DNA from: Anaeromyxobacter paludicola
GTDB taxonomy: Bacteria; Myxococcota; Myxococcia; Myxococcales; Anaeromyxobacteraceae
Assembly (NCBI RefSeq): GCF_023169965.1
Contig: NZ_AP025592.1
Span: forward strand, 1,240,001 to 1,304,000
Reading direction: 5' to 3'
DNA length: 64,000 nucleotides
Shown here: piece by piece, positions 1-64,000 of the stretch
Layout: the number at the start of each line of letters is the position of its first letter
How positions within the stretch are numbered: position 1 is the stretch's first letter
Translations under genes and position numbers: made by a program
Notes under the pieces: generated by a model
What the model saw: the letters and a program-made list of their open reading frames with translations, nothing else
What the model was told of the DNA's origin: nothing
The model's database searches: none

Positions 1-86
1 TGGTCGCTGCCGGCCGGCCAGGAGAGGCGGACCACCAGCTCCGGGTCGCGCTCCGCCAGCGCGAGCAGGTTCTTCTCGAGCGTCAA
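1..86 (-). CDS. 5' end of an unidentified gene following mobB (partial)
   Basis: Only the first 28 codons lie in the window. A TTG at 86 to 84 overlaps the TGA of mobB (TTGA overlap), which suggests translational coupling with the moeA-mobB operon. The peptide begins MTLEKNLLALAERDPELVV. An opening of the type 'EKNL.AL..R.PEL' is seen in DUF115/MptE-like glycosyltransferase-associated proteins, but 28 residues are too few to assign a family. The gene runs off the left edge. Confidence 0.5.
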   Translation of the reverse strand, partial: MTLEKNLLALAERDPELVVRLSWPAGSD

Positions 87-781
87 CGCCGGTCCTTCTC
101 CCGGGCGGCGCGCTTCTTCCCGGCGGCGACCAGCTGCCGCACCTTCGCGCCGCCCTTCTTGCCGCCGCGCGGCCCGCCCTTCTTCCCGCCTTCCCGGCCG
201 ATCTCGGCGTAGTACCCCTCGCCGCGCGTCGCGCGGGTCCGCTCGCCGCCCCGCCGCCCCGCCTCGCGGACGGTGAGCGCGGCGTCGTCGCCTCCCCGCT
301 GCGCCGCCAGCCAGCGCTCGACGAAGGCGGCCAGCCCGGCGACGTCGTCCGGGCCGAAGCAGGGGAGCGCGCGCGGCGGCGGCTCGTCGGTGACCAGGGC
401 CACCACGCCGCGGTCGCGCTCGCAGAGGAAGGCGCGGCTCACGGCGCGCCGGTGCACCTCGACCCGCGGCATGGGCTCGGACTTGAAGCCCTCGGCCAGG
501 ACGAGGTCGGCCGGCGGGAGCAGGGCCCCGAGCGCGCGCGCGCCCTGGATGGGCGGCCCGAAGTAGGCCACGCCGGACGGGCCGGAGATGGCCGCGGCGA
601 TCGCCCCGGCGCGGCGCAGCACCTCCGTGTCCTTGCCGGGCGCGTCGAACTCGTGCGGGTGACCGGTGTGCTTGAGCACCGCCACGGTGAGGCCGCGCCG
701 GGAGAGCTCCGGCAGGAGCAGCGAGAGGATCCGGGTCTTGCCGGCGCCGCTCGGGCCGCTGAAGCCGAGGAGCGGGGTCAC
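83..781 (-). CDS. mobB: MobB with a C-terminal KGG-type extension
   Basis: Predicted molybdopterin-guanine dinucleotide biosynthesis adapter, 232 aa. It is a GTP-binding partner of MobA in late molybdenum cofactor maturation. The GTG start at 781 overlaps the moeA stop (GTGA). Residues 5-16 carry the P-loop GFSGPSGAGKT; the conserved LKHTGHPHEFD stretch (36-46) and the LAEGFKSEPMPRVEVHR stretch (95-111) follow, as in MobB. The core ends near residue 160. Residues 169-232 do not belong to MobB: they contain two glycine-rich KGG/Con-10-like units (VREAGRRGGERTRATRGEGY and a YYAEIGREGGKKGG segment), then a lysine-rich tail. Such units normally form small stand-alone stress proteins. The fusion is unusual; the MobB assignment itself is secure. 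Confidence 0.9.
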   Translation of the reverse strand: MTPLLGFSGPSGAGKTRILSLLLPELSRRGLTVAVLKHTGHPHEFDAPGKDTEVLRRAGAIAAAISGPSGVAYFGPPIQGARALGALLPPADLVLAEGFKSEPMPRVEVHRRAVSRAFLCERDRGVVALVTDEPPPRALPCFGPDDVAGLAAFVERWLAAQRGGDDAALTVREAGRRGGERTRATRGEGYYAEIGREGGKKGGPRGGKKGGAKVRQLVAAGKKRAAREKDRR

Positions 782-1944
782 CGGCCCTCCTCGAGCAGCC
801 AGGTCTCGACCGGCGTCCCCTCGGCCAGCTCCCCGGCCTCGGACGGCGCCACCACGAGCGCGTCGGCCAGGGCGGGCCCGCGGATCTGCGCGGCGTCGCG
901 GCCGATGGGCCGGACCCGCCCGTCGTCGTCGAGCCGCGCCCAGATCAGGCGCGCGCGCCCGGGCTTGCCGCGGAGCGGCGCCGCGAGGCGGAGCTCCAGC
1001 CGGCGGCGGAAGGGGCGCGCCGCGCCCGCGAGCCGCAGGAGCGCCGGGCGGACGAAGACCTCGAAGGCGACGAGGCAGGCGGAGGGGCTGCCCGGGAGAC
1101 CGAACACCGGCTTGCCGCCGGACAGCGCGAAGAGGAACGGCTTGCCGGGCTTCATCGGGACCCCGTGGACGCGCACCTCGGCCCCGAGCCGCTCGAGCGC
1201 CGCGCGCACGTGGTCCCGGGCCCCCACCGAGACCCCGCCGACGGTGAGCACCGCGTCCGCCGCGGCGAGCGCGCCCCGCAGCTCGCCGGTCAGCGCGTCG
1301 AGGTCGTCGGGCACGCGCCGGAGCTCCACCTCGGCCCCGAGCGCCGCCAGGGCGGCCTCGAGCACCGGGCCGTTCGAGTCGGGGGTCCGGCCGCGCACCA
1401 CCTCGTCGCCGGTGGCGAGCACGACCGCCCGCGGCCGGCGCACCGCCACCACCTCCTGCACCCCGACCGCGACGCACAGCCCGAGCTGCCGCGGACCGAG
1501 GCGCGCGCCGGCCTCGAGCGCGAGCCCGCCCGCCGGCACGTCCTCGCCCTGGGGACGCACGTGCTCGCCCTCGCGGACCGGCGCGCGGAAGCTCACCCAT
1601 GCGCCCTCCTCGCGCGCCGCCTCCTCGCGGACCACCGCGTCGGCCCCCGGCGGCAGCGGCGCGCCGGTGTAGATGCGGGCCGCCTGCCCCGGCCCGAGGG
1701 GCGCGCCGGGGAGATCGCCCGCGAAGATGGCGCGGACCACCTGCAGCCGCGCCGGGCCGGTGACGTCCGCGGCGCGGACCGCGAAGCCGTCCATGGCGGA
1801 GCAGGTGAGGGGCGGCGCGGGCCGGAGGGCGTGAACCGGCTCGGCCAGCCGGCGGCCGGACGCGAGCGAGAGCCGCACGCGCTCTGGGGCGAGCGGCGCC
1901 ACGGCCTGCACCACCGCGTCCTGATACCGACCGAGCTTGTCCAT
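778..1944 (-). CDS. moeA: Molybdopterin molybdenumtransferase MoeA
   Basis: 388 aa, the usual MoeA length. MoeA inserts molybdate into adenylylated molybdopterin to form the molybdenum cofactor in the cytoplasm. The N-terminal region has the substrate signature PLTCSAMDGFAVRA near residue 50. Later come IYTGAPLPPGADAVV, the GD-containing VVLATGDEVV segment, DSNGP, the VGGVSVGARDHV stretch of the MPT-binding domain, and PGKPFLFA with FGLPGSPSA. The ATG at 1944 gives the canonical N-terminus; an upstream in-frame extension has no support. It overlaps mobB downstream and is divergent from the FNR-like gene, so both may be controlled from 1945-2149. Molybdoenzymes of anaerobic respiration need this pathway and the Tat system encoded next door. 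Confidence 0.95.
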   Translation of the reverse strand: MDKLGRYQDAVVQAVAPLAPERVRLSLASGRRLAEPVHALRPAPPLTCSAMDGFAVRAADVTGPARLQVVRAIFAGDLPGAPLGPGQAARIYTGAPLPPGADAVVREEAAREEGAWVSFRAPVREGEHVRPQGEDVPAGGLALEAGARLGPRQLGLCVAVGVQEVVAVRRPRAVVLATGDEVVRGRTPDSNGPVLEAALAALGAEVELRRVPDDLDALTGELRGALAAADAVLTVGGVSVGARDHVRAALERLGAEVRVHGVPMKPGKPFLFALSGGKPVFGLPGSPSACLVAFEVFVRPALLRLAGAARPFRRRLELRLAAPLRGKPGRARLIWARLDDDGRVRPIGRDAAQIRGPALADALVVAPSEAGELAEGTPVETWLLEEGR

Positions 1945-2149
1945 CCCGCCGATACTCTCCCGTCGCGCCCCTACCCATCCAGCCCGAACTCCGCCGTCCT
2001 CCGGACCCGCGCTGAAAACTTTGCGCACGGTGGACCTTGATCCCGGTCCAGGCGCAAGCTCTGCATCAAAATGCTCGTAAATTCCGGGCCTGGGTTGTGC
2101 AAACAGACCGCGATCAAGATTTCGTTCGAGCGCGGCCCGGGAGGACCCC

Positions 2150-2806
2150 TTGCTTTCCATCTCACCCGTCAACGACTGCAACGCCTGCTCGCTGGGCATC
2201 GCCTCGGCCGGCCGCTGCAAGCTCTCCCCCACCACCCGCGAAGCCGGCGCCACGCTCTGCGCCCAGGGCGAGCGGCCCCGGACCGTCTACTTCATCAAGG
2301 AGGGGTTCGTGAGCCTCTCCGCCGTGAGCCCCAAGGGCGCCGAGCTCCAGCTCACCCTGCGCGGCCCGACGGCGCTCCTCTGCACCGAGGCGCTCCACGG
2401 CGAGCCCTCCCCGTGCGAGGTGCGCGCCCTCTCCCGGGTGAAGCTCTGCGGCATCTCCGGGGACGCGATGAGCACCTGGGTCGGCCCCGAGCGGAGCCCG
2501 GCGCGCGTGGTCCTCGACCTGCTCCTGTCCGAGTCCCGCCAGCAGCGGGACGAGGTGAACTTCCGCCAGGGGGACTGCCTCTCCCGGGTGGCCCGGTTCG
2601 CGCTCGCCCACGCCCGCTTCCTGGCCGACCGGCCCAACGCGGTCCGCAAGCAGGTGGTGGCGCGCCTGCTGGGGATGCGCCCCGAGACCCTGTCGCGCTG
2701 CCTCACTCGCCTCGAGAAGGACGGCGTGGTAGACGCCTCGCGAGGCGTGCGGGTGCTCGACGCCCGGCGGCTCGCCGCCATCGCGATGGAAGATGTGGCC
2801 GCCTGA
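2150..2806 (+). CDS. Crp/Fnr-family regulator with FNR-like N-terminal cysteines
   Basis: 218 aa, TTG start at 2150 placed 6 bases after GGGAGGA. A cyclic-nucleotide-binding-type beta roll spans about residues 28-110, a dimerisation helix 112-145, and a winged helix 160-210. The recognition helix reads PETLSRCLTRL (178-188); the E-xx-SR pattern is the one FNR uses to read TTGAT half-sites. Cysteines at 10, 13 and 23 (C-x2-C-x9-C) plus C78, C89 or C100 could ligate an oxygen-labile Fe-S cluster, though spacing differs from E. coli FNR (C-x2-C-x5-C). It lies between moeA and tatA, suggesting a role in redox control of anaerobic respiration. Cluster binding is inferred only. Confidence 0.85.
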   Translation: MLSISPVNDCNACSLGIASAGRCKLSPTTREAGATLCAQGERPRTVYFIKEGFVSLSAVSPKGAELQLTLRGPTALLCTEALHGEPSPCEVRALSRVKLCGISGDAMSTWVGPERSPARVVLDLLLSESRQQRDEVNFRQGDCLSRVARFALAHARFLADRPNAVRKQVVARLLGMRPETLSRCLTRLEKDGVVDASRGVRVLDARRLAAIAMEDVAA

Positions 2807-2843
2807 CGCTGTTCCGTCTAGAGAACCCACTTGAGGTGAATCC

Positions 2844-3032
2844 ATGTTCGGTCTGAGAATGCCGGAGCTGCTCATCATCCTGGGCGTCGTCGTCGTGCTG
2901 TTCGGCGGCAGCAAGCTGCCCGAGCTGGGGAAGGGGCTCGGCGAGGGGATGAAGAGCTTCCGGAAGGCGATGAAGGAAGCGCGCGCGGACGACGACGAGG
3001 AGCCGGCCACCAAGTCGCAGAAGGCCAGCTAG
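2844..3032 (+). CDS. tatA: Twin-arginine translocase TatA/TatE
   Basis: 62 aa, typical of TatA. It forms the pore-like component that carries folded proteins across the inner membrane. The short N-terminus leads into the membrane helix [13 protein letters not shown] (residues 8-20), then the hinge [16 protein letters not shown] and an amphipathic helix [11 protein letters not shown] charged, lysine-containing tail follows. A GAGGTGA ribosome site lies about 6 bases before the ATG. It sits 37 bases after the FNR-like gene and is followed by a clear terminator, so the two may be co-transcribed. No tatB or tatC is present here. Confidence 0.95.
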
Positions 3033-3068
3033 CTCGGCCCGAGCGGCGCTCCACCGCCGGAGACGAGG

Positions 3069-3102
3069 ACGCCCGCGGCGCGCTGCGCTCGCGGGCGTTC
3101 TT
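3069..3102 (+). terminator. Intrinsic terminator after tatA
   Basis: A perfect 9-base inverted repeat (ACGCCCGCG at 3069-3077 and CGCGGGCGT at 3090-3098) is followed by TTCTT. It lies 37 bases past the tatA stop. The U tract is short, as is common in GC-rich genomes. Confidence 0.7.
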
Positions 3103-3189
3103 GCGTCCGGGGCCGGGAGCGAGCCGCGCGCGACGGCAGCGGCGCCCGCGAGGACGGCTCGCGAGCGCGCTCCCCGGCCTCGGGCGCGG

Positions 3190-3876
3190 CTAGCGTCCCT
3201 GCAGGTTGCCCGCGCTCGGCAGGAGCGCGCCGTCCTGCTGCACCAGCCAGCGCAGCACCTCGAGCGAACCGAGGAGGCCGACGACCTTCCCCTCCCCGTC
3301 CACCACCGGCAGCTGGTGCACGCCGTTCGCCGCCATCAGCGACGCGGCCTCGGAGACGGGCGCGCCCTCGGGCACGGTGAGCGCGGCGTGCGTCATGCCG
3401 TCGAAGACGGTGGCGTCGCCGGCGCCCGGCCGGAGCAGGTCGGTCTTGGAGACGATGCCGAGGGGCCGGCCCTCGGCGTCCACCACCGGGAGCGCGTCGA
3501 GGTCGCGCTCCAGCAGCAGCGGCGCCACCTCGGCGAGCGGCAGATCGCTCCGCACGGCGACCACGCCCCGGGCGCAGAGCGCGCCGACCGCGGTCCGGTC
3601 GGCGGCCGAGGGCTCCGGATCGGCCGCGTCGCGCGCCGCCGGGCGGAGGTCGGGGCCGGCGCCGTGGCAGTCCACGAAGCGGTCCGCGCCCGCCGGGGCG
3701 CCGGTGATCCCGCCGCTCCGGTCGCAGGAGAGGCAGAGGTCGAGCGCCATCGACTGCCGGCGGTCGGGGCAGCGCACGCTCGACACGGTGGTCCAGCGCC
3801 CTCCGGCCGACAGGATCTGGAGCGCGTGGATCTCGAGGGCGCGAGCGCGAAGGTGCGGCTGGGACGAGGCGGTCAT
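3190..3876 (-). CDS. Tandem CBS-domain protein with a cysteine-containing N-terminal extension
   Basis: 228 aa. The start at 3876 was chosen because GGAGGACACCCG precedes this ATG; an ATG 27 bases upstream lacks a site. Residues 100-150 and 158-213 form two CBS motifs, each with a 'LPVVD.EG' strand and a G-hydrophobic-hydrophobic strand. Paired CBS motifs usually bind adenosyl ligands and regulate a partner. The first 90 residues are not CBS: they carry C36, C48, C51 and C70 (C-x11-C-x2-C-x18-C-H), a pattern suited to metal or thiol chemistry. Ligand and partner are unknown. It is divergent from the universal stress protein gene, so a shared stress role is possible. Confidence 0.8.
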   Translation of the reverse strand: MTASSQPHLRARALEIHALQILSAGGRWTTVSSVRCPDRRQSMALDLCLSCDRSGGITGAPAGADRFVDCHGAGPDLRPAARDAADPEPSAADRTAVGALCARGVVAVRSDLPLAEVAPLLLERDLDALPVVDAEGRPLGIVSKTDLLRPGAGDATVFDGMTHAALTVPEGAPVSEAASLMAANGVHQLPVVDGEGKVVGLLGSLEVLRWLVQQDGALLPSAGNLQGR

Positions 3877-4083
3877 CGGGTGTCCTCCGGGGCGGAACGT
3901 CATTCAGGAGCCGTGCCGGTTCGGGCCGGGGCGAATCTGGGCAAGATCCGGATATTCAACGGTTTTGGGGCGCGAATTCTGCGCTCGCGCCCGGCGGCGC
4001 GGCACCTTCTGCACCGGGTAGCCCCTCGGCGAGCGCTTTACGGCGGGCATCCCCCTTGAAAGGATCAGGAAAGGAGGTTCGCC

Positions 4084-4506
4084 ATGAAGCGCATCCTGGT
4101 GGGGGTGGACGGGTCCGAGGCTTCGGCGAAGGCGGCCCGGCTGGCGGCCGACATCGCGGTCCGGTTCGGAGCCCGGCTCACGCTGGTCTACGTGGTCCCG
4201 CGGATGCTCCTGCCGCCCGACGCCTACGGGCTCACCATCGCGGAGGTGGAGAAGGAGCACCGCGCCTACGCGGAGAAGCTGCTCGGCGACGCGGTGGTGA
4301 AGCTCGACGAGCCCGGGCTCGACGTGGACTCGCTCGTCATGTACGGCGCGCCCGCCGAGTCCCTCGCCGAGGCCGCGGTGGCGCCGGACGTGGACCTGGT
4401 CGTCGTGGGCAGCCGGGGCCGCGGAGCGGTCGCCCGCATGTTCCTCGGCAGCGTCTGCGATCGGATGGTCCACATCAGCCCGAAGCCGGTGCTGGTGAGT
4501 CATTAG
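4084..4506 (+). CDS. Universal stress protein, UspA family
   Basis: 140 aa, single Usp domain. The N-terminus KRILVGVDGSEAS gives the first strand with the conserved aspartate. The C-terminal VVVGSRGRGAVARMFLGSV matches the ATP-binding pattern G-2x-G-9x-G-S, so this is probably an ATP-binding member. An AGGAAAGGAGG site stands 6 bases before the ATG. Family members help cells survive starvation, oxygen limitation or other stress; the exact trigger is not visible. It is divergent from the CBS protein gene and followed at once by a strong hairpin. Confidence 0.92.
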   Translation: MKRILVGVDGSEASAKAARLAADIAVRFGARLTLVYVVPRMLLPPDAYGLTIAEVEKEHRAYAEKLLGDAVVKLDEPGLDVDSLVMYGAPAESLAEAAVAPDVDLVVVGSRGRGAVARMFLGSVCDRMVHISPKPVLVSH

Positions 4507-4510
4507 TAAC

Positions 4511-4728
4511 GGGGGCTGCGCCCCCGCCCCGCCGAGCGAAGCTCGCCGGGGCCCCACCCCTGCTCGCCGGGGCCCTTACGCCCTCGCGCCTGGGCGCGCG
4601 GGCTCGCCCGGCTGGAGGGGCGTTGCCCCTCCCCAGCTGCGCTGGGGCCCCTCCCCGGTCGCAGAGCGAGGTTCGCCTGCGCTCGTGCTCCTCTCCTGCC
4701 GCATCGTTCGTCGCGGGCGGGCGCCCGC
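4511..4728. repeat. Cluster of five hairpins, REP-like
   Basis: Five strong inverted repeats lie in the 268-base gap between the stress-protein gene and the kinase gene. They are: 4511-4525 (6-bp stem, TGC loop; may terminate the stress gene), 4527-4551 (11-base arms with one mismatch, GAA loop), 4614-4632 (7-bp stem), 4631-4647 (7-bp stem, TGC loop) and 4713-4728 (6-bp stem). No reading frame fits. The closely packed GC hairpins with repeated loop sequences look like bacterial interspersed repeats, but only genome-wide comparison can show that. Confidence 0.5.
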
Positions 4729-4737
4729 TTGCTCCGA

Positions 4738-4766
4738 TTGATTCCAGTCAAGCACCCGGATAGAAC
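4738..4766 (+). promoter_or_regulatory. Predicted sigma-70 promoter of the kinase-receiver operon
   Basis: TTGATT (4738-4743), a 17-base spacer and TAGAAC (4761-4766) match -35 and -10 elements. The -10 ends 8 bases before the ATG at 4775, so the transcript would have almost no leader. Confidence 0.55.
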
Positions 4767-4774
4767 CGGAGTGC

Positions 4775-5917
4775 ATGGACGAGACCCTGTTCGGGGAGCT
4801 CAAGCGCTACGTCGAGTGGGGCCCGGACGACGAGGAGGCCCTGCGCCGGCTGCACGCCGTGGCCGTGCCCGAGTTCGGCCGGATCTCGGAGGTCTTCTAC
4901 GACCGCATCCTCTCGCACGCGGGCGCGCGCCAGTCGCTGACCGGCGGCGAGTCGCAGGTCGGCCACCTCAAGATCACCTTGCAGGCCTGGCTCGATCGGC
5001 TGCTCGCCGGCCCCTGGGACGAGGCCTACTTCGAGCTCCGCTGCCGGATCGGGCGCTACCACGTCCACATCGCCCTGCCCCAGCACTACATGTTCGGCGC
5101 CATGAACGTCATCCGGCGCGAGCTCAACGACGTCATCGACCGGCGCTACCTGCACGACCCGCCCTCGCTCGCGGCGGCCCGGCAGGCCGCCGGCAAGGTG
5201 CTCGATCTCGAGCTCGCGATCATGCTCCACACCTACCGCGAGGACCTCCTCGCCCAGGCGGCGCGGGCGGAGCGGCTCAGCACCTTCGGCCAGCTCGTCG
5301 GCTCGATCGGCCACGACCTGCGCAACCCGCTCGGCGTCATCGAGACCTCGCTCTACATCCTCCGCGGGCGGATGGGCGAGGACGAGCGGGCGAAGAAGCA
5401 CCTCGACCGGATCGGCGACCAGCTCGGCGTCGCGAACGGCATCATCGGCAACCTGCTCGACATGATCCGCAACCGGCCGCTGGCGCGGGCCCGCGTCGCG
5501 CTCGAGCCGGTGCTCCGCGCGGCCGAGGAGTCGGTGAAGCGGCCGCCCGGGGTGGAGGTGCGGCTCGACGGGCTCGAGGGGCTTCCGGACGCGCTCGGGG
5601 ACGCCCTCCAGCTCCGGCAGGTGTTCGTGAACCTGCTCGACAACGCGGTCCAGGCGGCGGCGCCGGCGGGGAGCGTGCGGGTGGAGGCGCGCGCCGCGGA
5701 CGGCGCGGTCGAGGTGGCGGTCGAGGACAGCGGGCCGGGGGTGGACCCGAACGTCCGCCGCCGCCTCTTCGAGCCGCTCATCACCACCCGCGAGAAGGGC
5801 AACGGGCTCGGCCTCGCGCTGGTGAAGCGGATCGTCGAGCGCCACGCCGGCACGATCGCGTACGCTCCCCGGGACGGCGCGGGGGCCCGCTTCGTCGTCA
5901 CCCTCCCCACCCGCTGA
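4775..5917 (+). CDS. Globin-coupled sensor histidine kinase
   Basis: 380 aa, no membrane segment. Residues 1-155 form a protoglobin-type sensor domain. The stretch [19 protein letters not shown] (91-109) matches the haem-pocket region of globin-coupled sensors, with H96 or H98 as probable proximal haem ligand. The HisKA helix follows with phospho-acceptor H180 (GHDLRNP). The ATPase domain shows the N box [11 protein letters not shown]1 box DSGPGVD and G2 box GNGLGLAL. By family it should sense oxygen or another diatomic gas through haem and phosphorylate a receiver. The next two genes, 4 bases away and then overlapping, encode receivers, so the three likely form a soluble gas-sensing phosphorelay. 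Confidence 0.88.
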
Positions 5918-5921
5918 CGCC

Positions 5922-6629
5922 ATGCGCCACTACCTCGTCGTCGACGACAACCGGGACTTCGCCGAGAACCTCGCCGAGATCGTCCGCGACGCCGGGGACG
6001 AGGTCTCGGTGGCCGAGGGCGGCGCCGAGGCGCTCGTCCTCGCGCGCTCGCGCCGGTTCGACGCGCTGCTCACCGACATGCGCATGCCGTTCATGGGCGG
6101 GGCCGAGGTGGTGCACCACCTGCGGCGCGTCGATCCCGGGCTCCCGGCCATGGTGGTCACCGCCCACGCCGCCGACGACGACCTCGCCGCCGCCCGCCGC
6201 GAGGGGCTGCTGGCGGTGCTCCCGAAGCCGGTGCCGGTCGGGCGGCTCCTCGAGCTCCTCGCCGGCGCGCGCCGCGACGGCCTGGTGGCGGTGGTCGAGG
6301 ACGACCCCCACCAGTCCGACAACCTGACCGAGGCGCTGCGCACCCGCGGCTTCGCCGCCGTGACCGCCGCGTCGGTGACCGAGACCGAGCGGCTCGGCCC
6401 GGTGCGCCCCTTCGCCGCGCTCTGCGACCTGCGGCTCCCCGGCGGACCCGACGGCGAGGCGATGCGCCGGCTCGTGGCCCGCTTCCCCGGGCTCCCGGTG
6501 ATCGTGGTGAGCGGCGTCCCCGCCGATCCCCCGCTCGCCTGCGCCGGGCGCTTCGAAAAGCCGTTCGACACCGCCGCCCTGCTCGCCGCCCTGGAGCGGC
6601 TCCACGCCGCCCGCCCGCCCGCGCCATGA
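5922..6629 (+). CDS. Double-receiver response regulator without output domain
   Basis: 235 aa made of two receiver domains. The first (1-115) has acidic VVDDN, phospho-acceptor D52 (LLTDMRMP) and lysine in LPKPVP. The second (120-230) has VVEDD, D169 (LCDLRLPGG) and lysine in RFEKPF. There is no DNA-binding or enzymatic domain, so it should pass or buffer phosphoryl groups between the kinases on either side. It starts 4 bases after the globin kinase stop, and its stop overlaps the next gene's ATG (ATGA), which indicates coupled translation. Confidence 0.88.
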   Translation: MRHYLVVDDNRDFAENLAEIVRDAGDEVSVAEGGAEALVLARSRRFDALLTDMRMPFMGGAEVVHHLRRVDPGLPAMVVTAHAADDDLAAARREGLLAVLPKPVPVGRLLELLAGARRDGLVAVVEDDPHQSDNLTEALRTRGFAAVTAASVTETERLGPVRPFAALCDLRLPGGPDGEAMRRLVARFPGLPVIVVSGVPADPPLACAGRFEKPFDTAALLAALERLHAARPPAP

Positions 6630-7738
6630 CCCCCCAGACGCCCCGCCGCCCCCGCCTGCTGATCGTCGACGACAACGGCGACCTCGTGGACAACCTCCGG
6701 GAGATCCTGGAGGACGCCGGGTACCACGTCACCGGCGCCGCCAGCTGCGCGGCCGCGCTCGACGTCGCCGGCACCGAGGGCTTCGACGTCGCCCTCGTGG
6801 ACCTGCGGCTGCCCGACGGCGACGGCACCGCCCTGGCGCCGCAGCTCAAGGAGGCGTCGCCGGACGGCGAGGTGGTGCTCCTCACCGGCTTCGCCACGCT
6901 CGAGTCGGCCATGGCCGCGGTCCGCGCCGGCGCCTGCGCCTACCTCGTGAAGCCCTGCGCCACCCAGGAGCTCCTCGTCACCGTGGAGCAGGCGATGCGG
7001 CAGGTGCGGCTGCACGCCGAGAAGCACGAGCTCGCCCGCCGCGCCCAGACGGCCGAGAAGCTGGCCGCCATCGGCACCATGACCGCCGGCCTCTCGCACG
7101 AGATCCGCAACCCGCTCAACGCCGCCGCCCTGCAGCTCACGGTGCTGGAGCGGCGCATCCACAAGCTGCCCGCGGAGGGGCAGCAGCCGGCGCTCCTCGA
7201 GCCGCTCTCGCTGGTGCGCGACGAGATCCGCAGGCTCGACCACATCCTCGAGGACTTCCTCCAGTTCGCCCGGCCGCGGGAGTTCGTGGCGCACACCGTG
7301 GACGTGGAGACGGTGCTGAAGAAGGTGCTGGACCTCGTGGAGGGGCAGGCGGAGCGGCGCGGGGTCCAGGTGATCCGCGACTTCCAGCCGGTGCCCCCGG
7401 TGCGCGGGGACGAGGAGCGGCTGCGCCAGGTGGTGATGAACCTCGCCCTCAACGCGGTCGAGGCCCTCCCGCCCGGCGGCTTCGTCCGGCTCACGAGCGT
7501 GCTCGAGGCGCCCGACGGCGCCGACGTCCTCATCCACGTGGACGACAACGGCCCGGGCATCCCGGCCGAGCTGCGCGAGCGGATCTTCGAGCCCTTCTTC
7601 ACCACCAAGGCGGCCGGCTCCGGCCTCGGCCTGTCGATCGTGCACGCCATCGTGACCCAGCACGGCGGGACCATCTCCGCCGGCGAGTCGCCCGAGGGCG
7701 GCGCGCGGTTCACGCTGGCGCTGCCGCGGGCCGACTGA
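6626..7738 (+). CDS. Receiver-histidine kinase hybrid
   Basis: 370 aa, soluble. Residues 9-125 form an N-terminal receiver with VDDN and D59 (ALVDLRLP). The HisKA domain follows with H158 (GLSHEIRNP), then an ATPase domain with NLALNAVEA, DDNGPGI and GSGLGLSI. Receiver-first kinases of this kind are often controlled by an upstream kinase, here probably the globin-coupled one. The cluster has no transcription factor of its own; the NtrC-type activator that converges on it (7787-9226) is the nearest candidate output. That link is inferred from position only. Confidence 0.9.
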   Translation: MTPQTPRRPRLLIVDDNGDLVDNLREILEDAGYHVTGAASCAAALDVAGTEGFDVALVDLRLPDGDGTALAPQLKEASPDGEVVLLTGFATLESAMAAVRAGACAYLVKPCATQELLVTVEQAMRQVRLHAEKHELARRAQTAEKLAAIGTMTAGLSHEIRNPLNAAALQLTVLERRIHKLPAEGQQPALLEPLSLVRDEIRRLDHILEDFLQFARPREFVAHTVDVETVLKKVLDLVEGQAERRGVQVIRDFQPVPPVRGDEERLRQVVMNLALNAVEALPPGGFVRLTSVLEAPDGADVLIHVDDNGPGIPAELRERIFEPFFTTKAAGSGLGLSIVHAIVTQHGGTISAGESPEGGARFTLALPRAD

Positions 7739-7754
7739 CGCCAGGGCGACCCGC

Positions 7755-7777
7755 GGGAGGGCCGGCGCCGCCCTCCC
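7755..7777. terminator. Shared hairpin between convergent genes
   Basis: An 8-base perfect inverted repeat (GGGAGGGC and GCCCTCCC, arms 7755-7762 and 7770-7777) fills the 48-base gap between convergent genes. There is no U tract, so termination is plausible but unproven. Confidence 0.45.
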
Positions 7778-7786
7778 CGCGCCCGG

Positions 7787-9226
<1,440 letters not shown>

Positions 9227-9352
9227 GCGCTCCCCTTGTCGCACCTCCGCACGCAAAGGCTGCGGAAGCTACGCATAGAATGCACGGAGAGCGGGCAGCA
9301 TTCCAGCAATACCGGCGCCCGGCCCCGTGTCGGGCGGCCGCGGGGTTGCCCC

Positions 9353-10039
9353 TCAGCCGGCGCGCGGGGGCGAGCCGGCGGCGGGGGTCGTCTCGAGGCG
9401 GCCGAGCCGGTCGTACGGGCGCCAGCGGAAGCGGGCTCCGAGCGAGTGGACCAGCGCCTCGCAGGCCTCCCGCGAGAGCCCCGGGACCCCCACGCAGCTC
9501 GCCGCCACGTCGGGGAAGGCGCGGGCGGCCTCCCGGATGAAGTCGCAGGCGGCCCCGAAGGCCCGCTCGCCGAAGGCGTTGGGGCAGAGCCGGACGTAGG
9601 TCGCCGGATCCGGCGCGTTGAGGGACACGCTGAGCGCGTCCACGCCCGCCGCGCGGAGCTCCGGCACCACGTCCCGCCCTTCCCGCAGGCTGGCGAGCCC
9701 GTCGGTGTCCACCCGGACGCGGGCCACGCCGGCGGCCTTGAGCCGGCGCGCCAGCTCGAGCAGCACGGGCAGGCGGCGGGTCGGCTCGCCGAAGCCGGTG
9801 AAGACCACCTCGGACCGCCCCGCGAGCCCGGCCGCGAGGGCCGCCGCCCAGACCTCCTCCACGCCGGGGGCCCGGGAGAGGCGGAGGTCGAAGCCGCCGA
9901 CGGTGAAGCTGCCGTCCCGGATCTTGGGGCAGAAGGTGCAGGCCAGGGTGCAGGCGCTCGTCAGGTTGAGGTAGAGCGCGTCGCCGAGGACGTAGGCGTG
10001 AACCGGGGTCGGGTCAGTCGTCGGCGTGGTGGTTTCCAC
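9353..10039 (-). CDS. Radical SAM protein of the TatD-associated type
   Basis: 228 aa. C30-x3-C34-x2-C37 (CTLACTFC) is the 4Fe-4S/SAM site, preceded by LYLNLTSA. The glycine-rich VVFTGFGEPTRR segment and VDTDGLAS follow, as in small radical SAM proteins grouped with the TatD-linked family. The substrate is unknown. The ATG at 10039 overlaps the upstream DksA-like gene by 26 bases. A tatD gene lies about 3.3 kb away rather than next to it. The radical SAM call is firm; the subfamily is from memory of motif style. Confidence 0.8.
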   Translation of the reverse strand: METTTPTTDPTPVHAYVLGDALYLNLTSACTLACTFCPKIRDGSFTVGGFDLRLSRAPGVEEVWAAALAAGLAGRSEVVFTGFGEPTRRLPVLLELARRLKAAGVARVRVDTDGLASLREGRDVVPELRAAGVDALSVSLNAPDPATYVRLCPNAFGERAFGAACDFIREAARAFPDVAASCVGVPGLSREACEALVHSLGARFRWRPYDRLGRLETTPAAGSPPRAG

Positions 10040-10325
10040 TGCAGGCGAGGCAATACCGCGCCTCCGGGATGGCGCGCAAGCGCTGGAGCCCCATCGGCCC
10101 GCCGCACGCCTGGCAGATGCCGTAGCGCCCCTCCTCGATGCGAGAGAGCGCCGCCTCGATCTCGTGCAGCTCGCGCCGGGCCTCGGCGGCCAGCGGCTCG
10201 GCGTCCCCGCCCCACTCCTCCCAGGCCCCCCCGCCCTGCGCGCGCGCCAGGGCGCGGCGCGGGTGGCGCAGCGCCTGGCGGCGTTCCTGGAGCAGCGTCC
10301 TGGCGTCGATGTCGATCCGGCTCAT
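10014..10325 (-). CDS. DksA/TraR-type zinc-finger protein
   Basis: 103 aa. The C-terminal half holds the C4 zinc finger CQAC-x17-CLAC, in the arrangement of DksA/TraR proteins, preceded by the helix EIEAALSRIEEGRYGIC. Such proteins bind the RNA polymerase secondary channel and tune transcription under starvation, often with ppGpp. This one is shorter than E. coli DksA (151 aa) and lacks most of the coiled coil, so it is nearer to the small TraR/YbiI-like members. Its 3' end overlaps the radical SAM gene, suggesting one transcript. Confidence 0.85.
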   Translation of the reverse strand: MSRIDIDARTLLQERRQALRHPRRALARAQGGGAWEEWGGDAEPLAAEARRELHEIEAALSRIEEGRYGICQACGGPMGLQRLRAIPEARYCLACSGNHHADD

Positions 10326-10483
10326 CACAATGGAGCCGCGACCGCGGCCCACCCTCCGGGCGGACCGCTTTTCACGAGCCGTGCCCGCGCACAAGGGCGC
10401 GACTTCACGCCATATTGCGATGCGGAACTTGCGCTGGAGCCCGCGAACAGCGCACAGCTTGCGTCTCTTCCTCGCACCCCAGG

Positions 10484-10924
10484 TCAGGGTCGAGCGGCCT
10501 GCTCCTCCTCGGCCGGCGGCGCGGGACGGCGGCCGCGGCGCATCACCGCGGCGAGCGCGCGCAGGGCGTCCACCGTCGTGAAGAGCCCGACCACCACGCC
10601 GCCGTCCACCACCACCGCCGACCCGAACTTCCGGCGCGCCATGGCCAGCGCGACCTCGTCGAGGGGCGCCTCCGGCGGCACCGCGAAGGGATCGGCGGTC
10701 ATGGCCTCCGCCACCGTCTCGGTGAGCGGGTCCACGCCCCGGAGCGTCTCGAGCATGTAGATGTCCCGCTGCGAGACGAGCCCCACCAGCCGGTCCTCGT
10801 CCACCACCGGCAGGTGGCGGATGTTCCGCTCCCGCATGACGCGGTGCGCGTGCGCCAGCGTCGCGCTGCTCGAGATCACGTAAGGGCTGACGGTCATGAA
10901 CCGCTGAACGGTCTGTCTGGACAC
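10484..10924 (-). CDS. Stand-alone tandem CBS-domain protein
   Basis: 146 aa. Two CBS motifs (residues 7-60 and 72-128) make up nearly the whole protein: 'RHLPVVDEDRLVGLVSQRDI' type core in the first and 'FGSAVVVDGGVVVGLFTT' in the second. The start is GTG at 10924, supported by GGAGGGGGG upstream. Small CBS-pair proteins bind AMP, ATP or SAM and act as energy sensors on partner proteins. No partner gene is adjacent. The C-terminal 18 residues are Pro/Glu/Ala-rich and likely disordered. Confidence 0.85.
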   Translation of the reverse strand: MSRQTVQRFMTVSPYVISSSATLAHAHRVMRERNIRHLPVVDEDRLVGLVSQRDIYMLETLRGVDPLTETVAEAMTADPFAVPPEAPLDEVALAMARRKFGSAVVVDGGVVVGLFTTVDALRALAAVMRRGRRPAPPAEEEQAARP

Positions 10925-11026
10925 GGCGGATCCCCCCTCCCCCCCAGCCGCAAGGTGGATGCCAGGAGGAGCCGGCGCGGCGCCGGCGAGGGGGTCTCTC
11001 GCAGGCCCGCAGGGGAGCCATTCCGG

Positions 11027-11055
11027 TTGTCTCTGCCCGCGCCATCAGTTAGCTT
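11027..11055 (+). promoter_or_regulatory. Predicted promoter of the YhaM-like gene
   Basis: TTGTCT (11027-11032), a 17-base spacer and TAGCTT (11050-11055). The ATG at 11065 lies 9 bases after the -10 box and has no ribosome site, so the mRNA is probably leaderless or nearly so. Confidence 0.45.
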
Positions 11056-11064
11056 CCGCGGACC

Positions 11065-12645
11065 ATGGACAAGATCTGGGTCAAGGACGTCAAGGAAGGG
11101 GAGCGCATCAAGAGCCGCTTCCTGGTCGCCCGCAAGGCCATCCCCACCGCGAAGAGCGGCAAGACCTACCTGGCGGTCACCTTCCACGACAAGACGGGGG
11201 AGCTCGAGGCCCGCGCGTTCGAGGGGATCGAGGAGCTCGCCGCGCGCTTCGAGGACAAGGACTACGTGGACGTGGAGGGCACCGTCGGCCTGTTCCAGGG
11301 GAAGCCGCAGCTCCGGCTCGAGGCCGTCGAGAAGGCCGACCCCGCCGGCGTGGATCCCGCGGAGTTCGCCTGGGCGCCGCCGCCCGAGCCCAAGAAGCCG
11401 GAGAAGTCGGGCTTCACCGAGGCCGAGGACGCGCTCTGGAGGGAGCTCGCCGCCATCGTCGAGGCGGTGGTCGATCCCAACGTGAAGAAGCTGCTCGCGG
11501 CCTTCCTCGAGGACGAGGACGTGGCCCAGCGGCTGCGGCGAGCCCCGGCCGCGAAGAGCATCCACCACGCCTACCCGGGCGGCCTGCTCGAGCACACCGT
11601 CTCCTGCCTCAAGCTCGCGCACCGGCTCGCCGACCACTACCCGCAGGTCGATCGCGACCTGCTGGTCGCCGGCGCCTTCCTCCACGACCTCGGCAAGATC
11701 CGCGAGCTCTCCTTCGAGCGGCAGATCGAGTACAGCGACGAGGGGCGGCTCATCGGCCACCTGGTGATGACGGCCCAGTGGATCCACGACAAGGCGCGCC
11801 GGGTCGGCATCCCCCGCGACCTCGAGCAGCACCTCGTCCACCTCGTGCTCGGGCACCACGGCCGGTACGAGTACGGCTCGCCGAAGCTCCCCATGACCCT
11901 CGAGGCGCTGCTCACGCACTACCTCGACGAGCTCGACAGCCGGGTGAACTCCTGGCTCAACCTCATGGGCGGCGAGGGCGGCACGCGCCGCTGGACCGAC
12001 TCCAACAACGTCTACGAGCAGCACATCTGGCGGGGCACCCTCCCCACCGTGCAGGCCGAGAAGAAGGGGCCGCCCGCGGAGGTGATGACCCCGGTCATCT
12101 ACGTGCCGCGCGAGGGGCGCGCCCACGAGCCGCGGCGCGGCGCCCAGCCGCCGAAGAAGAAGCAGCCGCAGAAGGAGCGGCGCGAGCAGCCCGCCCGCGA
12201 GAAGGCCGCGGCGGCGCCCGCCGGCGAGGCCGCGCAGCCGGCCGAGGCGCGCCCCGAGGGCGCCCCCGCGCACCGGCCCGAGCGACCCGATCGCCGCGAG
12301 CACCGCGCCGGTCCGGGCGGCCACGGCCCCGGCGGCCACGGCGGTCCGGGCGGGGCCGGCGGCCCGGGCGACCGGCGGCGCGGCTACACCGGTCCGCGGC
12401 TCCCGGGCGACAAGGGCCCGCAGGCCCGGCCCGCCAAGGCGGCCGGCCTGACGCACAACCCGTTCGCCGCGCTGGCGCAGAAGGTCGAGTCCGGCGAGCC
12501 GGCCCAGGCCGAGCCGCAGGAGCCGGCCGCCCCGGCGGAGGCCACCTCCGCGGCGCCGCCGCCCGAGCCGCCCCCCGCGGCCCAGGCCGAGGCGCCGGCC
12601 ACCCCCGAGCAGCCCCAGGGCGGCGGGGAGCCGACCGGCCAGTAG
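11065..12645 (+). CDS. OB-fold/HD-domain 3'-5' exoribonuclease, YhaM-like, with long disordered tail
   Basis: 526 aa. Residues 5-90 form an OB-fold nucleic-acid-binding domain (KSGKTYLAVTFHDKTGE). Residues 165-300 form an HD domain with H177 (LLEHTVS), the H207-D208 pair (FLHDLGKI), H232 and H264-H265 with a later aspartate, the metal set of YhaM/CBF1 enzymes that trim RNA or single-stranded DNA 3' ends. Family members are about 310-350 aa; here about 175 further residues follow, rich in Pro, Ala, Glu, Arg and Gly with a GGHGPGGHGGPGG stretch. The tail looks disordered and may bind RNA. The core call is firm; the substrate is inferred. Confidence 0.85.
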   Translation: MDKIWVKDVKEGERIKSRFLVARKAIPTAKSGKTYLAVTFHDKTGELEARAFEGIEELAARFEDKDYVDVEGTVGLFQGKPQLRLEAVEKADPAGVDPAEFAWAPPPEPKKPEKSGFTEAEDALWRELAAIVEAVVDPNVKKLLAAFLEDEDVAQRLRRAPAAKSIHHAYPGGLLEHTVSCLKLAHRLADHYPQVDRDLLVAGAFLHDLGKIRELSFERQIEYSDEGRLIGHLVMTAQWIHDKARRVGIPRDLEQHLVHLVLGHHGRYEYGSPKLPMTLEALLTHYLDELDSRVNSWLNLMGGEGGTRRWTDSNNVYEQHIWRGTLPTVQAEKKGPPAEVMTPVIYVPREGRAHEPRRGAQPPKKKQPQKERREQPAREKAAAAPAGEAAQPAEARPEGAPAHRPERPDRREHRAGPGGHGPGGHGGPGGAGGPGDRRRGYTGPRLPGDKGPQARPAKAAGLTHNPFAALAQKVESGEPAQAEPQEPAAPAEATSAAPPPEPPPAAQAEAPATPEQPQGGGEPTGQ

Positions 12646-12663
12646 CCCTCGAGGAGGTGGAGC

Positions 12664-13389
12664 GTGGTCCCCTTCGGCCGCGTGGCGGCGATCTTCGACG
12701 TCGACGACTCGCTCCTCGACGGGAACGCCGGGACCATCTTCACCTGGTACCTCTACAGCGAGAAGCTGATGCTGCCGGAGGTGCGGGCCAGGGTGCCGCG
12801 CGTCATCTACGAGTACGCGCGGCACCGGCTCACCGAGCAGGACATGGTCGAGGTCGGCTCGAAGTGCCACCTCGGGCTCCGGGCCGACGACCTCAAGGCC
12901 CACGCCCACGCCTGCTTCCAGCGCCACCTGAAGAAGCGCATCACCGCCGGCGCCGTGCGCCAGGTGCGCAAGCACCTGCTCTCGGGCCACTTCGTGGTCG
13001 TGGCCTCCGGCTCGCCGCAGTACATCATCGAGGAGGTGGCGCGGCACCTGCGCGTGCACGCCGCCCTCGGCACCCGCACCCGCATCGTGGACGGGCGGGC
13101 CACCGACCAGATCATCCCCCCGGTCGTGTTCCGCGACGGGAAGCGGGCCGCGGTGGAGCGGCTCGCCGAGCGCTACGACCTCGACCTCGCGAAGAGCTTC
13201 CTCTACTCCGACGCGCTCGCCGACGAGCCGCTGTTCGAGTCGGTCGGCCACCCGGTGGTGGTCAACCCCAAGGCGCCGTTCCGGGCCGTCGCCGAGCGGC
13301 GCGGCTGGCCGGTGGTGGAGTGGAAGGAGCGGAACAAGGGGGCGGAGCCCCCCGACACCGCCGACGAGTGGGGCAGCTGGGGCGGCTAG
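12664..13389 (+). CDS. HAD-IB family phosphatase (SerB-like fold)
   Basis: 241 aa, GTG start with GAGGAGG 6 bases before it. The catalytic motif FDVDDSLLDGNA (DxDxS) is near residue 12, motif II is VVVASGSPQYI, and motif III/IV lies near FLYSDALADEPLF. This layout fits HAD-IB hydrolases such as phosphoserine phosphatase and CicA-like lipid phosphatases. The large cap region (about 30-120) with ILE/TRP-rich helices is closer to the latter, so the substrate could be a lysophosphatidate or similar. Its stop codon overlaps the convergent tatD stop. Confidence 0.85.
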   Translation: MVPFGRVAAIFDVDDSLLDGNAGTIFTWYLYSEKLMLPEVRARVPRVIYEYARHRLTEQDMVEVGSKCHLGLRADDLKAHAHACFQRHLKKRITAGAVRQVRKHLLSGHFVVVASGSPQYIIEEVARHLRVHAALGTRTRIVDGRATDQIIPPVVFRDGKRAAVERLAERYDLDLAKSFLYSDALADEPLFESVGHPVVVNPKAPFRAVAERRGWPVVEWKERNKGAEPPDTADEWGSWGG

Positions 13390-14168
13390 GGCAGCCGGAA
13401 CAGCCGCCGCGCGTTCTCGGTGGTGCGCTCCCCCACCTCGTCCACGCTCACGCCCCAGAGCTCCGCCACCTTCTCGGCGGTCTTCGCCACGAAGGCCGGC
13501 TCGTTGCGCTTCCCGCGGAACGGGACCGGCGAGAGGAAGGGGCAGTCGGTCTCGACGAGCACGCGATCGCGCGGCGCGCGGCGCACCGCCTCGCGCAGGT
13601 CGTCGGCGCTCTTGAAGGTGACCACGCCGGCGATCGAGAGGTGGAGCCCGGCGTCGAGCCAGGCCTTCGCCCGCTCCCAGCCGCCGGTGAAGCAGTGCAT
13701 CACCCCGCCCGCCGCCGGGAGCCCTTCCTCCGCCAGCACCCGGGCGCAGACGTCGTCGGCCTCGCGCAGGTGGATGACCACCGGCTTCTCCACGGCGCGC
13801 GCGAGCTGCAAGCTCCGGCGGAAGGCCGCCTCCTGCACCGCGCGCGGGGAGTGGTCGTAGTGGAAGTCGAGGCCGGTCTCCCCCACCCCGACCACGCGCC
13901 GATCGGCGGCGAGCGCCTCGAGGGCGGCCCAGTCCGCCTCGGGCACGTCCACCGACTCGTGGGGGTGGACGCCGACGGTGGCGCTGAAGAGGTCGGGGCG
14001 CGCGGTGGCGAGCTCGAGCGCGTCGCCGAACGACCCCGGCGCGCGCCAGAGCCCGACCAGCACCATCCGCGAGAGGCCGGCCGCCACCGCCCGCGCGATC
14101 ACCTCGTCCCGGTCGCCGGCGTAGTCCTCGCGGTCGAGGTGGGCGTGCGAGTCGAGCAGGCGCGGCAT
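13386..14168 (-). CDS. tatD: TatD-family metal-dependent DNase
   Basis: 260 aa. Metal ligands are visible as DSHAHLD near residue 6, GVGETGLDFHYD near 95, VVIHLREAD near 130, MHCFTGG near 155 and LVETDCPFLSP near 205. TatD enzymes are TIM-barrel hydrolases with 3'-5' exonuclease activity linked to DNA repair and quality control. The ATG overlaps the metG stop (ATGA), so it is the last gene of the holB-holA-metG-tatD operon, an arrangement known from many bacteria. Confidence 0.94.
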   Translation of the reverse strand: MPRLLDSHAHLDREDYAGDRDEVIARAVAAGLSRMVLVGLWRAPGSFGDALELATARPDLFSATVGVHPHESVDVPEADWAALEALAADRRVVGVGETGLDFHYDHSPRAVQEAAFRRSLQLARAVEKPVVIHLREADDVCARVLAEEGLPAAGGVMHCFTGGWERAKAWLDAGLHLSIAGVVTFKSADDLREAVRRAPRDRVLVETDCPFLSPVPFRGKRNEPAFVAKTAEKVAELWGVSVDEVGERTTENARRLFRLP

Positions 14169-16237
14169 CACTTCACCCGCGTGCCCGGGGCGATCGCGTC
14201 GCCCACCTGCACCACGGTGAGGTTCGGCGGCTCGCCGGCGGCGAGGAGCATCCCCTGCGAGGTGATCCCGCGGAGCGCCCGCGGGGCCAGGTTCGCCACC
14301 ACCACGATCTTCTTGCCGACGAGCGCCGCCGGATCCGGGTAGGCGAGCGCGATGCCGGCGACGATGGTGCGCGGCTCGGGCTCGCCCGCGTCCACGGTGA
14401 GCTTGAGGAGCTTGTCGGCCTTCTCCACCTTCTCGGCCGCCTTCACCTGCGCCACCTTGAGCTCGACCCGGGCGAAGTCGTCGTAGCCGATGACCCCGGG
14501 GGGCGGCGGCGGGGCGGCCGGGGCGCGGGCCGAGGCCTTGGCGGCCCCCTCCGCCGGGCTCGCCGCCTTCACGACCTTCGGAGGCTCCGCCGGGACGATG
14601 AGCTTCTCGACCAGCTTCGCGTCCACGCGCGCGATCTGCGGCGGCTTCTCGGCGATCCGGACGGGCGCGCCGGCGAACGGGTCGAAGCCCTCGTCCCAGG
14701 TCCTCGGCCGCTCCTGGCCGAAGGCGGCGAGGAGCTTCGCGGTGAAGCCGGGCATCACCGGGCCGAGCAGCACGGCGACGCCGGCGAGCGCCTTGGCGGC
14801 CGAGAAGAGCAGCGCGCGCGAGGCCGGCGAGGCCGGATCCTCCCAGGGCTTCTGCTCCTGGAGCCGCTTGTTGCAGAGCCCGGCCACCTGGCTCGCGAGC
14901 CGCACCACCTCGCGCAGCTCGAGGGCCAGATAGGCCTTGCGCCCCTGATCGAGCGCCGCCCGGGTGGCCTCGGCGATGGCCGGCTCCGGCGTCTCGGAGA
15001 GCGGCTCGCCGGCGCGGGGCACGAGCGCCGCCACGCGCGAGGCGAGGTTGGCCACGTTGTTGGCGAGGTCGGCGTTGATCCGGTTGCGGAACTCCTCGAG
15101 CGAGAGGTCGAGGTCGGAGATGCCGGGCCCGAGGTTCGCGGCGTAGAAGTAGCGGAGCAGCTCGGGGTCGAGGCCGGTCTCGAGGTAGGTGCGGGCGGTG
15201 ATGAACGTGCCGCGCGACTTGGACATCTTCTCGCCGTTGACGGTGAGGTGGCCGTGGACCGCCTCGCGGTCGGGCGTCTTCAAGCCCGCCGCCTGGAGCA
15301 TGGCCGGCCAGAAGACGGCGTGGAAGCGGAGGATGTCCTTGCCGATGAAGTGCTCGAGCCGCGCCGGGGCGGCGGCGGCGAGGTAGCGGGCCTCGAACGC
15401 CTCGGGCGAGAGCCGCTCCCGGGCCTCCTCGGCGAAGTGGTGCTCGGCCGAGGCGATGTAGCCGATGGGCGCGTCGAGCCAGACGTAGAGGTACTTGCCC
15501 GGGAACTCGGGGTCGTCGAGCGGGAAGCCGAAGTACGGCGCGTCGCGGGTGATGCACCAGTCCTGCAGGTCGGCGAGCCAGCCCTTCACCTGCTCGCGCA
15601 CCGCCGGCTCGAGGTGGCCCGGCGCCTCCACCCAGGCCCGGATCTCCGGCTCCACCTTGCGCAGGTTCACGTAGGCGTGGTCGCTGGAGCGGACCACCGG
15701 GGCGTTGCCGCAGAGCACGCAGCGCGGTTCCACGAGCTCGCGCGGATCGTAGATGGCGTTGCACCGCTCGCAGCCGTCGCCGTACTGGTCGGGCGCGCCG
15801 CACTTCGGGCAGGTGCCCTTGACGAAGCGGTCGGGCAGGAAGCGCTGGTCGTGCTCGCAGTAGAGCTGCTCGACCGACTTCTTGTAGATGAGCCCCTTCG
15901 CCTTGAGCGCCCGGTAGATGCGGTGCGCCCAGCGGGCGTTCTCCGGCGAGTCGGTGGTGTAGTAGGTCGAGAACTCGACGCCGAAGCGGGAGAAGTCGGC
16001 GTGCTGCTCGGCCCGGTACTTCTCCACGAAGGCCTTGGGGCTCATGCCGGCCTTGGCCGCGTTCACCTCGATGGGCGTGCCGTGGGAGTCGGCGGCGCAG
16101 ACGTAGGTCACGTCGTCGCCGAGCATGCGCCGGCAGCGCACGTACACGTCGGTCTGGATGTACTCGACTAGGTGCCCGAGGTGGATGGAGCCGTTGGCGT
16201 ACGGCAGGGCGCTGGTCACCAGGAGTCTCTCGCTCAC
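14168..16237 (-). CDS. metG: Methionyl-tRNA synthetase with C-terminal tRNA-binding domain
   Basis: 689 aa. The N-terminus LLVTSALPYANGSIHLGHL holds the class I HLGH signature. A zinc knuckle region has two Cys pairs (CPKC, CERC), with CEHD before and CVLC after. KMSKS is present as GEKMSKSRG. After the anticodon-binding helices, residues 585-689 form an EMAP/Trbp111-type OB fold (DFARVELKVAQV) that dimerises and binds tRNA. The GTG start at 16237 overlaps the holA stop (GTGA). Confidence 0.96.
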   Translation of the reverse strand: MSERLLVTSALPYANGSIHLGHLVEYIQTDVYVRCRRMLGDDVTYVCAADSHGTPIEVNAAKAGMSPKAFVEKYRAEQHADFSRFGVEFSTYYTTDSPENARWAHRIYRALKAKGLIYKKSVEQLYCEHDQRFLPDRFVKGTCPKCGAPDQYGDGCERCNAIYDPRELVEPRCVLCGNAPVVRSSDHAYVNLRKVEPEIRAWVEAPGHLEPAVREQVKGWLADLQDWCITRDAPYFGFPLDDPEFPGKYLYVWLDAPIGYIASAEHHFAEEARERLSPEAFEARYLAAAAPARLEHFIGKDILRFHAVFWPAMLQAAGLKTPDREAVHGHLTVNGEKMSKSRGTFITARTYLETGLDPELLRYFYAANLGPGISDLDLSLEEFRNRINADLANNVANLASRVAALVPRAGEPLSETPEPAIAEATRAALDQGRKAYLALELREVVRLASQVAGLCNKRLQEQKPWEDPASPASRALLFSAAKALAGVAVLLGPVMPGFTAKLLAAFGQERPRTWDEGFDPFAGAPVRIAEKPPQIARVDAKLVEKLIVPAEPPKVVKAASPAEGAAKASARAPAAPPPPPGVIGYDDFARVELKVAQVKAAEKVEKADKLLKLTVDAGEPEPRTIVAGIALAYPDPAALVGKKIVVVANLAPRALRGITSQGMLLAAGEPPNLTVVQVGDAIAPGTRVK

Positions 16238-17622
16238 GCTTCGCCTCTCGTCGTCGGTTCGCTGGAAAGGAAGCGGAGCAGGGCGCGCTCGAGCAGCACC
16301 CGCCCCTCGCCTCCGGTCTTCATGGCGACGTCGCTCTCGGCCAGCGCCGAGAGGAAGTCGAGCAGCTCGCCCCGCCCGTAGCGGAGCGAGGCCTGGTACT
16401 TCATCCAGAACCCGTAGGGCTTCTTCTGGCCGAGCTCCTCCCGGGAGATGGAGGGCAGCACCAGCGCCTCCCACTCCGAGACCGAGCGCAGCCGCCGCTC
16501 CCCCGCCGCCGCCCGCGCCCGCTCGCGCTCGACCACCAGCCGGCGCACCGTGGCCGCGAGCGAGCCGAGGAGCATGTGCGGGCTCGCGCCGTCGGCGAGG
16601 CTGCGCGAGAGCACGCCCAGGGCGCGCGGCAGGTCGCGGGCCTCGACGGCGTTGCCAAGGGCGAAGAACGGATCGGCGGCGACCCGCGTGACGAGCTCGT
16701 CCACGTCGGCGGCCCGGATGACCTTCCGGTCGCCGACGAACGCCGCCAGCTTCGCCACCTCGCTCGCGAGCTGCCGGGCGTCGTCGCCGACGAGCTCGGC
16801 GAGGCGCGCCTCGGCGCCCCGGTCCACGCTCTTGCCGGTCCCGGCGAGGAGCGCCTCGAGCACCGGCCCGAGCACCGGCCGCTCCTGCCCGAACGGCCCC
16901 TCCACCTCGATGGCCAGCGAGACCCTGCGCCCCGCCGCGACGAGCTTCTTCACGAGCGGCAGCCGGCCGTCCACCTTGCCGGCGGCGACCACCAGCACGT
17001 GCCCCTTCGGCAGCCCGTCCCCGAGGAGCGCGTCGAGCGCGGAGGCGTCGTCGCGGGCGGCCTTCATCTCCCGCTCCCGGGCGAAGGCGGACGCGGCGGC
17101 GACGAAGGCGCGCCCCTCCTCCCCCAGGTCGAGCCCGAGGTCGCGCTCGAGCGCCGGGAGGTCCCCCTTCCCCTTCTTCGCGCCGGGCGCGGCGGCGAGG
17201 TCGTCGGCGCTCCAGCCGGCCTTGGCGGCGAGGGCGAGCAGCCGCCGGGCCGCCTCGCGCTGCCGCCCCTTCTCCCACATCTCGCGGGCGCGGTCGAAGG
17301 CGCCCTGGGCGTCCTCCTTCGAGGCGAGGAAGGCGGGCTCGCGCAGGAGCACCACCTTGCCGCTCCCGAAGAGGCCCCGGGTGGCGAGCTCGGCCGCCAC
17401 CTCGGCCGGCGAGGCCGCCGGGTCGAGCTCGACGAGGTCGAGCGCGCGCCGCGCCTCCGGCACCAGCGCGCCGCAGAGCTCGGCGGCGGCCCGGGCGGCG
17501 AGGAAGGCGTCGCCGTCGAGGAGGTAGACCGGCGCGGGCGAACCGGCGCGCGCCTCCGCGAGGCAGCCCTCGAGCGTGTGGGAGGCGGCGGCGCGCGGCC
17601 GGCGGGGACCGGGGCTAGCCAT
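16234..17622 (-). CDS. holA: DNA polymerase III delta subunit with a large insertion
   Basis: 462 aa, against about 340 for typical delta. Delta opens the sliding clamp inside the clamp loader. The N-terminus PVYLLDGDAFLA and the later RLAELVGDDARQLASEVAKLAAFVGDRKVI block with FFALGNAVEAR are clear delta features. Between the ATPase-like strands there is an extra segment of about 95 residues (roughly 101-195), charged and helical in composition, that I do not recognise. The ATG at 17622 overlaps holB by 8 bases. Placement of delta next to delta' with metG and tatD is a coherent replication/translation operon. Confidence 0.88.
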   Translation of the reverse strand: MASPGPRRPRAAASHTLEGCLAEARAGSPAPVYLLDGDAFLAARAAAELCGALVPEARRALDLVELDPAASPAEVAAELATRGLFGSGKVVLLREPAFLASKEDAQGAFDRAREMWEKGRQREAARRLLALAAKAGWSADDLAAAPGAKKGKGDLPALERDLGLDLGEEGRAFVAAASAFAREREMKAARDDASALDALLGDGLPKGHVLVVAAGKVDGRLPLVKKLVAAGRRVSLAIEVEGPFGQERPVLGPVLEALLAGTGKSVDRGAEARLAELVGDDARQLASEVAKLAAFVGDRKVIRAADVDELVTRVAADPFFALGNAVEARDLPRALGVLSRSLADGASPHMLLGSLAATVRRLVVERERARAAAGERRLRSVSEWEALVLPSISREELGQKKPYGFWMKYQASLRYGRGELLDFLSALAESDVAMKTGGEGRVLLERALLRFLSSEPTTRGEA

Positions 17623-18649
17623 GGAACCACCCGATGAGCATGCGCTCCAGCGCGAGGGCCGGGGCGCCATTCTGCCGGAGCGCCCGCAGGGCCTGCTGCA
17701 CCCGGTCGCGGCGGCGCAGCACCGCGGGCGGGGGGAGCGCCTCCGCCGCGCGGCGCGACAGGGGCGCGAGATCCGGCAGCGCCAGCGTCGCGCCGTCGCC
17801 GGCCACCCCCACCGCGAGCACGTCGCGGAGCCAGACCAGGAGCAGCTCGCAGGTCTCGCGCGCCAGGTCGCGATCCTTGCCGGCGCGGGCCGCGTAGCCG
17901 AGCCAGGCGCCGGCGTCGGCCGGGTCGAGCGAGGCCGCCTCCTCGACCGCCTGCCGCCGCTCCTCCAGGGCCTCGGCGTCGAGCCCGAGCGCCCGCCCCA
18001 GCGAGCCGCCGGCGAGCGCGGCGGCCACGCGGGCGGCCGCGGGCTCCCAGCCCTCCGCCAGGAGCCGCGCCGAGACCAGCTCGTCCGGCAGGGGCGCGAA
18101 CGGCACGCGCAGGCAGCGCGACTTGATGGTGGCGAGGAGCCCGTCGGGCGAGGACGAGACGAGCACCAGGGTGGTGTCGTCGGGCGGCTCCTCCAGCGTC
18201 TTCAGGAGCGCGTTCTGCGCCTGCACGTTCATGGCGTCGGCCGGGTCGACGACCACGAACCGGCGGCGCCCCTCGAAGCGCTTCATCCCGAGCCGCCGGT
18301 CCACCAGCTCGCGGATCTGATCGACGACGATCTCCTTCGAGGGGGTCCGCCCGCCCTTCGGCTCCCAGCGGCCGGCCTTCGCCATCTCGCGCTCCTCGGC
18401 GAGGAAGAGGACGTCGGGGTGGAGGCCGCGGGCGATGCGGGTGCACGGGCCGCACGCCCCGCACGCGTCGGCGCCGGCCGCCGCGGGCCCCTCGCAGTTG
18501 GCCGCCTGGGCGAGCAGCCGCGCCGCGGCGCCCTTCCCCACCCCGGCCGGCCCGCCGAACAGGTAGGCGTGGTGGAGCGCGCCCCGGGCGAGCGCGGCGC
18601 GCAGCGAACCGACGGCCCGGTCCTGGCCGATGATCTCCGCGAAGGGCAT
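17615..18649 (-). CDS. holB: DNA polymerase III delta' subunit
   Basis: 344 aa. It opens with MPFAEIIGQDRAV and HHAYLFGGPAGVGKG (P-loop region). A four-cysteine zinc module follows (C near 53, then CGACGPC). The VVDPADAMNVQAQNALLKTLEEPP segment carries the Walker-B-like and SRC region (TIKSRC, so the arginine finger is kept). The P-loop reads GKGA rather than GKT/S, so ATP binding may be weak, as in many delta' subunits. It heads the holB-holA-metG-tatD operon; GGGAGGAGC precedes the ATG. Confidence 0.92.
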   Translation of the reverse strand: MPFAEIIGQDRAVGSLRAALARGALHHAYLFGGPAGVGKGAAARLLAQAANCEGPAAAGADACGACGPCTRIARGLHPDVLFLAEEREMAKAGRWEPKGGRTPSKEIVVDQIRELVDRRLGMKRFEGRRRFVVVDPADAMNVQAQNALLKTLEEPPDDTTLVLVSSSPDGLLATIKSRCLRVPFAPLPDELVSARLLAEGWEPAAARVAAALAGGSLGRALGLDAEALEERRQAVEEAASLDPADAGAWLGYAARAGKDRDLARETCELLLVWLRDVLAVGVAGDGATLALPDLAPLSRRAAEALPPPAVLRRRDRVQQALRALRQNGAPALALERMLIGWFHG

Positions 18650-18752
18650 GGGAGGAGCGCGAAAATAGCATAAGGGACCGGACGGCGCGCCGCCGGAACG
18701 CGCGGGCGCGGGCGCGGGCGCGCAGCGCCTCTCGCGGCGGCCGGCGCCCGGG

Positions 18753-21230
18753 TCAGGCGCTGCGCGCGGCCGCCTCGCGCCCGGCGAGGCGGGCCACCGC
18801 GTCCGCCAGCTCGGCGGGGCCGATGGGCTTCGCGAGGTAGAGCTGGTACCCGGCGCCGAGCGCCTCCTGCCGGTGCTCGGTCTGGGTGAAGGCGGTGAGC
18901 GCCGCCGCGGGGATGGCGCCGCCGCGCTCGGGCGGCAGGGCGCGCACGCGGCGGATGAGGCTGTAGCCGTCCTCGCCGGGCATGCCGATGTCGCTCACGA
19001 GCACGTCGGGCCGGTCCTGCGCTAGCAGCCGGAGCGCCCCCTCGACGTCGCGGGCGGCCGACACCACCGCGCCGGCCTGCTCGAGCAGCTGCCGCACCAC
19101 CTCGAGCGTGTCCGGGTCGTCGTCCACGATGAGGACCCGGAGCCCCCCGAGCGCCGCCGGGACCCCCGGCTCCGGCGCCGCCCGCAGCGCCGGGCGGGCC
19201 GCCTCGGCGCGCGGCCGCGGGCGGAGCTGCACGTTCGGGAGGCTCACCGTGAAGGTGGCCCCGAGCCCCTGCCCCGGGCTCTCGCCCTGCACCGTGCCCC
19301 CGTGCGCCTCGACCAGGTGCCGGACGATGGCGAGCCCGAGCCCCATGCCCCCGTGGACGCGGGTGGTGCTCGAGTCGGCCTGGCGGAACCGCTCGAAGAC
19401 GTGCGGCAGGAACTCCGCGTCGATCCCCTTGCCGGTGTCCTGGACCTCGACGAGGACGCGCCCGTCGGCGCCGCGCAGCCGCACCTCCACCCGCCCCCCG
19501 TCCGGCGTGAACTTCACCGCGTTGGTGAGCAGGTTCCAGAACACCTGCTGGAGCCGGCCGGCGTCGCCGGAGACCGCGCAGCCCTGCGCCGCGAAGACGG
19601 CAGTGATGAGGATGTCGCGCGCCGCCGCCGCCGGGCGGACGGTGTCGATGGCCGCCTCCAGGATGGGCACGATCTCGAGCGGGCGGACGTCGAGCCGCAG
19701 CTCGCCGCGGACGATGCGCGAGACGTCGAGCAGGTCGTCCACGATCTGCGCCTGGGTGGTCGCCCCGCGCTCGATGGCCTCCACCGCCCGGGCGGTGGAG
19801 GGGGCGTCCAGCTTCCCCAGCCGCAGGAGCCGGGCCCAGCCGAGCACCGAGTTGAGCGGGGTGCGCAGCTCGTGGGAGAGCGTGGCGATGAACTCGTCCT
19901 TGGCCCGGTTGGCCCGCTCGAGCTCGGAGCGCGCCGCCTTCTCGCGGGCGAGCACCGCCGCGCGGGCCTCCTCCACGCGCCGGCGCTCCGACATGTCGCG
20001 GAAGACCAGCACCACGCCGGCGGTGCGGCCGCGGCGGTCGCGGATGGGCGCGGCGGTCCCCTCGATCGGGATCTCCCCGGCGGCGCCGTCGATGGCGGCG
20101 CGCGGCGGGAGCTTCACCACCCCGTCCACGAGCGCCCGCTCCGCGGGGTGCGGCAGCCGCTCGCCCTCGGGGCCGTGCAGCCGGAAGACCTCCGCCAGCG
20201 GCCGGCCGGCGGCGCCCGCCTCGGAGCAGCCGGTGAGCCCCTCCGCCACGGCGTTCATGAGGGTGACCCGCCCGCGCATGTCGCAGGCGATCACCGCGTC
20301 GGCGATGCTGCCGATGGTGGTGCGGAACCACTCGCGCTGCTCGCGGAGGGTCTCCTCGACGTGGCCGCGATCGTCCTCCATCCGGAGCAGCGTGCTCGCG
20401 TTCCACCAGACCACCACGCCGCCGGCGACGATGCCGGAGACGACCATGAACGAGGCGCCGAGCAGCGTCTCGTGCCCGGAGCCGACGCCTGCCACGAGCA
20501 GGAGCCAGCCGAGCACGAGCGGCAGGAGCACCACCGCGAGGAGCAGCCGGCGCGCCACGAACCCGACCGGCGAGGCCGAGGAGACCACCCGCATGAAGCC
20601 CGACTCGGGCCGGCAGAGCAGCACCGCCGTGCAGAGGAGCGCGAACCCGATGCCCGAGTGGAGGGTGAGCGAGCCGGTCTCGCCGCGGACGAGGGGCGGC
20701 TCGACCCCGTACGTGTAGCCCACGATCGACTGGAGCGGGAGCAGGGCCGCCGTGAGCGCCAGCATCTGGGCCGGCCGGTGCCCGCGCCGGGTCTCCCAGT
20801 CGAGCAGGACCAGCGCGCAGCCGACGAGGAGCAGCGTGAGCGCGCTCGACGGGGCCATGCGCCCGGGGTGCACGTCCCCCACCGGATCCTGGAAGAGGAA
20901 CTGGTCGAGGTGGAGGTCGGCGACCGCGACGTACTCGGCGGTGGTGCCGAGCCCGAGCAGCGCCACCGCGAGGCCGAGCGCCATCCCCAGCCGCCGCGCC
21001 CCGCGCGACCGGGGCTCGGGCGCCAGGATCCAGACCGCGAGCCCGCCCAGGAGCATGCCCAGGGCGGCGTTGGCCTTCATGCTGGCGTGGCCGGGCGCGA
21101 GGGTCTTGAGCGCCTGGAGGTGGAACAGCCAGCCGCAGAGCACGAGGGCGCCGGCGAGCGCCACCGCGGCGCCGAGGGCGCGGCCGAAGTGCCGGAAGGA
21201 GACGCCGAAGCTCGCCTGGTCGCTGTCCAC
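18753..21230 (-). CDS. Membrane hybrid histidine kinase with PAS and C-terminal receiver
   Basis: 825 aa. Residues 15-285 contain about eight hydrophobic helices in the style of a multi-pass integral sensor. A PAS domain follows (300-415), then HisKA with H453 (LSHELRTP), an ATPase domain with NLLTNAVKF, QDTGKGID and GMGLGLAI, and a receiver near 695-810 with VDDDP and a phospho-acceptor in VSDIGMPGEDG. There is no output domain, so it likely phosphorylates or drains a separate regulator. No partner gene lies beside it. The stimulus cannot be read from sequence. Confidence 0.9.
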   Translation of the reverse strand: MDSDQASFGVSFRHFGRALGAAVALAGALVLCGWLFHLQALKTLAPGHASMKANAALGMLLGGLAVWILAPEPRSRGARRLGMALGLAVALLGLGTTAEYVAVADLHLDQFLFQDPVGDVHPGRMAPSSALTLLLVGCALVLLDWETRRGHRPAQMLALTAALLPLQSIVGYTYGVEPPLVRGETGSLTLHSGIGFALLCTAVLLCRPESGFMRVVSSASPVGFVARRLLLAVVLLPLVLGWLLLVAGVGSGHETLLGASFMVVSGIVAGGVVVWWNASTLLRMEDDRGHVEETLREQREWFRTTIGSIADAVIACDMRGRVTLMNAVAEGLTGCSEAGAAGRPLAEVFRLHGPEGERLPHPAERALVDGVVKLPPRAAIDGAAGEIPIEGTAAPIRDRRGRTAGVVLVFRDMSERRRVEEARAAVLAREKAARSELERANRAKDEFIATLSHELRTPLNSVLGWARLLRLGKLDAPSTARAVEAIERGATTQAQIVDDLLDVSRIVRGELRLDVRPLEIVPILEAAIDTVRPAAAARDILITAVFAAQGCAVSGDAGRLQQVFWNLLTNAVKFTPDGGRVEVRLRGADGRVLVEVQDTGKGIDAEFLPHVFERFRQADSSTTRVHGGMGLGLAIVRHLVEAHGGTVQGESPGQGLGATFTVSLPNVQLRPRPRAEAARPALRAAPEPGVPAALGGLRVLIVDDDPDTLEVVRQLLEQAGAVVSAARDVEGALRLLAQDRPDVLVSDIGMPGEDGYSLIRRVRALPPERGGAIPAAALTAFTQTEHRQEALGAGYQLYLAKPIGPAELADAVARLAGREAAARSA

Positions 21231-21274
21231 TGGCTCGAACCGGGGGGTGGCGGAAGTGTCGCCTCAACGGGCCG

Positions 21275-21331
21275 AAAAGGGAAGCGGCCGGCCCCTGCCG
21301 GGCAGGCCGGAGAGCGGACCGGGCCGGCCGC
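21275..21331 (-). terminator. Intrinsic terminator of the polA operon
   Basis: A perfect 11-base inverted repeat (arms 21284-21294 and 21321-21331) encloses a 26-base loop with its own small hairpin. On the minus strand it is followed by TTCCCTTTT. It lies 15 bases past the second (post-TGA) stop of the small gene after polA. Confidence 0.7.
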
Positions 21332-21346
21332 GGCGACGCCGCGGGC

Positions 21347-21604
21347 TCACCCCTCCCGGCCGAAGGTGACCGCCCCGAGGAGCGCGCCCATCCCCCCGGC
21401 GACCGCCGGGTTGCAGGCGATGCTTCAGGTCGAGCCGAGGGCCCGGGAGAGGAAGCTGTACCCGAGGCCGAGCGCGGCGCCGGCGGCCACGCCCTTGAGC
21501 ACGGCGGCGAGCCGCCGCGCCGCCGGAGCTGGCGCCGGGCGCGCGGGAGGGTTCCCACCCGCGGTGGGGGACGGAGGCGGCGCGGAGGGGTCCGGGAGAG
21601 CCAT
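21347..21604 (-). CDS. Candidate selenoprotein: DUF6132-like small membrane protein read through an in-frame TGA
   Basis: With normal termination the gene ends at the TGA at 21427-21425 and encodes 59 aa. In the same frame, 25 more codons follow before a second TGA at 21349-21347, giving 85 aa with position 60 encoded by TGA. Residues 33-52 (AAVLKGVAAGAALGLGYSFL) form a membrane helix. After the TGA come SIACNPAVAGGMGALLGAV, a second hydrophobic stretch. From memory of the DUF6132 family, the pattern is helix, G-x-C-P-I-T-S-N-P, helix; here it reads G-S-T-(TGA)-S-I-A-C-N-P, so the TGA falls on the conserved cysteine. A hairpin of bacterial SECIS type follows (21395-21410). The gene lies 50 bases after polA and before a terminator. 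The ATG at 21604 has no clear ribosome site, so the start is uncertain. A plain nonsense mutation is the alternative. Confidence 0.6.
21395..21410 (-). promoter_or_regulatory. Candidate bacterial SECIS hairpin
   Basis: On the minus strand CCCGGC-GGTC-GCCGGG forms a perfect 6-bp stem with a GGUC loop. The loop begins at nucleotide 24, counting the U of the TGA as 1. Known bacterial SECIS elements place a small hairpin with a G in the first loop positions about 16-37 bases after UGA; the E. coli fdhF element, as I recall it, has GGUC at about the same distance. Confidence 0.5.
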
Positions 21605-21654
21605 CGGAGGTGGGAGGCCGGAGCCGCGCGGAAGGGTTCGGCGGACCGGGAGGG

Positions 21655-24351
21655 TCAGTGGGCCTCGGCCCAGCTGTGGCCCGCGCCCACCTCGACCTCG
21701 AGCGGCACCGCCAGCTCGGCGGCCCCGCCCATCTCCTCGCGCAGGATCGCGGTCACCTCGGCCTGCTCCGCCTCCGGCGCCTCGACCACCAGCTCGTCGT
21801 GGACCTGCAGCAACAGGCGCGCCGAGAGCCCGCGCTCGCGCAGCACCCGGTCCACGCCCAGCATGGCGATCTTGATGACGTCCGCCGCGGTCCCCTGGAT
21901 CGGCGTGTTGACCGCCATCCGCTCCGCCGACTGGCGCAGCGCCGGGTTGCGCGCGGTGATCTCCGGGAGCGCCCGCTTGCGCCCGAAGAGGGTCCGCACC
22001 TCGCCGGTCCGCCGCGTCTCGGCGATGATCCCGTCGAGCCAGCGCTTCACCGCGGCGTAGCGGGCGAAGTAGCGGTCGATGATCCCCTGCGCCTCCGCCG
22101 GCGGGAGGTCCAGCCGCTGCGAGAGGCCGAAGGCGGAGAGCCCGTAGGCGATGCCGAAGTTGAGCACCTTCGCCACCCGGCGCTGATCCGCGGTGACGTC
22201 GCCGGGCGCCACGCCGAAGGTCTCGGCCGCGGTGCGGGCGTGCACGTCCTCGCCGGTGCGGAAGCTCTCCAGGAGCGCCGGGTCGGCGGCGTAGTGGGCC
22301 AGGATGCGCAGCTCGATCTGCGAGTAGTCGGCCGAGACCAGCAGGTGCCCGGGGGGCGCCACGAAGGCGGCCCGGATGCGGCGCGAGAGCTCGGTGCGGA
22401 CCGGGATGTTCTGGAGGTTCGGGTCCGAGGAGCTGAGCCGGCCGGTGGCGGCCCCGCCCTGGTGGTAGGTGGTGTGGATCCGCCCGTCGGCCTCGACCAG
22501 CTGCGGCAGGGCGTCCACGTAGGTGCCCTTGAGCTTGGCGAGCGAGCGGTGCTCGAGCACCAGCGCCGGGAGGCCGTGCTGCTCGGAGAGCTTCTCCAGC
22601 ACCTCCTGATCGGTGGAGGGGCCGGTCTTGAGCCGCTTCAGCACCGGGAGCTTCAGCTCCTCGAACAGCACCTGGGCGAGCTCGCGCGTCGAGGCGATGT
22701 TGAAGGCGTGGCCGGCCGCGGCGTGGATGCGGGCCTCGAGGTCGCGGATCGCCTTGCCGAACTCGGCGCTCATCGACTCCATGGCGCCGCGGTCCACCGC
22801 CACCCCGGCCTCCTCCATGGCGGCGAGGACCGGCACGAGCGGCCCCTCCACCCCTTCGTACAGGGCGGTGAGCCCCTCGTCGGAGAGCGCCTGCCGGAGC
22901 CGCGCGGCGAGATCCACCAGCGCCGCCGCGCACGGGACGGCGTGGGCCGCGACCCGGTCCACCGGGAGCTCGCCCGGGAGGGCCGCCCCGCGGCGCCCGC
23001 TCCCCGCCCCCTCGAGCGGCGGCAGCTCGCAGGAGAGCCGCTCCCGCGCCACGTCGGCGAGGGCGTGCTCGCGCCGGGTGGGCAGGAGCAGCCGGCTCGC
23101 GAGCTCGGTGTCGAAGGCGGCGGCCGCGGCGGGCGCGAGCCCGAGCCGGCGGAGGGCGTGGAGCTCCGGCTTGAGGTCGTGGGCGACGAGGCGCGGCCCG
23201 CCCGGCGCGAAGAGCGGCGCGAGCGCCTCGGCGGCCACCGCCGGCGCGAGCTGCGCCGGGGCGCCCAGGTAGCGGTGGCCGAGCGGCAGGTAGAAGCCGC
23301 GCCCCCCGCCGGCGAGGGCCAGCCCCGCCACCGGCGCCGCGCGGGGCGCCTCCCCGTCGCGCAGGGCGCGCAGGCCGATCTCCTTCGAGTCGAGGAGGTG
23401 GGCCACCGCGGCCTCGAGCGCGGGCCGATCGAGGAGCACCTCGACCGCCTCGTCGCGCCGGGTCGGCGGCGGCGCCGGGAGGTCCTTGAGGAGCCGCGAG
23501 AACTCGAGCTCGCTGAAGAGGGCGCGCACCTCGCCGTCGTCGGGGACGCGCCGGGCGAACGCCTCCGGCCCCTGCGGCACCTCCACGTCGCACTTGATCT
23601 CGACGAGCTTGCGGTTGAGCCGGATCCGATCGGCGCTGGCGACGATCTTCTCCTGGAGCTTCTTGCCGCCGCGGCTCACCGCCTGCGGGATCTCCTCCGG
23701 GCGGGCCAGCATCGCCTCGACGGTGCCGAAGTGGCGCACCAGCGCGGCGGCGGTGACCTCGCCGACCCCGGGGATGCCCGGGACGTCGTCGATCTTGTCG
23801 CCCAGGATCGCCATGTACTCGATCACCTGCGACGGGGTCACCCCGAGCTTCTTCTCCACCTCGGCCGGCCCGGTCCACCCGCCCCGCCCGCTCGCCTCGG
23901 CCATCGGGTCGTAGAGCGAGAGCCGCTCGTCCACCAGCTGCGCGAAGTCCTTGTCGCCGGTGACGACCACCACCTCGAAGCCCTGGGCGCGGGCGCGGCA
24001 GGCGAGCGTGCCGATGACGTCGTCGGCCTCGAAGTTCTCGAGCTCCACCGCCGGGACGGCGAGGGCCTTCGCCACCTCGCGCACCAGCGGGAACTGGCGC
24101 TGCAGGTCGTCGGGCGCCTCGGGCCGGCTCGCCTTGTAGCCCGGGTCGAGGTCGTGCCGGAAGCTCCTCCGGCCCTTGTCGAGCACCAGCGCCACGTGCG
24201 TCGGCGCGTGCTCCCGGAGCGCCTTCAGCAGCATGGTGGTGAAGCCGTAGACGGCGTGGGTGGGGACGCCCTTCGTCGTGGTGAGGGGCGGGAGCGCGTG
24301 GTAGGCGCGGAAGACGAAGCCGGAGCCGTCGATGAGCGTGAGCGTCGGCAC
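21655..24351 (-). CDS. polA: DNA polymerase I, proofreading residues lost
   Basis: 898 aa. The 5' nuclease domain (1-290) has LIDGSGFVFRAYHA, ENFEADDVIGTLA, VVTGDKDFAQLV and GDKIDDVPGIPGVG. The polymerase domain has motif A SADYSQIELRILAH, motif B QRRVAKVLNFGIAYG and motif C LLQVHDELVVE. In the middle 3'-5' exonuclease domain the usual D-x-E is replaced (GLRALRDG), the aspartate of the LKYD motif is E (LKPE), and the last catalytic aspartate is missing. It should therefore replicate and repair without proofreading, as in Thermus enzymes. It lies 12 bases after an unknown lipoprotein gene. Confidence 0.95.
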   Translation of the reverse strand: MPTLTLIDGSGFVFRAYHALPPLTTTKGVPTHAVYGFTTMLLKALREHAPTHVALVLDKGRRSFRHDLDPGYKASRPEAPDDLQRQFPLVREVAKALAVPAVELENFEADDVIGTLACRARAQGFEVVVVTGDKDFAQLVDERLSLYDPMAEASGRGGWTGPAEVEKKLGVTPSQVIEYMAILGDKIDDVPGIPGVGEVTAAALVRHFGTVEAMLARPEEIPQAVSRGGKKLQEKIVASADRIRLNRKLVEIKCDVEVPQGPEAFARRVPDDGEVRALFSELEFSRLLKDLPAPPPTRRDEAVEVLLDRPALEAAVAHLLDSKEIGLRALRDGEAPRAAPVAGLALAGGGRGFYLPLGHRYLGAPAQLAPAVAAEALAPLFAPGGPRLVAHDLKPELHALRRLGLAPAAAAAFDTELASRLLLPTRREHALADVARERLSCELPPLEGAGSGRRGAALPGELPVDRVAAHAVPCAAALVDLAARLRQALSDEGLTALYEGVEGPLVPVLAAMEEAGVAVDRGAMESMSAEFGKAIRDLEARIHAAAGHAFNIASTRELAQVLFEELKLPVLKRLKTGPSTDQEVLEKLSEQHGLPALVLEHRSLAKLKGTYVDALPQLVEADGRIHTTYHQGGAATGRLSSSDPNLQNIPVRTELSRRIRAAFVAPPGHLLVSADYSQIELRILAHYAADPALLESFRTGEDVHARTAAETFGVAPGDVTADQRRVAKVLNFGIAYGLSAFGLSQRLDLPPAEAQGIIDRYFARYAAVKRWLDGIIAETRRTGEVRTLFGRKRALPEITARNPALRQSAERMAVNTPIQGTAADVIKIAMLGVDRVLRERGLSARLLLQVHDELVVEAPEAEQAEVTAILREEMGGAAELAVPLEVEVGAGHSWAEAH

Positions 24352-24363
24352 CGGCCTCGCCTC

Positions 24364-26760
24364 CTAGCGGATGTCCACGATGTCGCCCTGCGACTCGCCC
24401 GGGCTGGTCGCGAGGACCTGGTCGTCCGCGAACGGCACGTAGAAGCGCACGCCCTGGTCGGCCCGGTTCACCAGCCCCCGGTCGAAGGCGACGCCGGCGT
24501 GCGGGAGCGCGCCGGAGGTCGTCGGCTTGCGGTACATCGGGCTCAGGCCGGAGTGGGTGGTGATGATGAGCGCGGTGTCCTGCAGCCGCGTGCCGGTCCC
24601 CATGAAGTCGGCGCGGAACGCGATCGCCGGCCCCGGGGCGAGCGGGTCGGTCCACCACGTGTAGACCGCGCAGTAGGCCGACTGGCCCGGGCAGCGCGCC
24701 TCGGCCGGGTAGTAGATCCGGCGGGCCTTCCGGGCCAGCGCGCGGGCGCTCGAGGGGGTCGCGTCGTAGTCGGCGGTGGACCAGGCGAGCGCGTACCGCT
24801 GCCCGAGCTGGGGCCGGCCGGCGTAGCCGGTGACCGAGCCGATCAGCACGAGCCCGCCGCTGCGCACGGTCAGGTGCACCTGGCTGCCGATGACGCCCGC
24901 GGTGGCGTCGAACCGGGGCAGCGCGGAGAGGCAGTGGGTGCCGCTCGCGTTCAGGTCGGAGAGCGCCACCGCGCCGCCCGGGTAGTTGACCGGGTCGGGG
25001 GGGAGCACGGCGGAGATCGGCAGCACGGCGTTCCCGGCCGAGTCGAGCGGGCAGGTCGAGACGTTCTGGCCGCTGGCCGGGGTGACCACGGCCAGATCCT
25101 GCCGGCCGTTCGCCGCGTCGTCGCCCACGCCGAGGAAGGGATCCGAGAGCGCCGCGGTGACCCGCCAGGCGGTCCCGAGCTGCTCCTGGAGCGCGACGGC
25201 CGGCGTGCCGTCGGCGAGCTGGAAGAGCACGCCCGGCCGGTACGCCAGGGAGGGCAGCACGCCCTGCCAGACCACCTGGAACTGCTCGGCCCGGGTGAAG
25301 CCCGGGGTGACCTCCACCCGCTTCGGCAGCAGGGTCGAGTCCAGGGTGAGCGCCACGGTCTCGTCCTCGGGATCGCCGAGGCCGAGCGCCTCTCCGGTGA
25401 TCGCGCTCGAGGGGACGGCCGAGGTGACGGTGTAGGCGCGCACCCGGGTCGAGTCGTTCACGAGGAGGGAGACGTCGCTCGGCATGTCCCAGCGGCCGAG
25501 GTCCACCATGTAGACCTTGCCGTCCGAGCTCGGGACCGCGGCCACGGCGGAGGTGTAACGCTCGCCGGACCCCGGCGCGATGCGCTGGAGCGGGAAGCCC
25601 TGGTTCGTGTCGAGCATCGCGTAGATGCCGTTGCCGGCCGAGGCGGGCGGCAGGGCGATGGAGATGCCGAGCGGGTAGCCGGGGACGTGCACCGGGGCCC
25701 GGAACGGCTGCGCCGGGACCGGGTTCCGCGAAGGCACGGCGCTCGCGGCGGGGTCGGAGGCGAGCGCGCGGGCGGCCTCGTCCAGGGTGACGAGGCCGCA
25801 GTCGATCTCGCGATCCGCCCCGCAGGCGCCCTCGTCGAGGACCGCGTAGACCCGCAGCTTCGGATCGGCGCCGAAGGTGTCGGGCGCCGACGGGAGCCGC
25901 TCCCGGACGTAGGCGGCGGCGACCAGGCGCGTCGGGGCGCGGGCGTCGAGCGGGATGACGCGCCAGCCGAGGCCGGGCGGACCGGCGACCACCTCGGCCA
26001 CCCCCTGCACCGTCGCCCCGCTCGCGGTGGTGAGCGCGTCGGAGGTGGCGCAGAAGATCCGCCAGGTGGCGTCGTTGGCGAGGAGCGCCGACATCTGGCT
26101 CACCTCGAAGCCGAGGTGCTGGACCCAGACCGGCCGCGCCGAGCGGGAGAGCGACGCCTTCCCCGGGTCGCGCTGGTACTCGACGACGGCGAGCTGGCCG
26201 CCGGTGAGCGCCACCACCACCCAGGCCTTGCCGGGCTGGGCGGAGGTGATGCCGGTGGCGTCGGGGCCGAGCGCCGGGATGGCCACCATGGAGAGGATCA
26301 CGCTGCCCGGGGCGACCGCGTCGGAGAGGTCCACGCCGGGGTAGGCCACCGAGGCGTCGCCGGAGATCCGGTTCTCCTCGTCCCAGGTGGTGACGAGCTG
26401 CACCAGGGTCGAGCCGGCGCCGGCCGCGACGAGCAGGTCCGAGCCGCCGTCCTGCAGCGAGGTGGAGGCGAGGAAGGTGGGCCGGGGCGCGGTGGCGATG
26501 ACCAGCGGGAAGACCACGCCGGGGCCGACGACCGCCGACTCGGTGACCGGGTCGATGATCTGCAGCTCGTCCCCGCGGGAGGAGGCCACCGCGAAGTAGG
26601 TCTGCAGCGTCCCCGGGTGCGCGCGGGTGACGCCCTGGAAGGCGACCACCGCGGCCGGGCCGGAGAAGCGGGCCCCCACGGTGACGGAGCTGCTGCCGCA
26701 GCCGGAGAGGGCCAGGAGGCCCGCGGCGCCGAGCGCCGCGAGCCGGGCGAGGCGGCTCAT
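24364..26760 (-). CDS. Large putative outer-surface lipoprotein, unknown function
   Basis: 798 aa. The start at 26760 gives a lipoprotein signal (LAALGAAGLLALSGCGSSS, lipobox LSGC). The mature part is rich in beta-strand patterns with repeated 'VVAFQG', 'LQIIDPVTES', 'VYMVDLGRWD' style segments and many D-x-T-S turns, suggestive of a beta-propeller. Several scattered Cys (CGADREIDCG, CPLDSAG) may form disulfides. No catalytic motif is recognised. The ATG overlaps the stop of the preceding lipoprotein gene (ATGA), and polA follows in 12 bases, so an envelope protein pair shares a transcript with a DNA polymerase, with no obvious functional link. Confidence 0.75.
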   Translation of the reverse strand: MSRLARLAALGAAGLLALSGCGSSSVTVGARFSGPAAVVAFQGVTRAHPGTLQTYFAVASSRGDELQIIDPVTESAVVGPGVVFPLVIATAPRPTFLASTSLQDGGSDLLVAAGAGSTLVQLVTTWDEENRISGDASVAYPGVDLSDAVAPGSVILSMVAIPALGPDATGITSAQPGKAWVVVALTGGQLAVVEYQRDPGKASLSRSARPVWVQHLGFEVSQMSALLANDATWRIFCATSDALTTASGATVQGVAEVVAGPPGLGWRVIPLDARAPTRLVAAAYVRERLPSAPDTFGADPKLRVYAVLDEGACGADREIDCGLVTLDEAARALASDPAASAVPSRNPVPAQPFRAPVHVPGYPLGISIALPPASAGNGIYAMLDTNQGFPLQRIAPGSGERYTSAVAAVPSSDGKVYMVDLGRWDMPSDVSLLVNDSTRVRAYTVTSAVPSSAITGEALGLGDPEDETVALTLDSTLLPKRVEVTPGFTRAEQFQVVWQGVLPSLAYRPGVLFQLADGTPAVALQEQLGTAWRVTAALSDPFLGVGDDAANGRQDLAVVTPASGQNVSTCPLDSAGNAVLPISAVLPPDPVNYPGGAVALSDLNASGTHCLSALPRFDATAGVIGSQVHLTVRSGGLVLIGSVTGYAGRPQLGQRYALAWSTADYDATPSSARALARKARRIYYPAEARCPGQSAYCAVYTWWTDPLAPGPAIAFRADFMGTGTRLQDTALIITTHSGLSPMYRKPTTSGALPHAGVAFDRGLVNRADQGVRFYVPFADDQVLATSPGESQGDIVDIR

Positions 26761-28136
26761 CGCTCCCTCCCGATCCGCTTCACCACCCGCGCGGCGCCGG
26801 GGTGATCGGGATCGAGCTCCACCACGCTCACGTAGCCGCGGTCGAAGGAGCCGACGTAGATCCGGTCGCAGGCGGCGACGGGCGCGCTGCCGCCGGCGCA
26901 GGCCACGTTCGGGCGCTGCTCGACGGCCATGCCGAAGGGCTGCTTGCCGAGCTCGGGCGTGCCGGTGGAGGAGAGGGCGAAGGTGCGGACCACCGTGCCG
27001 GTGTCGTCGTCGTAGAGGGTCATGCTGTCGTCGTCGGGGCTGGTCACGGCCACGAGGTCGCCCTTCCCGGCGCGCGCCGGCAGGACCTTCACCTGCGTCG
27101 AGCCGCGGTCGAGGGGGACGACGCGCGTGACGCGGGCGCTCGGGTCGCCGTAGGGCTGCTCGGTGAGCTCCACCACGGCGAGCGCGCCGGCCACGTCGTC
27201 GGTGGGCCGGGCGCCGGTGGAGGAGGCGGTGTCGGCGTCGTAGAGGCGGAGCGCGACGTAGGCGAGGCGGCTCGCGCCGGCGCGGGGGTTCGAGAGCGCG
27301 ATGCCGCGCGTCTCGGCGCCGCGCACGAGATCGTAGAGGTTCACCGCCGACACCGCGTCGTCGGAGTAGAGATCCACCCAGCGGATGGGGGCGTCCCCCA
27401 CCGCGGCGAAGCCCGAGGTGACGTAGAGCCGGCCCATCACCGCGTCGTAGGTGGAGGAGAAGGTGAACGAGGTCCCGAGCGAGATCCGGGTCTGCGTGGT
27501 CGGGCTCTCGAGCGCCACCTCGGTGAGGTAGCCGTCGTAGGCGGAGGCCCGCAGGAAGCTGACGAAGGCCGACTGCTGCGTCACCCCGTCCACGACGCGG
27601 CAGGCGAGCGTCACGCCGTACGGGTCCGCGAGCGCGATCTGGTTCGCGTCGGGGGCGACGTCGAGCGCCACCTTGCAGCCCTCGCCGCAGGCCAGCGCCC
27701 CCGTGTCCTCGTCGAGCGTCACCCGGTAGAGCGCGTTCTGGTTGCGCGAGGGGACGAGCACCTGCGCGGGGGGGACGCCGGACGGCGGCGTCCAGCCGGG
27801 GCAGGACTGGGCGTCGGCCACCACCACCTCGCCGCCCATGCTGCCGATCCGCGCGCTCCCCAGGATCGCGAGCGCGGCGTTCGGATCGGCCCGGGTGTCG
27901 CCCGAGGCGTCCGGATCGACGGCGATGAGCGTGCCGCCCTCGTTCAGGTCGTAGTTGAGGTCGAAGTTGGACGAGACGACGAGGAGCGCGGTCTTCCCGT
28001 TCGAGAGCTTCGCGAGCGAGAGGCCGGTCGGGAAGTAGAACTGGCTCGTCGGGGGCGCCACCGCCCGGACCGACTCGCCGCAGCCGGCGGCGAGCAACAG
28101 CCCCAGCACCGCACATCCACCAAAGAATTCGCGCAC
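26757..28136 (-). CDS. Beta-propeller-like lipoprotein, unknown function
   Basis: 459 aa from the GTG at 28136. That start gives a compact lipoprotein signal (VREFFGGCAVLGLLLAAGCGES) and sits 11 bases after a -10 box; ATGs at 28208 and 28190 would put the promoter inside the gene. The mature protein has repeats such as LLVVSSNFDLNYDLNEGGTL, LVAVTSPDDDSMTLYDDDTG and IYVGSFDRGYVSVVELD, typical of YVTN/NHL-like propellers that bind or scaffold at the cell surface. Cys pairs (CPGW, CGEGC) may be oxidised. It overlaps and probably works with the next lipoprotein. Confidence 0.72.
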   Translation of the reverse strand: MREFFGGCAVLGLLLAAGCGESVRAVAPPTSQFYFPTGLSLAKLSNGKTALLVVSSNFDLNYDLNEGGTLIAVDPDASGDTRADPNAALAILGSARIGSMGGEVVVADAQSCPGWTPPSGVPPAQVLVPSRNQNALYRVTLDEDTGALACGEGCKVALDVAPDANQIALADPYGVTLACRVVDGVTQQSAFVSFLRASAYDGYLTEVALESPTTQTRISLGTSFTFSSTYDAVMGRLYVTSGFAAVGDAPIRWVDLYSDDAVSAVNLYDLVRGAETRGIALSNPRAGASRLAYVALRLYDADTASSTGARPTDDVAGALAVVELTEQPYGDPSARVTRVVPLDRGSTQVKVLPARAGKGDLVAVTSPDDDSMTLYDDDTGTVVRTFALSSTGTPELGKQPFGMAVEQRPNVACAGGSAPVAACDRIYVGSFDRGYVSVVELDPDHPGAARVVKRIGRER

Positions 28137-28147
28137 GCGGGCGCCGC

Positions 28148-28175
28148 ACCTTAGTCGGGAGGAGAAACGGGTCAA
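28148..28175 (-). promoter_or_regulatory. Predicted promoter of the lipoprotein-polA operon
   Basis: On the minus strand TTGACC (28175-28170), a 16-base spacer and TAAGGT (28153-28148). It starts the run of two lipoproteins, polA and the candidate selenoprotein, and places the GTG at 28136 almost at the transcript 5' end. Confidence 0.5.
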
Positions 28176-28204
28176 GGCGATTCGCCGCATCCCGGAGAGC
28201 GGGT

Positions 28205-30322
28205 TCACCGGCCCCCCGCGGCCTGGGCGGGCTCGGCCGGCGGCAGCTCCGCCTGGATCCGCCGGAAGTCGGCGACGTCGGCGAAGAGCGCCGCCACGCG
28301 CTTCATGAGGGCGAGCCGGTTCCCGCGCACCGCGGGGTCGTCCACCATCACCATCACCTCGTCGAAGAAGCGGTCCACCGCCGGCTTGAGGGCGGCCACG
28401 GCCCGGAGGACGGCCGGGTAGTCGCGGCGCTCGCGCAGCCGCACCACCTCCTCCTCCACCCGACCCACCTCGGCCTCGAGCGCGCGCTCCGCGTCGTCCC
28501 GCAGCAGCCCGGGGTCCACGCGGCCCGTCCCCTCCCCCTGCGCCTTCTCCTGGATGTTGGCGACGCGCTTGAAGGCGACCGCCAGCGGCACGAAGTCCGG
28601 CCGGCGCTTCACCTCGGCGAGGGCGGCGAGCCGCTCCCGGGCGTCCACCACGTCGTCGAAGCCGGCCGAGAGCACCGCCTCGACGAGATCGCCGTCGGCG
28701 CCCTCGCTCCAGAGGGCCTTGAGCCGGCCGCGCACGAAGTCGAGCACCTGCGCCTTCACCTGCTCGCGGGGGAGCACGAGCTTCGGGCCCACGGCCGCCA
28801 GGGCCCCGTCCACGGCGGCGGCGAGGGAGAGGTGGTAGCCCCGGTCCACGAGGATGCGCACCAGGCCGATGGCGGCGCGGCGCAGGCCGAAGGGATCGGC
28901 GGCGCCGGTCGCCTTCTCGCCGACGCCGATGATGCCGGCCAGCTGGTGGAGCCGGTCGGCGAGCCCGACGAGCGCGCCGAGATCGCCGCGCGGCATCTCC
29001 TCGGCGGCGCCGATGGGCCGGTAGTGGTCCTCGATGGCCGCGGCCACCTCGGGGTCGATCCCCTCGAGCCGGGCGTAGTGGGCGCCCATGATCCCCTGCA
29101 GCTCGGGGAACTCGCCCACCATGCCGGTGCCGAGGTCGGCCTTGCAGAGCCGGGCGGCGCGGTCGAGCTCGGGGGCGCGGCCGCCCAGCCCGAGCTGGCC
29201 CGCCAGCGCCAGCGCGATCTGGCCGATCCGCTCCACCCGCTCGAGCTCGCTGCCGAGCTTCGCCTGGTAGGTGCGGCGGCCCAGGTCGCCGACGCGGCTC
29301 TCGAGCGAGCGCTTGCGGTCCTCCTCGAAGAAGAAGCGGGCGTCGGCGAGGCGGGCGCGGAGCACGCGCTCGTAGCCGTGGCGGGCGACCTTCGGGTCCT
29401 TCACCGGGGTGCCGGACACGGCGATGAACCGGTTCTGCAGCCGCCCCTTCCCGTCCACCACCGCGAAGTAGCGCTGGTGGTTGCGCATCTCGGAGACCAC
29501 CACCTCGGCCGGGAGCGAGAGGTTCGACTCCTCGAAGGTGCCGGCGATGGCGGTGGGGGACTCGACGAGGAAGGTGACCTGGTCCACCAGGGCCGGGTCG
29601 GGCCGGACGGCGCCGCCCGCCTTCCTCGCGGCCTGGGCGAGCTGCTTCTCCACGAGCGCCTTGCGCTCGACCGGGTCCACGATCACGCCGGCCTGCCGCA
29701 GCTTCGCGACGTAGTCGGCGTAGGTGCCCTTGAGCTTCACCGGCCGGGGCGCGACGAAGCGGTGGCCGCGGGTCTCGGCGCCGGAGGCGACGTCGCCGTA
29801 GCGCACCGGCAGCACCTTGCCGCCGTAGAGGGCCACGAGCCAGCGCACCGGCCGCGCGAAGGTGACGGTCTCGTCGCCCCAGCGCATCGCCTTCCGGAAG
29901 CGGATGCGGGGGAGGAGCGCCTCGAGCAGGCCCGGCAGCACCTTCTCCGCCTTCTGCCCCTTCTCGAGCTTCTCGACGGCGAGCCGCTCGCCCTTGGGGG
30001 TCTGCGCGCGCTTCAGCGCGGCGACCTCCACCCCCTGGCTCCTCGCGAAGCCGAGCGCCGCCGGGGTGGGCTTGCCGGCCGCGTCGAAGGCGGCCTGGAC
30101 CGACGGTCCGAGGGCCTCGGTGCGCGCGTCGGGCTGCTTCGCCGCGACGCCCTCGGCCACCACCGCGAGCCGCCGCGGGGTGCCGACCGCCCTCACCGCG
30201 CCGTGCGCGAGCCGCGCCTCGTCGAGCGCCTTGCCGAGGTCCTCCTCGAGCTGTCGCAGCGCCGACGGGACCATGCCCGCCGGGAGCTCCTCGGTGCCGA
30301 TTTCAAAGAGAAGGTCTGCCAT
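28205..30322 (-). CDS. glyS: Glycyl-tRNA synthetase beta subunit
   Basis: 705 aa. It starts ADLLFEIGTEELPAGMV, the standard beta-subunit N-terminus, and contains RAVGTPRRLAV, FRKAMRWGDETVTFARPVRWLVAL, NHQRYFAV, ADARFFFEEDRK and the HD-like YARLEGI and ADRLHQLAG regions, ending with the anticodon-binding DALRE-like helices (FFDEVMVMVDDPAVR NRLALM region). Together with GlyQ it forms the alpha2beta2 enzyme that charges tRNA-Gly. It lies 23 bases after glyQ. Confidence 0.97.
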   Translation of the reverse strand: MADLLFEIGTEELPAGMVPSALRQLEEDLGKALDEARLAHGAVRAVGTPRRLAVVAEGVAAKQPDARTEALGPSVQAAFDAAGKPTPAALGFARSQGVEVAALKRAQTPKGERLAVEKLEKGQKAEKVLPGLLEALLPRIRFRKAMRWGDETVTFARPVRWLVALYGGKVLPVRYGDVASGAETRGHRFVAPRPVKLKGTYADYVAKLRQAGVIVDPVERKALVEKQLAQAARKAGGAVRPDPALVDQVTFLVESPTAIAGTFEESNLSLPAEVVVSEMRNHQRYFAVVDGKGRLQNRFIAVSGTPVKDPKVARHGYERVLRARLADARFFFEEDRKRSLESRVGDLGRRTYQAKLGSELERVERIGQIALALAGQLGLGGRAPELDRAARLCKADLGTGMVGEFPELQGIMGAHYARLEGIDPEVAAAIEDHYRPIGAAEEMPRGDLGALVGLADRLHQLAGIIGVGEKATGAADPFGLRRAAIGLVRILVDRGYHLSLAAAVDGALAAVGPKLVLPREQVKAQVLDFVRGRLKALWSEGADGDLVEAVLSAGFDDVVDARERLAALAEVKRRPDFVPLAVAFKRVANIQEKAQGEGTGRVDPGLLRDDAERALEAEVGRVEEEVVRLRERRDYPAVLRAVAALKPAVDRFFDEVMVMVDDPAVRGNRLALMKRVAALFADVADFRRIQAELPPAEPAQAAGGR

Positions 30323-30345
30323 GTCCGTTGTCCTGTGGGGGGCCG

Positions 30346-31287
<942 letters not shown>

Positions 31288-31324
31288 CGTCGATTCGACC
31301 GGCCGGACCGGCGCCGGACCGGGC

Positions 31325-31353
31325 ACGGTAGGACCCCCCGCCACGCCTGTCAA
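31325..31353 (-). promoter_or_regulatory. Strong predicted sigma-70 promoter of glyQS
   Basis: On the minus strand, TTGACA (31353-31348), exactly 17 bases of spacer, then TACCGT (31330-31325). The -35 box is a perfect consensus. The glyQ ATG is about 30 bases downstream of the predicted start site. Confidence 0.7.
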
Positions 31354-31417
31354 ACGAGAAGAGGACCGGGGGGTTCCGGGCCGCGGGGCGCGTGCCGGAA
31401 TGTGCGCGCGGCCCCCC

Positions 31418-32188
31418 TCAGCCCAGCATGGGCCCGAGCTCGTCGAGGAACTTCCGGCTCGCCAGCCGGTGGCCCACGAGGTGCTCCACGAAGCGGGCCA
31501 GGAGCCGCTGCGCCTCGGCCCCCGCGGCCGGGGTGAGCGGGGCCAGGGCGGCCTCCTCCAGGCCGGCGCGGGAGAGCCGCAGCAGGGCGTCGAGCGCCTC
31601 GGCCGAGACCGGCGTGCCCCCCGCCCCGCTCCCGGCGCAGGGCGGGCAGAGCGCCCCCCCGTGGGAGAGGTCGAAGGCGTGGCGCGGGGCGTCGCCGGCC
31701 GTCACTGGCGCGCCGCAGCGGGCGCAGGCGTCGAGGCGGGGGGCGAACCCGGCCTCGCGCAGCGCGCCGAGCTCGAAGGCCCGCAGCGCGGCCGGGCGCG
31801 CGGGGGCGCGGTCGAGCAGCGCGAGGTAGTCGCAGAGCAGCTGGAAGAGCTCGGGGTGCGGCTCGGCGTCGCGGGTGAGCTCGCGCGCGAGGTCGCAGGC
31901 GTAGCCGGCGCAGGCGATGCGGGTGAGGTCGCCGCGGATGCCGCCGAAGGCCGCCCGGACCGAGACCGTCTCGAGCCCGTAGAGATCGCCGGAGGGGCGC
32001 TCCTTGAGCGAGGCGACGAGGACCGTGAACGGCTCGAGGGCGCCGCCGAAGCGCTTGCGGGAGGCGCGGGCGCCCCGCGCGAAGGCGGAGAGCTTGCCCC
32101 GCTCCTCGGTGAAGAGCGAGACCACCCGGTCCGACTCGCCGTAGTCGGTGGTGCGCAGGACCACGGCGAGGAGCTCGAGCCGGGTCAC
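31418..32188 (-). CDS. recO: DNA repair protein RecO
   Basis: 256 aa. The N-terminal OB fold shows [35 protein letters not shown]. The C-terminal helical part has a zinc-type pair, CARC near residue 152 and CPPC near 179. RecO loads RecA onto SSB-coated single-stranded DNA together with RecR. The GTG start at 32188 overlaps the stop of the RodZ-like gene by 4 bases. Confidence 0.93.
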
Positions 32189-32703
32189 CGGGTCACCGGG
32201 GGCGCCGCCTCCGGCTGGTAGTAGGAGCCGCGCTCGCCCGGGGTCCGGGTCGGGTCGAGCTTGAGCGGGGCGGGGCGGCGGGTCGAGGCGAAGAGCACCA
32301 GCGCCAGCGCCGCGGCGGCGAGGAGGACGGCGACCAGCAACCGCGGGTCGAGGGAGCGCCGCGGCCGGGGCCGCGCGGGCGCCTCGGCCTCGGCCGCGCC
32401 GAGCCCGCCCTCCACCTCCTGCCAGCGGAGCACCACCTCGTCCGGATCGAGCCCCGCCGCGCCGGCCCAGGCGCGCAGGTAGCCGAGCAGGTAGGCGCGG
32501 GGCGGCATGCGGGCGAGCTCCCCCGACTCGAGGGCCTCGACGATGCCGGTGCCGAGCTTGGCGCGGCGCCCCACCTCCTCGCGATCGAGGCCGCGCAGCT
32601 CGCGCTCACGCTCCAGCCAGCGGCCGAAGGAGGCCACGTCGGGCGGCGCCTCGGCGCCCTCCTCGAACGGAGACGGCGCGACCGGTCCCTCGCGCTCAGC
32701 CAT
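32185..32703 (-). CDS. RodZ-like helix-turn-helix membrane protein
   Basis: 172 aa. Residues 24-95 form the RodZ-type HTH (FGRWLERERELRGLDREEVG, ALESGELARMPPRAYLLGYLRAWA). A membrane helix spans about 121-141 (LLVAVLLAAAALALVLFAS), followed by about 30 periplasmic residues, much shorter than the RodZ periplasmic domain. RodZ links MreB filaments to the wall-synthesis machinery in rod-shaped cells; a reduced member may keep only that anchoring role. It overlaps recO. Confidence 0.78.
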   Translation of the reverse strand: MAEREGPVAPSPFEEGAEAPPDVASFGRWLERERELRGLDREEVGRRAKLGTGIVEALESGELARMPPRAYLLGYLRAWAGAAGLDPDEVVLRWQEVEGGLGAAEAEAPARPRPRRSLDPRLLVAVLLAAAALALVLFASTRRPAPLKLDPTRTPGERGSYYQPEAAPPVTR

Positions 32704-32718
32704 GTGCCCTCCCGTCGC

Positions 32719-33468
32719 TCACTGGAGGAGATCGTGCCGGTGGCGGCAGTCGTTCGCCATCTCGCCCTCGCCGCCCAGCTCCACGCAGCGCTCGAAGGCG
32801 TTCCGCGCCTTCTCGGCGTCGCCGCGCCGGAGGTGGACGAGCCCCATCTCCCGCCAGGCCCCCGGGTCGCGCTCGCAGGTCCGGGCCCAGCGCTCGAAGG
32901 TCTCGAGCGCGTCGCCGGTCCGGCCCTGGTCGAGCTGCATGCCCCCGAGCGCCTCGAGCGCCTCGCAGCTGCGCGGGTTCTGCGCCACCGCGGCCCGGAT
33001 CTCGGCGAAGCCCTCGTCCTTGCGATCGAGCTGGTAGTACAGCACGAGCGCGCGGTTCTTCCGGGCGTAGATGGGAGTCTCGTAGTACATGTTGCCGAGC
33101 GCGGCGTCGAACTCGGCCAGCGCCTCCTTGGGCCGGCCGGTGCGCGCCAGCAGCTGCCCGAGGTCGTTGTGCGCCTCCGAGTAGTCCGGCCGCAGCTCGG
33201 CGGCCCGGCGGTACTCCTTCTCGGCCTCGGCGGTCCGCCCGAAGAGCTCGAAGGCCACCCCGCGGCCGAGGTGCGCCTCCGGGAGCGCCTCGTTGGCGGC
33301 GAGCGCGGCGTCGAACTCGCGCATGGCGTCCTGCGGGCGGTGGTTGCGGAGGGCCTCCAGGCCGAGCCCGTTGTGGATCTCGGAGGAGTCCCGCTCCTGC
33401 TTGCTGGGGGCGTGGGAGCAGGCGGCGGCGAGGAGGGCGAGGAGCAGCGGGCGGCGCAGTCGATTCAT
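32719..33468 (-). CDS. TPR lipoprotein, Tgl/PilF-like pilotin
   Basis: 249 aa. A lipoprotein signal (MNRLRRPLLLALLAAACSHA) is followed by about six TPR units, e.g. AEAEKEYRRAAELRPDYSEA, PKEALAEFDAALGN, GDALETFERWARTCERDPGA. Size, lipobox and TPR count match Myxococcus Tgl and E. coli/Neisseria PilF-PilW, outer-membrane lipoproteins needed to assemble the type IV pilus secretin PilQ. No pilus gene is adjacent, so the assignment rests on architecture. Cysteines near residues 190-220 could form disulfides. Confidence 0.7.
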   Translation of the reverse strand: MNRLRRPLLLALLAAACSHAPSKQERDSSEIHNGLGLEALRNHRPQDAMREFDAALAANEALPEAHLGRGVAFELFGRTAEAEKEYRRAAELRPDYSEAHNDLGQLLARTGRPKEALAEFDAALGNMYYETPIYARKNRALVLYYQLDRKDEGFAEIRAAVAQNPRSCEALEALGGMQLDQGRTGDALETFERWARTCERDPGAWREMGLVHLRRGDAEKARNAFERCVELGGEGEMANDCRHRHDLLQ

Positions 33469-33478
33469 GGGGGTTCGG

Positions 33479-33928
33479 TCAGAAGCTGGAGAGCAGGCGC
33501 CCGAGCGCCTGGCGGGGATCGCGGGGCGCCGCCGCGGCGGGCGGCGGAGGGACGCCGAAGGCGGTGATCCGCTTCAGGGTCCGCTCCTGCAGCTCCGGCG
33601 CGAGGTTCCGGAAGTTGAGGTTGTCGAGCATGAAGCCCATGGACTCGAGGAACTGCAGCCCCTCCACCTCGGTGCCGCGGTAGTCCTCGATGCCCACCTC
33701 GCGGCGGTCGTGCAAGTAGACCACGTTCTCGCCGCTCGCGGGCAGGGACAGGACCACGAAGACGGAGAAGCTGCCGCCCGGGTTGCGGAGGCCGACGAGG
33801 TAGCCCTGAACCGCCTGCGCCGGCCGGCCGGGCACCGAGATCTGGGGCTGGTTGATGCTCTCCACGATCGCCACCACCCGCTCCCGGGTGGCGGGGATGA
33901 AGCGCAGGCTCGGATCGGGCTGGAACAC
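33479..33928 (-). CDS. Hypothetical protein, 149 aa, unknown function
   Basis: No signal peptide or membrane helix. The sequence is a mixed alpha/beta fold with VVAIVESINQPQISVPGRPA, GYLVGLRNPGGSFSVFVVLS, a YLHDRREVGIEDYRGTEV loop and GLQFLESMGFMLDNLNFRNL. A Pro/Ala-rich segment leads to the C-terminus. It sits 10 bases before the Tgl-like gene and 15 after another hypothetical, so it may belong to the same surface or motility function. I do not recognise the family. Confidence 0.65.
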   Translation of the reverse strand: MFQPDPSLRFIPATRERVVAIVESINQPQISVPGRPAQAVQGYLVGLRNPGGSFSVFVVLSLPASGENVVYLHDRREVGIEDYRGTEVEGLQFLESMGFMLDNLNFRNLAPELQERTLKRITAFGVPPPPAAAAPRDPRQALGRLLSSF

Positions 33929-33943
33929 GGGTGACCTCGCGGG

Positions 33944-34393
33944 CTAGCGGGCGACGAGAGGATACTCCTCCGTGAAGGACGCCGTCTCGGCGGCGGTGCG
34001 GCGCATCTCCACGGCGGGGGCGTCGATGGCCACCTCGGTGCCGTGCGGCGTCCCCTCGCCCAGCACCACGCGCAGCGTGGCGTCGGCCGGGCCGGGGCCG
34101 TCGTCGGGGCGCTTGCGGGCCTCCAGGGTGACCCGGTTCTCGCCGGCGTGGAGGAACTTCGTGACCTCCATGACGAGCCGCGCGTCCCCCGCGCGGACCT
34201 CGCGGATCCACTGGGAGTTGACGAAGACGCTCACGTCGTACTGCGCCGCCTCGGGCCGGCTCTGCTCGGCGACGAGGAAGTAGCGGCGGGTGGGCGGCGC
34301 GGGCGCGTCGGCGCCGCTCGCGGGGGCCGCCGGCGCGGCGGGCGCGCCCGCGGCGAGGAGGGTCGCGGCGAGCAGTGGCGCGAGGGACGGCAT
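33944..34393 (-). CDS. Secreted hypothetical protein, 149 aa
   Basis: The signal peptide LAPLLAATLLAAGAPAAPA and an Ala/Pro linker precede a single beta-rich domain (RRYFLVAEQSRPEAAQYDVS, VFVNSQWIREVRAGDARLVM, VTLEARKRPD) that looks like a carbohydrate- or surface-binding sandwich. No active site is visible. It is encoded between queE and another hypothetical on the minus strand and is probably periplasmic. Function unknown. Confidence 0.65.
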   Translation of the reverse strand: MPSLAPLLAATLLAAGAPAAPAAPASGADAPAPPTRRYFLVAEQSRPEAAQYDVSVFVNSQWIREVRAGDARLVMEVTKFLHAGENRVTLEARKRPDDGPGPADATLRVVLGEGTPHGTEVAIDAPAVEMRRTAAETASFTEEYPLVAR

Positions 34394-34446
34394 GCTCTCC
34401 GGGCTTGTAGCCGCCCCGCGGCGGCAGGGTCAAGCGGCGCGGCGCG

Positions 34447-35079
34447 TCAGACGCCGCGGGCCGTGGCGCCCCAGACGATCTTGTGGATCTGGAGGTTGAG
34501 CCGGGCCTCGACGCCGCTCTCCAGGATCCAGCGCGCCAGGTCCTTCGAGTCCACGGCGCCGTGCACCGGCGAGACCAGCACCGCCACCCGCCCCGGCAGC
34601 GCGTGGCGCCGCATCACCTCGAGCGACCAGCGCCAGTCGTCCTCGCTCGCGACCACGAACTTCACCTCGTCGTGGGGACGCAGCGACGCGAGCCAGCCGA
34701 AGTCCTTCGCCACCTCGCCCGAGCCGGGGGTCTTCACGTCGGCGATGCGGACCACCTCGGGCGGGAGGGCGTCCATGGGGCGCTGGCCGTGGGTCTCCAC
34801 GGTGACCTCGTAGCCCTCCGCGAGCAGCTCGCGGGCGAGCTCCGGCAGCTCCTTCTGGAGCAGCGGCTCGCCGCCGGTGAGGAGCACGAGCTTGCAGGGG
34901 TGACGGCGCACCTCGGCCAGGATCTCGGCGCGCGACAGGTCGCGCCCGCCCTGGAAGGCGTAGGCGGTGTCGCAGTAGACGCAGCGCAGGTCGCAGCCGG
35001 TGAACCGCACGAAGACGCAGGGCCTCCCGGCCCGCGTCCCCTCCCCCTGGATGCTGAAGAAGATCTCGGTGACGCGCAC
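34447..35079 (-). CDS. queE: 7-carboxy-7-deazaguanine synthase QueE
   Basis: 210 aa. The radical SAM motif CDLRCVYCDT (C-x3-C-x2-C, near residue 29) follows the family start VTEIFFSIQGEGTRAGRPCVFVRFTGC. LLTGGEPLLQ and VETHGQRP are the SAM-binding and substrate-side segments, and IADVKTPGSGE comes later. The enzyme makes the deazaguanine ring of queuosine and related nucleosides. The C-terminus ends LNLQIHKIVWG, as is typical. No other que genes are nearby. Confidence 0.95.
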   Translation of the reverse strand: MRVTEIFFSIQGEGTRAGRPCVFVRFTGCDLRCVYCDTAYAFQGGRDLSRAEILAEVRRHPCKLVLLTGGEPLLQKELPELARELLAEGYEVTVETHGQRPMDALPPEVVRIADVKTPGSGEVAKDFGWLASLRPHDEVKFVVASEDDWRWSLEVMRRHALPGRVAVLVSPVHGAVDSKDLARWILESGVEARLNLQIHKIVWGATARGV

Positions 35080-35088
35080 GAGGACGTT

Positions 35089-35847
35089 CTAGCGCGAAAC
35101 CGCGAGCGGGGCCTTGCCGGAGAGCGCCGGCGGCTCCGCGACCGTGGGCGCCTGCGCGGGCGGCACGGGGACGGGCGTGGGGTGCGACTGCAGCGTGCCG
35201 TCGCCCTTCATGCGCTTGAGCTCGGAGCGGACCCGCTGCGGGTAGATCCAGAACCGCTCCGGCACCTCGCCGGAGTCGAGGTACTCGCGGATGCGCGCCG
35301 GGCCGGCGTTGTAGGCCATGAGCGCGAGCTCGTGGCTCCGGTTGAAGGCCCGGAAGAGCCGGCGGTAGTAGCGGACGCCCGCCCGGATGTTGGAGTCGGG
35401 GTCGTTCGGGTCCTCGTCGAGCCCGGACCGCTCCGCCTCGTGGGCGAAGGTCTCGGGCTTGAGCTGCATGAGCCCGAGGGCGCCGCGCTCGCTGGTGGCG
35501 TCCGAGTTGAAGCCCGACTCCACCGCGATGATCGCGAGGACCATGAGCGGGTCGAGCTCGGCGAGCTTCGCCTCGTCGACGATCACCTGCGCGAGGTGCG
35601 ACCGATCCGACTCGGGCAGGTGCGGCAGCCGGCGCTTGAGCTGGGCCTTGATCCGGCCGAGCCAGTTGACCGGCGCGGGCGGCGAGGCGGCCGGCGCGGC
35701 GGCCGGCTGCTCGCTCGCCGACTGCTCCCGGGACAGCCGGGAGAGATCGACCGACTCGGCGAGGGGGCGCGACACGACCAGCAGGCCCGCGAAGGCGGCC
35801 AGGGCCACGAGCGCCGAGAAGACCCCCCTCGCCCAGGAGGTCCTCAA
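35089..35847 (-). CDS. Lytic transglycosylase, SLT domain
   Basis: 252 aa. The N-terminal anchor (VFSALVALAAFAGLLVV) precedes a linker and an SLT domain (about 90-205): IIAVESGFNSDATSERGALGLMQL holds the catalytic glutamate and the GLMQ signature, then NIRAGVRYYRRLF and LMAYNAGPARIREY. It should cleave peptidoglycan in the periplasm, with turnover or insertion of envelope machines as roles. The TTG start at 35847 overlaps the phasin-like gene's stop by 4 bases. A Pro-rich tail ends the protein. Confidence 0.9.
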   Translation of the reverse strand: MRTSWARGVFSALVALAAFAGLLVVSRPLAESVDLSRLSREQSASEQPAAAPAASPPAPVNWLGRIKAQLKRRLPHLPESDRSHLAQVIVDEAKLAELDPLMVLAIIAVESGFNSDATSERGALGLMQLKPETFAHEAERSGLDEDPNDPDSNIRAGVRYYRRLFRAFNRSHELALMAYNAGPARIREYLDSGEVPERFWIYPQRVRSELKRMKGDGTLQSHPTPVPVPPAQAPTVAEPPALSGKAPLAVSR

Positions 35848-36191
35848 GCCTGCTTCTCCCCGGCCGCGGCGTCCTTCTCCCTGGCCATGGCGTCGAGCCG
35901 CTGGTTCACGGCGTCGAGCCGCTGCTTCAGCTGCTCGATGTCCTCGCGCGTGGGCACCTTGAAGCGCTGGGCCGCGCGGCGCACCGCCTCGTCGATGGTC
36001 CGCTCGAGCTCCTGGCGCTGCGCGCCGAGCCGCTCGCCGAACTCGCGGGCGTGCTTCTTCATCTCCTCGGGCGAGATGCCGGCGGCGTCCACGAGCTTCT
36101 GGAGGACCTTCTCGGCCTCGGCCTCGGCGCGGTTCACGCCGACGAGCGCCTGCGACCAGGCTTCCTTGAACATCTCCTGCAGGTCGGCCAT
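35844..36191 (-). CDS. Phasin-like coiled-coil protein, 115 aa
   Basis: All-helical, charged sequence with strong heptad periodicity (EMKKHAREFGERLGAQRQEL, IEQLKQRLDAVNQRLDAMAR), no Cys, no membrane helix. This matches the short polyhydroxyalkanoate-granule-associated (phasin, PhaF-like) family, which coats granules or storage inclusions. It lies 3 bases after the larger phasin gene and overlaps the transglycosylase gene. No PHA synthase gene lies in the window, so the granule link is by family only. Confidence 0.72.
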   Translation of the reverse strand: MADLQEMFKEAWSQALVGVNRAEAEAEKVLQKLVDAAGISPEEMKKHAREFGERLGAQRQELERTIDEAVRRAAQRFKVPTREDIEQLKQRLDAVNQRLDAMAREKDAAAGEKQA

Positions 36192-36194
36192 CCC

Positions 36195-36647
36195 CTAGCC
36201 CTCCGCCGCCGCGCGGCTGGCGCGCTTCACGGCCTTGGCCTTCTTGGCCGGCTTCCGCTCGGTCTTCTCCAGGCGGCGGGAGAGCCGGTCGAGCTCCTTC
36301 GAGAGCTCGACCACCTGCTCGCGGGTGGCGGCGCCCAGGAAGGCCACGGCCTTCGCCTGCAGCTCCTCGAGCCGCTCCAGCGCCTCGACGCGGAAGCTCT
36401 CGGCCCGCCCGCGCAGCTCCTCGATGCCCTGGGCCCGCAGCCGGTCGAACCGGGTCTTCAGGTGGCCGTCGCCCGAGATGCGGGTCACGAGCCCCTTCAG
36501 CTCCTTGCGGCTCTCGCGGCCCTTCTGGACGAGATCCTTGAGCACCTTCTGCGCCTCCTCCTCGAACACCTCCAGGCGCGCCTGCGCCGCCTCGATGGGC
36601 TCCCGGAGGAACTCCGGGACCTTCACGTTCGCCTTGACCTCAGCCAT
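36195..36647 (-). CDS. Phasin-family protein, 150 aa
   Basis: A helical protein with VPEFLREPIEAAQARLEVFE, EAQKVLKDLVQKGRESRKEL and EQVVELSKELDRLSRRLEK. The C-terminus is Lys/Ala-rich (KPAKKAKAVKRASRAA), as in PhaF-type phasins that also touch DNA. The ATG at 36647 has AGGAGG upstream. The 120 bases upstream contain a GACGC-N3-GCGTC inverted repeat (36680-36692) overlapping a possible TTGACG box, which may be an operator. It is first of a two-phasin pair. Confidence 0.78.
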   Translation of the reverse strand: MAEVKANVKVPEFLREPIEAAQARLEVFEEEAQKVLKDLVQKGRESRKELKGLVTRISGDGHLKTRFDRLRAQGIEELRGRAESFRVEALERLEELQAKAVAFLGAATREQVVELSKELDRLSRRLEKTERKPAKKAKAVKRASRAAAEG

Positions 36648-36767
36648 GGTGGGCCTCCTGTGAGTTGATGTGCGCTTGCGACGCATCGCGTCAAGGCTAA
36701 CAGGGAAAAAGATTCTCGTGTTCCTCCCTCTCAGGCTGAAACCCAAGGGGAACGCCCGCTTGGTTGA

Positions 36768-37844
36768 TCAACGACAATCGGCGCCGACCGCGTCCTCCAG
36801 TCGAGCGAATCCGTCCCGCTTCAGCAGCGCCTCGAGGCCGGACAGCACCTCGGGAACGAAACGCGGGCCTCCGTAGATGAACCCGGTATACGCCTGCACC
36901 AGCGACGAACCGGCCCGGATCTTCGCATAGGCGGAGGCGGCCGTCATCACCCCCCCCACCCCGATGACCGGAAGACGAGTCCCCACGCGGACATAGATGC
37001 GCTTCACGGCGGCGGTCGCCAGGGCCTCCAGGGGTGCCCCCGACAGCCCCCCCGCCTCCCCGGCGCGCCGGTGGGAGGCGACCGGCCCGGGCCGCTGGAT
37101 GGTGGTGTTGGTGGCGACGATGCCCTGGACCCCGCTCTCGAGGGCGACGTCCACCGCCTCGTCGAGCGCCTCGGGGGTCAGGTCGGGCGCGAGCTTCACC
37201 AGGAGCGGCGGCGGCCGGGGAAGCTGGCCGAGCCGGTTCATGCAGGCGCCGAGGAGCCGCTCGAGGTGCGCCCGGCCCTGCAGCTCCCGCAGCCCCGGCG
37301 TGTTGGGGGACGAGAGGTTCACGACGAGGTAGTCGGCGAACGGGTGGAGCCGGTCGATGCAGGCGAGGTAGTCCTTCTCGGCCTCCTCGTTGGGCGTCAC
37401 CTTGTTCTTGCCGATGTTGACGCCGAGCACCCCGGGCCGGTCCTCGGGCCGCAAGGCGGCGAGCCGGGCGGCGCAGGTCTCGGCGCCGTCGTTGTTGAAG
37501 CCCATCCGGTTGAGGATGGCCCGGTGCTGGGGCAGCCGGAACAGGCGCGGCCGGGGGTTGCCGGGCTGCGGCCGCGGGGTGATGGTCCCGATCTCGACCG
37601 CGCCGAAGCCGAGCGCGAACAGCCCGGGGGCGATCACCTCGCCCTTGTCGAAGCCGGCGGCCATGCCGAGCGGGTTCGGGAAGTCGAGGCCGAGGCAGCG
37701 CGTCCGGAGGGCGGGCCGCGCCGCCGGCCGGACCACGCCCGCCACGGCCGGCCGCCCGAGCGCGCGCAGCACCGGGATGGCGAGTCCGTGGACGCGCTCC
37801 GGGTCGAGGCGGAAGAGGAGGCTGCGGGCGGCGGGCCAGAGCAT
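36768..37844 (-). CDS. pyrD: Dihydroorotate dehydrogenase (quinone), class 2
   Basis: 358 aa. Motifs include FPNPLGMAAGFDKGE, GTITPRPQPGNPRPRLFRL, AILNRMGFNNDG, VVNLSSPNTPGLR (catalytic serine), LVKLAPDLT, VATNTT and GVGGV. Class 2 enzymes are membrane-associated and pass electrons to quinone in pyrimidine synthesis; the N-terminal helix (about 1-35) fits membrane binding. It lies downstream of the S9 peptidase gene with an 82-base gap, in which I see no clear signal. Confidence 0.96.
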   Translation of the reverse strand: MLWPAARSLLFRLDPERVHGLAIPVLRALGRPAVAGVVRPAARPALRTRCLGLDFPNPLGMAAGFDKGEVIAPGLFALGFGAVEIGTITPRPQPGNPRPRLFRLPQHRAILNRMGFNNDGAETCAARLAALRPEDRPGVLGVNIGKNKVTPNEEAEKDYLACIDRLHPFADYLVVNLSSPNTPGLRELQGRAHLERLLGACMNRLGQLPRPPPLLVKLAPDLTPEALDEAVDVALESGVQGIVATNTTIQRPGPVASHRRAGEAGGLSGAPLEALATAAVKRIYVRVGTRLPVIGVGGVMTAASAYAKIRAGSSLVQAYTGFIYGGPRFVPEVLSGLEALLKRDGFARLEDAVGADCR

Positions 37845-37926
37845 GGGGGGCGCGTTCTACAACACGCCGCGCCATCTGTCGCGGGTCAAGCGAGGGCAGC
37901 GTCCACCTTCACCCACACCCCGCCAT

Positions 37927-40110
37927 TCAGTGGATCGGCCGCGCACCCGCCTCGAGGTGCTCCCGGAAGAACCCGGCGATCCGCTCCTGCAGCCGCTCGG
38001 TCACCACCGGGTCGGGCACCATGTGCGTGAGCCCCGAGAGCGGCAGCACCTCGTGGCGCTTCCCCGCCCGGAAGAGCGCGTCGGAGAGCTTCAGGGTGTG
38101 CGACAGCCAGACGTTGTCGTCCACCGTCCCGTGCACGAGCAGGAGCGGCCGCGCCAGGGCGGGGGCGTAGGTCAGGAGCGAGCTGCGGTCGTAGGCGGCG
38201 GCGGCCTCCGGCAGGAGCCCCAGGTACCGCTCGGTGTAGCAGGTGTCGTAGTCGCGCCAGTCGGCCACCGGCGCGCCGGCCACCGCGGCCCGGAAGACGT
38301 CGGGGCGGCGCAGCACGGCGAGCGCCGCCAGGTACCCGCCGAAGCTCCAGCCGGTCGCGCCGACCCGCGCCAGGTCGAGCTCGGGCAGCTCGGCGGCGAG
38401 CGCCTTCAGGGCCGCGACCTGATCGTCGAGCGCCGGGCCGGCGAAGTCCCCCTGGATGGCCCGCTCGAAGTCCCGCCCGCGGCCGGGCGTGCCCCGGCCG
38501 TCGAAGCTCACCACCAGGAACCCCTGGTCGGCGAGCCACTGGTCGAGGAGCTTCGGGACCTGCTGGACCTCGCGGTGGTGCGGGCCGCCGTACACCTGGA
38601 CCACCACCGGGAGCTTCTGGCCGGGACGGAAGTCGCGCGGCCGGGTCACGGCGGCGTAGAAGCCCGGCCCGGCCCCCACCCTCCGGAGCTCGGTGGTGGG
38701 CTGGAGCGGCGGCGCCTCGGCCACCGAGGGCAGCTCGGCGAGGCGCGTCCCGTCGGTGCGGAAGGCGACCTGGCGCGGCTGCTGGCGCGAGCTCGCGGTC
38801 GAGACCAGGAGCGCGCCGCCGCCGCGCGCCAGGGTCGCGGAGCGCCAGGCGGCGCCCTCGCCGGCGAAGTCCACCGGCTCGACCGCGCTCCCGGGCCGGA
38901 CGCGGTAGAGCCGGGTGGCGGTCGGGTCGGGGGAGCCGGTGAACCAGACGGTCCTGGTCGCGGGGTCCACGCCGGCGAGCGCCTCGAAGCGCCCGCTCGC
39001 GGGGACGAGCACCTGGTCCAGGGCGCCGTCGGGCCGCCGCAGCTCGAGCTCCGGCGCGCCGCGCCGCTCGGTCACCCAGAGGAACCCGGCGCCGCCCGGG
39101 AGCCAGCGCGGGAAGCCGGGCCGGGCGTTCACCCAGGCCGGATCGCGCTCGGCGAGGAGGGTCCGCACCCGGCCGCCGGGCTCGGCGGCGAGCAGCAGGG
39201 CCTCGCGCTGGGCCCGGTCGAGCACCACCAGCGAGAGCGGCGCGCCCTCCTCCCAGGCCACGGCGGCGAGGTACGGGTGGCGCTCCGCGTCCCAGGCGAG
39301 CCAGGTGGTCTCGCCGCCGCGCGCCGGGACGACGCCGACCCGGACCCGGGCGTTGGCGCGGCCGGCCCGCGGATAGGGGACGGGCTCCGCCCCGCGCTCC
39401 GGGTGGACGGGGTCGGCCAGCGCGAGCTTCTCGACGCCGCGGGTGTCGGCCTCCGCGTAGGCGAGGGCCTGCCCGTCCGGCGACCACCAGAACCCGGAGC
39501 GGCGGTCGAGCTCCTCCTGCGCCACGAACTCGGCGAGCCCGTGGCTCACCTCGGCGGTGCCGCCGGTCGTGAGCTGGCGCTCCGCGCCGGTCTCGACGTC
39601 CACCACCCAGAGGTCGTGTGCCCGCACGAAGGCGAGCCGGGCGCCGTCGGGCGAGAGCTTCGGGTCCACCGCGCCCGACCCCGTCCCGAGCGGCCGGACG
39701 GCGCCCGTGCCGCGCTCGTAGAGCCAGAGCCGGCCGCCGACGGCGACCACCACGCGCCGGCCGTCCCGCGACAGCTCGAAGTGGGTCAGGCCGCGGGCGC
39801 TGATCCGCTCCCGCTCGAGCCGCGCCTTCTCCGCGGGCGAGAGCACCTGGGCGGCCCCGGCGAGGAGGGTCGCGGCCGAGAGGAGCTCGCGGGTCTGGCC
39901 GGTGGCGAGGTCGGTCTCGAACAGCGACTGGACCGGCGAGCGCGGGCCGGAGCGGAGGAAGAGGGCCGCGGCGCCGTCGGGCGTGAGCCGGGCCGAGGCC
40001 GGGCGCCCCGCGGCGAAGCGGCGCGTCTCGGCGTACTGGTGGAGGAAGGACTCGGCCACGCGGGCCTCCGGCGAGGTGGCGAGGAGCAGCGCGCAGATCG
40101 TGGCGACCAT
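37927..40110 (-). CDS. Dipeptidyl peptidase IV-like S9 serine peptidase
   Basis: 727 aa. A short signal peptide (VATICALLLATSPEA) is followed by a beta-propeller and a C-terminal alpha/beta hydrolase. HGLAEFVAQEELDRRSGFWW holds the paired glutamates that bind the substrate N-terminus. The catalytic serine is in GWSFGGY, the aspartate in GTVDDNV and the histidine in GLTHMV. It should remove dipeptides from peptide N-termini, preferring X-Pro or X-Ala, in the periplasm. It follows rimI on the minus strand. Confidence 0.93.
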   Translation of the reverse strand: MVATICALLLATSPEARVAESFLHQYAETRRFAAGRPASARLTPDGAAALFLRSGPRSPVQSLFETDLATGQTRELLSAATLLAGAAQVLSPAEKARLERERISARGLTHFELSRDGRRVVVAVGGRLWLYERGTGAVRPLGTGSGAVDPKLSPDGARLAFVRAHDLWVVDVETGAERQLTTGGTAEVSHGLAEFVAQEELDRRSGFWWSPDGQALAYAEADTRGVEKLALADPVHPERGAEPVPYPRAGRANARVRVGVVPARGGETTWLAWDAERHPYLAAVAWEEGAPLSLVVLDRAQREALLLAAEPGGRVRTLLAERDPAWVNARPGFPRWLPGGAGFLWVTERRGAPELELRRPDGALDQVLVPASGRFEALAGVDPATRTVWFTGSPDPTATRLYRVRPGSAVEPVDFAGEGAAWRSATLARGGGALLVSTASSRQQPRQVAFRTDGTRLAELPSVAEAPPLQPTTELRRVGAGPGFYAAVTRPRDFRPGQKLPVVVQVYGGPHHREVQQVPKLLDQWLADQGFLVVSFDGRGTPGRGRDFERAIQGDFAGPALDDQVAALKALAAELPELDLARVGATGWSFGGYLAALAVLRRPDVFRAAVAGAPVADWRDYDTCYTERYLGLLPEAAAAYDRSSLLTYAPALARPLLLVHGTVDDNVWLSHTLKLSDALFRAGKRHEVLPLSGLTHMVPDPVVTERLQERIAGFFREHLEAGARPIH

Positions 40111-40132
40111 CGGGCCGGGGAGGATAGCCCGG

Positions 40133-40630
40133 CTAGAGGTCGGCGTTCATGACGATCGCGTCCTCGCCCTCGTCCACGTAGTAGTTGGGGCGCAGGCCGA
40201 CGCGCCGGTAGCCCAGGCTCTCGTAGAGGGCGATCGCGGGCCGGTTGCTGCGCCGGACCTCGAGCGTGGCCAGCACCGCGCCGGCGAGCCGCCCCCGCGC
40301 CGACATCTCCTCGAGGAGCGCGCGGGCCACGCCCCGCCGCCGCTCCTCCCCCGCCACCGCCACGTTGAGCACGTGCAGCTCGTCGTGCACCAGCCAGTAG
40401 ATGACGAAGCCGAGCAGCTGCTCCCGGCGGCCCTCGGGGGCCGGCCGCGGCTCGGTGGCGAGGAGCACGGTGGACCAGGGGTGGGTGAGCTCGCGCCGGA
40501 ACAGCTCGGCCGACCACGGGTGGCTGAAGGCCTGCAGCTCGATCTCCATCACCCGGTCGAGGTCGTCCTCCACCATGCGCCGGAAGAGGAAGGGCGACTC
40601 CTGGACGCCGGGCGGCGCGGGCCTACGCAT
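40133..40630 (-). CDS. rimI: Ribosomal-protein-alanine N-acetyltransferase RimI
   Basis: 165 aa GNAT. The acetyl-CoA loop is RRRGVARALLEE; FSHPWSAELFRRELTHPWS and LHVLNVAV are RimI hallmarks, and the C-terminal ALYESLGYRRVGLRPNYY ends the fold. RimI acetylates ribosomal protein bS18 or related N-termini. The gene's 5' end overlaps the SurA-like gene by 8 bases. Confidence 0.9.
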   Translation of the reverse strand: MRRPAPPGVQESPFLFRRMVEDDLDRVMEIELQAFSHPWSAELFRRELTHPWSTVLLATEPRPAPEGRREQLLGFVIYWLVHDELHVLNVAVAGEERRRGVARALLEEMSARGRLAGAVLATLEVRRSNRPAIALYESLGYRRVGLRPNYYVDEGEDAIVMNADL

Positions 40631-41321
40631 CGGGCCCTCCGAGCGGATCGAGGAGCCGCACCTCGGCCCGGGCGCGCAGCTCGCCGAGCAGCGCGCGCAG
40701 CTCGGCGCGGGTCCGGTCCTCGGCGAGGCGGGCGCGGATGGCGGCCCGCTGCTGGTCGAGGGGGCGGCGCGCCAGCTCCGGGCGCTCGCGCCAGGCGGCC
40801 TCGACCTCGGCGTCGGTCACCCGGGCGGCGCGCGAGAGGCGCCCCTGGACGTACCGCTCCACCCGCAGCGTCCGCCGCAGCACCGCCGCGAGCTCCTCCT
40901 CGGCGAGGTCGTTGCGGGCGAGGAAGGCCCGGTACTCCGCCAGGCTCGGGAACCGCTCCTGGAACCGGCGCACCTCCGCGGCGGCCTCGGCCGGCTCCAC
41001 CCGGAAGACGTCGAGCCGGGCCGCCTCGTCGGAGAGCAGCGTCTGGTCCACGAGCCAGTCGAGCGCGGCCCGGAGCGCCGGCCGGTCGAGGGCGGCCGCG
41101 GCGGCCCCGAGCGCGCCTCGCGAGACCAGCGCGATCCGGGCCTCCTCGCCGAGGCGCGACAGCGTCACCACGGTGGGCGGGGCGCCGGTCGAGGTGCGGA
41201 TCACGGCCACCACCTCGTCGGCCGGGAGCGGGGCGGCGGGCGGATCCGCGGGGCGGGCGGGGGCCGGCCCGGCGGCGAGGGCCAGGAACAGGGCCGTCGA
41301 GATACCGAAGGGGCGCTTCAT
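40623..41321 (-). CDS. SurA-N-like periplasmic protein
   Basis: 232 aa. A signal peptide (GISTALFLALAAGPAPARP) precedes a helical domain with ALDWLVDQTLLSDEAARLDV, FPSLAEYRAFLARNDLAEEE and TDAEVEAAWRERPEL, the style of SurA/PrsA N-terminal chaperone domains. No parvulin isomerase domain follows, so it would act, if at all, as a holdase. The family match is moderate. It heads the run surA-like, rimI, S9 peptidase, pyrD. Confidence 0.65.
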   Translation of the reverse strand: MKRPFGISTALFLALAAGPAPARPADPPAAPLPADEVVAVIRTSTGAPPTVVTLSRLGEEARIALVSRGALGAAAAALDRPALRAALDWLVDQTLLSDEAARLDVFRVEPAEAAAEVRRFQERFPSLAEYRAFLARNDLAEEELAAVLRRTLRVERYVQGRLSRAARVTDAEVEAAWRERPELARRPLDQQRAAIRARLAEDRTRAELRALLGELRARAEVRLLDPLGGPDA

Positions 41322-41356
41322 CCGGGAGCCATTCTATCCATGCCGAGGTTCGTTCG

Positions 41357-41384
41357 TTGACGCAGCCCCCCGCCGCGTTACCTT
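41357..41384 (+). promoter_or_regulatory. Predicted leaderless promoter of the DnaJ-like gene
   Basis: TTGACG (41357-41362), a 16-base spacer, TACCTT (41379-41384). The GTG at 41391 is 6 bases downstream, so transcription should begin at or next to the start codon. No ribosome site exists. Confidence 0.5.
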
Positions 41385-41390
41385 CCTGCC

Positions 41391-42347
41391 GTGCCCGAGC
41401 ACGACCTGTACGACATCCTGGGGGTGGCGCGCGCCGCTTCCGCCGACGAGATCAAGAAGGCCTACCGGCGGCTGGCGAAGAAGTACCACCCCGACGTGAA
41501 CCCGGGGAACAAGGCGGCGGAGGAGAAGTTCAAGGAGGTCACCGCCGCCTTCGAGGTGCTCTCGGACCAGAAGAAGCGGGCCCTCTACGACGAGTTCGGC
41601 CCGGACTCCCTCCGGAGCGGCTTCGACGAGAAGAAGGCCGAGGCCTACCGGCAGTGGAAGCGGCAGGGGGCGCCGGCGGGCGGGATGCCCTTCGACTTCG
41701 GCGACTACGAGCGGGTGCACGTCGGCGACTTCGGCGACTTCGACTTCGGCGACCTCTTCGGCCAGATCTTCGGCGGCGGCCGGGCCGGCCGGGCCCGGGC
41801 GCGCCGGGGCCCGACGCAGGGGGCCAACGCGGAGGCCGAGCTCGCCATCGACCTGCGCGACGCCGTGACCGGCGCGGAGCGGGACGTCCGGATCGAGGGG
41901 CGCACCCTGCGCGTGAAGATCCCGGCCGGCGTCTCCGACGGCGCGCAGATCCGGCTCGCGGGCCAGGGTGGGCCGGGCGCGAACGGCGGGGCGGCGGGCG
42001 ACCTCTACCTCCGGATCCGGCTGCGCGAGCACCCGCTCGTCCGCCGGGACGGCCGCGACCTCACCCTCGACCTGCCGGTCACGGTGCCCGAGGCGGCCCT
42101 CGGGGCCGAGGTGACCATGCCCACCTTCGAGGGCCCCGTGAAGCTCCGGGTCCCCGCCGGCGCCCAGAGCGGCACGCGGCTCAGGCTGCGGGGCAAGGGG
42201 CTGCCGGACCTCAAGGGCGGCGCCCGCGGCGACCTCTACGCCGTCGTGCGCATCGTGCTCCCGGAGGCGAGCGACCGCCTCCAGCAGGCGGTGCAGCCGC
42301 TCCAGCCGCTGTACAAAGGCGACCCGCGGGCGGGCCTGTCGTTGTAG
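41391..42347 (+). CDS. DnaJ/CbpA-type co-chaperone without zinc finger
   Basis: 318 aa. The J domain (1-70) has [20 protein letters not shown] and the KYHPDV motif (HPD) needed to stimulate DnaK. A G/F-like region rich in Gly, Phe and Asp follows (95-135: [20 protein letters not shown]). Two C-terminal beta domains (150-300) end with [20 protein letters not shown]. The Cys-rich zinc region of DnaJ is absent, so it is of CbpA/DnaJ-II type. The Asp-Phe-Gly repeats are more acidic than usual. GTG start, see promoter. Confidence 0.92.
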
Positions 42348-42386
42348 AAGGTCGCCCGGCGGCGCTCGCGCCAGGAGGAGTGTCAC

Positions 42387-43145
42387 GTGGGACTGTTCGG
42401 CCTGTTCGGCTCCAAGGAGGAGCGCGAGAAGAACGCGCTCCGCAAGGCGGCCCAGAAGCTCACCGAGAAGTACGGCCCTGCCGAGAACCGGCAGCAGGTA
42501 ATCGAGCGGCTCGCCGGCCAGGGGACGCCCGCCGCCCTCGCGACGCTCTGCCTGCGCTTCACCATCCGGGCCGAGAACGGCGTCACCGACGACGAGGAGA
42601 AGGAGATGGTCCGCCGGGCGCTGGTCGAGGCCGGCGACGGCGCGGTGGGACCGGTGAAGGAGTTCCTCCTGCAGCAGGAGTCCGGGGTGGCCTGGGGGCT
42701 GCGCGTCCTCTCCGAGCTCTCCGGGCCCGCCGAGGTCGAGACCACCGTGCTCGCCCTGCTCGTCAAGCTCGGGCGCGAGTACACCCGGGATCCCGAGAAG
42801 AAGCTGGTCCTCCTCTCCTGGCTCTCCGAGCACCCCGCCCAGGGCGGCTCCGGCCGGCCCTCGGCCATCGAGGACGCGCTGGTGCCGCTCCTCGAGGACT
42901 TCTCCGACGACGTGCGCATCAGCGCCACCCGGGTCCTCTCCCGCCAGCCGCTCACCGAGAAGGTGCGGGAGGCGCTCATCGCGCTCCTGCTGCGGGACAA
43001 GGACAACGCCCGCGTGCGCGGCGAGGTGCTCTCGGCCCTGACCGACCTCGGGGCCGACGTGAAGGGGCACCGCCCCGCGGTCGAGCCGCTGCTCGTCGAG
43101 CCCTGGTACCTCGACCGCGAGGGCCAGGTGAAGAAGCGCCCTTGA
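42387..43145 (+). CDS. HEAT-repeat-like protein, 252 aa, unknown role
   Basis: It starts GTG with AGGAGGAG before it, then GLFGLFGSKEEREKNALRKA. The rest is helical with pairs of about 30-35 residues (TPAALATLCLRFTIRAENGV, VETTVLALLVKLGREYT, AIEDALVPLLEDFSDDVRIS, REALIALLLRDKDNARVRGE), i.e. HEAT/ARM-like repeats that serve as protein scaffolds. No Cys cluster or membrane helix. It follows the DnaJ gene by 39 bases and precedes the acyltransferase gene; no specific partner is visible. Confidence 0.75.
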   Translation: MGLFGLFGSKEEREKNALRKAAQKLTEKYGPAENRQQVIERLAGQGTPAALATLCLRFTIRAENGVTDDEEKEMVRRALVEAGDGAVGPVKEFLLQQESGVAWGLRVLSELSGPAEVETTVLALLVKLGREYTRDPEKKLVLLSWLSEHPAQGGSGRPSAIEDALVPLLEDFSDDVRISATRVLSRQPLTEKVREALIALLLRDKDNARVRGEVLSALTDLGADVKGHRPAVEPLLVEPWYLDREGQVKKRP

Positions 43146-43201
43146 CGCGTCGCGTCGGGCGAAGACCGGACGGGAACCGACCCCCTGCGGCCGTTCGGCG
43201 C

Positions 43202-43214
43202 TAGACTGCCGCGC
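43202..43214 (+). promoter_or_regulatory. -10 element immediately before the acyltransferase start
   Basis: TAGACT (43202-43207) lies 7 bases before the GTG at 43215, with no ribosome site, suggesting a leaderless mRNA. The -35 region is weak (no TTGAC-like box at the correct spacing). Confidence 0.35.
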
Positions 43215-45797
43215 GTGGACGACGCCTCCGGTTCACCCTCCACCGCGCGCGCCGCGGGGGCCGAGACCTCGCGCGGACGCGGGGGGCTCCTCGACCGCTG
43301 GTTCCGGCCGGTGCAGGTGCCCGAGGAGGCGGCGGGCACGCTCGCCGACCTCGCCGCGCGGGGCAGCCTGGTCTTCGTGACGCGGGCGGCGGGCCTCCTC
43401 AACTTCCTCTACCTGGCCTGGCTGCTGCGGCGGTGGAACCTCCCGCCGCTCCGGGCGGCGCTCGGCCTGCGCGGCCCCCTCCCCTGGCTCCTGCGCATCC
43501 GCTCCAGCCGCGCCTCCGTCGAGGCGGCGCTCCGCGGCCGGCAGTCCACCCTGGTCTTCCTCGAGAACGGGGCCGATCCCTTCCCCTGGCTCCTCGACGT
43601 CCAGCGGCGGCACGCCGGCGCGGTCTTCCTCGTCCCCGCCCTCCTCCTCTGGAGCCGGCGCGCGAAGCGGCTCGAGGGGAGCTTCTGGGACATCCTCTAC
43701 GGCTCCGCCGAGCGCCCCTCGCGCTTCGCCACGCTCGCCGCCTTCGTCCTCAACTACAAGCGCGCGCTGCTCCGGCTCGGGGCGCCGCTCGACCTCTCGG
43801 CGCTGATCGCCGAGCGGGGCGGCGAGCCGGACGCGCTGCTCGGCCGCAAGGTCCGCGGCGCCCTCCACCACCACCTCGCGCGGCAGACCCGGGCCGTGGT
43901 CGGCCCGGCGCTCAAGAGCCCCCGCCGGATGCGGGACAAGATCCTGCGCGACCGCTCGCTGCGGGCCACCATGGCGCGGGTCGCGCAGGAGGCGGGCCGG
44001 CCGGCCGCGAGCGTGGAGGCCGAGGCCGAGAAGGACCTCGCCGAGATCGCGAGCCGCTACAGTCCGGCGTTCATCGAGCTCCTGCGGCCGATCCTGTCGC
44101 GGATCTTCGCGCGGCTGTACGACCGGGTGGAGGTGGACGCGGCGGGGCTGGCGCGGGTCAAGCGCGCGGCGGCCGAGTCGCCCATCGTGCTCTGCCCGAG
44201 CCACAAGAGCCACGTCGACTACCTGATGCTCTCCTGGCTCTTCTACGTGAACGGCATCACGCCGCCGCACATCGCCGCCGGGATCAACCTCTCCTTCTGG
44301 CCCTTCGGCGCCATCGCCCGGCGCGGCGGCGCCTTCTTCATCCGCCGCAGCATGAAGGGCGACCGGATCTACACCGCCACCCTGCGCGCCTACGTGAAGC
44401 AGCTCCTGCGCGACGGCTTCCCGCAGGAGTTCTACCTGGAGGGCGGGCGCAGCCGGACCGGCAAGCTCCTCTTCCCCAAGACCGGCCTCTTCTCCATGGA
44501 GGTGGACGCCTGGGTCGAGGGGGCCGCCCAGGACGTGCTCTTCGTGCCGGTCGCGGTGGACTACGAGCGGCTCATGGAGGGCGGCAGCTACGCCCGCGAG
44601 CTCGCCGGGGGCGAGAAGCAGAAGGAGAGCCTCCGGGGGCTGCTCGGGACCTGGAAGGTGCTGCGCCGGCGCTACGGGCGCGTCTACGTCCGCTTCTCGG
44701 CGCCGGTGTCGCTGCGGGCGCTGGCGCAGGAGCGGCTCGGGGCCAGGGCCGGCGCGCTCGCGCCCGACGAGGAGGGGGCCGCCCCGGCGAGCGCCGCGGC
44801 CCGGTCCGCCCTCCCCTCCACCACCGGCGACAAGCGCGAGCTGGTGCAGGCCCTCGCCAACCGGGTGGCGTTCGGGATCGCGCAGGCCATCACGCTCACG
44901 CCGGTCGGGCTCGCCGCCACCGCCCTGCTCTCGCACCGGCGCCGCGGGCTCTCCGCGCGCGAGCTGGCGGCGCGGGTGGACCTCCTGCGCGCCGTCGCCG
45001 CCCAGGACGGCGCCCCGTTCGCGCCCGACCTGCAGGGCGCGCCGAGCGACCCCTGCCGCCCGGGGCCGATGGCCGACGCGCTCGTCCGGCTCTCCCGCGA
45101 GCGGCTGGTCGAGGTGCACGAGGCGGCGGGCGAGGTCATCTACCGGGTGGTGGAGGAGAAGCGGCCGGTCCTCGACTTCTACCGGAACAACGTCATCCAC
45201 CGGTACGTGTCGCTCGCCCTGGCGGCCGCCGCGGTGCGCGCGCTCGGCGGGGACGAGGCCGGCCAGGTCCGGGAGCGGGCCCGCTTCCTCTCGCGGCTCC
45301 TCAAGCTCGAGTTCATGTACCAGTCGGGCCTCTCCTTCGACGAGGCCTTCGAGGCGAGCGTGGACCGCCTGTCCCGGCTCGGCGCGGTCGCCGCGGAGGG
45401 CGGCCGGATCGCGCCGGGAAGGGACGCCGCGGTCCTGGAGTTCCTCTCCGAGATGATCCGCCCGTACCTCGAGGCCTACCGCGTGGCGGGCGAGGCGGTG
45501 CTGGCGGCGTTCAGCGGCCCGGGCCGGAGCGCGCCGGGCGAGGGCGCGCCGGTCGCGCTCGACCGCAGGGCGCTCGTGCGCGAGGCCATGGAGCGCGGGC
45601 GCGCCGGCTTCCTCTCCGGGCACGTCGCGCTGCGCGAGGCGCTCTCGAAGGCGACGCTCGAGAACGCGGTGGAGTGGCTGACGCAGCGCGGCGCGCTGGC
45701 GGAGGCCGAGAACGGCCGCCTGGCGCTCGATCCGCAGTGGCGCGAAGTGGAGTTGCCCAGTCTTCTTCACGAGATCGGACGTCACCTCGGCGGGTAA
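43215..45797 (+). CDS. PlsB-type glycerol-3-phosphate acyltransferase
   Basis: 860 aa. The four acyltransferase blocks are present: HKSHVDYLMLSWLF (H-x4-D), GAIARRGGAFFIRRS, FYLEGGRSRTGKLLFPK and LFVPVAVDYERL. PlsB transfers an acyl chain to position 1 of glycerol 3-phosphate at the inner membrane, the first step of phospholipid synthesis. The length agrees with PlsB (about 800-830 aa). The C-terminal third has YRNNVIHRYVSLALA, typical of the family. The GTG start at 43215 has a -10 box just upstream. Confidence 0.92.
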   Translation: MDDASGSPSTARAAGAETSRGRGGLLDRWFRPVQVPEEAAGTLADLAARGSLVFVTRAAGLLNFLYLAWLLRRWNLPPLRAALGLRGPLPWLLRIRSSRASVEAALRGRQSTLVFLENGADPFPWLLDVQRRHAGAVFLVPALLLWSRRAKRLEGSFWDILYGSAERPSRFATLAAFVLNYKRALLRLGAPLDLSALIAERGGEPDALLGRKVRGALHHHLARQTRAVVGPALKSPRRMRDKILRDRSLRATMARVAQEAGRPAASVEAEAEKDLAEIASRYSPAFIELLRPILSRIFARLYDRVEVDAAGLARVKRAAAESPIVLCPSHKSHVDYLMLSWLFYVNGITPPHIAAGINLSFWPFGAIARRGGAFFIRRSMKGDRIYTATLRAYVKQLLRDGFPQEFYLEGGRSRTGKLLFPKTGLFSMEVDAWVEGAAQDVLFVPVAVDYERLMEGGSYARELAGGEKQKESLRGLLGTWKVLRRRYGRVYVRFSAPVSLRALAQERLGARAGALAPDEEGAAPASAAARSALPSTTGDKRELVQALANRVAFGIAQAITLTPVGLAATALLSHRRRGLSARELAARVDLLRAVAAQDGAPFAPDLQGAPSDPCRPGPMADALVRLSRERLVEVHEAAGEVIYRVVEEKRPVLDFYRNNVIHRYVSLALAAAAVRALGGDEAGQVRERARFLSRLLKLEFMYQSGLSFDEAFEASVDRLSRLGAVAAEGGRIAPGRDAAVLEFLSEMIRPYLEAYRVAGEAVLAAFSGPGRSAPGEGAPVALDRRALVREAMERGRAGFLSGHVALREALSKATLENAVEWLTQRGALAEAENGRLALDPQWREVELPSLLHEIGRHLGG

Positions 45798-45815
45798 TCC
45801 GGGGCGCGCCACTTC

Positions 45816-45831
45816 CACCCGCGGTGTTTTT
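45816..45831 (+). terminator. Weak terminator after the acyltransferase gene
   Basis: A 4-bp stem (CACC-CGC-GGTG) is followed directly by five T residues. The stem is short, so this is only a possible terminator. Confidence 0.3.
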
Positions 45832-45955
45832 CGGGGTACTGTGCCGCCCACGTCTCGGTACCTGTCAGCACCCCCCACAGCACGCCCGAGCGTCCCAGTT
45901 CCGAAGGCAGTCCTCGCCCCTCTTCGCAGTGAACTCGAGCGGAGGTCCTACTCGA

Positions 45956-47482
45956 ATGGCGGATAAGTCCCGGATCCTGAACAAATCTCTCCAGAGCAAG
46001 GTCATGTCGGCGGAGGAAGCCGCCAGCCTCATCCCGAACGGCGCCGTCGTGGGCATGAGCGGCTTCACCGGCGCGGGCTACCCGAAGGCGGTGCCGGTCG
46101 CGCTCGCGAAGCGGGCCGTGGACGAGCGGCTCAAGGGGGCCAAGTTCAAGATCAACGTGCTGTCGGGCGCCTCCACCGGCCCGGAGCTCGACCAGGCCAT
46201 GGGCCTCACCGAGGCCGTCGCCTTCCGCTTCCCCTACCAGGGCGACGCGGTGATGCGCGAGAAGATCAACGCCGGCATCGTCGAGTACCAGGACATGCAC
46301 CTCTCGCACGCGGGCACCCACGTGCGGAACGGCTTCTACGGCAAGGTGAACTTCGCCGTCATCGAGGTGACCAAGATCCGCGAGGACGGGTCGCTCGTGT
46401 ACTCGTCGTCGGTCGGCGCCAACAACATCTACCTGGAGCAGGCCGAGAAGATCATCCTCGAGGTCAACTCCTGGCAGGACGAGCGGCTGGAGGGGATGCA
46501 CGACATCATCTCCATCAACCAGCCCTACGGCGACCGGAAGCCCATCGACGTCTGGGCCGCCGACTCGCGCAACGGCTCCCCCTACCAGACCATCGACGTC
46601 TCCAAGGTGGTGGCGATCGTCGAGACCGACTGCGCCGACCGGAACGCGCCCTTCAAGGCGCCCGAGGCGGTGCACAAGGCCATCGCCGGCCACATCCTCG
46701 ACTTCCTCGCCAACGAGGTGAAGCAGGGCCGCCTGCCGAAGAACCTCACCCCGCTGCAGTCGGGCGTGGGCAACATCGCGAACGCCGTGCTCGTCGGCCT
46801 CAACGAGGGCCCGTTCGAGAAGATGACGAGCTACACCGAGGTCATCCAGGACGGCATGCTCGACATGCTCGACTCGGGCAAGCTCACGGTGGCGAGCGCC
46901 ACCGCCTTCTCGGTCTCCCCCGAGGGGCAGGTGCGCTTCAACAACAACATCGAGCGCTACCGCAAGCAGATCATCCTGCGCCCGCAGGAGATCTCGAACC
47001 ACCCCGAGGTCATCCGCCGCCTCGGCTGCATCGCGATGAACGGGCTCGTCGAGGCCGACATCTACGGCCACGTGAACTCGACGCACATCGCCGGCAAGGG
47101 CATCGAGAACGGCATCGGCGGCTCGGGCGACTTCGCCCGCAACGCGGCCATCTCGATCTTCATGACGCCGGCCACCGCCAAGGACGGCAAGATCTCCTGC
47201 ATCGTGCCGTTCGCGACGCACATCGACCACACCGAGCACGACGTCTCGGTGATCGTGACCGAGCACGGCCTCGCCGACCTCCGCGGCAAGAGCCCCAAGC
47301 AGCGCGCCAAGGAGATCGTCGAGAAGTGCGCGGCCCCCGAGTACAAGCCGCTGCTCAACGACTACATGAAGCGCGCCTTCGCGAGCCCCAGCGCCGGCCG
47401 CCAGAGCCCGCACCTCTTCGAGGAGGCGTTCTCCTGGCACAGCCGCCTGCTCAAGACCGGCGACATGCGCCCGAAGAAGTAG
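45956..47482 (+). CDS. Succinyl-CoA:acetate CoA-transferase family protein
   Basis: 508 aa. The CoA-transferase family I/acetyl-CoA hydrolase fold shows GAVVGMSGFTGAGYPKAVPV, the SYTEVIQDGM motif with the catalytic glutamate near residue 295, QSGVGNIANAV and SVIVTEHGLADLRGKSPKQRA. It matches AarC/SucC-type enzymes that move CoA between succinate and acetate, closing the TCA cycle or activating acetate. GCGGAGG precedes the ATG. A strong terminator follows. For an acetate-using anaerobe this would be a central enzyme. Confidence 0.93.
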   Translation: MADKSRILNKSLQSKVMSAEEAASLIPNGAVVGMSGFTGAGYPKAVPVALAKRAVDERLKGAKFKINVLSGASTGPELDQAMGLTEAVAFRFPYQGDAVMREKINAGIVEYQDMHLSHAGTHVRNGFYGKVNFAVIEVTKIREDGSLVYSSSVGANNIYLEQAEKIILEVNSWQDERLEGMHDIISINQPYGDRKPIDVWAADSRNGSPYQTIDVSKVVAIVETDCADRNAPFKAPEAVHKAIAGHILDFLANEVKQGRLPKNLTPLQSGVGNIANAVLVGLNEGPFEKMTSYTEVIQDGMLDMLDSGKLTVASATAFSVSPEGQVRFNNNIERYRKQIILRPQEISNHPEVIRRLGCIAMNGLVEADIYGHVNSTHIAGKGIENGIGGSGDFARNAAISIFMTPATAKDGKISCIVPFATHIDHTEHDVSVIVTEHGLADLRGKSPKQRAKEIVEKCAAPEYKPLLNDYMKRAFASPSAGRQSPHLFEEAFSWHSRLLKTGDMRPKK

Positions 47483-47511
47483 CCGGGCGGCGAGCGCCTC
47501 CCCGACGTGCC

Positions 47512-47550
47512 GCGGCGGCCTCCCTCCCGGGGGGCCGCCGCTTCGTTGCT
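47512..47550 (+). terminator. Intrinsic terminator after the CoA-transferase gene
   Basis: A 9-bp perfect stem (GCGGCGGCC, arms 47512-47520 and 47533-47541) is followed by TTCGTTGCTT, 29 bases after the stop codon. Confidence 0.6.
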
Positions 47551-47577
47551 TGGCTCCGCCGCACGCCGGGTTAAGCT
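47550..47577 (+). promoter_or_regulatory. Predicted leaderless promoter of the phosphatase gene
   Basis: TTGGCT (47550-47555), a 16-base spacer and TAAGCT (47572-47577), with the ATG at 47585 only 7 bases downstream and no ribosome site. Confidence 0.45.
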
Positions 47578-47584
47578 CCCCGCC

Positions 47585-48391
47585 ATGTCCGACCTCGATC
47601 TCGCCCGGGCCCTCGACACCGCTCGCCGCGCCGTGGAGGCCGCCTCGGCCGCCGCGCTGGCGCACTTCCGCGCCGGCGTGAAGGTGGAGGTGAAGCCCGA
47701 CCGGACCCCGGTCACCGCCGCCGACCGCGACTCGGAGGCGGCCATCCTCAAGGTGATCCGCCCGGCCTTCCCGGAGCACGGCGTCCTCGGCGAGGAGACC
47801 GGCGAGCACCCCGGCGACGGCGAGACCCGCTGGATCGTGGACCCCATCGACGGCACGCGCGGCTTCACGCGCGGCGGCAGCTTCTGGGGCCCGCTCGTCG
47901 CCTGCGAGCACCGGGGGCGGATCGTGGCCGGCGCGATGGCGATGCCGGCGCTCGGCGAGGTCTACTGGGCGGCGAAGGGGATGGGCTGCTTCCTCCAGCG
48001 CGGCGCCGAGCCGCCGGTGCGGCTCCAGGTCTCCGGCATCCCGGCCTGGGGCGACGCCACCGTGAGCCTGGGCGAGCTGCACTTCCTGCTCGGGGCCAAC
48101 CTCTCCCCGCCCATCGTCCGGCTCACCACCAGCGCCGCCCAGGCCCGCTGCTACGGCGACCTCGCCGGCTGCGCCATGGTGCTCACCGGCCGCGCCGAGG
48201 CCTGGATCGAGGCCGGGGTGAAGATCTGGGACCTCGCGCCCCTGCAGATCCTGGTGGAGGAGGCCGGGGGCCGGTTCACCGACTTCTCCGGGAAGGCGAC
48301 GGTCGCGAGCGGCCACTGCGTCGCCTCGAACGGCAAGGTGCACGACCACGTCCTCGCCGCGCTGCGGCAGGGCTACGACAAGCTGACGTAG
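47585..48391 (+). CDS. Inositol-monophosphatase family phosphatase (HisN-like)
   Basis: 268 aa. Metal-binding motifs: LGEETG near residue 60, WIVDPIDGTRGFTRGGSFWG near 82 (DPIDGT), and VKIWDLAPLQILVEEAGG near 218 (WD). HisN-type histidinol-phosphate phosphatases share this set, as do inositol and 3'-nucleotide phosphatases; GTRGFTRGG matches HisN-like enzymes in style. No his gene is adjacent, so substrate is unsettled. Confidence 0.88.
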   Translation: MSDLDLARALDTARRAVEAASAAALAHFRAGVKVEVKPDRTPVTAADRDSEAAILKVIRPAFPEHGVLGEETGEHPGDGETRWIVDPIDGTRGFTRGGSFWGPLVACEHRGRIVAGAMAMPALGEVYWAAKGMGCFLQRGAEPPVRLQVSGIPAWGDATVSLGELHFLLGANLSPPIVRLTTSAAQARCYGDLAGCAMVLTGRAEAWIEAGVKIWDLAPLQILVEEAGGRFTDFSGKATVASGHCVASNGKVHDHVLAALRQGYDKLT

Positions 48392-48494
48392 CGCGCGCTC
48401 CCGGGCGAGGCGGCGCGTCCAGTTGGGGCAGGCAGGCGCGCGGCGGGCCGGGCGGCCGCAGCTTTTGGCGGCACCGCTCGCCAGGAGTGACCCC

Positions 48495-49457
48495 ATGCCC
48501 CCGCTCGGACGCGCCTCGCTGCTGCTCTCCCTCCTGCTCTCTCCGGTGGGGGCGTCGGCGGGCCAGCCCGACCCCGACCCCGCGCCCGAGCTGCGCCCCG
48601 ACGGGAAGGGCGCCGTGCCGCGAGGGCAGTCGCACCAGGGCCAGGTCCCGGGCCCGGCCTCGGTCTCGGGCACGAGCGCGAACGGGATCGGCTACCACGG
48701 CGGGCCGGTGATCCTGGGCCAGACCAACGTCTACTACATCTGGTACGGCGCCTGGACCGACACCGCCGCGCGCACCATCCTCGACGCCTTCGCGCAGGGG
48801 ATCGGCGGCAGCCCCTACTTCGGCATCAACGGCACCTACTACTCCCTCGACGCGAGCGGCGCCTCGCACCCCGTCTCGAACGCGGTGGCGCTCGCGGGCG
48901 AGAGCTTCTGCACCTCCGCGGCGAGCGGCGCCTGCTGGCAGGGAGCGAGCAACCTCTCCGACTCGGCCATCCAGGCCGTCGTCGCGGGCGCCCTCGCGTC
49001 GGGCGCGCTCAAGACCCCCGACCCGAACGGCGTCTACTTCGTCCTCACCTCGCCGGAGGTCACCAAGAGCGGCTTCTGCACGAGCTACTGCGGCTGGCAC
49101 ACGCACGCCACGCTGCAGGGCCTCGACGTGAAGTACGCCTTCGTCGGGGACGCCGCGACGCAGTGCCCGAGCGCCTGCATGGAGCAGACGATCGGGCCGA
49201 ACGGGGACGCCGGCGCCGACGGGATGGCGAGCGTCGTGGCCCACGAGCTCGAGGAGGCGGTGACCGACCCCGACCTGAACGCCTGGTACGACCGGCGCGG
49301 GCGGGAGAACGCGGACAAGTGCGCCTGGACCTTCGGGACGACCTCGACCGCGCCCAACGGCGCGCTCTACAACCTGACGCTGGGCGGGCGGGAGTACCTC
49401 ATCCAGCGGAACTGGGTGAACGCCGCCGGCGGCTACTGCGCCCTGCAGTATCCCTGA
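48495..49457 (+). CDS. Secreted EXORDIUM-like (phosphate-induced protein 1) protein
   Basis: 320 aa. A signal peptide (ASLLLSLLLSPVGASA) precedes a domain close to the plant EXORDIUM/PHI-1 family: YHGGPVILGQTNVYYIWYG, NGVYFVLTSPEVTKSGFCTS then YCGWHTH, YAFVGDAATQCPSACMEQ and GADGMASVVAHELEEAVTDP. The last contains HELEE at residues 250-254, as in the family's AHEL-E-ATNP block, which resembles a zinc-peptidase site but is not proven active. Seven or more Cys probably form disulfides. The role in bacteria is unknown; in plants the proteins act in cell-wall growth. GGAGTGA precedes the ATG. Confidence 0.82.
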   Translation: MPPLGRASLLLSLLLSPVGASAGQPDPDPAPELRPDGKGAVPRGQSHQGQVPGPASVSGTSANGIGYHGGPVILGQTNVYYIWYGAWTDTAARTILDAFAQGIGGSPYFGINGTYYSLDASGASHPVSNAVALAGESFCTSAASGACWQGASNLSDSAIQAVVAGALASGALKTPDPNGVYFVLTSPEVTKSGFCTSYCGWHTHATLQGLDVKYAFVGDAATQCPSACMEQTIGPNGDAGADGMASVVAHELEEAVTDPDLNAWYDRRGRENADKCAWTFGTTSTAPNGALYNLTLGGREYLIQRNWVNAAGGYCALQYP

Positions 49458-49469
49458 GGCAGCGGAGGC

Positions 49470-50960
49470 TCACTCGGCCCGGCGGAACAGGTCCACCACG
49501 GCCCCCTCGCGCCCGGCGGTGCGGGCCCGGCCGCGGGCCCACTCCCGCAGCGCCTTGATCTGCTCCTCGTAGGTCACGAAGAGCGGGACCAGCTCCTGGG
49601 CGAGGCGCCGCAGGTCGGAGGTCTCGAGCTCGCGCTGGAACGAGAAGGCCCGGTGGAGCGCGCCCACCACCACCTGCTCGAGCTCGGCCCCGGAGAAGTC
49701 GGCGCAGAGCTCGGCGATGCGGGGGAGCTCGTAGGCGGCGGGATCGCGCCCCCGCCGCGCGAGGTGCAGCGAGAGGATCTCGCGGCGCGCCTCGAGGTCG
49801 GGCAGGTCCACGAAGAAGAGCTCGTCGAAGCGGCCGCGGCGCAGGAGCTCCGGCGGGAGCCGGGTCACGTCGTTGGCGGTGGCCACCACGAAGACCGAGC
49901 CCCGCCGCTCCTGCAGCCAGGTGGAGAAGCTGCCCAGGACCCGCGCCGCGCGCGGGTCGCCGCCCTCGCCCGGCGCGCTGCCGGCGAACCCCTTCTCGAT
50001 CTCGTCCACCCAGAGCGCCACCGGCGCGATCGACTCGGCCGCCTCGAGCGCCCTCGCCAGGCTCTCCTCGGCCCCGGCGCCGGCGCCGAGCACCCGCGGG
50101 AGGTCGAGCCGGAGCAAGGGGACGCGGAGCTGCGCCGCCACCGACTTCGCCGCGAGCGACTTCCCGCACCCCTGGACGCCGACGAGGAGCACGCCGCGCG
50201 GGGCCTCGAGGCCGAAGCGGGCCGCGCCGGGGCTGAACGCCAGGGTCCGCTCGGCCAGCCAGGCCTTGAAGCTGTCGAGGCCGCCGATCTGCTCGGCGCC
50301 GCCGGCGGTGTCCACGAGCTCGAGGCCGAGGTCGCGCGCCAGCGACCGCTTCTTCTCGGCCAGCAGCACCTCCGCCCCCTTGTCGCCGAGCGCGGGATCG
50401 GCGCGGAGCGCGCGGCGGAAGGCCCGGCGGGCCTGGGTCGCGAACATCCCGCGCGCCGCGGTGAGGGCGCGGTGCCGCGGCTCCTCGTCGAGCTTCCGCC
50501 CGCCGGCGTGACGGGCGAGGACGTCGTCGAGGACGGCGGCGAGCTCGCCCTCGTCGGGGATGGGCACGCGGAGCACGGCGGCGTGCTGCGCCAGCCCCTC
50601 GTCGAGGACCAGCCGCGGGGCCACCACCGCGAGGCAGCGCCCCTCGGCGGCGAGCTTGGGGACGAGGTCGCGCAGGCGCCGGCTGACGAGGTGGTCCGAG
50701 AGCGCCTCGTGGAAGTCGAGCAGCACCGCCACGAGCGGCGCCGGCGCGCGCGCCACCGCCTCGAGCAGGCGGGCCGGATCGCGCGCCTCCGGGTCGAGCG
50801 GGTCGAGGCCGCGGGCGCTCGACCAGACCGCGAAGCCGGCCTCGAAGGCCCGGGCCGCGGCGCGGCAGGCGGCGACCGCCCGCTCCTCCTCCGCGGTGAC
50901 GAGGTAGACGATGGGGGTACCCGCCGACCAGATCTCGGCGATCTCGCGCGCCAGGCTCAC
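49470..50960 (-). CDS. Ycf46-like AAA+ ATPase
   Basis: 496 aa. An N-terminal domain (1-200) without motifs is followed by an AAA+ module: [15 protein letters not shown] (Walker A), [12 protein letters not shown] (Walker B), [22 protein letters not shown] (sensor 1 and arginine finger). The order and style match the uncharacterised Ycf46/COG0464-like family, first known from cyanobacteria and plastids. The ATG overlaps the secretion ATPase stop (ATGA), so the two are translated together. Confidence 0.85.
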
Positions 50961-52789
50961 CGGTCGCCCTCCGCGTCGGCGGTGTTGTGCATCGCCTCCT
51001 CGAAGGAGGTGACGCCGGCCGCCACCTTGCGCACCGCGTGCTGGCGCAGGCCGCGCAGGCCGTCCTGGCGCGCGGTGCGGAGCAGCACCTCGGGGGTGGC
51101 GCCGGAGGCCACGAGGTGGCGCAGGCGGGCGTTCATGGGGAGGACCTCGAAGAGCCCGGTGCGGCCGTAGTAGCCGGTGAAGCGGCAGCGGGCGCAGCCC
51201 TCGCCGCGGCGGGCGATGAGCTTCCCGGCGTAGTCCTCCGGGTGGGTCACGCCCAGGTCGGCCACCTCGTCGGCGGTGAGCGGGACGTCCTGGGCGCAGG
51301 AGGGGCAGACCTGCCGGACGAGCCGCTGCGCCACCACCCCGGTGAGCGTGGCGCCGATGAGGAAGGAGGGGACGCCGAGGTCGCGCAGGCGCGCCACCGC
51401 GCCGACCGAGTCGCTGGTGTGGAGCGTGGTGAGCACGAGGTGACCGGTGAGCGCCGCCTGGACCGCCTGGCTGGCCGTCTCGGCGTCGCGGACCTCGCCG
51501 ACCATGATCACGTCGGGGTCCTGCCGGAGCACGTGCCGGAGCGCCTCGGCGAAGCCGGTGCCGGTCTTGGCGTTGGCGGCGATCTGGTTGAACTGGTCGT
51601 GCACCATCTCGATGGGATCCTCGATGGTGACGACGTTCACCTCCGGCGAGGCGAGGGCCTGGAGCGCCGAGTAGAGCGTGGTGGTCTTGCCCGAGCCGGT
51701 GGGGCCGGTGACGACGACGAGGCCGTGCGGCCGCATCAGCCAGCGCTCGAACGACCCGCGCTCGTCCGGCAGGAACCCGAGCTCGGAGAGGTCGCGCACC
51801 AGCACCGTCGGGTCGAGCACGCGGATGACGATCTTGTCGCCGAAGGCGGTGGGGATGGTGCTGACGCGCAGCTCCATCTCGGCCTCGCCGCGGGCGGTGC
51901 GGATGCGCCCGTCCTGCGGCTTGCGCAGCGAGATGTCGAGCCGGCTCATGATCTTGAACCGGTTGGCGATGGCGCCGTGCACGCCCTTGGGGATGCGGTA
52001 GACCGGGTGGAGCACGCCGTCGATCCGCATCCGGATCACCGACTCGTCCCGGCGCGGCTCGAGGTGGATGTCGCTCGCGCGCTGCTCGAAGGCGTAGTGG
52101 AGGAGGTACTCCACCGCGGCCACCACCGGCTCGCTCGAGGCCTCGAGCGCCTCGAGGCCGGAGAGATCCACGAACTGCTCGAGGTTCCCCACGTCGGGGC
52201 CGGTCGGCCCCTCGAGCTGGGTCTGGGCCTCCTTGATCTGCTGCCGGAAGCCGTAGACCTCGGCGATGGCCCGGTGGATGTCGGAGGGCGCCGACAGCAC
52301 CGGCTCGATCTCCGCCCCCGTCAGGCCGCGCAGGTTCTCGAAGAGCTCCTGGTCGAAGGGGTTGGCGGTGGCCACCACCAGCCGGCCGTCGTGGCGCTCC
52401 ATCGGGATGACGCCGTGCTTGCGGGCGAAGGGGCGCGAGAGCGTCCGGGTGATGAGCTGGGCGTCGAGCTTGATGGGGTCGATCTTGCGGTAGGGGAGCC
52501 CCGCCGCGTCGGCCACCGCCCGCGTCGCCTTGTCCTCGTCCACCTTCTCCGACTCGCGGTGGGCGTCGTCGAACCCGAACGAGGCGATGATCTCCACCGG
52601 CGAGAGCTCGGCCCGCCGGAGGGCCCGCCCGCCGGTGCGGCTCGCCTGGTCGCGCAGGAGGCGCGCGCGCTGGACGTTCTCGCGGGCGACCGCGGTGCGG
52701 CGGGCGTCCTCGGTGAGGAGCCCCTGCCGCGCGAGGAGCTCGGCGACGTAGGCGAAGGTGTAGTCGGAGGCGCGCTGGGGTTTTCTCAC
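50957..52789 (-). CDS. GspE/PilB-type secretion ATPase
   Basis: 610 aa from the GTG at 52789, supported by the -10 box 10 bases upstream; the GTG at 52825 would add 12 residues. Motifs: GPTGSGKTTTL (Walker A), VVTIEDPIEMVHDQFNQIAA (Asp box), VIMVGEVRDAETA (Walker B), LTTLHTSDSVGA (His box) and a C4 zinc site (CPSC near 509, CARC near 550). The N-terminal part is a GspE_N-like domain. It powers type II secretion or type IV pilus assembly, but no other pilus or secretion gene is near. The next gene encodes a Ycf46-like ATPase. Confidence 0.92.
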   Translation of the reverse strand: MRKPQRASDYTFAYVAELLARQGLLTEDARRTAVARENVQRARLLRDQASRTGGRALRRAELSPVEIIASFGFDDAHRESEKVDEDKATRAVADAAGLPYRKIDPIKLDAQLITRTLSRPFARKHGVIPMERHDGRLVVATANPFDQELFENLRGLTGAEIEPVLSAPSDIHRAIAEVYGFRQQIKEAQTQLEGPTGPDVGNLEQFVDLSGLEALEASSEPVVAAVEYLLHYAFEQRASDIHLEPRRDESVIRMRIDGVLHPVYRIPKGVHGAIANRFKIMSRLDISLRKPQDGRIRTARGEAEMELRVSTIPTAFGDKIVIRVLDPTVLVRDLSELGFLPDERGSFERWLMRPHGLVVVTGPTGSGKTTTLYSALQALASPEVNVVTIEDPIEMVHDQFNQIAANAKTGTGFAEALRHVLRQDPDVIMVGEVRDAETASQAVQAALTGHLVLTTLHTSDSVGAVARLRDLGVPSFLIGATLTGVVAQRLVRQVCPSCAQDVPLTADEVADLGVTHPEDYAGKLIARRGEGCARCRFTGYYGRTGLFEVLPMNARLRHLVASGATPEVLLRTARQDGLRGLRQHAVRKVAAGVTSFEEAMHNTADAEGDR

Positions 52790-52799
52790 GGCGACCGCG

Positions 52800-52829
52800 A
52801 GTCTAGCGCGACCCGCCCCGAACACCCAA
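52800..52829 (-). promoter_or_regulatory. Predicted promoter of the secretion ATPase gene
   Basis: On the minus strand TTGGGT (52829-52824), 18-base spacer, TAGACT (52805-52800). The GTG at 52789 is 10 bases beyond and has no ribosome site, again suggesting a leaderless transcript. Confidence 0.4.
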
Positions 52830-52862
52830 CAAGGGAGCTCGCGGCCGGGGCGAGGCCGCGGC

Positions 52863-53360
52863 TCAGGTCCGCGTCGGCGCCGGGCGGCGCAGCCCGGCGG
52901 CGAGGGGAGCCTCGCCCTCCCCGTCCCGCAGCACCTCCCGCTGCTCGAGCCGCAGCGCCGCGCCGGCGAGGTTCACCGCCAGGATGGCGAACACCGCCAT
53001 CGCCCCCAGCCCGAGCACGCCGGCGAGGAAGGTGAGGAACGGCACCTCGGCCGGGATGGGGACGAGCCCCTGCGCCAGCGAGAGGAGCGAGGTGGCGACG
53101 AAGGCGAGCAGCGCCGCGTAGTCGAGGAGCAGCGCCCGGGCGATGAGCCGGTGGCGGCGCCCCAGGATCGCCACCTGCTCCCGCAGGTGCGGCCGGCGAT
53201 CGGCCCCCTCCTCGCGCCGGTGCTCGCCGGCGAGCTCGCGCAGCCGCATCGCCATGCGGGAGGCCTGGTTGTCGAGGCCGAGGGCGATGAGCCCGCAGGC
53301 CGAGACCATCACCGCCGGCGTCACGGCCGCCGCGATGCGCTGCAGGGCGTCGCCCGTCAT
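52863..53360 (-). CDS. DUF2721-type membrane protein, 165 aa
   Basis: Three or four hydrophobic helices (residues 10-30, 78-98, 105-130) with the family-like block VTPAVMVSACGLIALGLDNQ and a conserved arginine-rich turn (RMAMRLRELAGEHRREE). The role of DUF2721 proteins is unknown; they are predicted inner-membrane proteins. It lies between the secretion ATPase and ppa genes, separated from each by short gaps. Confidence 0.75.
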   Translation of the reverse strand: MTGDALQRIAAAVTPAVMVSACGLIALGLDNQASRMAMRLRELAGEHRREEGADRRPHLREQVAILGRRHRLIARALLLDYAALLAFVATSLLSLAQGLVPIPAEVPFLTFLAGVLGLGAMAVFAILAVNLAGAALRLEQREVLRDGEGEAPLAAGLRRPAPTRT

Positions 53361-53364
53361 GGCC

Positions 53365-53405
53365 CGAAACTAGGGCCGCCCGGCCTCTTCGAGAAGCCGG
53401 GCGGC
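53365..53405 (-). terminator. Hairpin terminator after ppa
   Basis: A perfect 10-bp stem (GCCGCCCGGC at 53375-53384 and 53396-53405) with an 11-base loop lies 44 bases after the ppa stop. On the minus strand a TAGTTTC tract follows. It fits the transcript end of ppa. Confidence 0.55.
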
Positions 53406-53448
53406 GGGGGTGGGACGGGCTCGGGACGGGCGCTCGCGCGCCCGCCCG

Positions 53449-54090
53449 CTACTTCGCCTTCCTCGACGGCCGGGCGGCGCGGGCGCGCGTCGCCTTCTTC
53501 GGCTCGGAGGCGAGCCGGCCGGCGCGCGGGTCCGGGCTGCCGCCCAGGCCGAGCAGCCGGTCGCGCTCCGTGTCGTAGAGCCGGATGGCGTCGCGGAGCA
53601 CCTTGAGCGCCTCCTTGCGGCCCTGCGGCTCGCGCACCAGCACGCGCTTGTTCTCGAGGGCCTTGTAGTCCTCGAAGAAGCGCTTGAGCTCGCGCATGCG
53701 GTGGGCCGGCAGCTCGGAGACGTCGGAGTAGTCGGCGTACTCGGGGTCGTCGGCGTGCACCGCGACGAGCTTGTCGTCCTCGCCCTTGTCGTCGCGCATC
53801 CGCATCACGCCGATGACCTTGGCGCGCATGATGGCGAGGCCGGCGATGGGCTCCTGGCAGAACACCAGGATGTCGAGCGGGTCGCCGTCGTCGCAGTAGG
53901 TGCGCGGGACGAAGCCGTAGTTGGCCGGGTAGTGCACGGCCGAGAAGAGAATGCGATCGACCTTGAGCAGGCCGGACGTCTTGTCGAGCTCGAACTTCAC
54001 CTTGGACCCGCGCGCGATCTCGATGACCGCGGGGATGGGGTCCTCGATGTAGCGGGGCAGCTCGACGTCGTGCCAGGGATGGGTTGCCAT
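53449..54090 (-). CDS. ppa: Inorganic pyrophosphatase, family I
   Basis: 213 aa. The metal-binding signature is [11 protein letters not shown], with [29 protein letters not shown] and [21 protein letters not shown], as in soluble family I enzymes. It splits pyrophosphate to phosphate, pulling biosynthesis forward. A Lys/Arg/Ala-rich 25-residue tail at the C-terminus is an addition. Some hydrophobic variation (ALENKRVLV) is normal. Confidence 0.95.
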
Positions 54091-54203
54091 AAGCGGCCCC
54101 TTCTACTCCAACCCCGCGGGCCGGGTCGAGCTTTCGCCCGGGGAGCTCCGCGCCGGGGCGCTTCCGCTTGCGCCGGACGCGGCCACGGCGCAGAAGACGG
54201 GCC

Positions 54204-54569
54204 GTGACCGCCGCCCCCACCGTCTCCGAGCTCGTCGAGGGCGCGACCCATGGCGCCCGCCTCGAAGGGGCCTCCCGGGTGGCCGCCGCGGCCGGCGACG
54301 GCCGCCAGGTCCGCCTCGGGGTCTGGCTCGACGGTCGCGGGGGAGTCTCCCGGGCCGGGTTCCAGTCCACTTCGTGCGCCGCCCTCATCGCCTACGCGGA
54401 GCGGGCCTGCCAGCTCCTCGAGCGCGGGCGCCACCCCCGCGAGCTGCCGGCGGAGGCGCTCCGCGACGCGGTGCGCGGCGTCCACCCGGCCCACCGCGCC
54501 CGCGCCGAGCTCGTCGCCCGCGCCCTCGCCGACCTCGCCGCCCCACCCCAGCCCGGAGCAGAGCCATGA
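54204..54569 (+). CDS. Degenerate NifU/IscU-like scaffold protein
   Basis: 121 aa, GTG start. The segment AGFQSTSCAALIAYAERACQ aligns with the FKTFGCGSAIASS-type block of NifU/IscU scaffolds, giving the middle cluster cysteine (C58). The first scaffold Cys is missing and the third position reads GVHPAH, so at most one of three cluster ligands remains; C69 is extra. It may carry sulfur rather than an Fe-S cluster. Its TGA overlaps the ATG of the DsrE-like gene (ATGA), implying a joint role. Confidence 0.6.
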   Translation: MTAAPTVSELVEGATHGARLEGASRVAAAAGDGRQVRLGVWLDGRGGVSRAGFQSTSCAALIAYAERACQLLERGRHPRELPAEALRDAVRGVHPAHRARAELVARALADLAAPPQPGAEP

Positions 54570-54898
54570 ACGTCGCCTACGTCTTCACCACCCCTGGCGC
54601 CTCCTTCATCCTCGAGAAGATGATCGTCCCGCAGCTCGAGGAGGGGCGGCACGGCGCGAACGTGGTCGGGATGTTCTTCTTCTTCGACAACAACTACCTG
54701 CTGGTGCGCGGCAACCCCACCGGCGAGCGGCTCCACGCGCTCGCGAAGCAGCGGGGGATGCTGCTCATGGGCTGCGACCAGTGCTGCTACCAGCGCGAGA
54801 TCGCCGACCGGCTCTTCGAGGGGATCCCCATCGGCTGCTTCCCCGATCTCTACCAGGCGCTCGCCGGCGCCCAGGTGGACCAGGTCATCACGCTGTAG
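54566..54898 (+). CDS. DsrE-like sulfur-carrier protein with CxxCC motif
   Basis: 110 aa. The fold is DsrE/TusD-like: MNVAYVFTTPGASFILEKMI, VVGMFFFFDNNYLLV, LLMGCDQCCYQREIA, GIPIGCFPDLYQAL. Cysteines are C70, C73, C74 and C91, with C-D-Q-C-C as the most reactive-looking cluster; DsrE-type proteins bind sulfur as persulfide. It resembles the SaoD-type DsrE proteins as I recall them, but I cannot check. It is coupled to a NifU-like gene and converges on serine acetyltransferase, so a sulfur-relay role is plausible. Confidence 0.75.
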   Translation: MNVAYVFTTPGASFILEKMIVPQLEEGRHGANVVGMFFFFDNNYLLVRGNPTGERLHALAKQRGMLLMGCDQCCYQREIADRLFEGIPIGCFPDLYQALAGAQVDQVITL

Positions 54899-54908
54899 CG
54901 GCGGCGGC

Positions 54909-55826
54909 TCAGATCCCGGCGCCGTACTCGAAGCGCGACTCCCGGTTCTCCGCCTGCGTCACCCGGCTCCCCGGCGGCACGCTCTGGGTCACCCAGACGT
55001 TGCCGCCGATCGAGGAGCCCTTGCCGATGGTGATGCGCCCGAGGATGGTCGCGCCCGAGTAGATCACCACGTCGTCCTCGACGATGGGGTGCCGGTCGAT
55101 CCCCTTGATCGGGTTGCCGTGCTCGTCGAGCGGGAAGCTCTTCGCGCCGAGCGTCACCCCCTGGTAGAGCCGCACCCGGGCCCCGATCCGGCTGGTCTCG
55201 CCGATCACCACGCCCGTCCCGTGGTCGATGAAGAACCGCTCGCCGATGCTGGCGCCGGGGTGGATGTCGATCCCGGTGAGGCTGTGGGCGTGCTCGGTGA
55301 TCATGCGCGGGATGAGCGGCACGCCGAGCACGTGGAGCTCGTGCGCGATGCGCTGGTTCGTCACCGCGAAGATGCCCGGGTAGCTGAAGATCGCCTCGTC
55401 GCGGCTCTTGAGCGCCGGGTCGCCCTCGTAGGCGGCCTCGACGTCGGAGGCCACCCGCCGGCGCACCTCGGGCAGCCGGCTCATGAAGGCGCGCGTCACC
55501 GCGTCGGCGCGGTGGGTGCAGTGCTCGCAGGTCTCGAAGTCGTGCCGCTCGGCGAAGGCGATGCCTCGCCGCACCTGCTCCTGCAGCTCGCGGAGCGCGC
55601 GGTCGAGCGTGGCGCCGACGTAGAAGTGCAGGCTCTCGTCGTGCAGGTCGGGCCGACCGAAGTAGCCGGGGAAGAAGACGGCGCGCAGCGCCTCCACCGA
55701 CTGCACCACGGCGTCGCGGGACGGCAGCACCCGCCGGCCGCCGTTGCCCGGCTGCAGCGGCAGCCCGGGGAGCGGAGCGCAGAGCTCCTCGACGATGGGC
55801 TCGATGGCGCTCCGGGTCGATCGCAT
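54909..55826 (-). CDS. Serine O-acetyltransferase, EpsC type
   Basis: 305 aa. The left-handed beta-helix begins at GIDIHPGASIGERFFIDHG, then TGVVIGETSRIGARVRLYQG, HPIVEDDVVIYSGATILG and SIGGNVWV. An N-terminal helical domain is larger than in CysE (E. coli 273 aa) and contains FETCEHCTHRADAV. The enzyme makes O-acetylserine for cysteine synthesis, with cysteine feedback common in the family. Convergent with the DsrE-like gene and divergent from the motor operon. Confidence 0.9.
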   Translation of the reverse strand: MRSTRSAIEPIVEELCAPLPGLPLQPGNGGRRVLPSRDAVVQSVEALRAVFFPGYFGRPDLHDESLHFYVGATLDRALRELQEQVRRGIAFAERHDFETCEHCTHRADAVTRAFMSRLPEVRRRVASDVEAAYEGDPALKSRDEAIFSYPGIFAVTNQRIAHELHVLGVPLIPRMITEHAHSLTGIDIHPGASIGERFFIDHGTGVVIGETSRIGARVRLYQGVTLGAKSFPLDEHGNPIKGIDRHPIVEDDVVIYSGATILGRITIGKGSSIGGNVWVTQSVPPGSRVTQAENRESRFEYGAGI

Positions 55827-55991
55827 CGGTGGTCCTGCCTTTCGTGGAGTGACGGAGTCCAGCTTTTACCAGATCCCGAGCAATTCCAGGAGTTATTGGC
55901 GGTCGATGCTCTGTAGTTCTCGTCCCCGGCTGTGGTACGAGAGGAGACCGTCAGCCATTGGAGGGGTGGGCCTCGCCGCCCAGACGATCAC

Positions 55992-57467
55992 ATGCACCGA
56001 CTCGCTCGAACCGTTGCCCTCGCCGTTGCGGCGCTTCTTGCTTTACCGGCCGCCGCCGGTCAAGGCGATCGCATCGCCGAGGTGTACGCCGCCCGCGTGC
56101 AGCTCCAGAAGCAGCTCTCCAACTGGATGGAGGAGCGGCTCCAGCCCATGGCCGTCCCGCATGAGGTGTATGCGGCGGTGCAGGTCGAGCTGCGCGGCGA
56201 GGTCCGGCAGATCGTCCAGAAGGACGGCGAGCCGGACGGCGAGATGAAGATCGGCTCGCACAAGGCGATGACCCTTCCGGGGCTCGGCACCATCGACAAG
56301 CCGCTCACCGGCGTGGCCGCCCCGGACATCTCGGTGAAGCTCCCCGGGCGCAAGAGCGTGGACGTGCGCCGGCAGCTCGAGACGCAGGTCGAGCGGATCG
56401 GCGTGACGCTGTTCGTGGACAAGGACATGCCGGCCGGGCAGCGGGAGAAGCTGAAGGAGGTGGCCACCGAGCTCGCCGGGCTCGACGCCTCGCGCGGCGA
56501 CGCCCTCACCATCAGCGAGCTCCCGCCCAAGGCCGCCGCCTCGCGCCCCGCGCAGGGCGGCGGCTCGAGCCTGCCGGGCAGCCTGCTCCTCATCTGCGGG
56601 ACCGTGGTGCTCGCCACGATCATCCTCTCGTTCGGCCTCGTCGCGGGCCGGGCCGCCCAGGCCGGCCAGAACCGGATCACCATGGAGGACAAGCGGGGCG
56701 CGGACGAGCCCTCCCCCGCCGACGCGGCCGCGGGCGAGGAGCCCGGGGCGGTGTCGCTCGCGCAGGCGGCGGTGCTCGACGAGGACGGCACGCGCGCCTT
56801 CGCGTTCCTGCGCGGCGCCCGGGCCGAGGAGATCGCGGAGCTGGTGGGCGCCCTCGAGCCGGACGTGGCCGCGGCGGTCCTCGACCAGGTCGGCCTCGAT
56901 CAGGAAGCGGTGTCGCGCCTCTTCCAGCGGCTCCCCGCCGAGCGGCAGGTACAGCTCGCGCTGGCGCTGGGCCGGGCCCGCGTGATCCCCCGGACGGCGC
57001 TCCAGGAGATGGAGATCCGGGTGCAGGCGGAGCTGGAGCGGGTCCGCAGCCGGGTGGCGCTCGGCGGCGACCTCCGGCTCGCCGACCTCCTCGCGCAGGC
57101 GCCCGAGGAGGCGCAGCGCGATCTGCTCGACGCGCTGGGCCGGAGCGCGCCGGACCTCGCCCGGGCGGTGCGGCAGCACATGATCCTCTTCGAGGATCTG
57201 GCCCGGCTCGAGGACGCCGTCGTGCGCCGGGTGGTGACGGCGGTCGCGCCGGCCACCGTGGCCACCGCGCTCGTCGGGGCCCCGGAGCCGGTCCGCGACG
57301 CAGTGATGCGCTCCGTCTCGAAGCGCTTCGCCGCCATCCTCGAGGCCGAGGCGCAGGCGGTCGAGGGCAAGCCCGCGACCGACGTCCAGGCCGCCCGCAA
57401 GGCCGTCGAGAGCGCCATCCGCAAGCTCCAGGCCGCGGGGGAGATCCGCCCCCGCGCCGCCGCGTAG
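55992..57467 (+). CDS. FliF(C-terminal)-FliG(M+C) fusion, putative membrane rotor protein
   Basis: 491 aa. A signal peptide (about 1-23, ALAVAALLALPAAAG) leads to a periplasmic part (25-180) like the third ring-building module and collar of FliF: LQKQLSNWMEERLQPMAVP, ERIGVTLFVDKDMPAGQREK and LAGLDASRGDALTISELP match FliF's 'RLSVAVVVD ... LV..A.GFD..RGD' block. A membrane helix spans 196-222 (GSLLLICGTVVLATIILSFG). Residues 268-350 resemble FliG middle domain and 351-485 FliG C domain (MILFEDLARLEDAVVRRVV, MRSVSKRFAAILEAEAQAVE). FliG N domain, which normally grips FliF, is absent, so the fusion replaces that contact. E. coli torque residues are altered: K264 aligns with V, while R281 aligns with R. 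It leads an operon with TPR, MotA and two MotB genes, so it is probably a rotor driven by them. Confidence 0.75.
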   Translation: MHRLARTVALAVAALLALPAAAGQGDRIAEVYAARVQLQKQLSNWMEERLQPMAVPHEVYAAVQVELRGEVRQIVQKDGEPDGEMKIGSHKAMTLPGLGTIDKPLTGVAAPDISVKLPGRKSVDVRRQLETQVERIGVTLFVDKDMPAGQREKLKEVATELAGLDASRGDALTISELPPKAAASRPAQGGGSSLPGSLLLICGTVVLATIILSFGLVAGRAAQAGQNRITMEDKRGADEPSPADAAAGEEPGAVSLAQAAVLDEDGTRAFAFLRGARAEEIAELVGALEPDVAAAVLDQVGLDQEAVSRLFQRLPAERQVQLALALGRARVIPRTALQEMEIRVQAELERVRSRVALGGDLRLADLLAQAPEEAQRDLLDALGRSAPDLARAVRQHMILFEDLARLEDAVVRRVVTAVAPATVATALVGAPEPVRDAVMRSVSKRFAAILEAEAQAVEGKPATDVQAARKAVESAIRKLQAAGEIRPRAAA

Positions 57468-57479
57468 CCCGGGAGCGAC

Positions 57480-58238
57480 ATGAGCCCGCTCGCCCTCGCC
57501 CTCACCCTCGCCCTCGGCGCCGGCCCGGCGCCGCAGGCCGACGTCTTCGAGTTCCTCTCCCCGGGCCACGCCACCAGCCCGCGCGACGGCAGCGCCCCGC
57601 TGGAGTGGCAGGCCGAGGGGGCCGGGCAGGCCCAGCTGCGCCTCTCCCTCGGGCTCCTCAAGGAGCGGAACGAGGCCATCTCCAACGCGGAGATGCTCAC
57701 GCAGGCGCTCATGCAGACGGTGCGCGCCTTCTTCGAGGGCGGCGGCGAGAAGGCCCAGGTGCGCCAGCGGCTCGTCCGGCTCGCGGGGCCGTCGCTCGAC
57801 GAGGTGCGCGAGAGCCTCCTCACGGCGGTGCAGCTCGAGCAGAAGCGGATCACCTGGGTGCAGCGCGCGCTCGACCTCGCCGACACCGAGCAGCCGCTGC
57901 AGGGCGTCGATCGCGACCTCGTGGGCCGGCGCGCCGCCGCGCTCCAGGCCGGCAAGGGGGCCGAGCTGGTGGAGCAGCGGGTGCGCGGCTACCGCAGCCT
58001 CGCCTCCGGGCTCGTCGCCTACATCGACGGCGACGCCCTCTCCGCGCTCGAGAAGATGAAGGCGGCCACCCGCGACACCCCCGAGGTCTCGCTGGCCCAC
58101 GCCTACCTCGGCTCCCTGTACTACCTGTTCCAGCAGCCCGCCTACGCCGCCGCGGAGTGGCGCAAGGCCCTCGAGCTCGACCCCAGGAACACCGCCGTGG
58201 CGGCGGCCCTCAAGGACCACGCCGCGGAGTTCAAGTAA
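57480..58238 (+). CDS. Periplasmic TPR protein of the motor operon
   Basis: 252 aa. A signal-like N-terminus (SPLALALTLALGAGPAPQA) precedes a largely helical protein: LGLLKERNEAISNAEMLTQA, VRESLLTAVQLEQKRITWVQ, and two clear TPR units near the C-terminus (SALEKMKAATRDTPEVSLAH, AAAEWRKALELDPRNTAVA). It is probably exported or membrane-tethered and could link the motor to an outer or periplasmic partner. It lies 12 bases after the rotor gene and 19 before motA. Not known from standard flagellar operons. Confidence 0.7.
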   Translation: MSPLALALTLALGAGPAPQADVFEFLSPGHATSPRDGSAPLEWQAEGAGQAQLRLSLGLLKERNEAISNAEMLTQALMQTVRAFFEGGGEKAQVRQRLVRLAGPSLDEVRESLLTAVQLEQKRITWVQRALDLADTEQPLQGVDRDLVGRRAAALQAGKGAELVEQRVRGYRSLASGLVAYIDGDALSALEKMKAATRDTPEVSLAHAYLGSLYYLFQQPAYAAAEWRKALELDPRNTAVAAALKDHAAEFK

Positions 58239-58257
58239 ACGGAAGGGACCCCCCAGC

Positions 58258-59010
58258 GTGCGCACCACCACCTACCTCGGGCTCGTGCTCGGCATCGCCG
58301 TCGTCTACCTGGCCGTGGTCTTCAAGGGCGGCAACTACACCATCTTCACGAACTACGTGGCCCTGATGATCGCGGTCGGCGGCACCTTCGCCGCCACCAC
58401 GCTCTCCTCGTCGCGGACCACCATCGGCCACGGCATGTCGGCGGTGAGCAAGATGTTCGTCGCCGGCTCGGTGCCGCCGCGCCGGGTGGCCGAGGAGATG
58501 GTGCAGCTCGCCCGCCAGGCCAAGGCGCACGGCGCCTCCTCCATCGACCTCACCCAGCTCCGGCTGCGCGACCCCTTCCTCGTGAAGGGGCTGCAGCTGG
58601 TGGTGGACGGCGTCGAGCCGCAGCGGATCGAGGAGCTCATGCGGCTCGAGTCCGACATCCTCTCGGAGAAGCGGCGCGCCGCCGAGCGCATGTTCCGCCT
58701 CATGGGCACCTACTCCCCGATGTTCGGCCTCGTCGGCACGCTCATCGGCCTCATCCAGATGCTGAAGGGGCTCACCGACCCGCGGGCCATCGGCCAGGGC
58801 ATGTCGGTGGCCCTCATGGCCACCTTCTACGGCGTGCTGCTCGCCGGCCTGTTCTTCCTGCCCCTCGCCGGCAAGGTCCGGACCATGGACCTCGACGAGC
58901 GGCTCGTGCGCGACCAGATCGTCGCCGGCCTCATCGCCATCCGGCTCGGTGAGAACCCGGAGAACGTGCGGGAGACCCTGGAGGTCTTCTCGCAAGAGGC
59001 GCGCGCGTGA
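58258..59010 (+). CDS. MotA-type stator protein
   Basis: 250 aa. Four membrane helices: 5-22, 30-50, 155-175 (MFGLVGTLIGLIQML) and 185-212 (FYGVLLAGLFFLPLAG). The proline-bearing YSPMFGLVGT and the 'LDERLVRDQIVAGLIAI' segment match MotA/PomA. The cytoplasmic loop between helices 2 and 3 carries charges (RIEELMRLESDILSEKRRAA) that contact FliG in flagella. The GTG start has GGAAGGGACC upstream. Ion channel: inferred from MotB partner. Confidence 0.92.
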   Translation: MRTTTYLGLVLGIAVVYLAVVFKGGNYTIFTNYVALMIAVGGTFAATTLSSSRTTIGHGMSAVSKMFVAGSVPPRRVAEEMVQLARQAKAHGASSIDLTQLRLRDPFLVKGLQLVVDGVEPQRIEELMRLESDILSEKRRAAERMFRLMGTYSPMFGLVGTLIGLIQMLKGLTDPRAIGQGMSVALMATFYGVLLAGLFFLPLAGKVRTMDLDERLVRDQIVAGLIAIRLGENPENVRETLEVFSQEARA

Positions 59011-59639
59011 GCCTGCGCCCGCCGCGGCGGCGCGACGTCGAGGAGGGGGACGCGGACAACCCCCTCCACGACGCCACCTGGCTCTACAGCTACGCCGACC
59101 TCATGACGCAGCTCCTCATCTTCTCCATCCTCATGGTGACGGTGGTGGGGCTCAAGGAGTCGCCGGCGGAGGCCCGCGCCGACCCGCGCCAGGCGCAGCT
59201 CGAGCGCACCGTGCGCGACGTCGAGAAGTACGTGGCCGAGAGCAAGTTCCGCGACGCGCTCGCGGTGGACCGGGCCGCCGACCGGCTCGTCATCCGGATG
59301 AAGAGCGCCATCCTCTTCGACCCCGGCCAGGCGAAGCTCACCCCGGCGGCGGAGGAGGTGCTGGGCGGGCTCGTGGCCGTCCTCTCGAAGGTCCCCTCCC
59401 CGCTCCGGGTCGAGGGGCACACCGACGACGTGCCCATCCAGTCCGCCCGCTTCCCCTCCAACTGGGAGCTCTCCACCGCCCGCGCCATCTCGGTGGTCGA
59501 GTACCTGGAGGACCAGGGCGTCGCCAAGGAGCGGCTCTCCGCCTCCGGCTTCGGCGAGTTCCACCCCATCATCGCGAACGACAGCGCCGAGCACCGGGCC
59601 CTCAACCGGCGCGTCGAGATCGTCGTCATCGGAGGCTGA
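59007..59639 (+). CDS. MotB-like protein 1
   Basis: 210 aa. Residues 24-48 form the membrane helix, with D31 in YSYADLMTQLL at the place of the ion-carrying aspartate. Residues 110-205 are an OmpA-type peptidoglycan-binding domain ([40 protein letters not shown]). It should anchor the stator to the wall. The GTG start overlaps the motA stop (GTGA). A second MotB paralogue follows, so mixed MotB pairs are possible. Confidence 0.9.
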   Translation: MSLRPPRRRDVEEGDADNPLHDATWLYSYADLMTQLLIFSILMVTVVGLKESPAEARADPRQAQLERTVRDVEKYVAESKFRDALAVDRAADRLVIRMKSAILFDPGQAKLTPAAEEVLGGLVAVLSKVPSPLRVEGHTDDVPIQSARFPSNWELSTARAISVVEYLEDQGVAKERLSASGFGEFHPIIANDSAEHRALNRRVEIVVIGG

Positions 59640-60320
59640 GTGGCGATCAAGCTGTCGAGGCCGGAGCGGGAGGAGGACGAGGACATCACCTCGTTCTGGC
59701 TCATCACCTACTCCGACATGACGACGCTGCTGCTGGCGTTCTTCCTGCTCATGTTCTCCTTCACGCTGCTCACCGGCAGCCACCAGGAGGAGCTCGTGCA
59801 GGCGCTGAACGTCGTCTCGGCGAACGGCAAGGTGGTGCGCCAGGAGCCGCCGCGCGAGGACCTGGAGCGGGCCGCCCGCGAGATCGCGGCCCAGTTCAAG
59901 GACGAGCACACCTTCGTGGACGCGACCGAGACCGAGGTCACGGTAGGCCTCTCGTCCAACGTGACCTTCGCGAGCGGCGAGGCGGCGCTCACCGACGCCG
60001 GCCGCGCGGCGCTCCTCAAGGCCGGCGCCATCCTGGCGCGGCTGCCCAACGCCGTCCGCGTCGAGGGGCACACCGACGACGTCCCCATGAAGTCGGCCGA
60101 GTTCCCGAGCAACTGGCACCTCTCGGCCGGCCGGGCCCAGAGCGTGGTGCAGCTCCTCGTCGAGGCCGGCGTGGACGCGCGGCGCCTCGAGGTGGTCGGC
60201 TACGGCGAGACCCGGCCCCGGCAGCCGAACGCCACGCCGGAGGGTCGGGCCGCCAACCGCCGCATCGAGCTCAAGCTGGTCCGGTCCGAGTCGCGCGGGA
60301 AGCCGGCGGCGCCCCGCTAG
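59640..60320 (+). CDS. MotB-like protein 2
   Basis: 226 aa. The helix 19-42 ([20 protein letters not shown]) carries D26, again the ion-binding position. A linker with helices (60-110) leads to an OmpA domain ([41 protein letters not shown]). It starts at a GTG directly after the MotB1 stop, with GGAGG just upstream. The two MotB proteins differ widely outside the helix and OmpA block, so they are not a recent duplication. Its stop overlaps the uvrC stop on the other strand. Confidence 0.9.
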
Positions 60321-62464
60321 GCCGTCCCGCGCGGCGCCGCGCCGGCGCCGGCGCCGGCGTCGCCGGGCTCGGGCTCGGGCTCGGGCGCGCCGGCGTCGCC
60401 GTCCGCTCCCGCCGCCTCCGCGGCCAGGGCGGCGTCGATCTCCTCCTCGGAGGCCACGTCGCCCGGCACCTCCGGCTCCGGCGCGCCGCCCGGCGGGTGG
60501 AAGAACTCGTGGACCGCGCGCGCCGCCTTCGCCCCGAAGCCCTCCACCCGCGCGAGCTCCTCCTCGCGCGCCTCCTTCACCTTCCGGAGCGAGCCGAAGT
60601 GGCGCAGGAGCGCCTTCTTGCGCCCGGCGCCCACCCCCGGGATCTCCTCGAGCACGCTCTGGAAGTTGCGGGAGCGCCGCAGCTTGCGGTGGAAGGTGAT
60701 GGCGAACCGGTGGGCCTCGTCGCGCAGCCGGGTGAGGAGGAAGAGCTCGGCCGAGTTCTGCCGCAGCACGAGCGGGTCCTTCCGGTTCGGCAGGAAGACC
60801 CGCTCCGGGCTGCGCGGCGCCTCGGGCACGAAGCCGCGCTCGGCGGCCTCCGCGGCGTCGGCCAGGGCGGCCGCCTCGGGGACGGCGGCGCGCCGCTCCC
60901 GCCGCCGCCCGATGACGCGGCTCGTGCCCATGGTGGCGGCGTCGATGAGGCGGCTCTTCGCGAGGCCGACCATCTCGACGTACGGCGCCCCGGGCACCCC
61001 GGTCGGCTTCACCGGCACCCCGAGGTCGCGGGCGGCGGCCAGCGCCGCGTTGAGCTGCCCCTTGCCGCCGTCGATGACGAGGAGATCGGGGAACGACCCC
61101 TCCGCCAGGCAGCGCCGCAGGCGGCGGGTGATGACCTCGTGCAGCATGGCGAAGTCGTCCTGCCCGGCCACCCCCTTCACCTTGTACCGGCGGTAGTTGG
61201 CCTTGTCGGGCTCGCCGTCCTTCATCGACACGCCGGAGCCCACGGCGAGCGCGCCCTGGAAGGTGGAGATGTCGTAGCACTCCATCCAGCGGGGCGGCCG
61301 GGTGAGGTGCAGGTGGCGCGTCAGCGCGTCGAGCGCCTGCTCCCGCCGCTCGTCCTTCTCGTGCCAGCTCCGGAAGCTCTGGGCGGCGTTGCGCGAGGCG
61401 ACCTCGAGCAGGTCGGCCTTGGCGCCCCGCTGCGGCGAGAGCACCCGCACCCGCCGGCCGCGCCGGTCGGTCAGCACCTCGTCGAGCGCGACCACGTCCT
61501 CGATCTCGACCGGGAGGAGCACCTCCTCCGGCGGCGGGTTCTGGTCGTAGTAGAGCGACACGAAGGACGAGAGCAGCTCCTCGGCCGGGAACTCCTGTCC
61601 CTGGAACGGGTAGGCGCGGCTGTCCTGCAGCTTCCCCTGGCGCATCGAGAGCACCTGGATGACGAGGTCCGGCCCCTCGCGGTAGAGGCCGAAGGCGTCC
61701 CGATCGGCGGCGTCGCCCATGAGCACGCGCTGCTTCTCCAGGCTGCGCTCCACCGCCTGCAGCTGGTCCCGCAGCCGGGCGGCGTCCTCGAAGCGCAGCT
61801 CGCCGGCGAGGTCGGCCATGCGCGCGCGCAGCCTCGGCACGAGCTCGGACTCGCGCCCCTCGAGCAGCTCCACCGCGTCCTCCACCGACTGCCGGTACTC
61901 GTCCGCCGGCACCTCGTACACGCACGGCGCCGGGCAGCGGTGGATCTGGTACAGGATGCACGGCCGCTTGCGGTGCTGGAAGACGTGGTCCGAGCAGGTG
62001 CGCAGCTGGAAGTGCCGGTTCACCACCCGCAGCGTCTCGCGGATGGAGCTCGCGCTCGAGTAGGGCCCGAAGTAGCGCGCCCCGGCGTCGCGGGCCTCGC
62101 GGGCGCGGCGGACCTCGAGGCGCGGGTAGGCGTGCCGCTCGTCGAGCTTGAGGACGATGAAGTCCTTGTCGTCGCGCAGCCGCACGTTGAAGCGGGGCTG
62201 GTGCCGCTTGATGAGCTCGTTCTCGAGGAGCACCGCCTCCTTCTCGGAGCGGGTGACGATCACGTCGAGGTCGCCCAGCAGGTCGTCGAGCAGCGAGACG
62301 AACGCCCGGTCGTCGCCTCGCCCGGCGTCGAAGTACGAGCGGACGCGCGAGCGGAGGCTCGACGCCTTCCCGACGTAGACCACCTCGCCCTGCCGGTCCT
62401 TCATGAGGTAGCAGCCGGGGTCGGGCGGCAGCTGGTCGAGCTTCTTGCGCAGGGCGGCGTCCAT
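60317..62464 (-). CDS. uvrC: Excinuclease ABC subunit C
   Basis: 715 aa. The GIY-YIG domain opens with [20 protein letters not shown], followed by the [15 protein letters not shown] block, a UVR motif ([17 protein letters not shown]), and the C-terminal nuclease with [37 protein letters not shown] and [15 protein letters not shown]. Two helix-hairpin-helix units ([15 protein letters not shown]) lie near 610. UvrC makes both incisions of nucleotide-excision repair. The C-terminal 65 residues are a Glu/Pro/Ala-rich tail. Longer than E. coli UvrC (610 aa). Confidence 0.95.
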
Positions 62465-62615
62465 CGCGGCCTAGTGTAAACGCCCTCTCCCCCGAAAGCC
62501 CTCCCGGCCTGCGCCGGGCGCCCGGCGCCGCCCACCCCGGCGCATGGACTCGCACCCGGGGCCGGAGGGTACAGGTGCTGGCGGACCCCCGCCCCGGCTC
62601 CGGCCGTGGAGCCGC

Positions 62616-64000
62616 ATGCGCACCCGCCTCCTCCCGCCCGGCCTGCTCGCCCTCGCCCTCGCCGGCCTGCTCGGCTGCGGCGGTGCCGGCGGCCCGCCCT
62701 CGGCCACCGCGGTCGCGCGCGCGCCGCTCGGCGAGGCGCGCGGCCTCCTGCGGGCGAGCCGTCCCATCGGCGGCCGCTACCTCGTGACCCTGCGCGCCGC
62801 GGCCTCGCTCGACGGCGCGGCGGCGCTGGCCGCGCGCCACGGCGGGTCGGTCCTGGCGCCCTTGCCCTCTCTGCCCGGCTTCACCGGCTCCTTCTCGGAG
62901 CAGGGCGCCACGGCGCTCTCCGCCGAGCCGGAGGTCGCGTCGGTGGAGGAGGACGGCGCGCTCCCGGCGCCGCCCGCCGCCGCGGCGCCCTCCCCGGCCG
63001 GCGCCACCGCGATCGCGGCCGCCGGCCTGGCCGCCGCGCCCGCCGCGGACTGGGGGCTCGACCGGCTCGATCAGCGCGCCCTCCCCCTCGACGGCGTCTA
63101 CGCGGTCGGCCCGAACGGCGGCGGGGTGCACGTGTACGTCGTGGACGGCGGCGTGGACGTGAGCCACCCCGACCTCGCCGGCCGCGCCAGCGCCGACTTC
63201 TCCGCCGTGGACGACGGCCGCGGCGCCCTCGACTGCAGCGGGCACGGCACCCACGTGGCCGGGATCGTCGCCGGCGCGCGCTACGGCGTCGCGCCCGGCG
63301 CGTGGATCCACTCCGTCCGCGTGCTCGACTGCGAGGGGAACGGCTCGATCTCGGCCGCCGTCGCCGGCCTCGACTACGTGGCCCGGAGCCACGAGAGCCC
63401 GGCGGTGGCCAACCTCTCGCTCGGCGGCGAGCCCTCGGCGGTCCTCGACGCCGCGGTGCGCGCCGCGGTCGCGAGCGGGGTCACGGTGGTGGTCTCCGCC
63501 GGGAACGGCGGCATCGACGCCTGCCAGCAGTCGCCGGCGCGGGTCCCGGAGGCGCTCGCGATCGGGGCGACCGACCCGGACGACGCCGTCGCCGGCTACT
63601 CGGCGCGCGGGCCCTGCGTGCGCCTCTTCGCGCCCGGCTCCAGCGTCACCTCCGACTGGCTCGGCGGCGGCACGGCGATCCTCTCCGGGACCTCGATGGC
63701 GGCCCCCCACGCCGCCGGCGCGGCCGCCCTGTACCTCCAGACGGCTCCCCTGGCGAGCCCGGCGCAGGTGGCGCAGGCGCTGGACGACGAGGCGACGCGC
63801 GGGGCGCTGCGGGCGCTCCCGGCGGGCTCGCCCGACCGGCTGCTCTACGCCGGGTTCCTGTCGGGGGGCGGCGCGAGCGTGTCGGCCTGCAGCCGGTCGC
63901 AGGAGCTGCTCCAGGACGGCGGGTTCGAGGACGGCGCCGGCTGGCTGGCCACGCCGGGCGTGCTCGACCGCAGCCCCGGGACCCCGGCGCGGACCGGCGC
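62616..64000 (+). CDS. Subtilisin-like serine protease lipoprotein (partial at 3' end)
   Basis: 461 complete codons are visible; the gene leaves the window. The lipoprotein signal is LLALALAGLLGCGGAG. An inhibitor-like propeptide follows (GGRYLVTLRAAASLDGAAAL). The S8 triad is clear: D in VYVVDGGVDVSHPDL, H in GHGTHVAGIVAG, S in LSGTSMAAPHAAG, with oxyanion N in SAGNGG. The domain after residue 415 (CSRSQELLQDGGFEDGAGWL) starts a carbohydrate-binding-like module. The proteinase K type is likely. Secreted or surface-attached. Confidence 0.88.
   Translation, partial: MRTRLLPPGLLALALAGLLGCGGAGGPPSATAVARAPLGEARGLLRASRPIGGRYLVTLRAAASLDGAAALAARHGGSVLAPLPSLPGFTGSFSEQGATALSAEPEVASVEEDGALPAPPAAAAPSPAGATAIAAAGLAAAPAADWGLDRLDQRALPLDGVYAVGPNGGGVHVYVVDGGVDVSHPDLAGRASADFSAVDDGRGALDCSGHGTHVAGIVAGARYGVAPGAWIHSVRVLDCEGNGSISAAVAGLDYVARSHESPAVANLSLGGEPSAVLDAAVRAAVASGVTVVVSAGNGGIDACQQSPARVPEALAIGATDPDDAVAGYSARGPCVRLFAPGSSVTSDWLGGGTAILSGTSMAAPHAAGAAALYLQTAPLASPAQVAQALDDEATRGALRALPAGSPDRLLYAGFLSGGGASVSACSRSQELLQDGGFEDGAGWLATPGVLDRSPGTPARTG

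Follow-up and report, generated by a model that had tools for sequence, protein, structure and literature searches.

Does the TGA that interrupts a short reading frame on the minus strand of the window (the whole stretch of 64,000 nucleotides of Anaeromyxobacter paludicola DNA that was analysed) end a 59-residue protein, or is it decoded as selenocysteine (Sec)? The frame, at 21347..21604 on the minus strand, comprises 85 codons and a stop and translates as M(1)...LGST-TGA(60)-SIACNPAVAGGMGALLGAVTFGREG-TGA: codons M1 to T59 are followed by one in-frame TGA at codon 60 (21425..21427), by 25 further codons that begin S-I-A-C-N-P-A-V-A-G, and by a second TGA (21347..21349). Its translation, 14 homologues with a TGA and signs of purifying selection after the TGA mark it as a candidate selenoprotein gene, and UGA60 is almost certainly decoded as Sec (rough probability 0.94). 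The second TGA is taken as the genuine stop; the three closest relatives are 74-82% identical to the window DNA ahead of it, and 35% identical beyond it. The ATG at 21604 is the probable, if unproven, start codon. No ribosome-binding site is evident for the gene, and the N-terminus of the encoded protein is ~20 residues longer than those of its relatives.

Homologues interrupted in the same manner are present in 15 genomes, including that of the window (G000). A search of 60 related genomes returned three clear matches (G001, G004 and G009), each with exactly one internal TGA, and profile searches of 195 genomes of the phylum added G025 and eight genera of family f11 (G060, G061 and G063-G068). 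Scanning the DNA of these 195 genomes for a pattern of TGA plus hairpin recovered the same 13 members and two more, G113 and G044, whose genes encode the same type of protein; the reversed pattern, which served as control, matched 0 times in the 195 genomes. All 15 genes have a TGA at the codon of the window gene, followed by x3-C-x-P-A-V-A, and across the four families concerned the triplet is never TAA or TAG. The partner cysteine codon (TGC, Cys64; 21413..21415, minus strand), which completes a U-x3-C motif, is invariant in 10 aligned Sec-type proteins and reads TGC or TGT in 15 of 15 members. The window's genome yielded a single match in the profile search, namely the window gene, and a further contig scan returned two contigs only, apparently those of G001 and G009 found already. 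The in-depth homologue search covered Myxococcota genomes.

The sequence after the TGA behaves as coding sequence. Over 22 codons, frame 0 has a higher pS than pN in 11 of 11 genome pairs (pS 0.41 and pN 0.09 for G000 and G001), and this excess is not consistent in the two shifted frames of the same stretch. The six pairs among G000, G001, G004 and G009 share 68-82% identity in the 66 nt that follow the TGA and 22-35% in the 60 nt that follow the second stop. Selection on the post-TGA part is thus purifying in frame, with similarity ending at the second stop. The original prediction, made from the letters of the window, had given the coordinates and translation of this frame correctly, and its view that the 25 codons look coding and exceed a chance continuation agrees with both the codon-level pattern and the 15 of 195 genomes that carry the TGA with its downstream signature. 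Relatives with a normal stop and unconserved downstream sequence, which it had named as grounds for refutation, did not turn up: every one has either the TGA with conserved sequence or a Cys. An intrinsic terminator just after the second stop, also predicted, was absent from a scan of positions 21150-21750.

That UGA60 is an ordinary stop, leaving a 59-residue one-helix product and a downstream similarity due to chance or relic, agrees with the standard genetic code and with the complete predicted helix encoded before the UGA, but is highly improbable given a protein sequence conserved behind the UGA in 14 other genomes with pS > pN, Cys homologues that read straight through and a covarying SECIS hairpin; the 14 homologues, the codon-level selection and the Cys homologues rule out a real stop or a chance continuation alike.

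Decoding of UGA as Sec in bacteria involves a SECIS hairpin, for which a published model calls for a G within the first two positions of the loop and a spacing of 16-37 nt after the UGA (PMC13188914). A hairpin of this type lies at 21395..21410 on the minus strand (CCCGGC-GGUC-GCCGGG), with a 6-bp stem formed by 21410-21405 and 21400-21395 and a GGUC apical loop at 21404-21401; its loop starts 20 nt and its stem 14 nt after the UGA, so that both loop and spacing fall within the model. Stem, loop and SECIS-like spacing had been recognized before, whereas the earlier figure of 24 bases past the TGA was slightly off. All 15 members have the hairpin in identical alignment columns, and in each of the 13 that were measured GGUC lies 20 nt from the UGA. 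Its third pair from the loop, the closing pair, joins two synonymous positions (the wobble positions of a Pro and an Ala codon) and is never broken in the 15 genes, being C-G in 8, G-C in 6 and U-A in 1. The covariation score of this pair was matched by 0 of 500 shuffles; the signal consists of one base pair in three states, and its independence is limited by shared ancestry. Given the codon usage of the window, P-A-V-A would show GCG-GTC together with a complementary wobble pair by chance with a probability of ~0.10 per gene, a figure that cannot be freely multiplied across the members because the genes are related. Folding energies are not distinctive relative to shuffles (z -1.2 for the window, +0.4 to +1.4 for family f11); since thermodynamic folding alone does not separate the element from shuffled sequences, the case for a SECIS rests on covariation and position. 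In the Cys homologues, no GGUC hairpin was found at the corresponding place.

The host possesses the machinery required for such decoding. Its genome encodes a tRNA-Sec (selC, 75 bits, anticodon TCA), SelB (295 bits), SelA (514 bits) and SelD (391 bits), the last with a TGA of its own; all four genes, whose absence would have spoken against the original prediction, are thus present. Four formate dehydrogenase alpha (fdhA) genes, at 511812-514856, 1772996-1775983, 4193857-4196928 and 4405929-4408970 of the host contig (G000:C1), likewise all have an in-frame TGA. The SECIS elements of host selD and fdhA resemble that of the window gene in their apical loops, which are GGUC in selD and three of the four fdhA genes and AGUC in the remaining one, 18-32 nt after the UGA. 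They differ in that their loops are taken to comprise five bases (GGUCC, GGUCU, AGUCU) and their stems 4-7 bp, whereas in the window family a stem of 6 bp (4 bp in f11) closes directly round the four bases GGUC. Most other Sec-type genomes have selB over the cut-off, and most of those checked have selD; selB over the cut-off was not found in G001, G009 and G066, nor selD in G060, these four being draft assemblies listed as 80, 92, 92 and 70% complete, respectively.

A second selenium-free reading holds that UGA60 undergoes low-level programmed readthrough by a near-cognate tRNA, for instance that for Trp. Programmed stop-codon readthrough would likewise conserve the sequence downstream. The residue in all homologues without UGA is Cys and not Trp, however, a GGUC-loop hairpin like those of the Sec genes of the host sits at the right distance, and the Sec machinery of the host is complete. 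The probability left to near-cognate readthrough is accordingly minute, and we reject it on account of the Cys in the homologues together with the SECIS. Sec is almost certainly inserted at UGA60 by the host SelA, SelB, SelC and SelD, directed by the GGUC-loop hairpin 20 nt downstream within the coding sequence.

The homologues with Cys in place of Sec are of two kinds. Counterparts occur in G070 (GSTCSFLCRPHVAG), in G034 (GGTCTVACDPATG) and as a second gene in G025 (ASCTVVCKPDVAA), a genome in which the Sec form is present as well. Other Myxococcota contain canonical DUF6132 proteins with the motif GxCPITSNP (PF19628, 38-40 bits). The original prediction had named this very motif and placed the TGA on its Cys; DUF6132 proteins in related genomes do have the motif, and its Cys aligns with the TGA. 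The Sec/Cys column is among three invariant columns in an alignment of 11 proteins, and a profile-profile alignment (hhalign) of the Sec group against eight DUF6132-type proteins gave a probability of 98.1% (E 1.3e-13, 62 columns). A tree of 25 short proteins was mostly unresolved.

The Sec-type proteins share with DUF6132 the two-helix hairpin layout and the aligned position of UGA and Cys, but differ in their cysteines. The eight aligned DUF6132 members have a C-x4-C pair (G-C-x-T-G-x-C), of which the Sec-type proteins lack the first Cys, 5 residues before the Sec position (G-C-x-T-G), and carry instead an extra Cys 4 residues after Sec (U-x3-C). The window protein does not match PF19628 at E 1, its relatives in G009 and G060 score 11 and 16.2 bits, below the curated cut-off of 23.2 bits, and searches of Pfam and NCBIfam with the window protein gave no match. 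The description "DUF6132-like" is therefore apt at the level of profile homology, whereas formal membership is not. Because the Pfam cut-off is not reached, the first DUF6132 Cys is absent and a new Cys stands four residues after Sec, we regard the Sec-type proteins as a sister group of DUF6132 rather than members of it.

Genomes with the Cys form differ in what they retain of Sec decoding. In G034, selA, selB, selD and tRNA-Sec were all looked for and not found. In G070 (G070:C19:92476-92569), tRNA-Sec is encoded and selD is present, with an in-frame TGA, but selA and selB were not found; Cys form and missing Sec machinery are thus not perfectly matched there, a pattern that possibly reflects an assembly gap or an ongoing loss of Sec decoding.

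The product of the locus would be an inner-membrane selenoprotein of 85 residues (about 60-85 in relatives). AlphaFold2, run with ten Sec-type sequences, predicts two helices (28-56 and 66-82), presumably both in the membrane, joined by the short turn G-S-T-U-S-I-A-C-N-P; residue 60 lies in the turn and Cys64 just ahead of the second long helix. The quality of the model is mediocre (pLDDT 74, pTM 0.36), and only the topology was therefore taken from it. The positive residues at either end would place the turn on the periplasmic side. Sec60 and Cys64 could then either join reversibly in a selenenylsulfide or attack a (per)sulfide, and the protein may act as a small membrane-anchored carrier for thiol-disulfide or sulfane-sulfur redox reactions, with the Cys-only DUF6132 relatives doing a similar job by means of their C-x4-C pair. 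We would give such a redox function about even odds. The more specific idea that a minimal membrane hairpin of two helices holds a catalytic selenol in its turn and relays electrons, or sulfane sulfur or selenium, across or at the inner membrane is possible but rather unlikely; if true, it would describe a redox or chalcogen-transfer device that dispenses with the thioredoxin fold and is invisible to annotation in Myxococcota.

Gene neighbourhoods bear on function mainly through the Cys relatives. In the window, the gene lies between an upstream gene for DNA polymerase I (polA; 21655..24351, minus strand), named by sequence resemblance and not by family search, and a downstream one for a membrane PAS histidine kinase with a receiver domain (18753..21230, minus strand; Pfam). 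The same arrangement between polA-like and histidine-kinase-like genes is seen in G001, where the end of the same polA protein precedes the selenoprotein gene, and in G009, where a polA-like ORF lies upstream; in both, a kinase-like ORF similar to that of the window follows. The neighbours differ in other Sec-type genomes (e.g., SprT-like and TonB-like genes), and no redox neighbourhood conserved across families of Sec-type genes was found, so that the reading of function rests on the distant Cys relatives. Among the proteins encoded next to Cys DUF6132 genes are thioredoxin-reductase-like flavoproteins, thioredoxin, OsmC, a metallo-beta-lactamase-fold protein, rhodanese, DUF302 and a flavoprotein interpreted as sulfide:quinone-reductase-like, a context indicative of redox chemistry on thiols or sulfane sulfur.

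A selenoprotein in which the Sec/Cys pair serves to bind a metal or chalcogen (Hg, Cu, sulfide or selenide) for transport or resistance, instead of taking part in thiol redox reactions, is the alternative that survives best. The catalogue of Sec families contains a mercuric-transport-like protein and a YeeE/YedE thiosulfate transporter (PMC13188914), the Cys homologue of G034 adjoins a cupredoxin-like protein and ORFs judged by eye to be RND-efflux-like, and on a Riemerella anatipestifer plasmid (NZ_CP081938.1, 76622-86774) a DUF6132 gene directly follows one for a heavy-metal-associated-domain protein. Most neighbours of the Cys DUF6132 genes examined, in contrast, are thiol or sulfur redox enzymes. 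Binding of this kind is a possible but rather unlikely role, and the redox carrier is modestly preferred to it. A TonB-dependent receptor gene is also found near the DUF6132 gene of the Riemerella plasmid.

In its decoding, the Sec-type group resembles known bacterial selenoproteins: an in-frame UGA, Cys homologues, a downstream SECIS within 16-37 nt and the Sec machinery of the host. A 2026 review catalogues 119 prokaryotic selenoprotein families (PMC13188914), among which there is neither DUF6132 nor a recognizably comparable two-helix protein; the membrane-transport selenoproteins listed there (YeeE/YedE, PF04143; mercuric transport, PF02411; SO_0444 efflux, NF033936) are families separate from the Sec-type group. 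NCBIfam release 20.0, which has models for many of the catalogued families, gave no significant match with the window protein or eight relatives. The literature searched contained no paper on the function of DUF6132 or on the Sec-type family, which annotation or further papers may know. The Sec-type group is thus a selenoprotein family absent from the current catalogue with a standard decoding mechanism. It adds very small membrane proteins to a catalogue in which most characterized members are thioredoxin-like in fold, and standard annotation is likely to truncate the gene, which at least 15 genomes carry, right at the active-site residue. The residue exchanged for Sec in evolution is very probably the reactive one in DUF6132, so that the pairing of Sec and Cys families provides a handle on DUF6132 function. 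Within family f1, to which the window's genome belongs, Sec-type genes and canonical Cys DUF6132-like genes appear to be mutually exclusive: in G000, G001, G004 and G009 the Sec type is the only one present, and the genera g2, g3 and g5 have only matches free of an internal stop.

Follow-up and report, generated by a model that had tools for sequence, protein, structure and literature searches.

Does a flagellar-motor-like operon that stands apart from the flagellar genes serve the flagellum of its cell, or does it drive something else? The question is raised by five plus-strand genes at 55992-60320 of the window, by which we mean the whole 64,000-nucleotide stretch of Anaeromyxobacter paludicola DNA analysed here (G000:C1:1240001-1304000). 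We consider it likely that these genes encode a self-contained, switchless, ion-driven rotary motor of the FliG type that drives an envelope or surface load. The architecture of the system and its independence are well supported; that it rotates, and for what task, we infer.

Five genes encode a fused rotor, a TPR protein and a stator

The five genes are separated by gaps of up to 20 bases or overlap, forming a tight operon, with a divergent serine-acetyltransferase-like gene (54909-55826) on one side and a convergent uvrC (60317-62464) on the other. The first gene encodes the FliF-FliG fusion rotor protein (491 aa; 55992..57467, + strand), and the second an exported protein of 252 aa with an apparent signal peptide and a weak TPR match in Pfam (57480..58238, +). 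The three genes that follow, all on the + strand, would make up the stator: MotA (250 aa; 58258..59010), MotB1 (210 aa, channel aspartate D31; 59007..59639) and MotB2 (226 aa, channel aspartate D26; 59640..60320). MotA matches MotA_ExbB in Pfam at 7.6e-26 and belongs to the flagellar-stator class by alignment and tree, and both MotBs carry an OmpA domain (Pfam, about 1e-20) and a MotB_plug match (5e-7 and 2.8e-12). An earlier note on this DNA, made from the sequence alone, had given the coordinates, gene order and sizes correctly, and its call of a MotA plus two MotBs with D31, D26 and OmpA domains agrees with Pfam and alignment.

Comparison of two species of the genus gave dN/dS values of 0.23-0.39 for all five genes, so we take the genes to be under purifying selection. 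The operon had no match among the PLSDB plasmids searched, and a contig search with a single protein returned 591 pattern matches and zero relatives.

The fusion joins a FliF RBM3-like domain to FliG

Behind its signal peptide, the 491-aa protein has a FliF RBM3-like, ring-building domain (residues 24-180; 56061..56531, +), a single transmembrane helix (residues about 199-217 by hydropathy; 56586..56642, +) and the middle and C-terminal domains of FliG (residues 267-487; 56790..57452, +). Pfam matched FliG_C at 3.8e-21 over residues 381-485, and phmmer against the PDB aligned residues 268-485 to the FliG middle and C-terminal domains at 4.4e-20; the Pfam matches to FliG_M (0.038) and YscJ_FliF_C (7.6e-4) were both under the cut-off.

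The AlphaFold model of the fusion (9 rows, mean pLDDT 59) is mostly at 70-92 in the FliG part and of low confidence in the N-terminal half. It runs from a signal helix through a helix, long beta hairpins, a helix, a strand and a membrane helix (197-224) to the FliG helices, and the long hairpins, modelled at low confidence, resemble the collar insertion of RBM3. Compared with VIA-align, the model gave Z 15.9 to the FliG middle and C-terminal domains, and FliF RBM3 entries ranked over unrelated folds for residues 24-180 at Z 6.4-7.5, a score that up to 7.5 lies in the range where unrelated folds can also score and is not decisive alone. The 'GLDASRGD' stretch and the Pfam match agree with the FliF RBM3 fold rows. 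Residues GLDASRGDALTI, which are FliF-like, point the same way. The structural test that the earlier note had proposed thus returned both folds, and Pfam, phmmer and fold comparison all agree with its description of a FliF module, a membrane helix and the FliG middle and C-terminal domains in one protein. The absence of the FliG N domain, also remarked on there, holds for the window protein.

Rotor-stator contact residues are kept and the FliM-binding motif is lost

The window fusion has R445 and E453 at the positions of E. coli FliG R281 and D289, and the window MotA has K89 and D97 at what we take to be the positions of E. coli MotA R90 and E98. In E. coli, the stator contacts FliG through MotA R90 with FliG D288/D289 and through MotA E98 with FliG R281 (PMC12505986). 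Operon-type fusions read Arg at R281 and Glu at D289 in 6/6, with Ala at the D288 position in the window fusion and the compact type; in the operon-type MotA, R90 is replaced by Lys (5/5) and E98 by Asp (4/5) or, in G095, by Asn. A second, divergent fusion type, described below as the counterpart, reads Glu-Glu at FliG 288/289 in 11/11 rows of the order-level set, with Arg, Lys or Ser at R281, and its MotA has Arg at R90 in 9/9 and keeps E98 in 1/9. Since the contact residues are conserved, the rotor and stator contact faces have been retained. The EHPQ-like FliM-binding motif, which mostly reads EQPQ in the flagellar FliGs of the group, is kept in those proteins and lost from both fusion types. 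This loss fits the absence of FliM, and the motor is therefore predicted not to switch.

The contact charges also bear on whether the stator-rotor pair moves anything. It might instead be a sensor or envelope stabiliser, which senses load or ions or pulls in a Tol-Pal-like manner, and the stator, the peptidoglycan anchors, the periplasmic TPR protein and the lack of an obvious outer-membrane load beside the operon would all suit such a role. However, the fusion has a dedicated FliG torque helix whose contact charges are conserved, which speaks for a transfer of torque, and TolQR/ExbBD-type systems do without FliG. We regard a sensor or stabiliser as unlikely.

The operon is separate from the flagellum

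An ordinary flagellar locus lies some 60 kb upstream of the operon in the window genome, at ~1189-1235 kb of G000:C1; it encodes full-length FliF (520 aa), FliG (351 aa), MotA and MotB as well as FliM and FlhA. A second FlhA-type gene at 2309 kb belongs to a second type III locus. Because an ordinary flagellar locus is present in the same genome, the five-gene operon is a second, separate system. The earlier note had found the export, rod and hook genes missing from the window; this holds beside the operon, but export and stator genes for a flagellum are present in the genome, ~60 kb upstream.

A search for the same gene order in relatives, which the earlier note had called for, located the five-gene unit in five of them: G001, G005, G021 and G023 from the same family, and G095 from another family of the order. 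G001, G021 and G095 have the identical five genes in identical order with changed neighbours, and in G023 and the contig-end G005 only the covered part of the unit is visible. An upstream acetyltransferase is common to the window genome and G001; otherwise the neighbours differ. The operon is patchy, being found in 5/24 genomes of the family. Its TPR protein is specific to it: strong matches (E below 1e-55) occur in exactly 6/145 genomes, those with the operon-type fusion, and the other TPR matches among the 145 are short and generic.

In the loci read, rod, hook and filament genes were absent from the operon and its neighbourhood, and neither the FlhA export gate nor any other type III export core lay beside it. 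FliM is absent from G005, G021, G048, G154, G164 and every genome tested of family f7, one of the families that carry the counterpart. In G095, a 528-aa protein with a weak FliG_C match sits among the genes of a type III cluster and does not belong to the system.

These occurrences also speak to the possibility that the operon supplies the flagellum of the cell with a second rotor and stator set, suited perhaps to a different load or ion. The complete-looking flagellar locus of the window genome would allow it, but G005 and G021, both 100% complete, have the operon with no FliG_C besides the fusion and no FliM, G095 has it with no ordinary flagellar FliG, the FliM-binding motif is lost, and no genome read has flagellar genes beside the operon; we consider such a role very unlikely. 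The unit is kept outside flagellar loci, also in genomes without flagellar FliG or FliM, and we have high confidence in both its gene content and its independence from flagella.

A divergent nine-gene counterpart in other families

In a profile search, the second fusion type, with a length of about 545-570 aa, turned up in 14 of the order's genomes (n=8 in f7, which includes soil 'Deltaproteobacteria' MAGs, and n=6 in f4, which includes Archangium lansingense, listed as A. lansinium). It is also present in G164, G154 and G161, and a profile run on the locus adds G157; these four come from other families of the class or phylum. The genes stand in the order lipoprotein, outer-membrane barrel, 567-aa protein, 387-aa protein, TPR lipoprotein, MotA, one MotB, fusion, lipoprotein; some loci are cut by contig ends, and beyond the order the arrangement is not constant. 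The 387-aa gene is present in 17/17 genomes with a profile-found counterpart fusion, plus two more (in G053 as a fragment at a contig end), and in no genome with the compact operon.

The barrel matched TIGR04565 at 1.4e-7, under the cut-off, and in a profile comparison it matched the GltB-sized barrel of a Glt-like cluster in G086 at 5e-9; the GltC-like TPR protein encoded in that cluster was not matched by the 567-aa profile. For the 387-aa, 567-aa and downstream lipoprotein families, profile searches of Pfam and the PDB gave no credible family. PDB matches of the downstream lipoprotein fall within a glycine-rich stretch and look like linkers, and neither a VWA (CglB-like) domain for the lipoprotein nor a CsgG/FlgO-like domain for the 387-aa protein is supported.

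The model of the counterpart fusion (pLDDT 73) has a helix-strand-strand-helix-strand domain, a membrane helix, an added helical domain behind it and the FliG middle and C-terminal domains. Fold comparison gave Z 14.0 to FliG and Z 9.2-10.6 to FliF RBM3, the latter match not being decisive alone because VIA-align also placed MamB/MamM and OsmC-like folds near FliF for the N domain (Z 8.8-9.9).

How far the counterpart informs on the operon depends on the relation of the two types. In hhalign, their FliG parts align at 1.8e-9 and their N parts align weakly. The FliG tree divides into three clades, one each for the operon type, the counterpart and flagellar FliG (97/92, 96/95 and 99/97, with long branches for some rows). 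The MotA proteins of both types group with the flagellar MotA of the window genome, again as separate clades, in a tree from which 23 TolQ/ExbB-type paralogues of four genomes split off at 100/100. Judged from these sequences, the operon and its counterpart could be variants of one system or the products of two independent fusions. Because the N parts align weakly and the clades are separate, the outer-membrane link of the counterpart may not carry over to the operon. Both a single origin and two origins would fit the trees, so we take the counterpart to support the existence of FliG motors outside flagella and, for the load of the window operon, to give no more than a hint.

In the eight f7 genomes with the counterpart, FlhA and FliM are absent, so the counterpart exists without any type III export apparatus. 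This counts against the idea that the operon is the motor module of the myxobacterial non-flagellar type III secretion system, another flagellum-derived apparatus of the same bacterial group. That system is reported without FliG and MotAB of its own (PMC3459982), and FlhA-type genes occur in G000, G001, G005, G021 and G095, that is, in all operon-type genomes of good completeness, the sole one without being 66% complete. However, the secretion system is reported from all sequenced Cystobacterineae (PMC3459982), unlike the patchy operon, and the operon is not adjacent to type III genes. We regard such a partnership as very unlikely, much as a flagellar role, although the FlhA-type genes of the operon-type genomes leave some room for a link between this type and the secretion system.

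Comparison with known motors

Like the flagellar motor, the operon has FliF RBM3-like and FliG middle and C-terminal domains, a flagellar-class MotA, MotBs with channel aspartate, plug and OmpA domain, and the contact charges. Unlike in the flagellar motor, FliF and FliG are fused and trimmed, having lost RBM1-2, the first FliF helix and FliG-N. The operon further differs from the flagellum in its lack of a FliM-binding motif and of export gate, rod, hook and filament genes, in its two MotBs and its own TPR protein, and in its occurrence in genomes without flagella. Covalent FliF-FliG proteins engineered in Salmonella and Vibrio can form S-rings (PMC11481574), but these are laboratory constructs of flagellar proteins inside a flagellum.

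The Agl-Glt machinery of Myxococcus also combines an ion-driven stator with TPR proteins, has one A subunit and two B subunits (AglQ/AglS there, MotB1/MotB2 here) and resembles the counterpart locus through the barrel similarity given above. Agl stators are of the TolQ/TolR type and have no OmpA domain (PMC3169522), whereas the MotA of the operon falls in the flagellar group at 100/100 and both its MotBs carry OmpA domains. The distinction from Agl stators drawn in the earlier note is thus borne out. Moreover, Agl-Glt has no FliF/FliG rotor, and no GltA/GltB-type outer-membrane barrel lies beside the window operon. With phage-defence Zorya, which the earlier note had likewise set apart, the likeness is confined to the MotB-like subunit, which ZorB profiles hit at 1e-25 to 1e-8; MotA has no ZorA match, no other Zorya profile matches among the five proteins, and a FliF-FliG fusion is present.

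Proposed mechanism

Our preferred reading is the self-contained, switchless motor, in line with the suggestion in the earlier note that this could be a rotary motor with a new task. In it, the N-terminal signal would export the fusion, the FliF RBM3-like domain would build a periplasmic ring, and one membrane helix per subunit would link this ring straight to a second one in the cytoplasm, made of FliG middle and C-terminal domains. FliG-N would not be needed, because the helix joins both rings covalently in one protein. MotA with MotB1 and/or MotB2 would form the stator, anchored to peptidoglycan by the OmpA domains; ions passing D31/D26 would turn MotA, whose charged loop (K89, D97) would engage the FliG torque helix (R445, E453). 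As a rotor without FliM binding and without an export gate, it should be switchless and one-way. The TPR protein is probably the link between a periplasmic load and the rotor or stator. This load would most likely be an envelope or surface structure, moved for gliding-like movement, surface transport or envelope tension, since the divergent counterpart is tied to outer-membrane and lipoprotein genes; no outer-membrane gene lies beside the window operon. Our confidence is moderate for a rotating motor and low for an envelope or surface task.

It is tempting to speculate that the five-gene form and the nine-gene form with its barrel and lipoproteins are two forms of a separate class of Myxococcota envelope machine, a FliG-type motor without flagellum, switch or export that drives surface motility or transport. 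We hold this tentatively, as a reading that could well be right and is slightly more apt to be wrong.

Significance

Searches of the open-access literature turned up neither a natural FliF-FliG fusion nor a FliG system outside flagella, in keeping with the earlier note, which knew of no published description. To our knowledge, FliG has been described only in flagella. The newness likely lies in the system, the parts being known families and the likely mechanism that of the flagellar motor. According to a 2025 survey, 11% of non-motile species have rotor proteins but lack filament proteins, and its authors raised the question of a further role for these rotors (PMC12199754); the operon, which brings its own stator, offers a concrete candidate. 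A 2025 stator phylogeny treated the flagellar MotAB class as tied to flagellar motility (PMC12505986), and here that class serves a non-flagellar system. As a minimal rotor, one fused protein plus stator, the system would allow torque to be studied without switch or export. It would also be an instance of a flagellar motor taken over for a different purpose. Relatives wire a similar gene set to outer-membrane proteins, so a rotary motor seems to be used in these soil bacteria for a job not yet described.

The counterpart locus, the divergent nine-gene locus encoding a second type of fusion protein, takes a variant form in genome G157 (locus L096, G157:C91:1-16000). Here, relatives of the 387-aa protein are encoded by two tandem genes, 5′ of those for the TPR protein, MotA, MotB and the fusion, and the lipoprotein and barrel genes lie downstream rather than upstream. 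In a further genome, G184, MotA and MotB of counterpart type (L097:6793-8130, contig G184:C200) follow a 445-aa gene, and the 387-aa family matched weakly on this contig. L097 is likely a further member of the counterpart system, in which the fusion was not identified.

In G095, from another family of the order, a 528-aa protein (L094:16684-18270, G095:C84, − strand) matches FliG_C weakly (1.2e-4). Its gene belongs to a cluster for type III export that also encodes FlhA, in contrast to the myxobacterial type III system, for which FliG has been reported absent (PMC3459982).

Within the window, positions 54374-54898 (+ strand) seem, judged by eye, to encode a DsrE-like protein, whose true start appears, on the same by-eye judgement, to lie inside the frame (MNVAYVFTTPGASFILEK...).

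Elsewhere in the A. paludicola genome, two adjacent TIGR04565 outer-membrane barrels (G000:C1:2004805-2006030) sit within a Glt-like cluster (L130). It is possible that these barrels serve, in trans, as an outer-membrane partner of the window motor.
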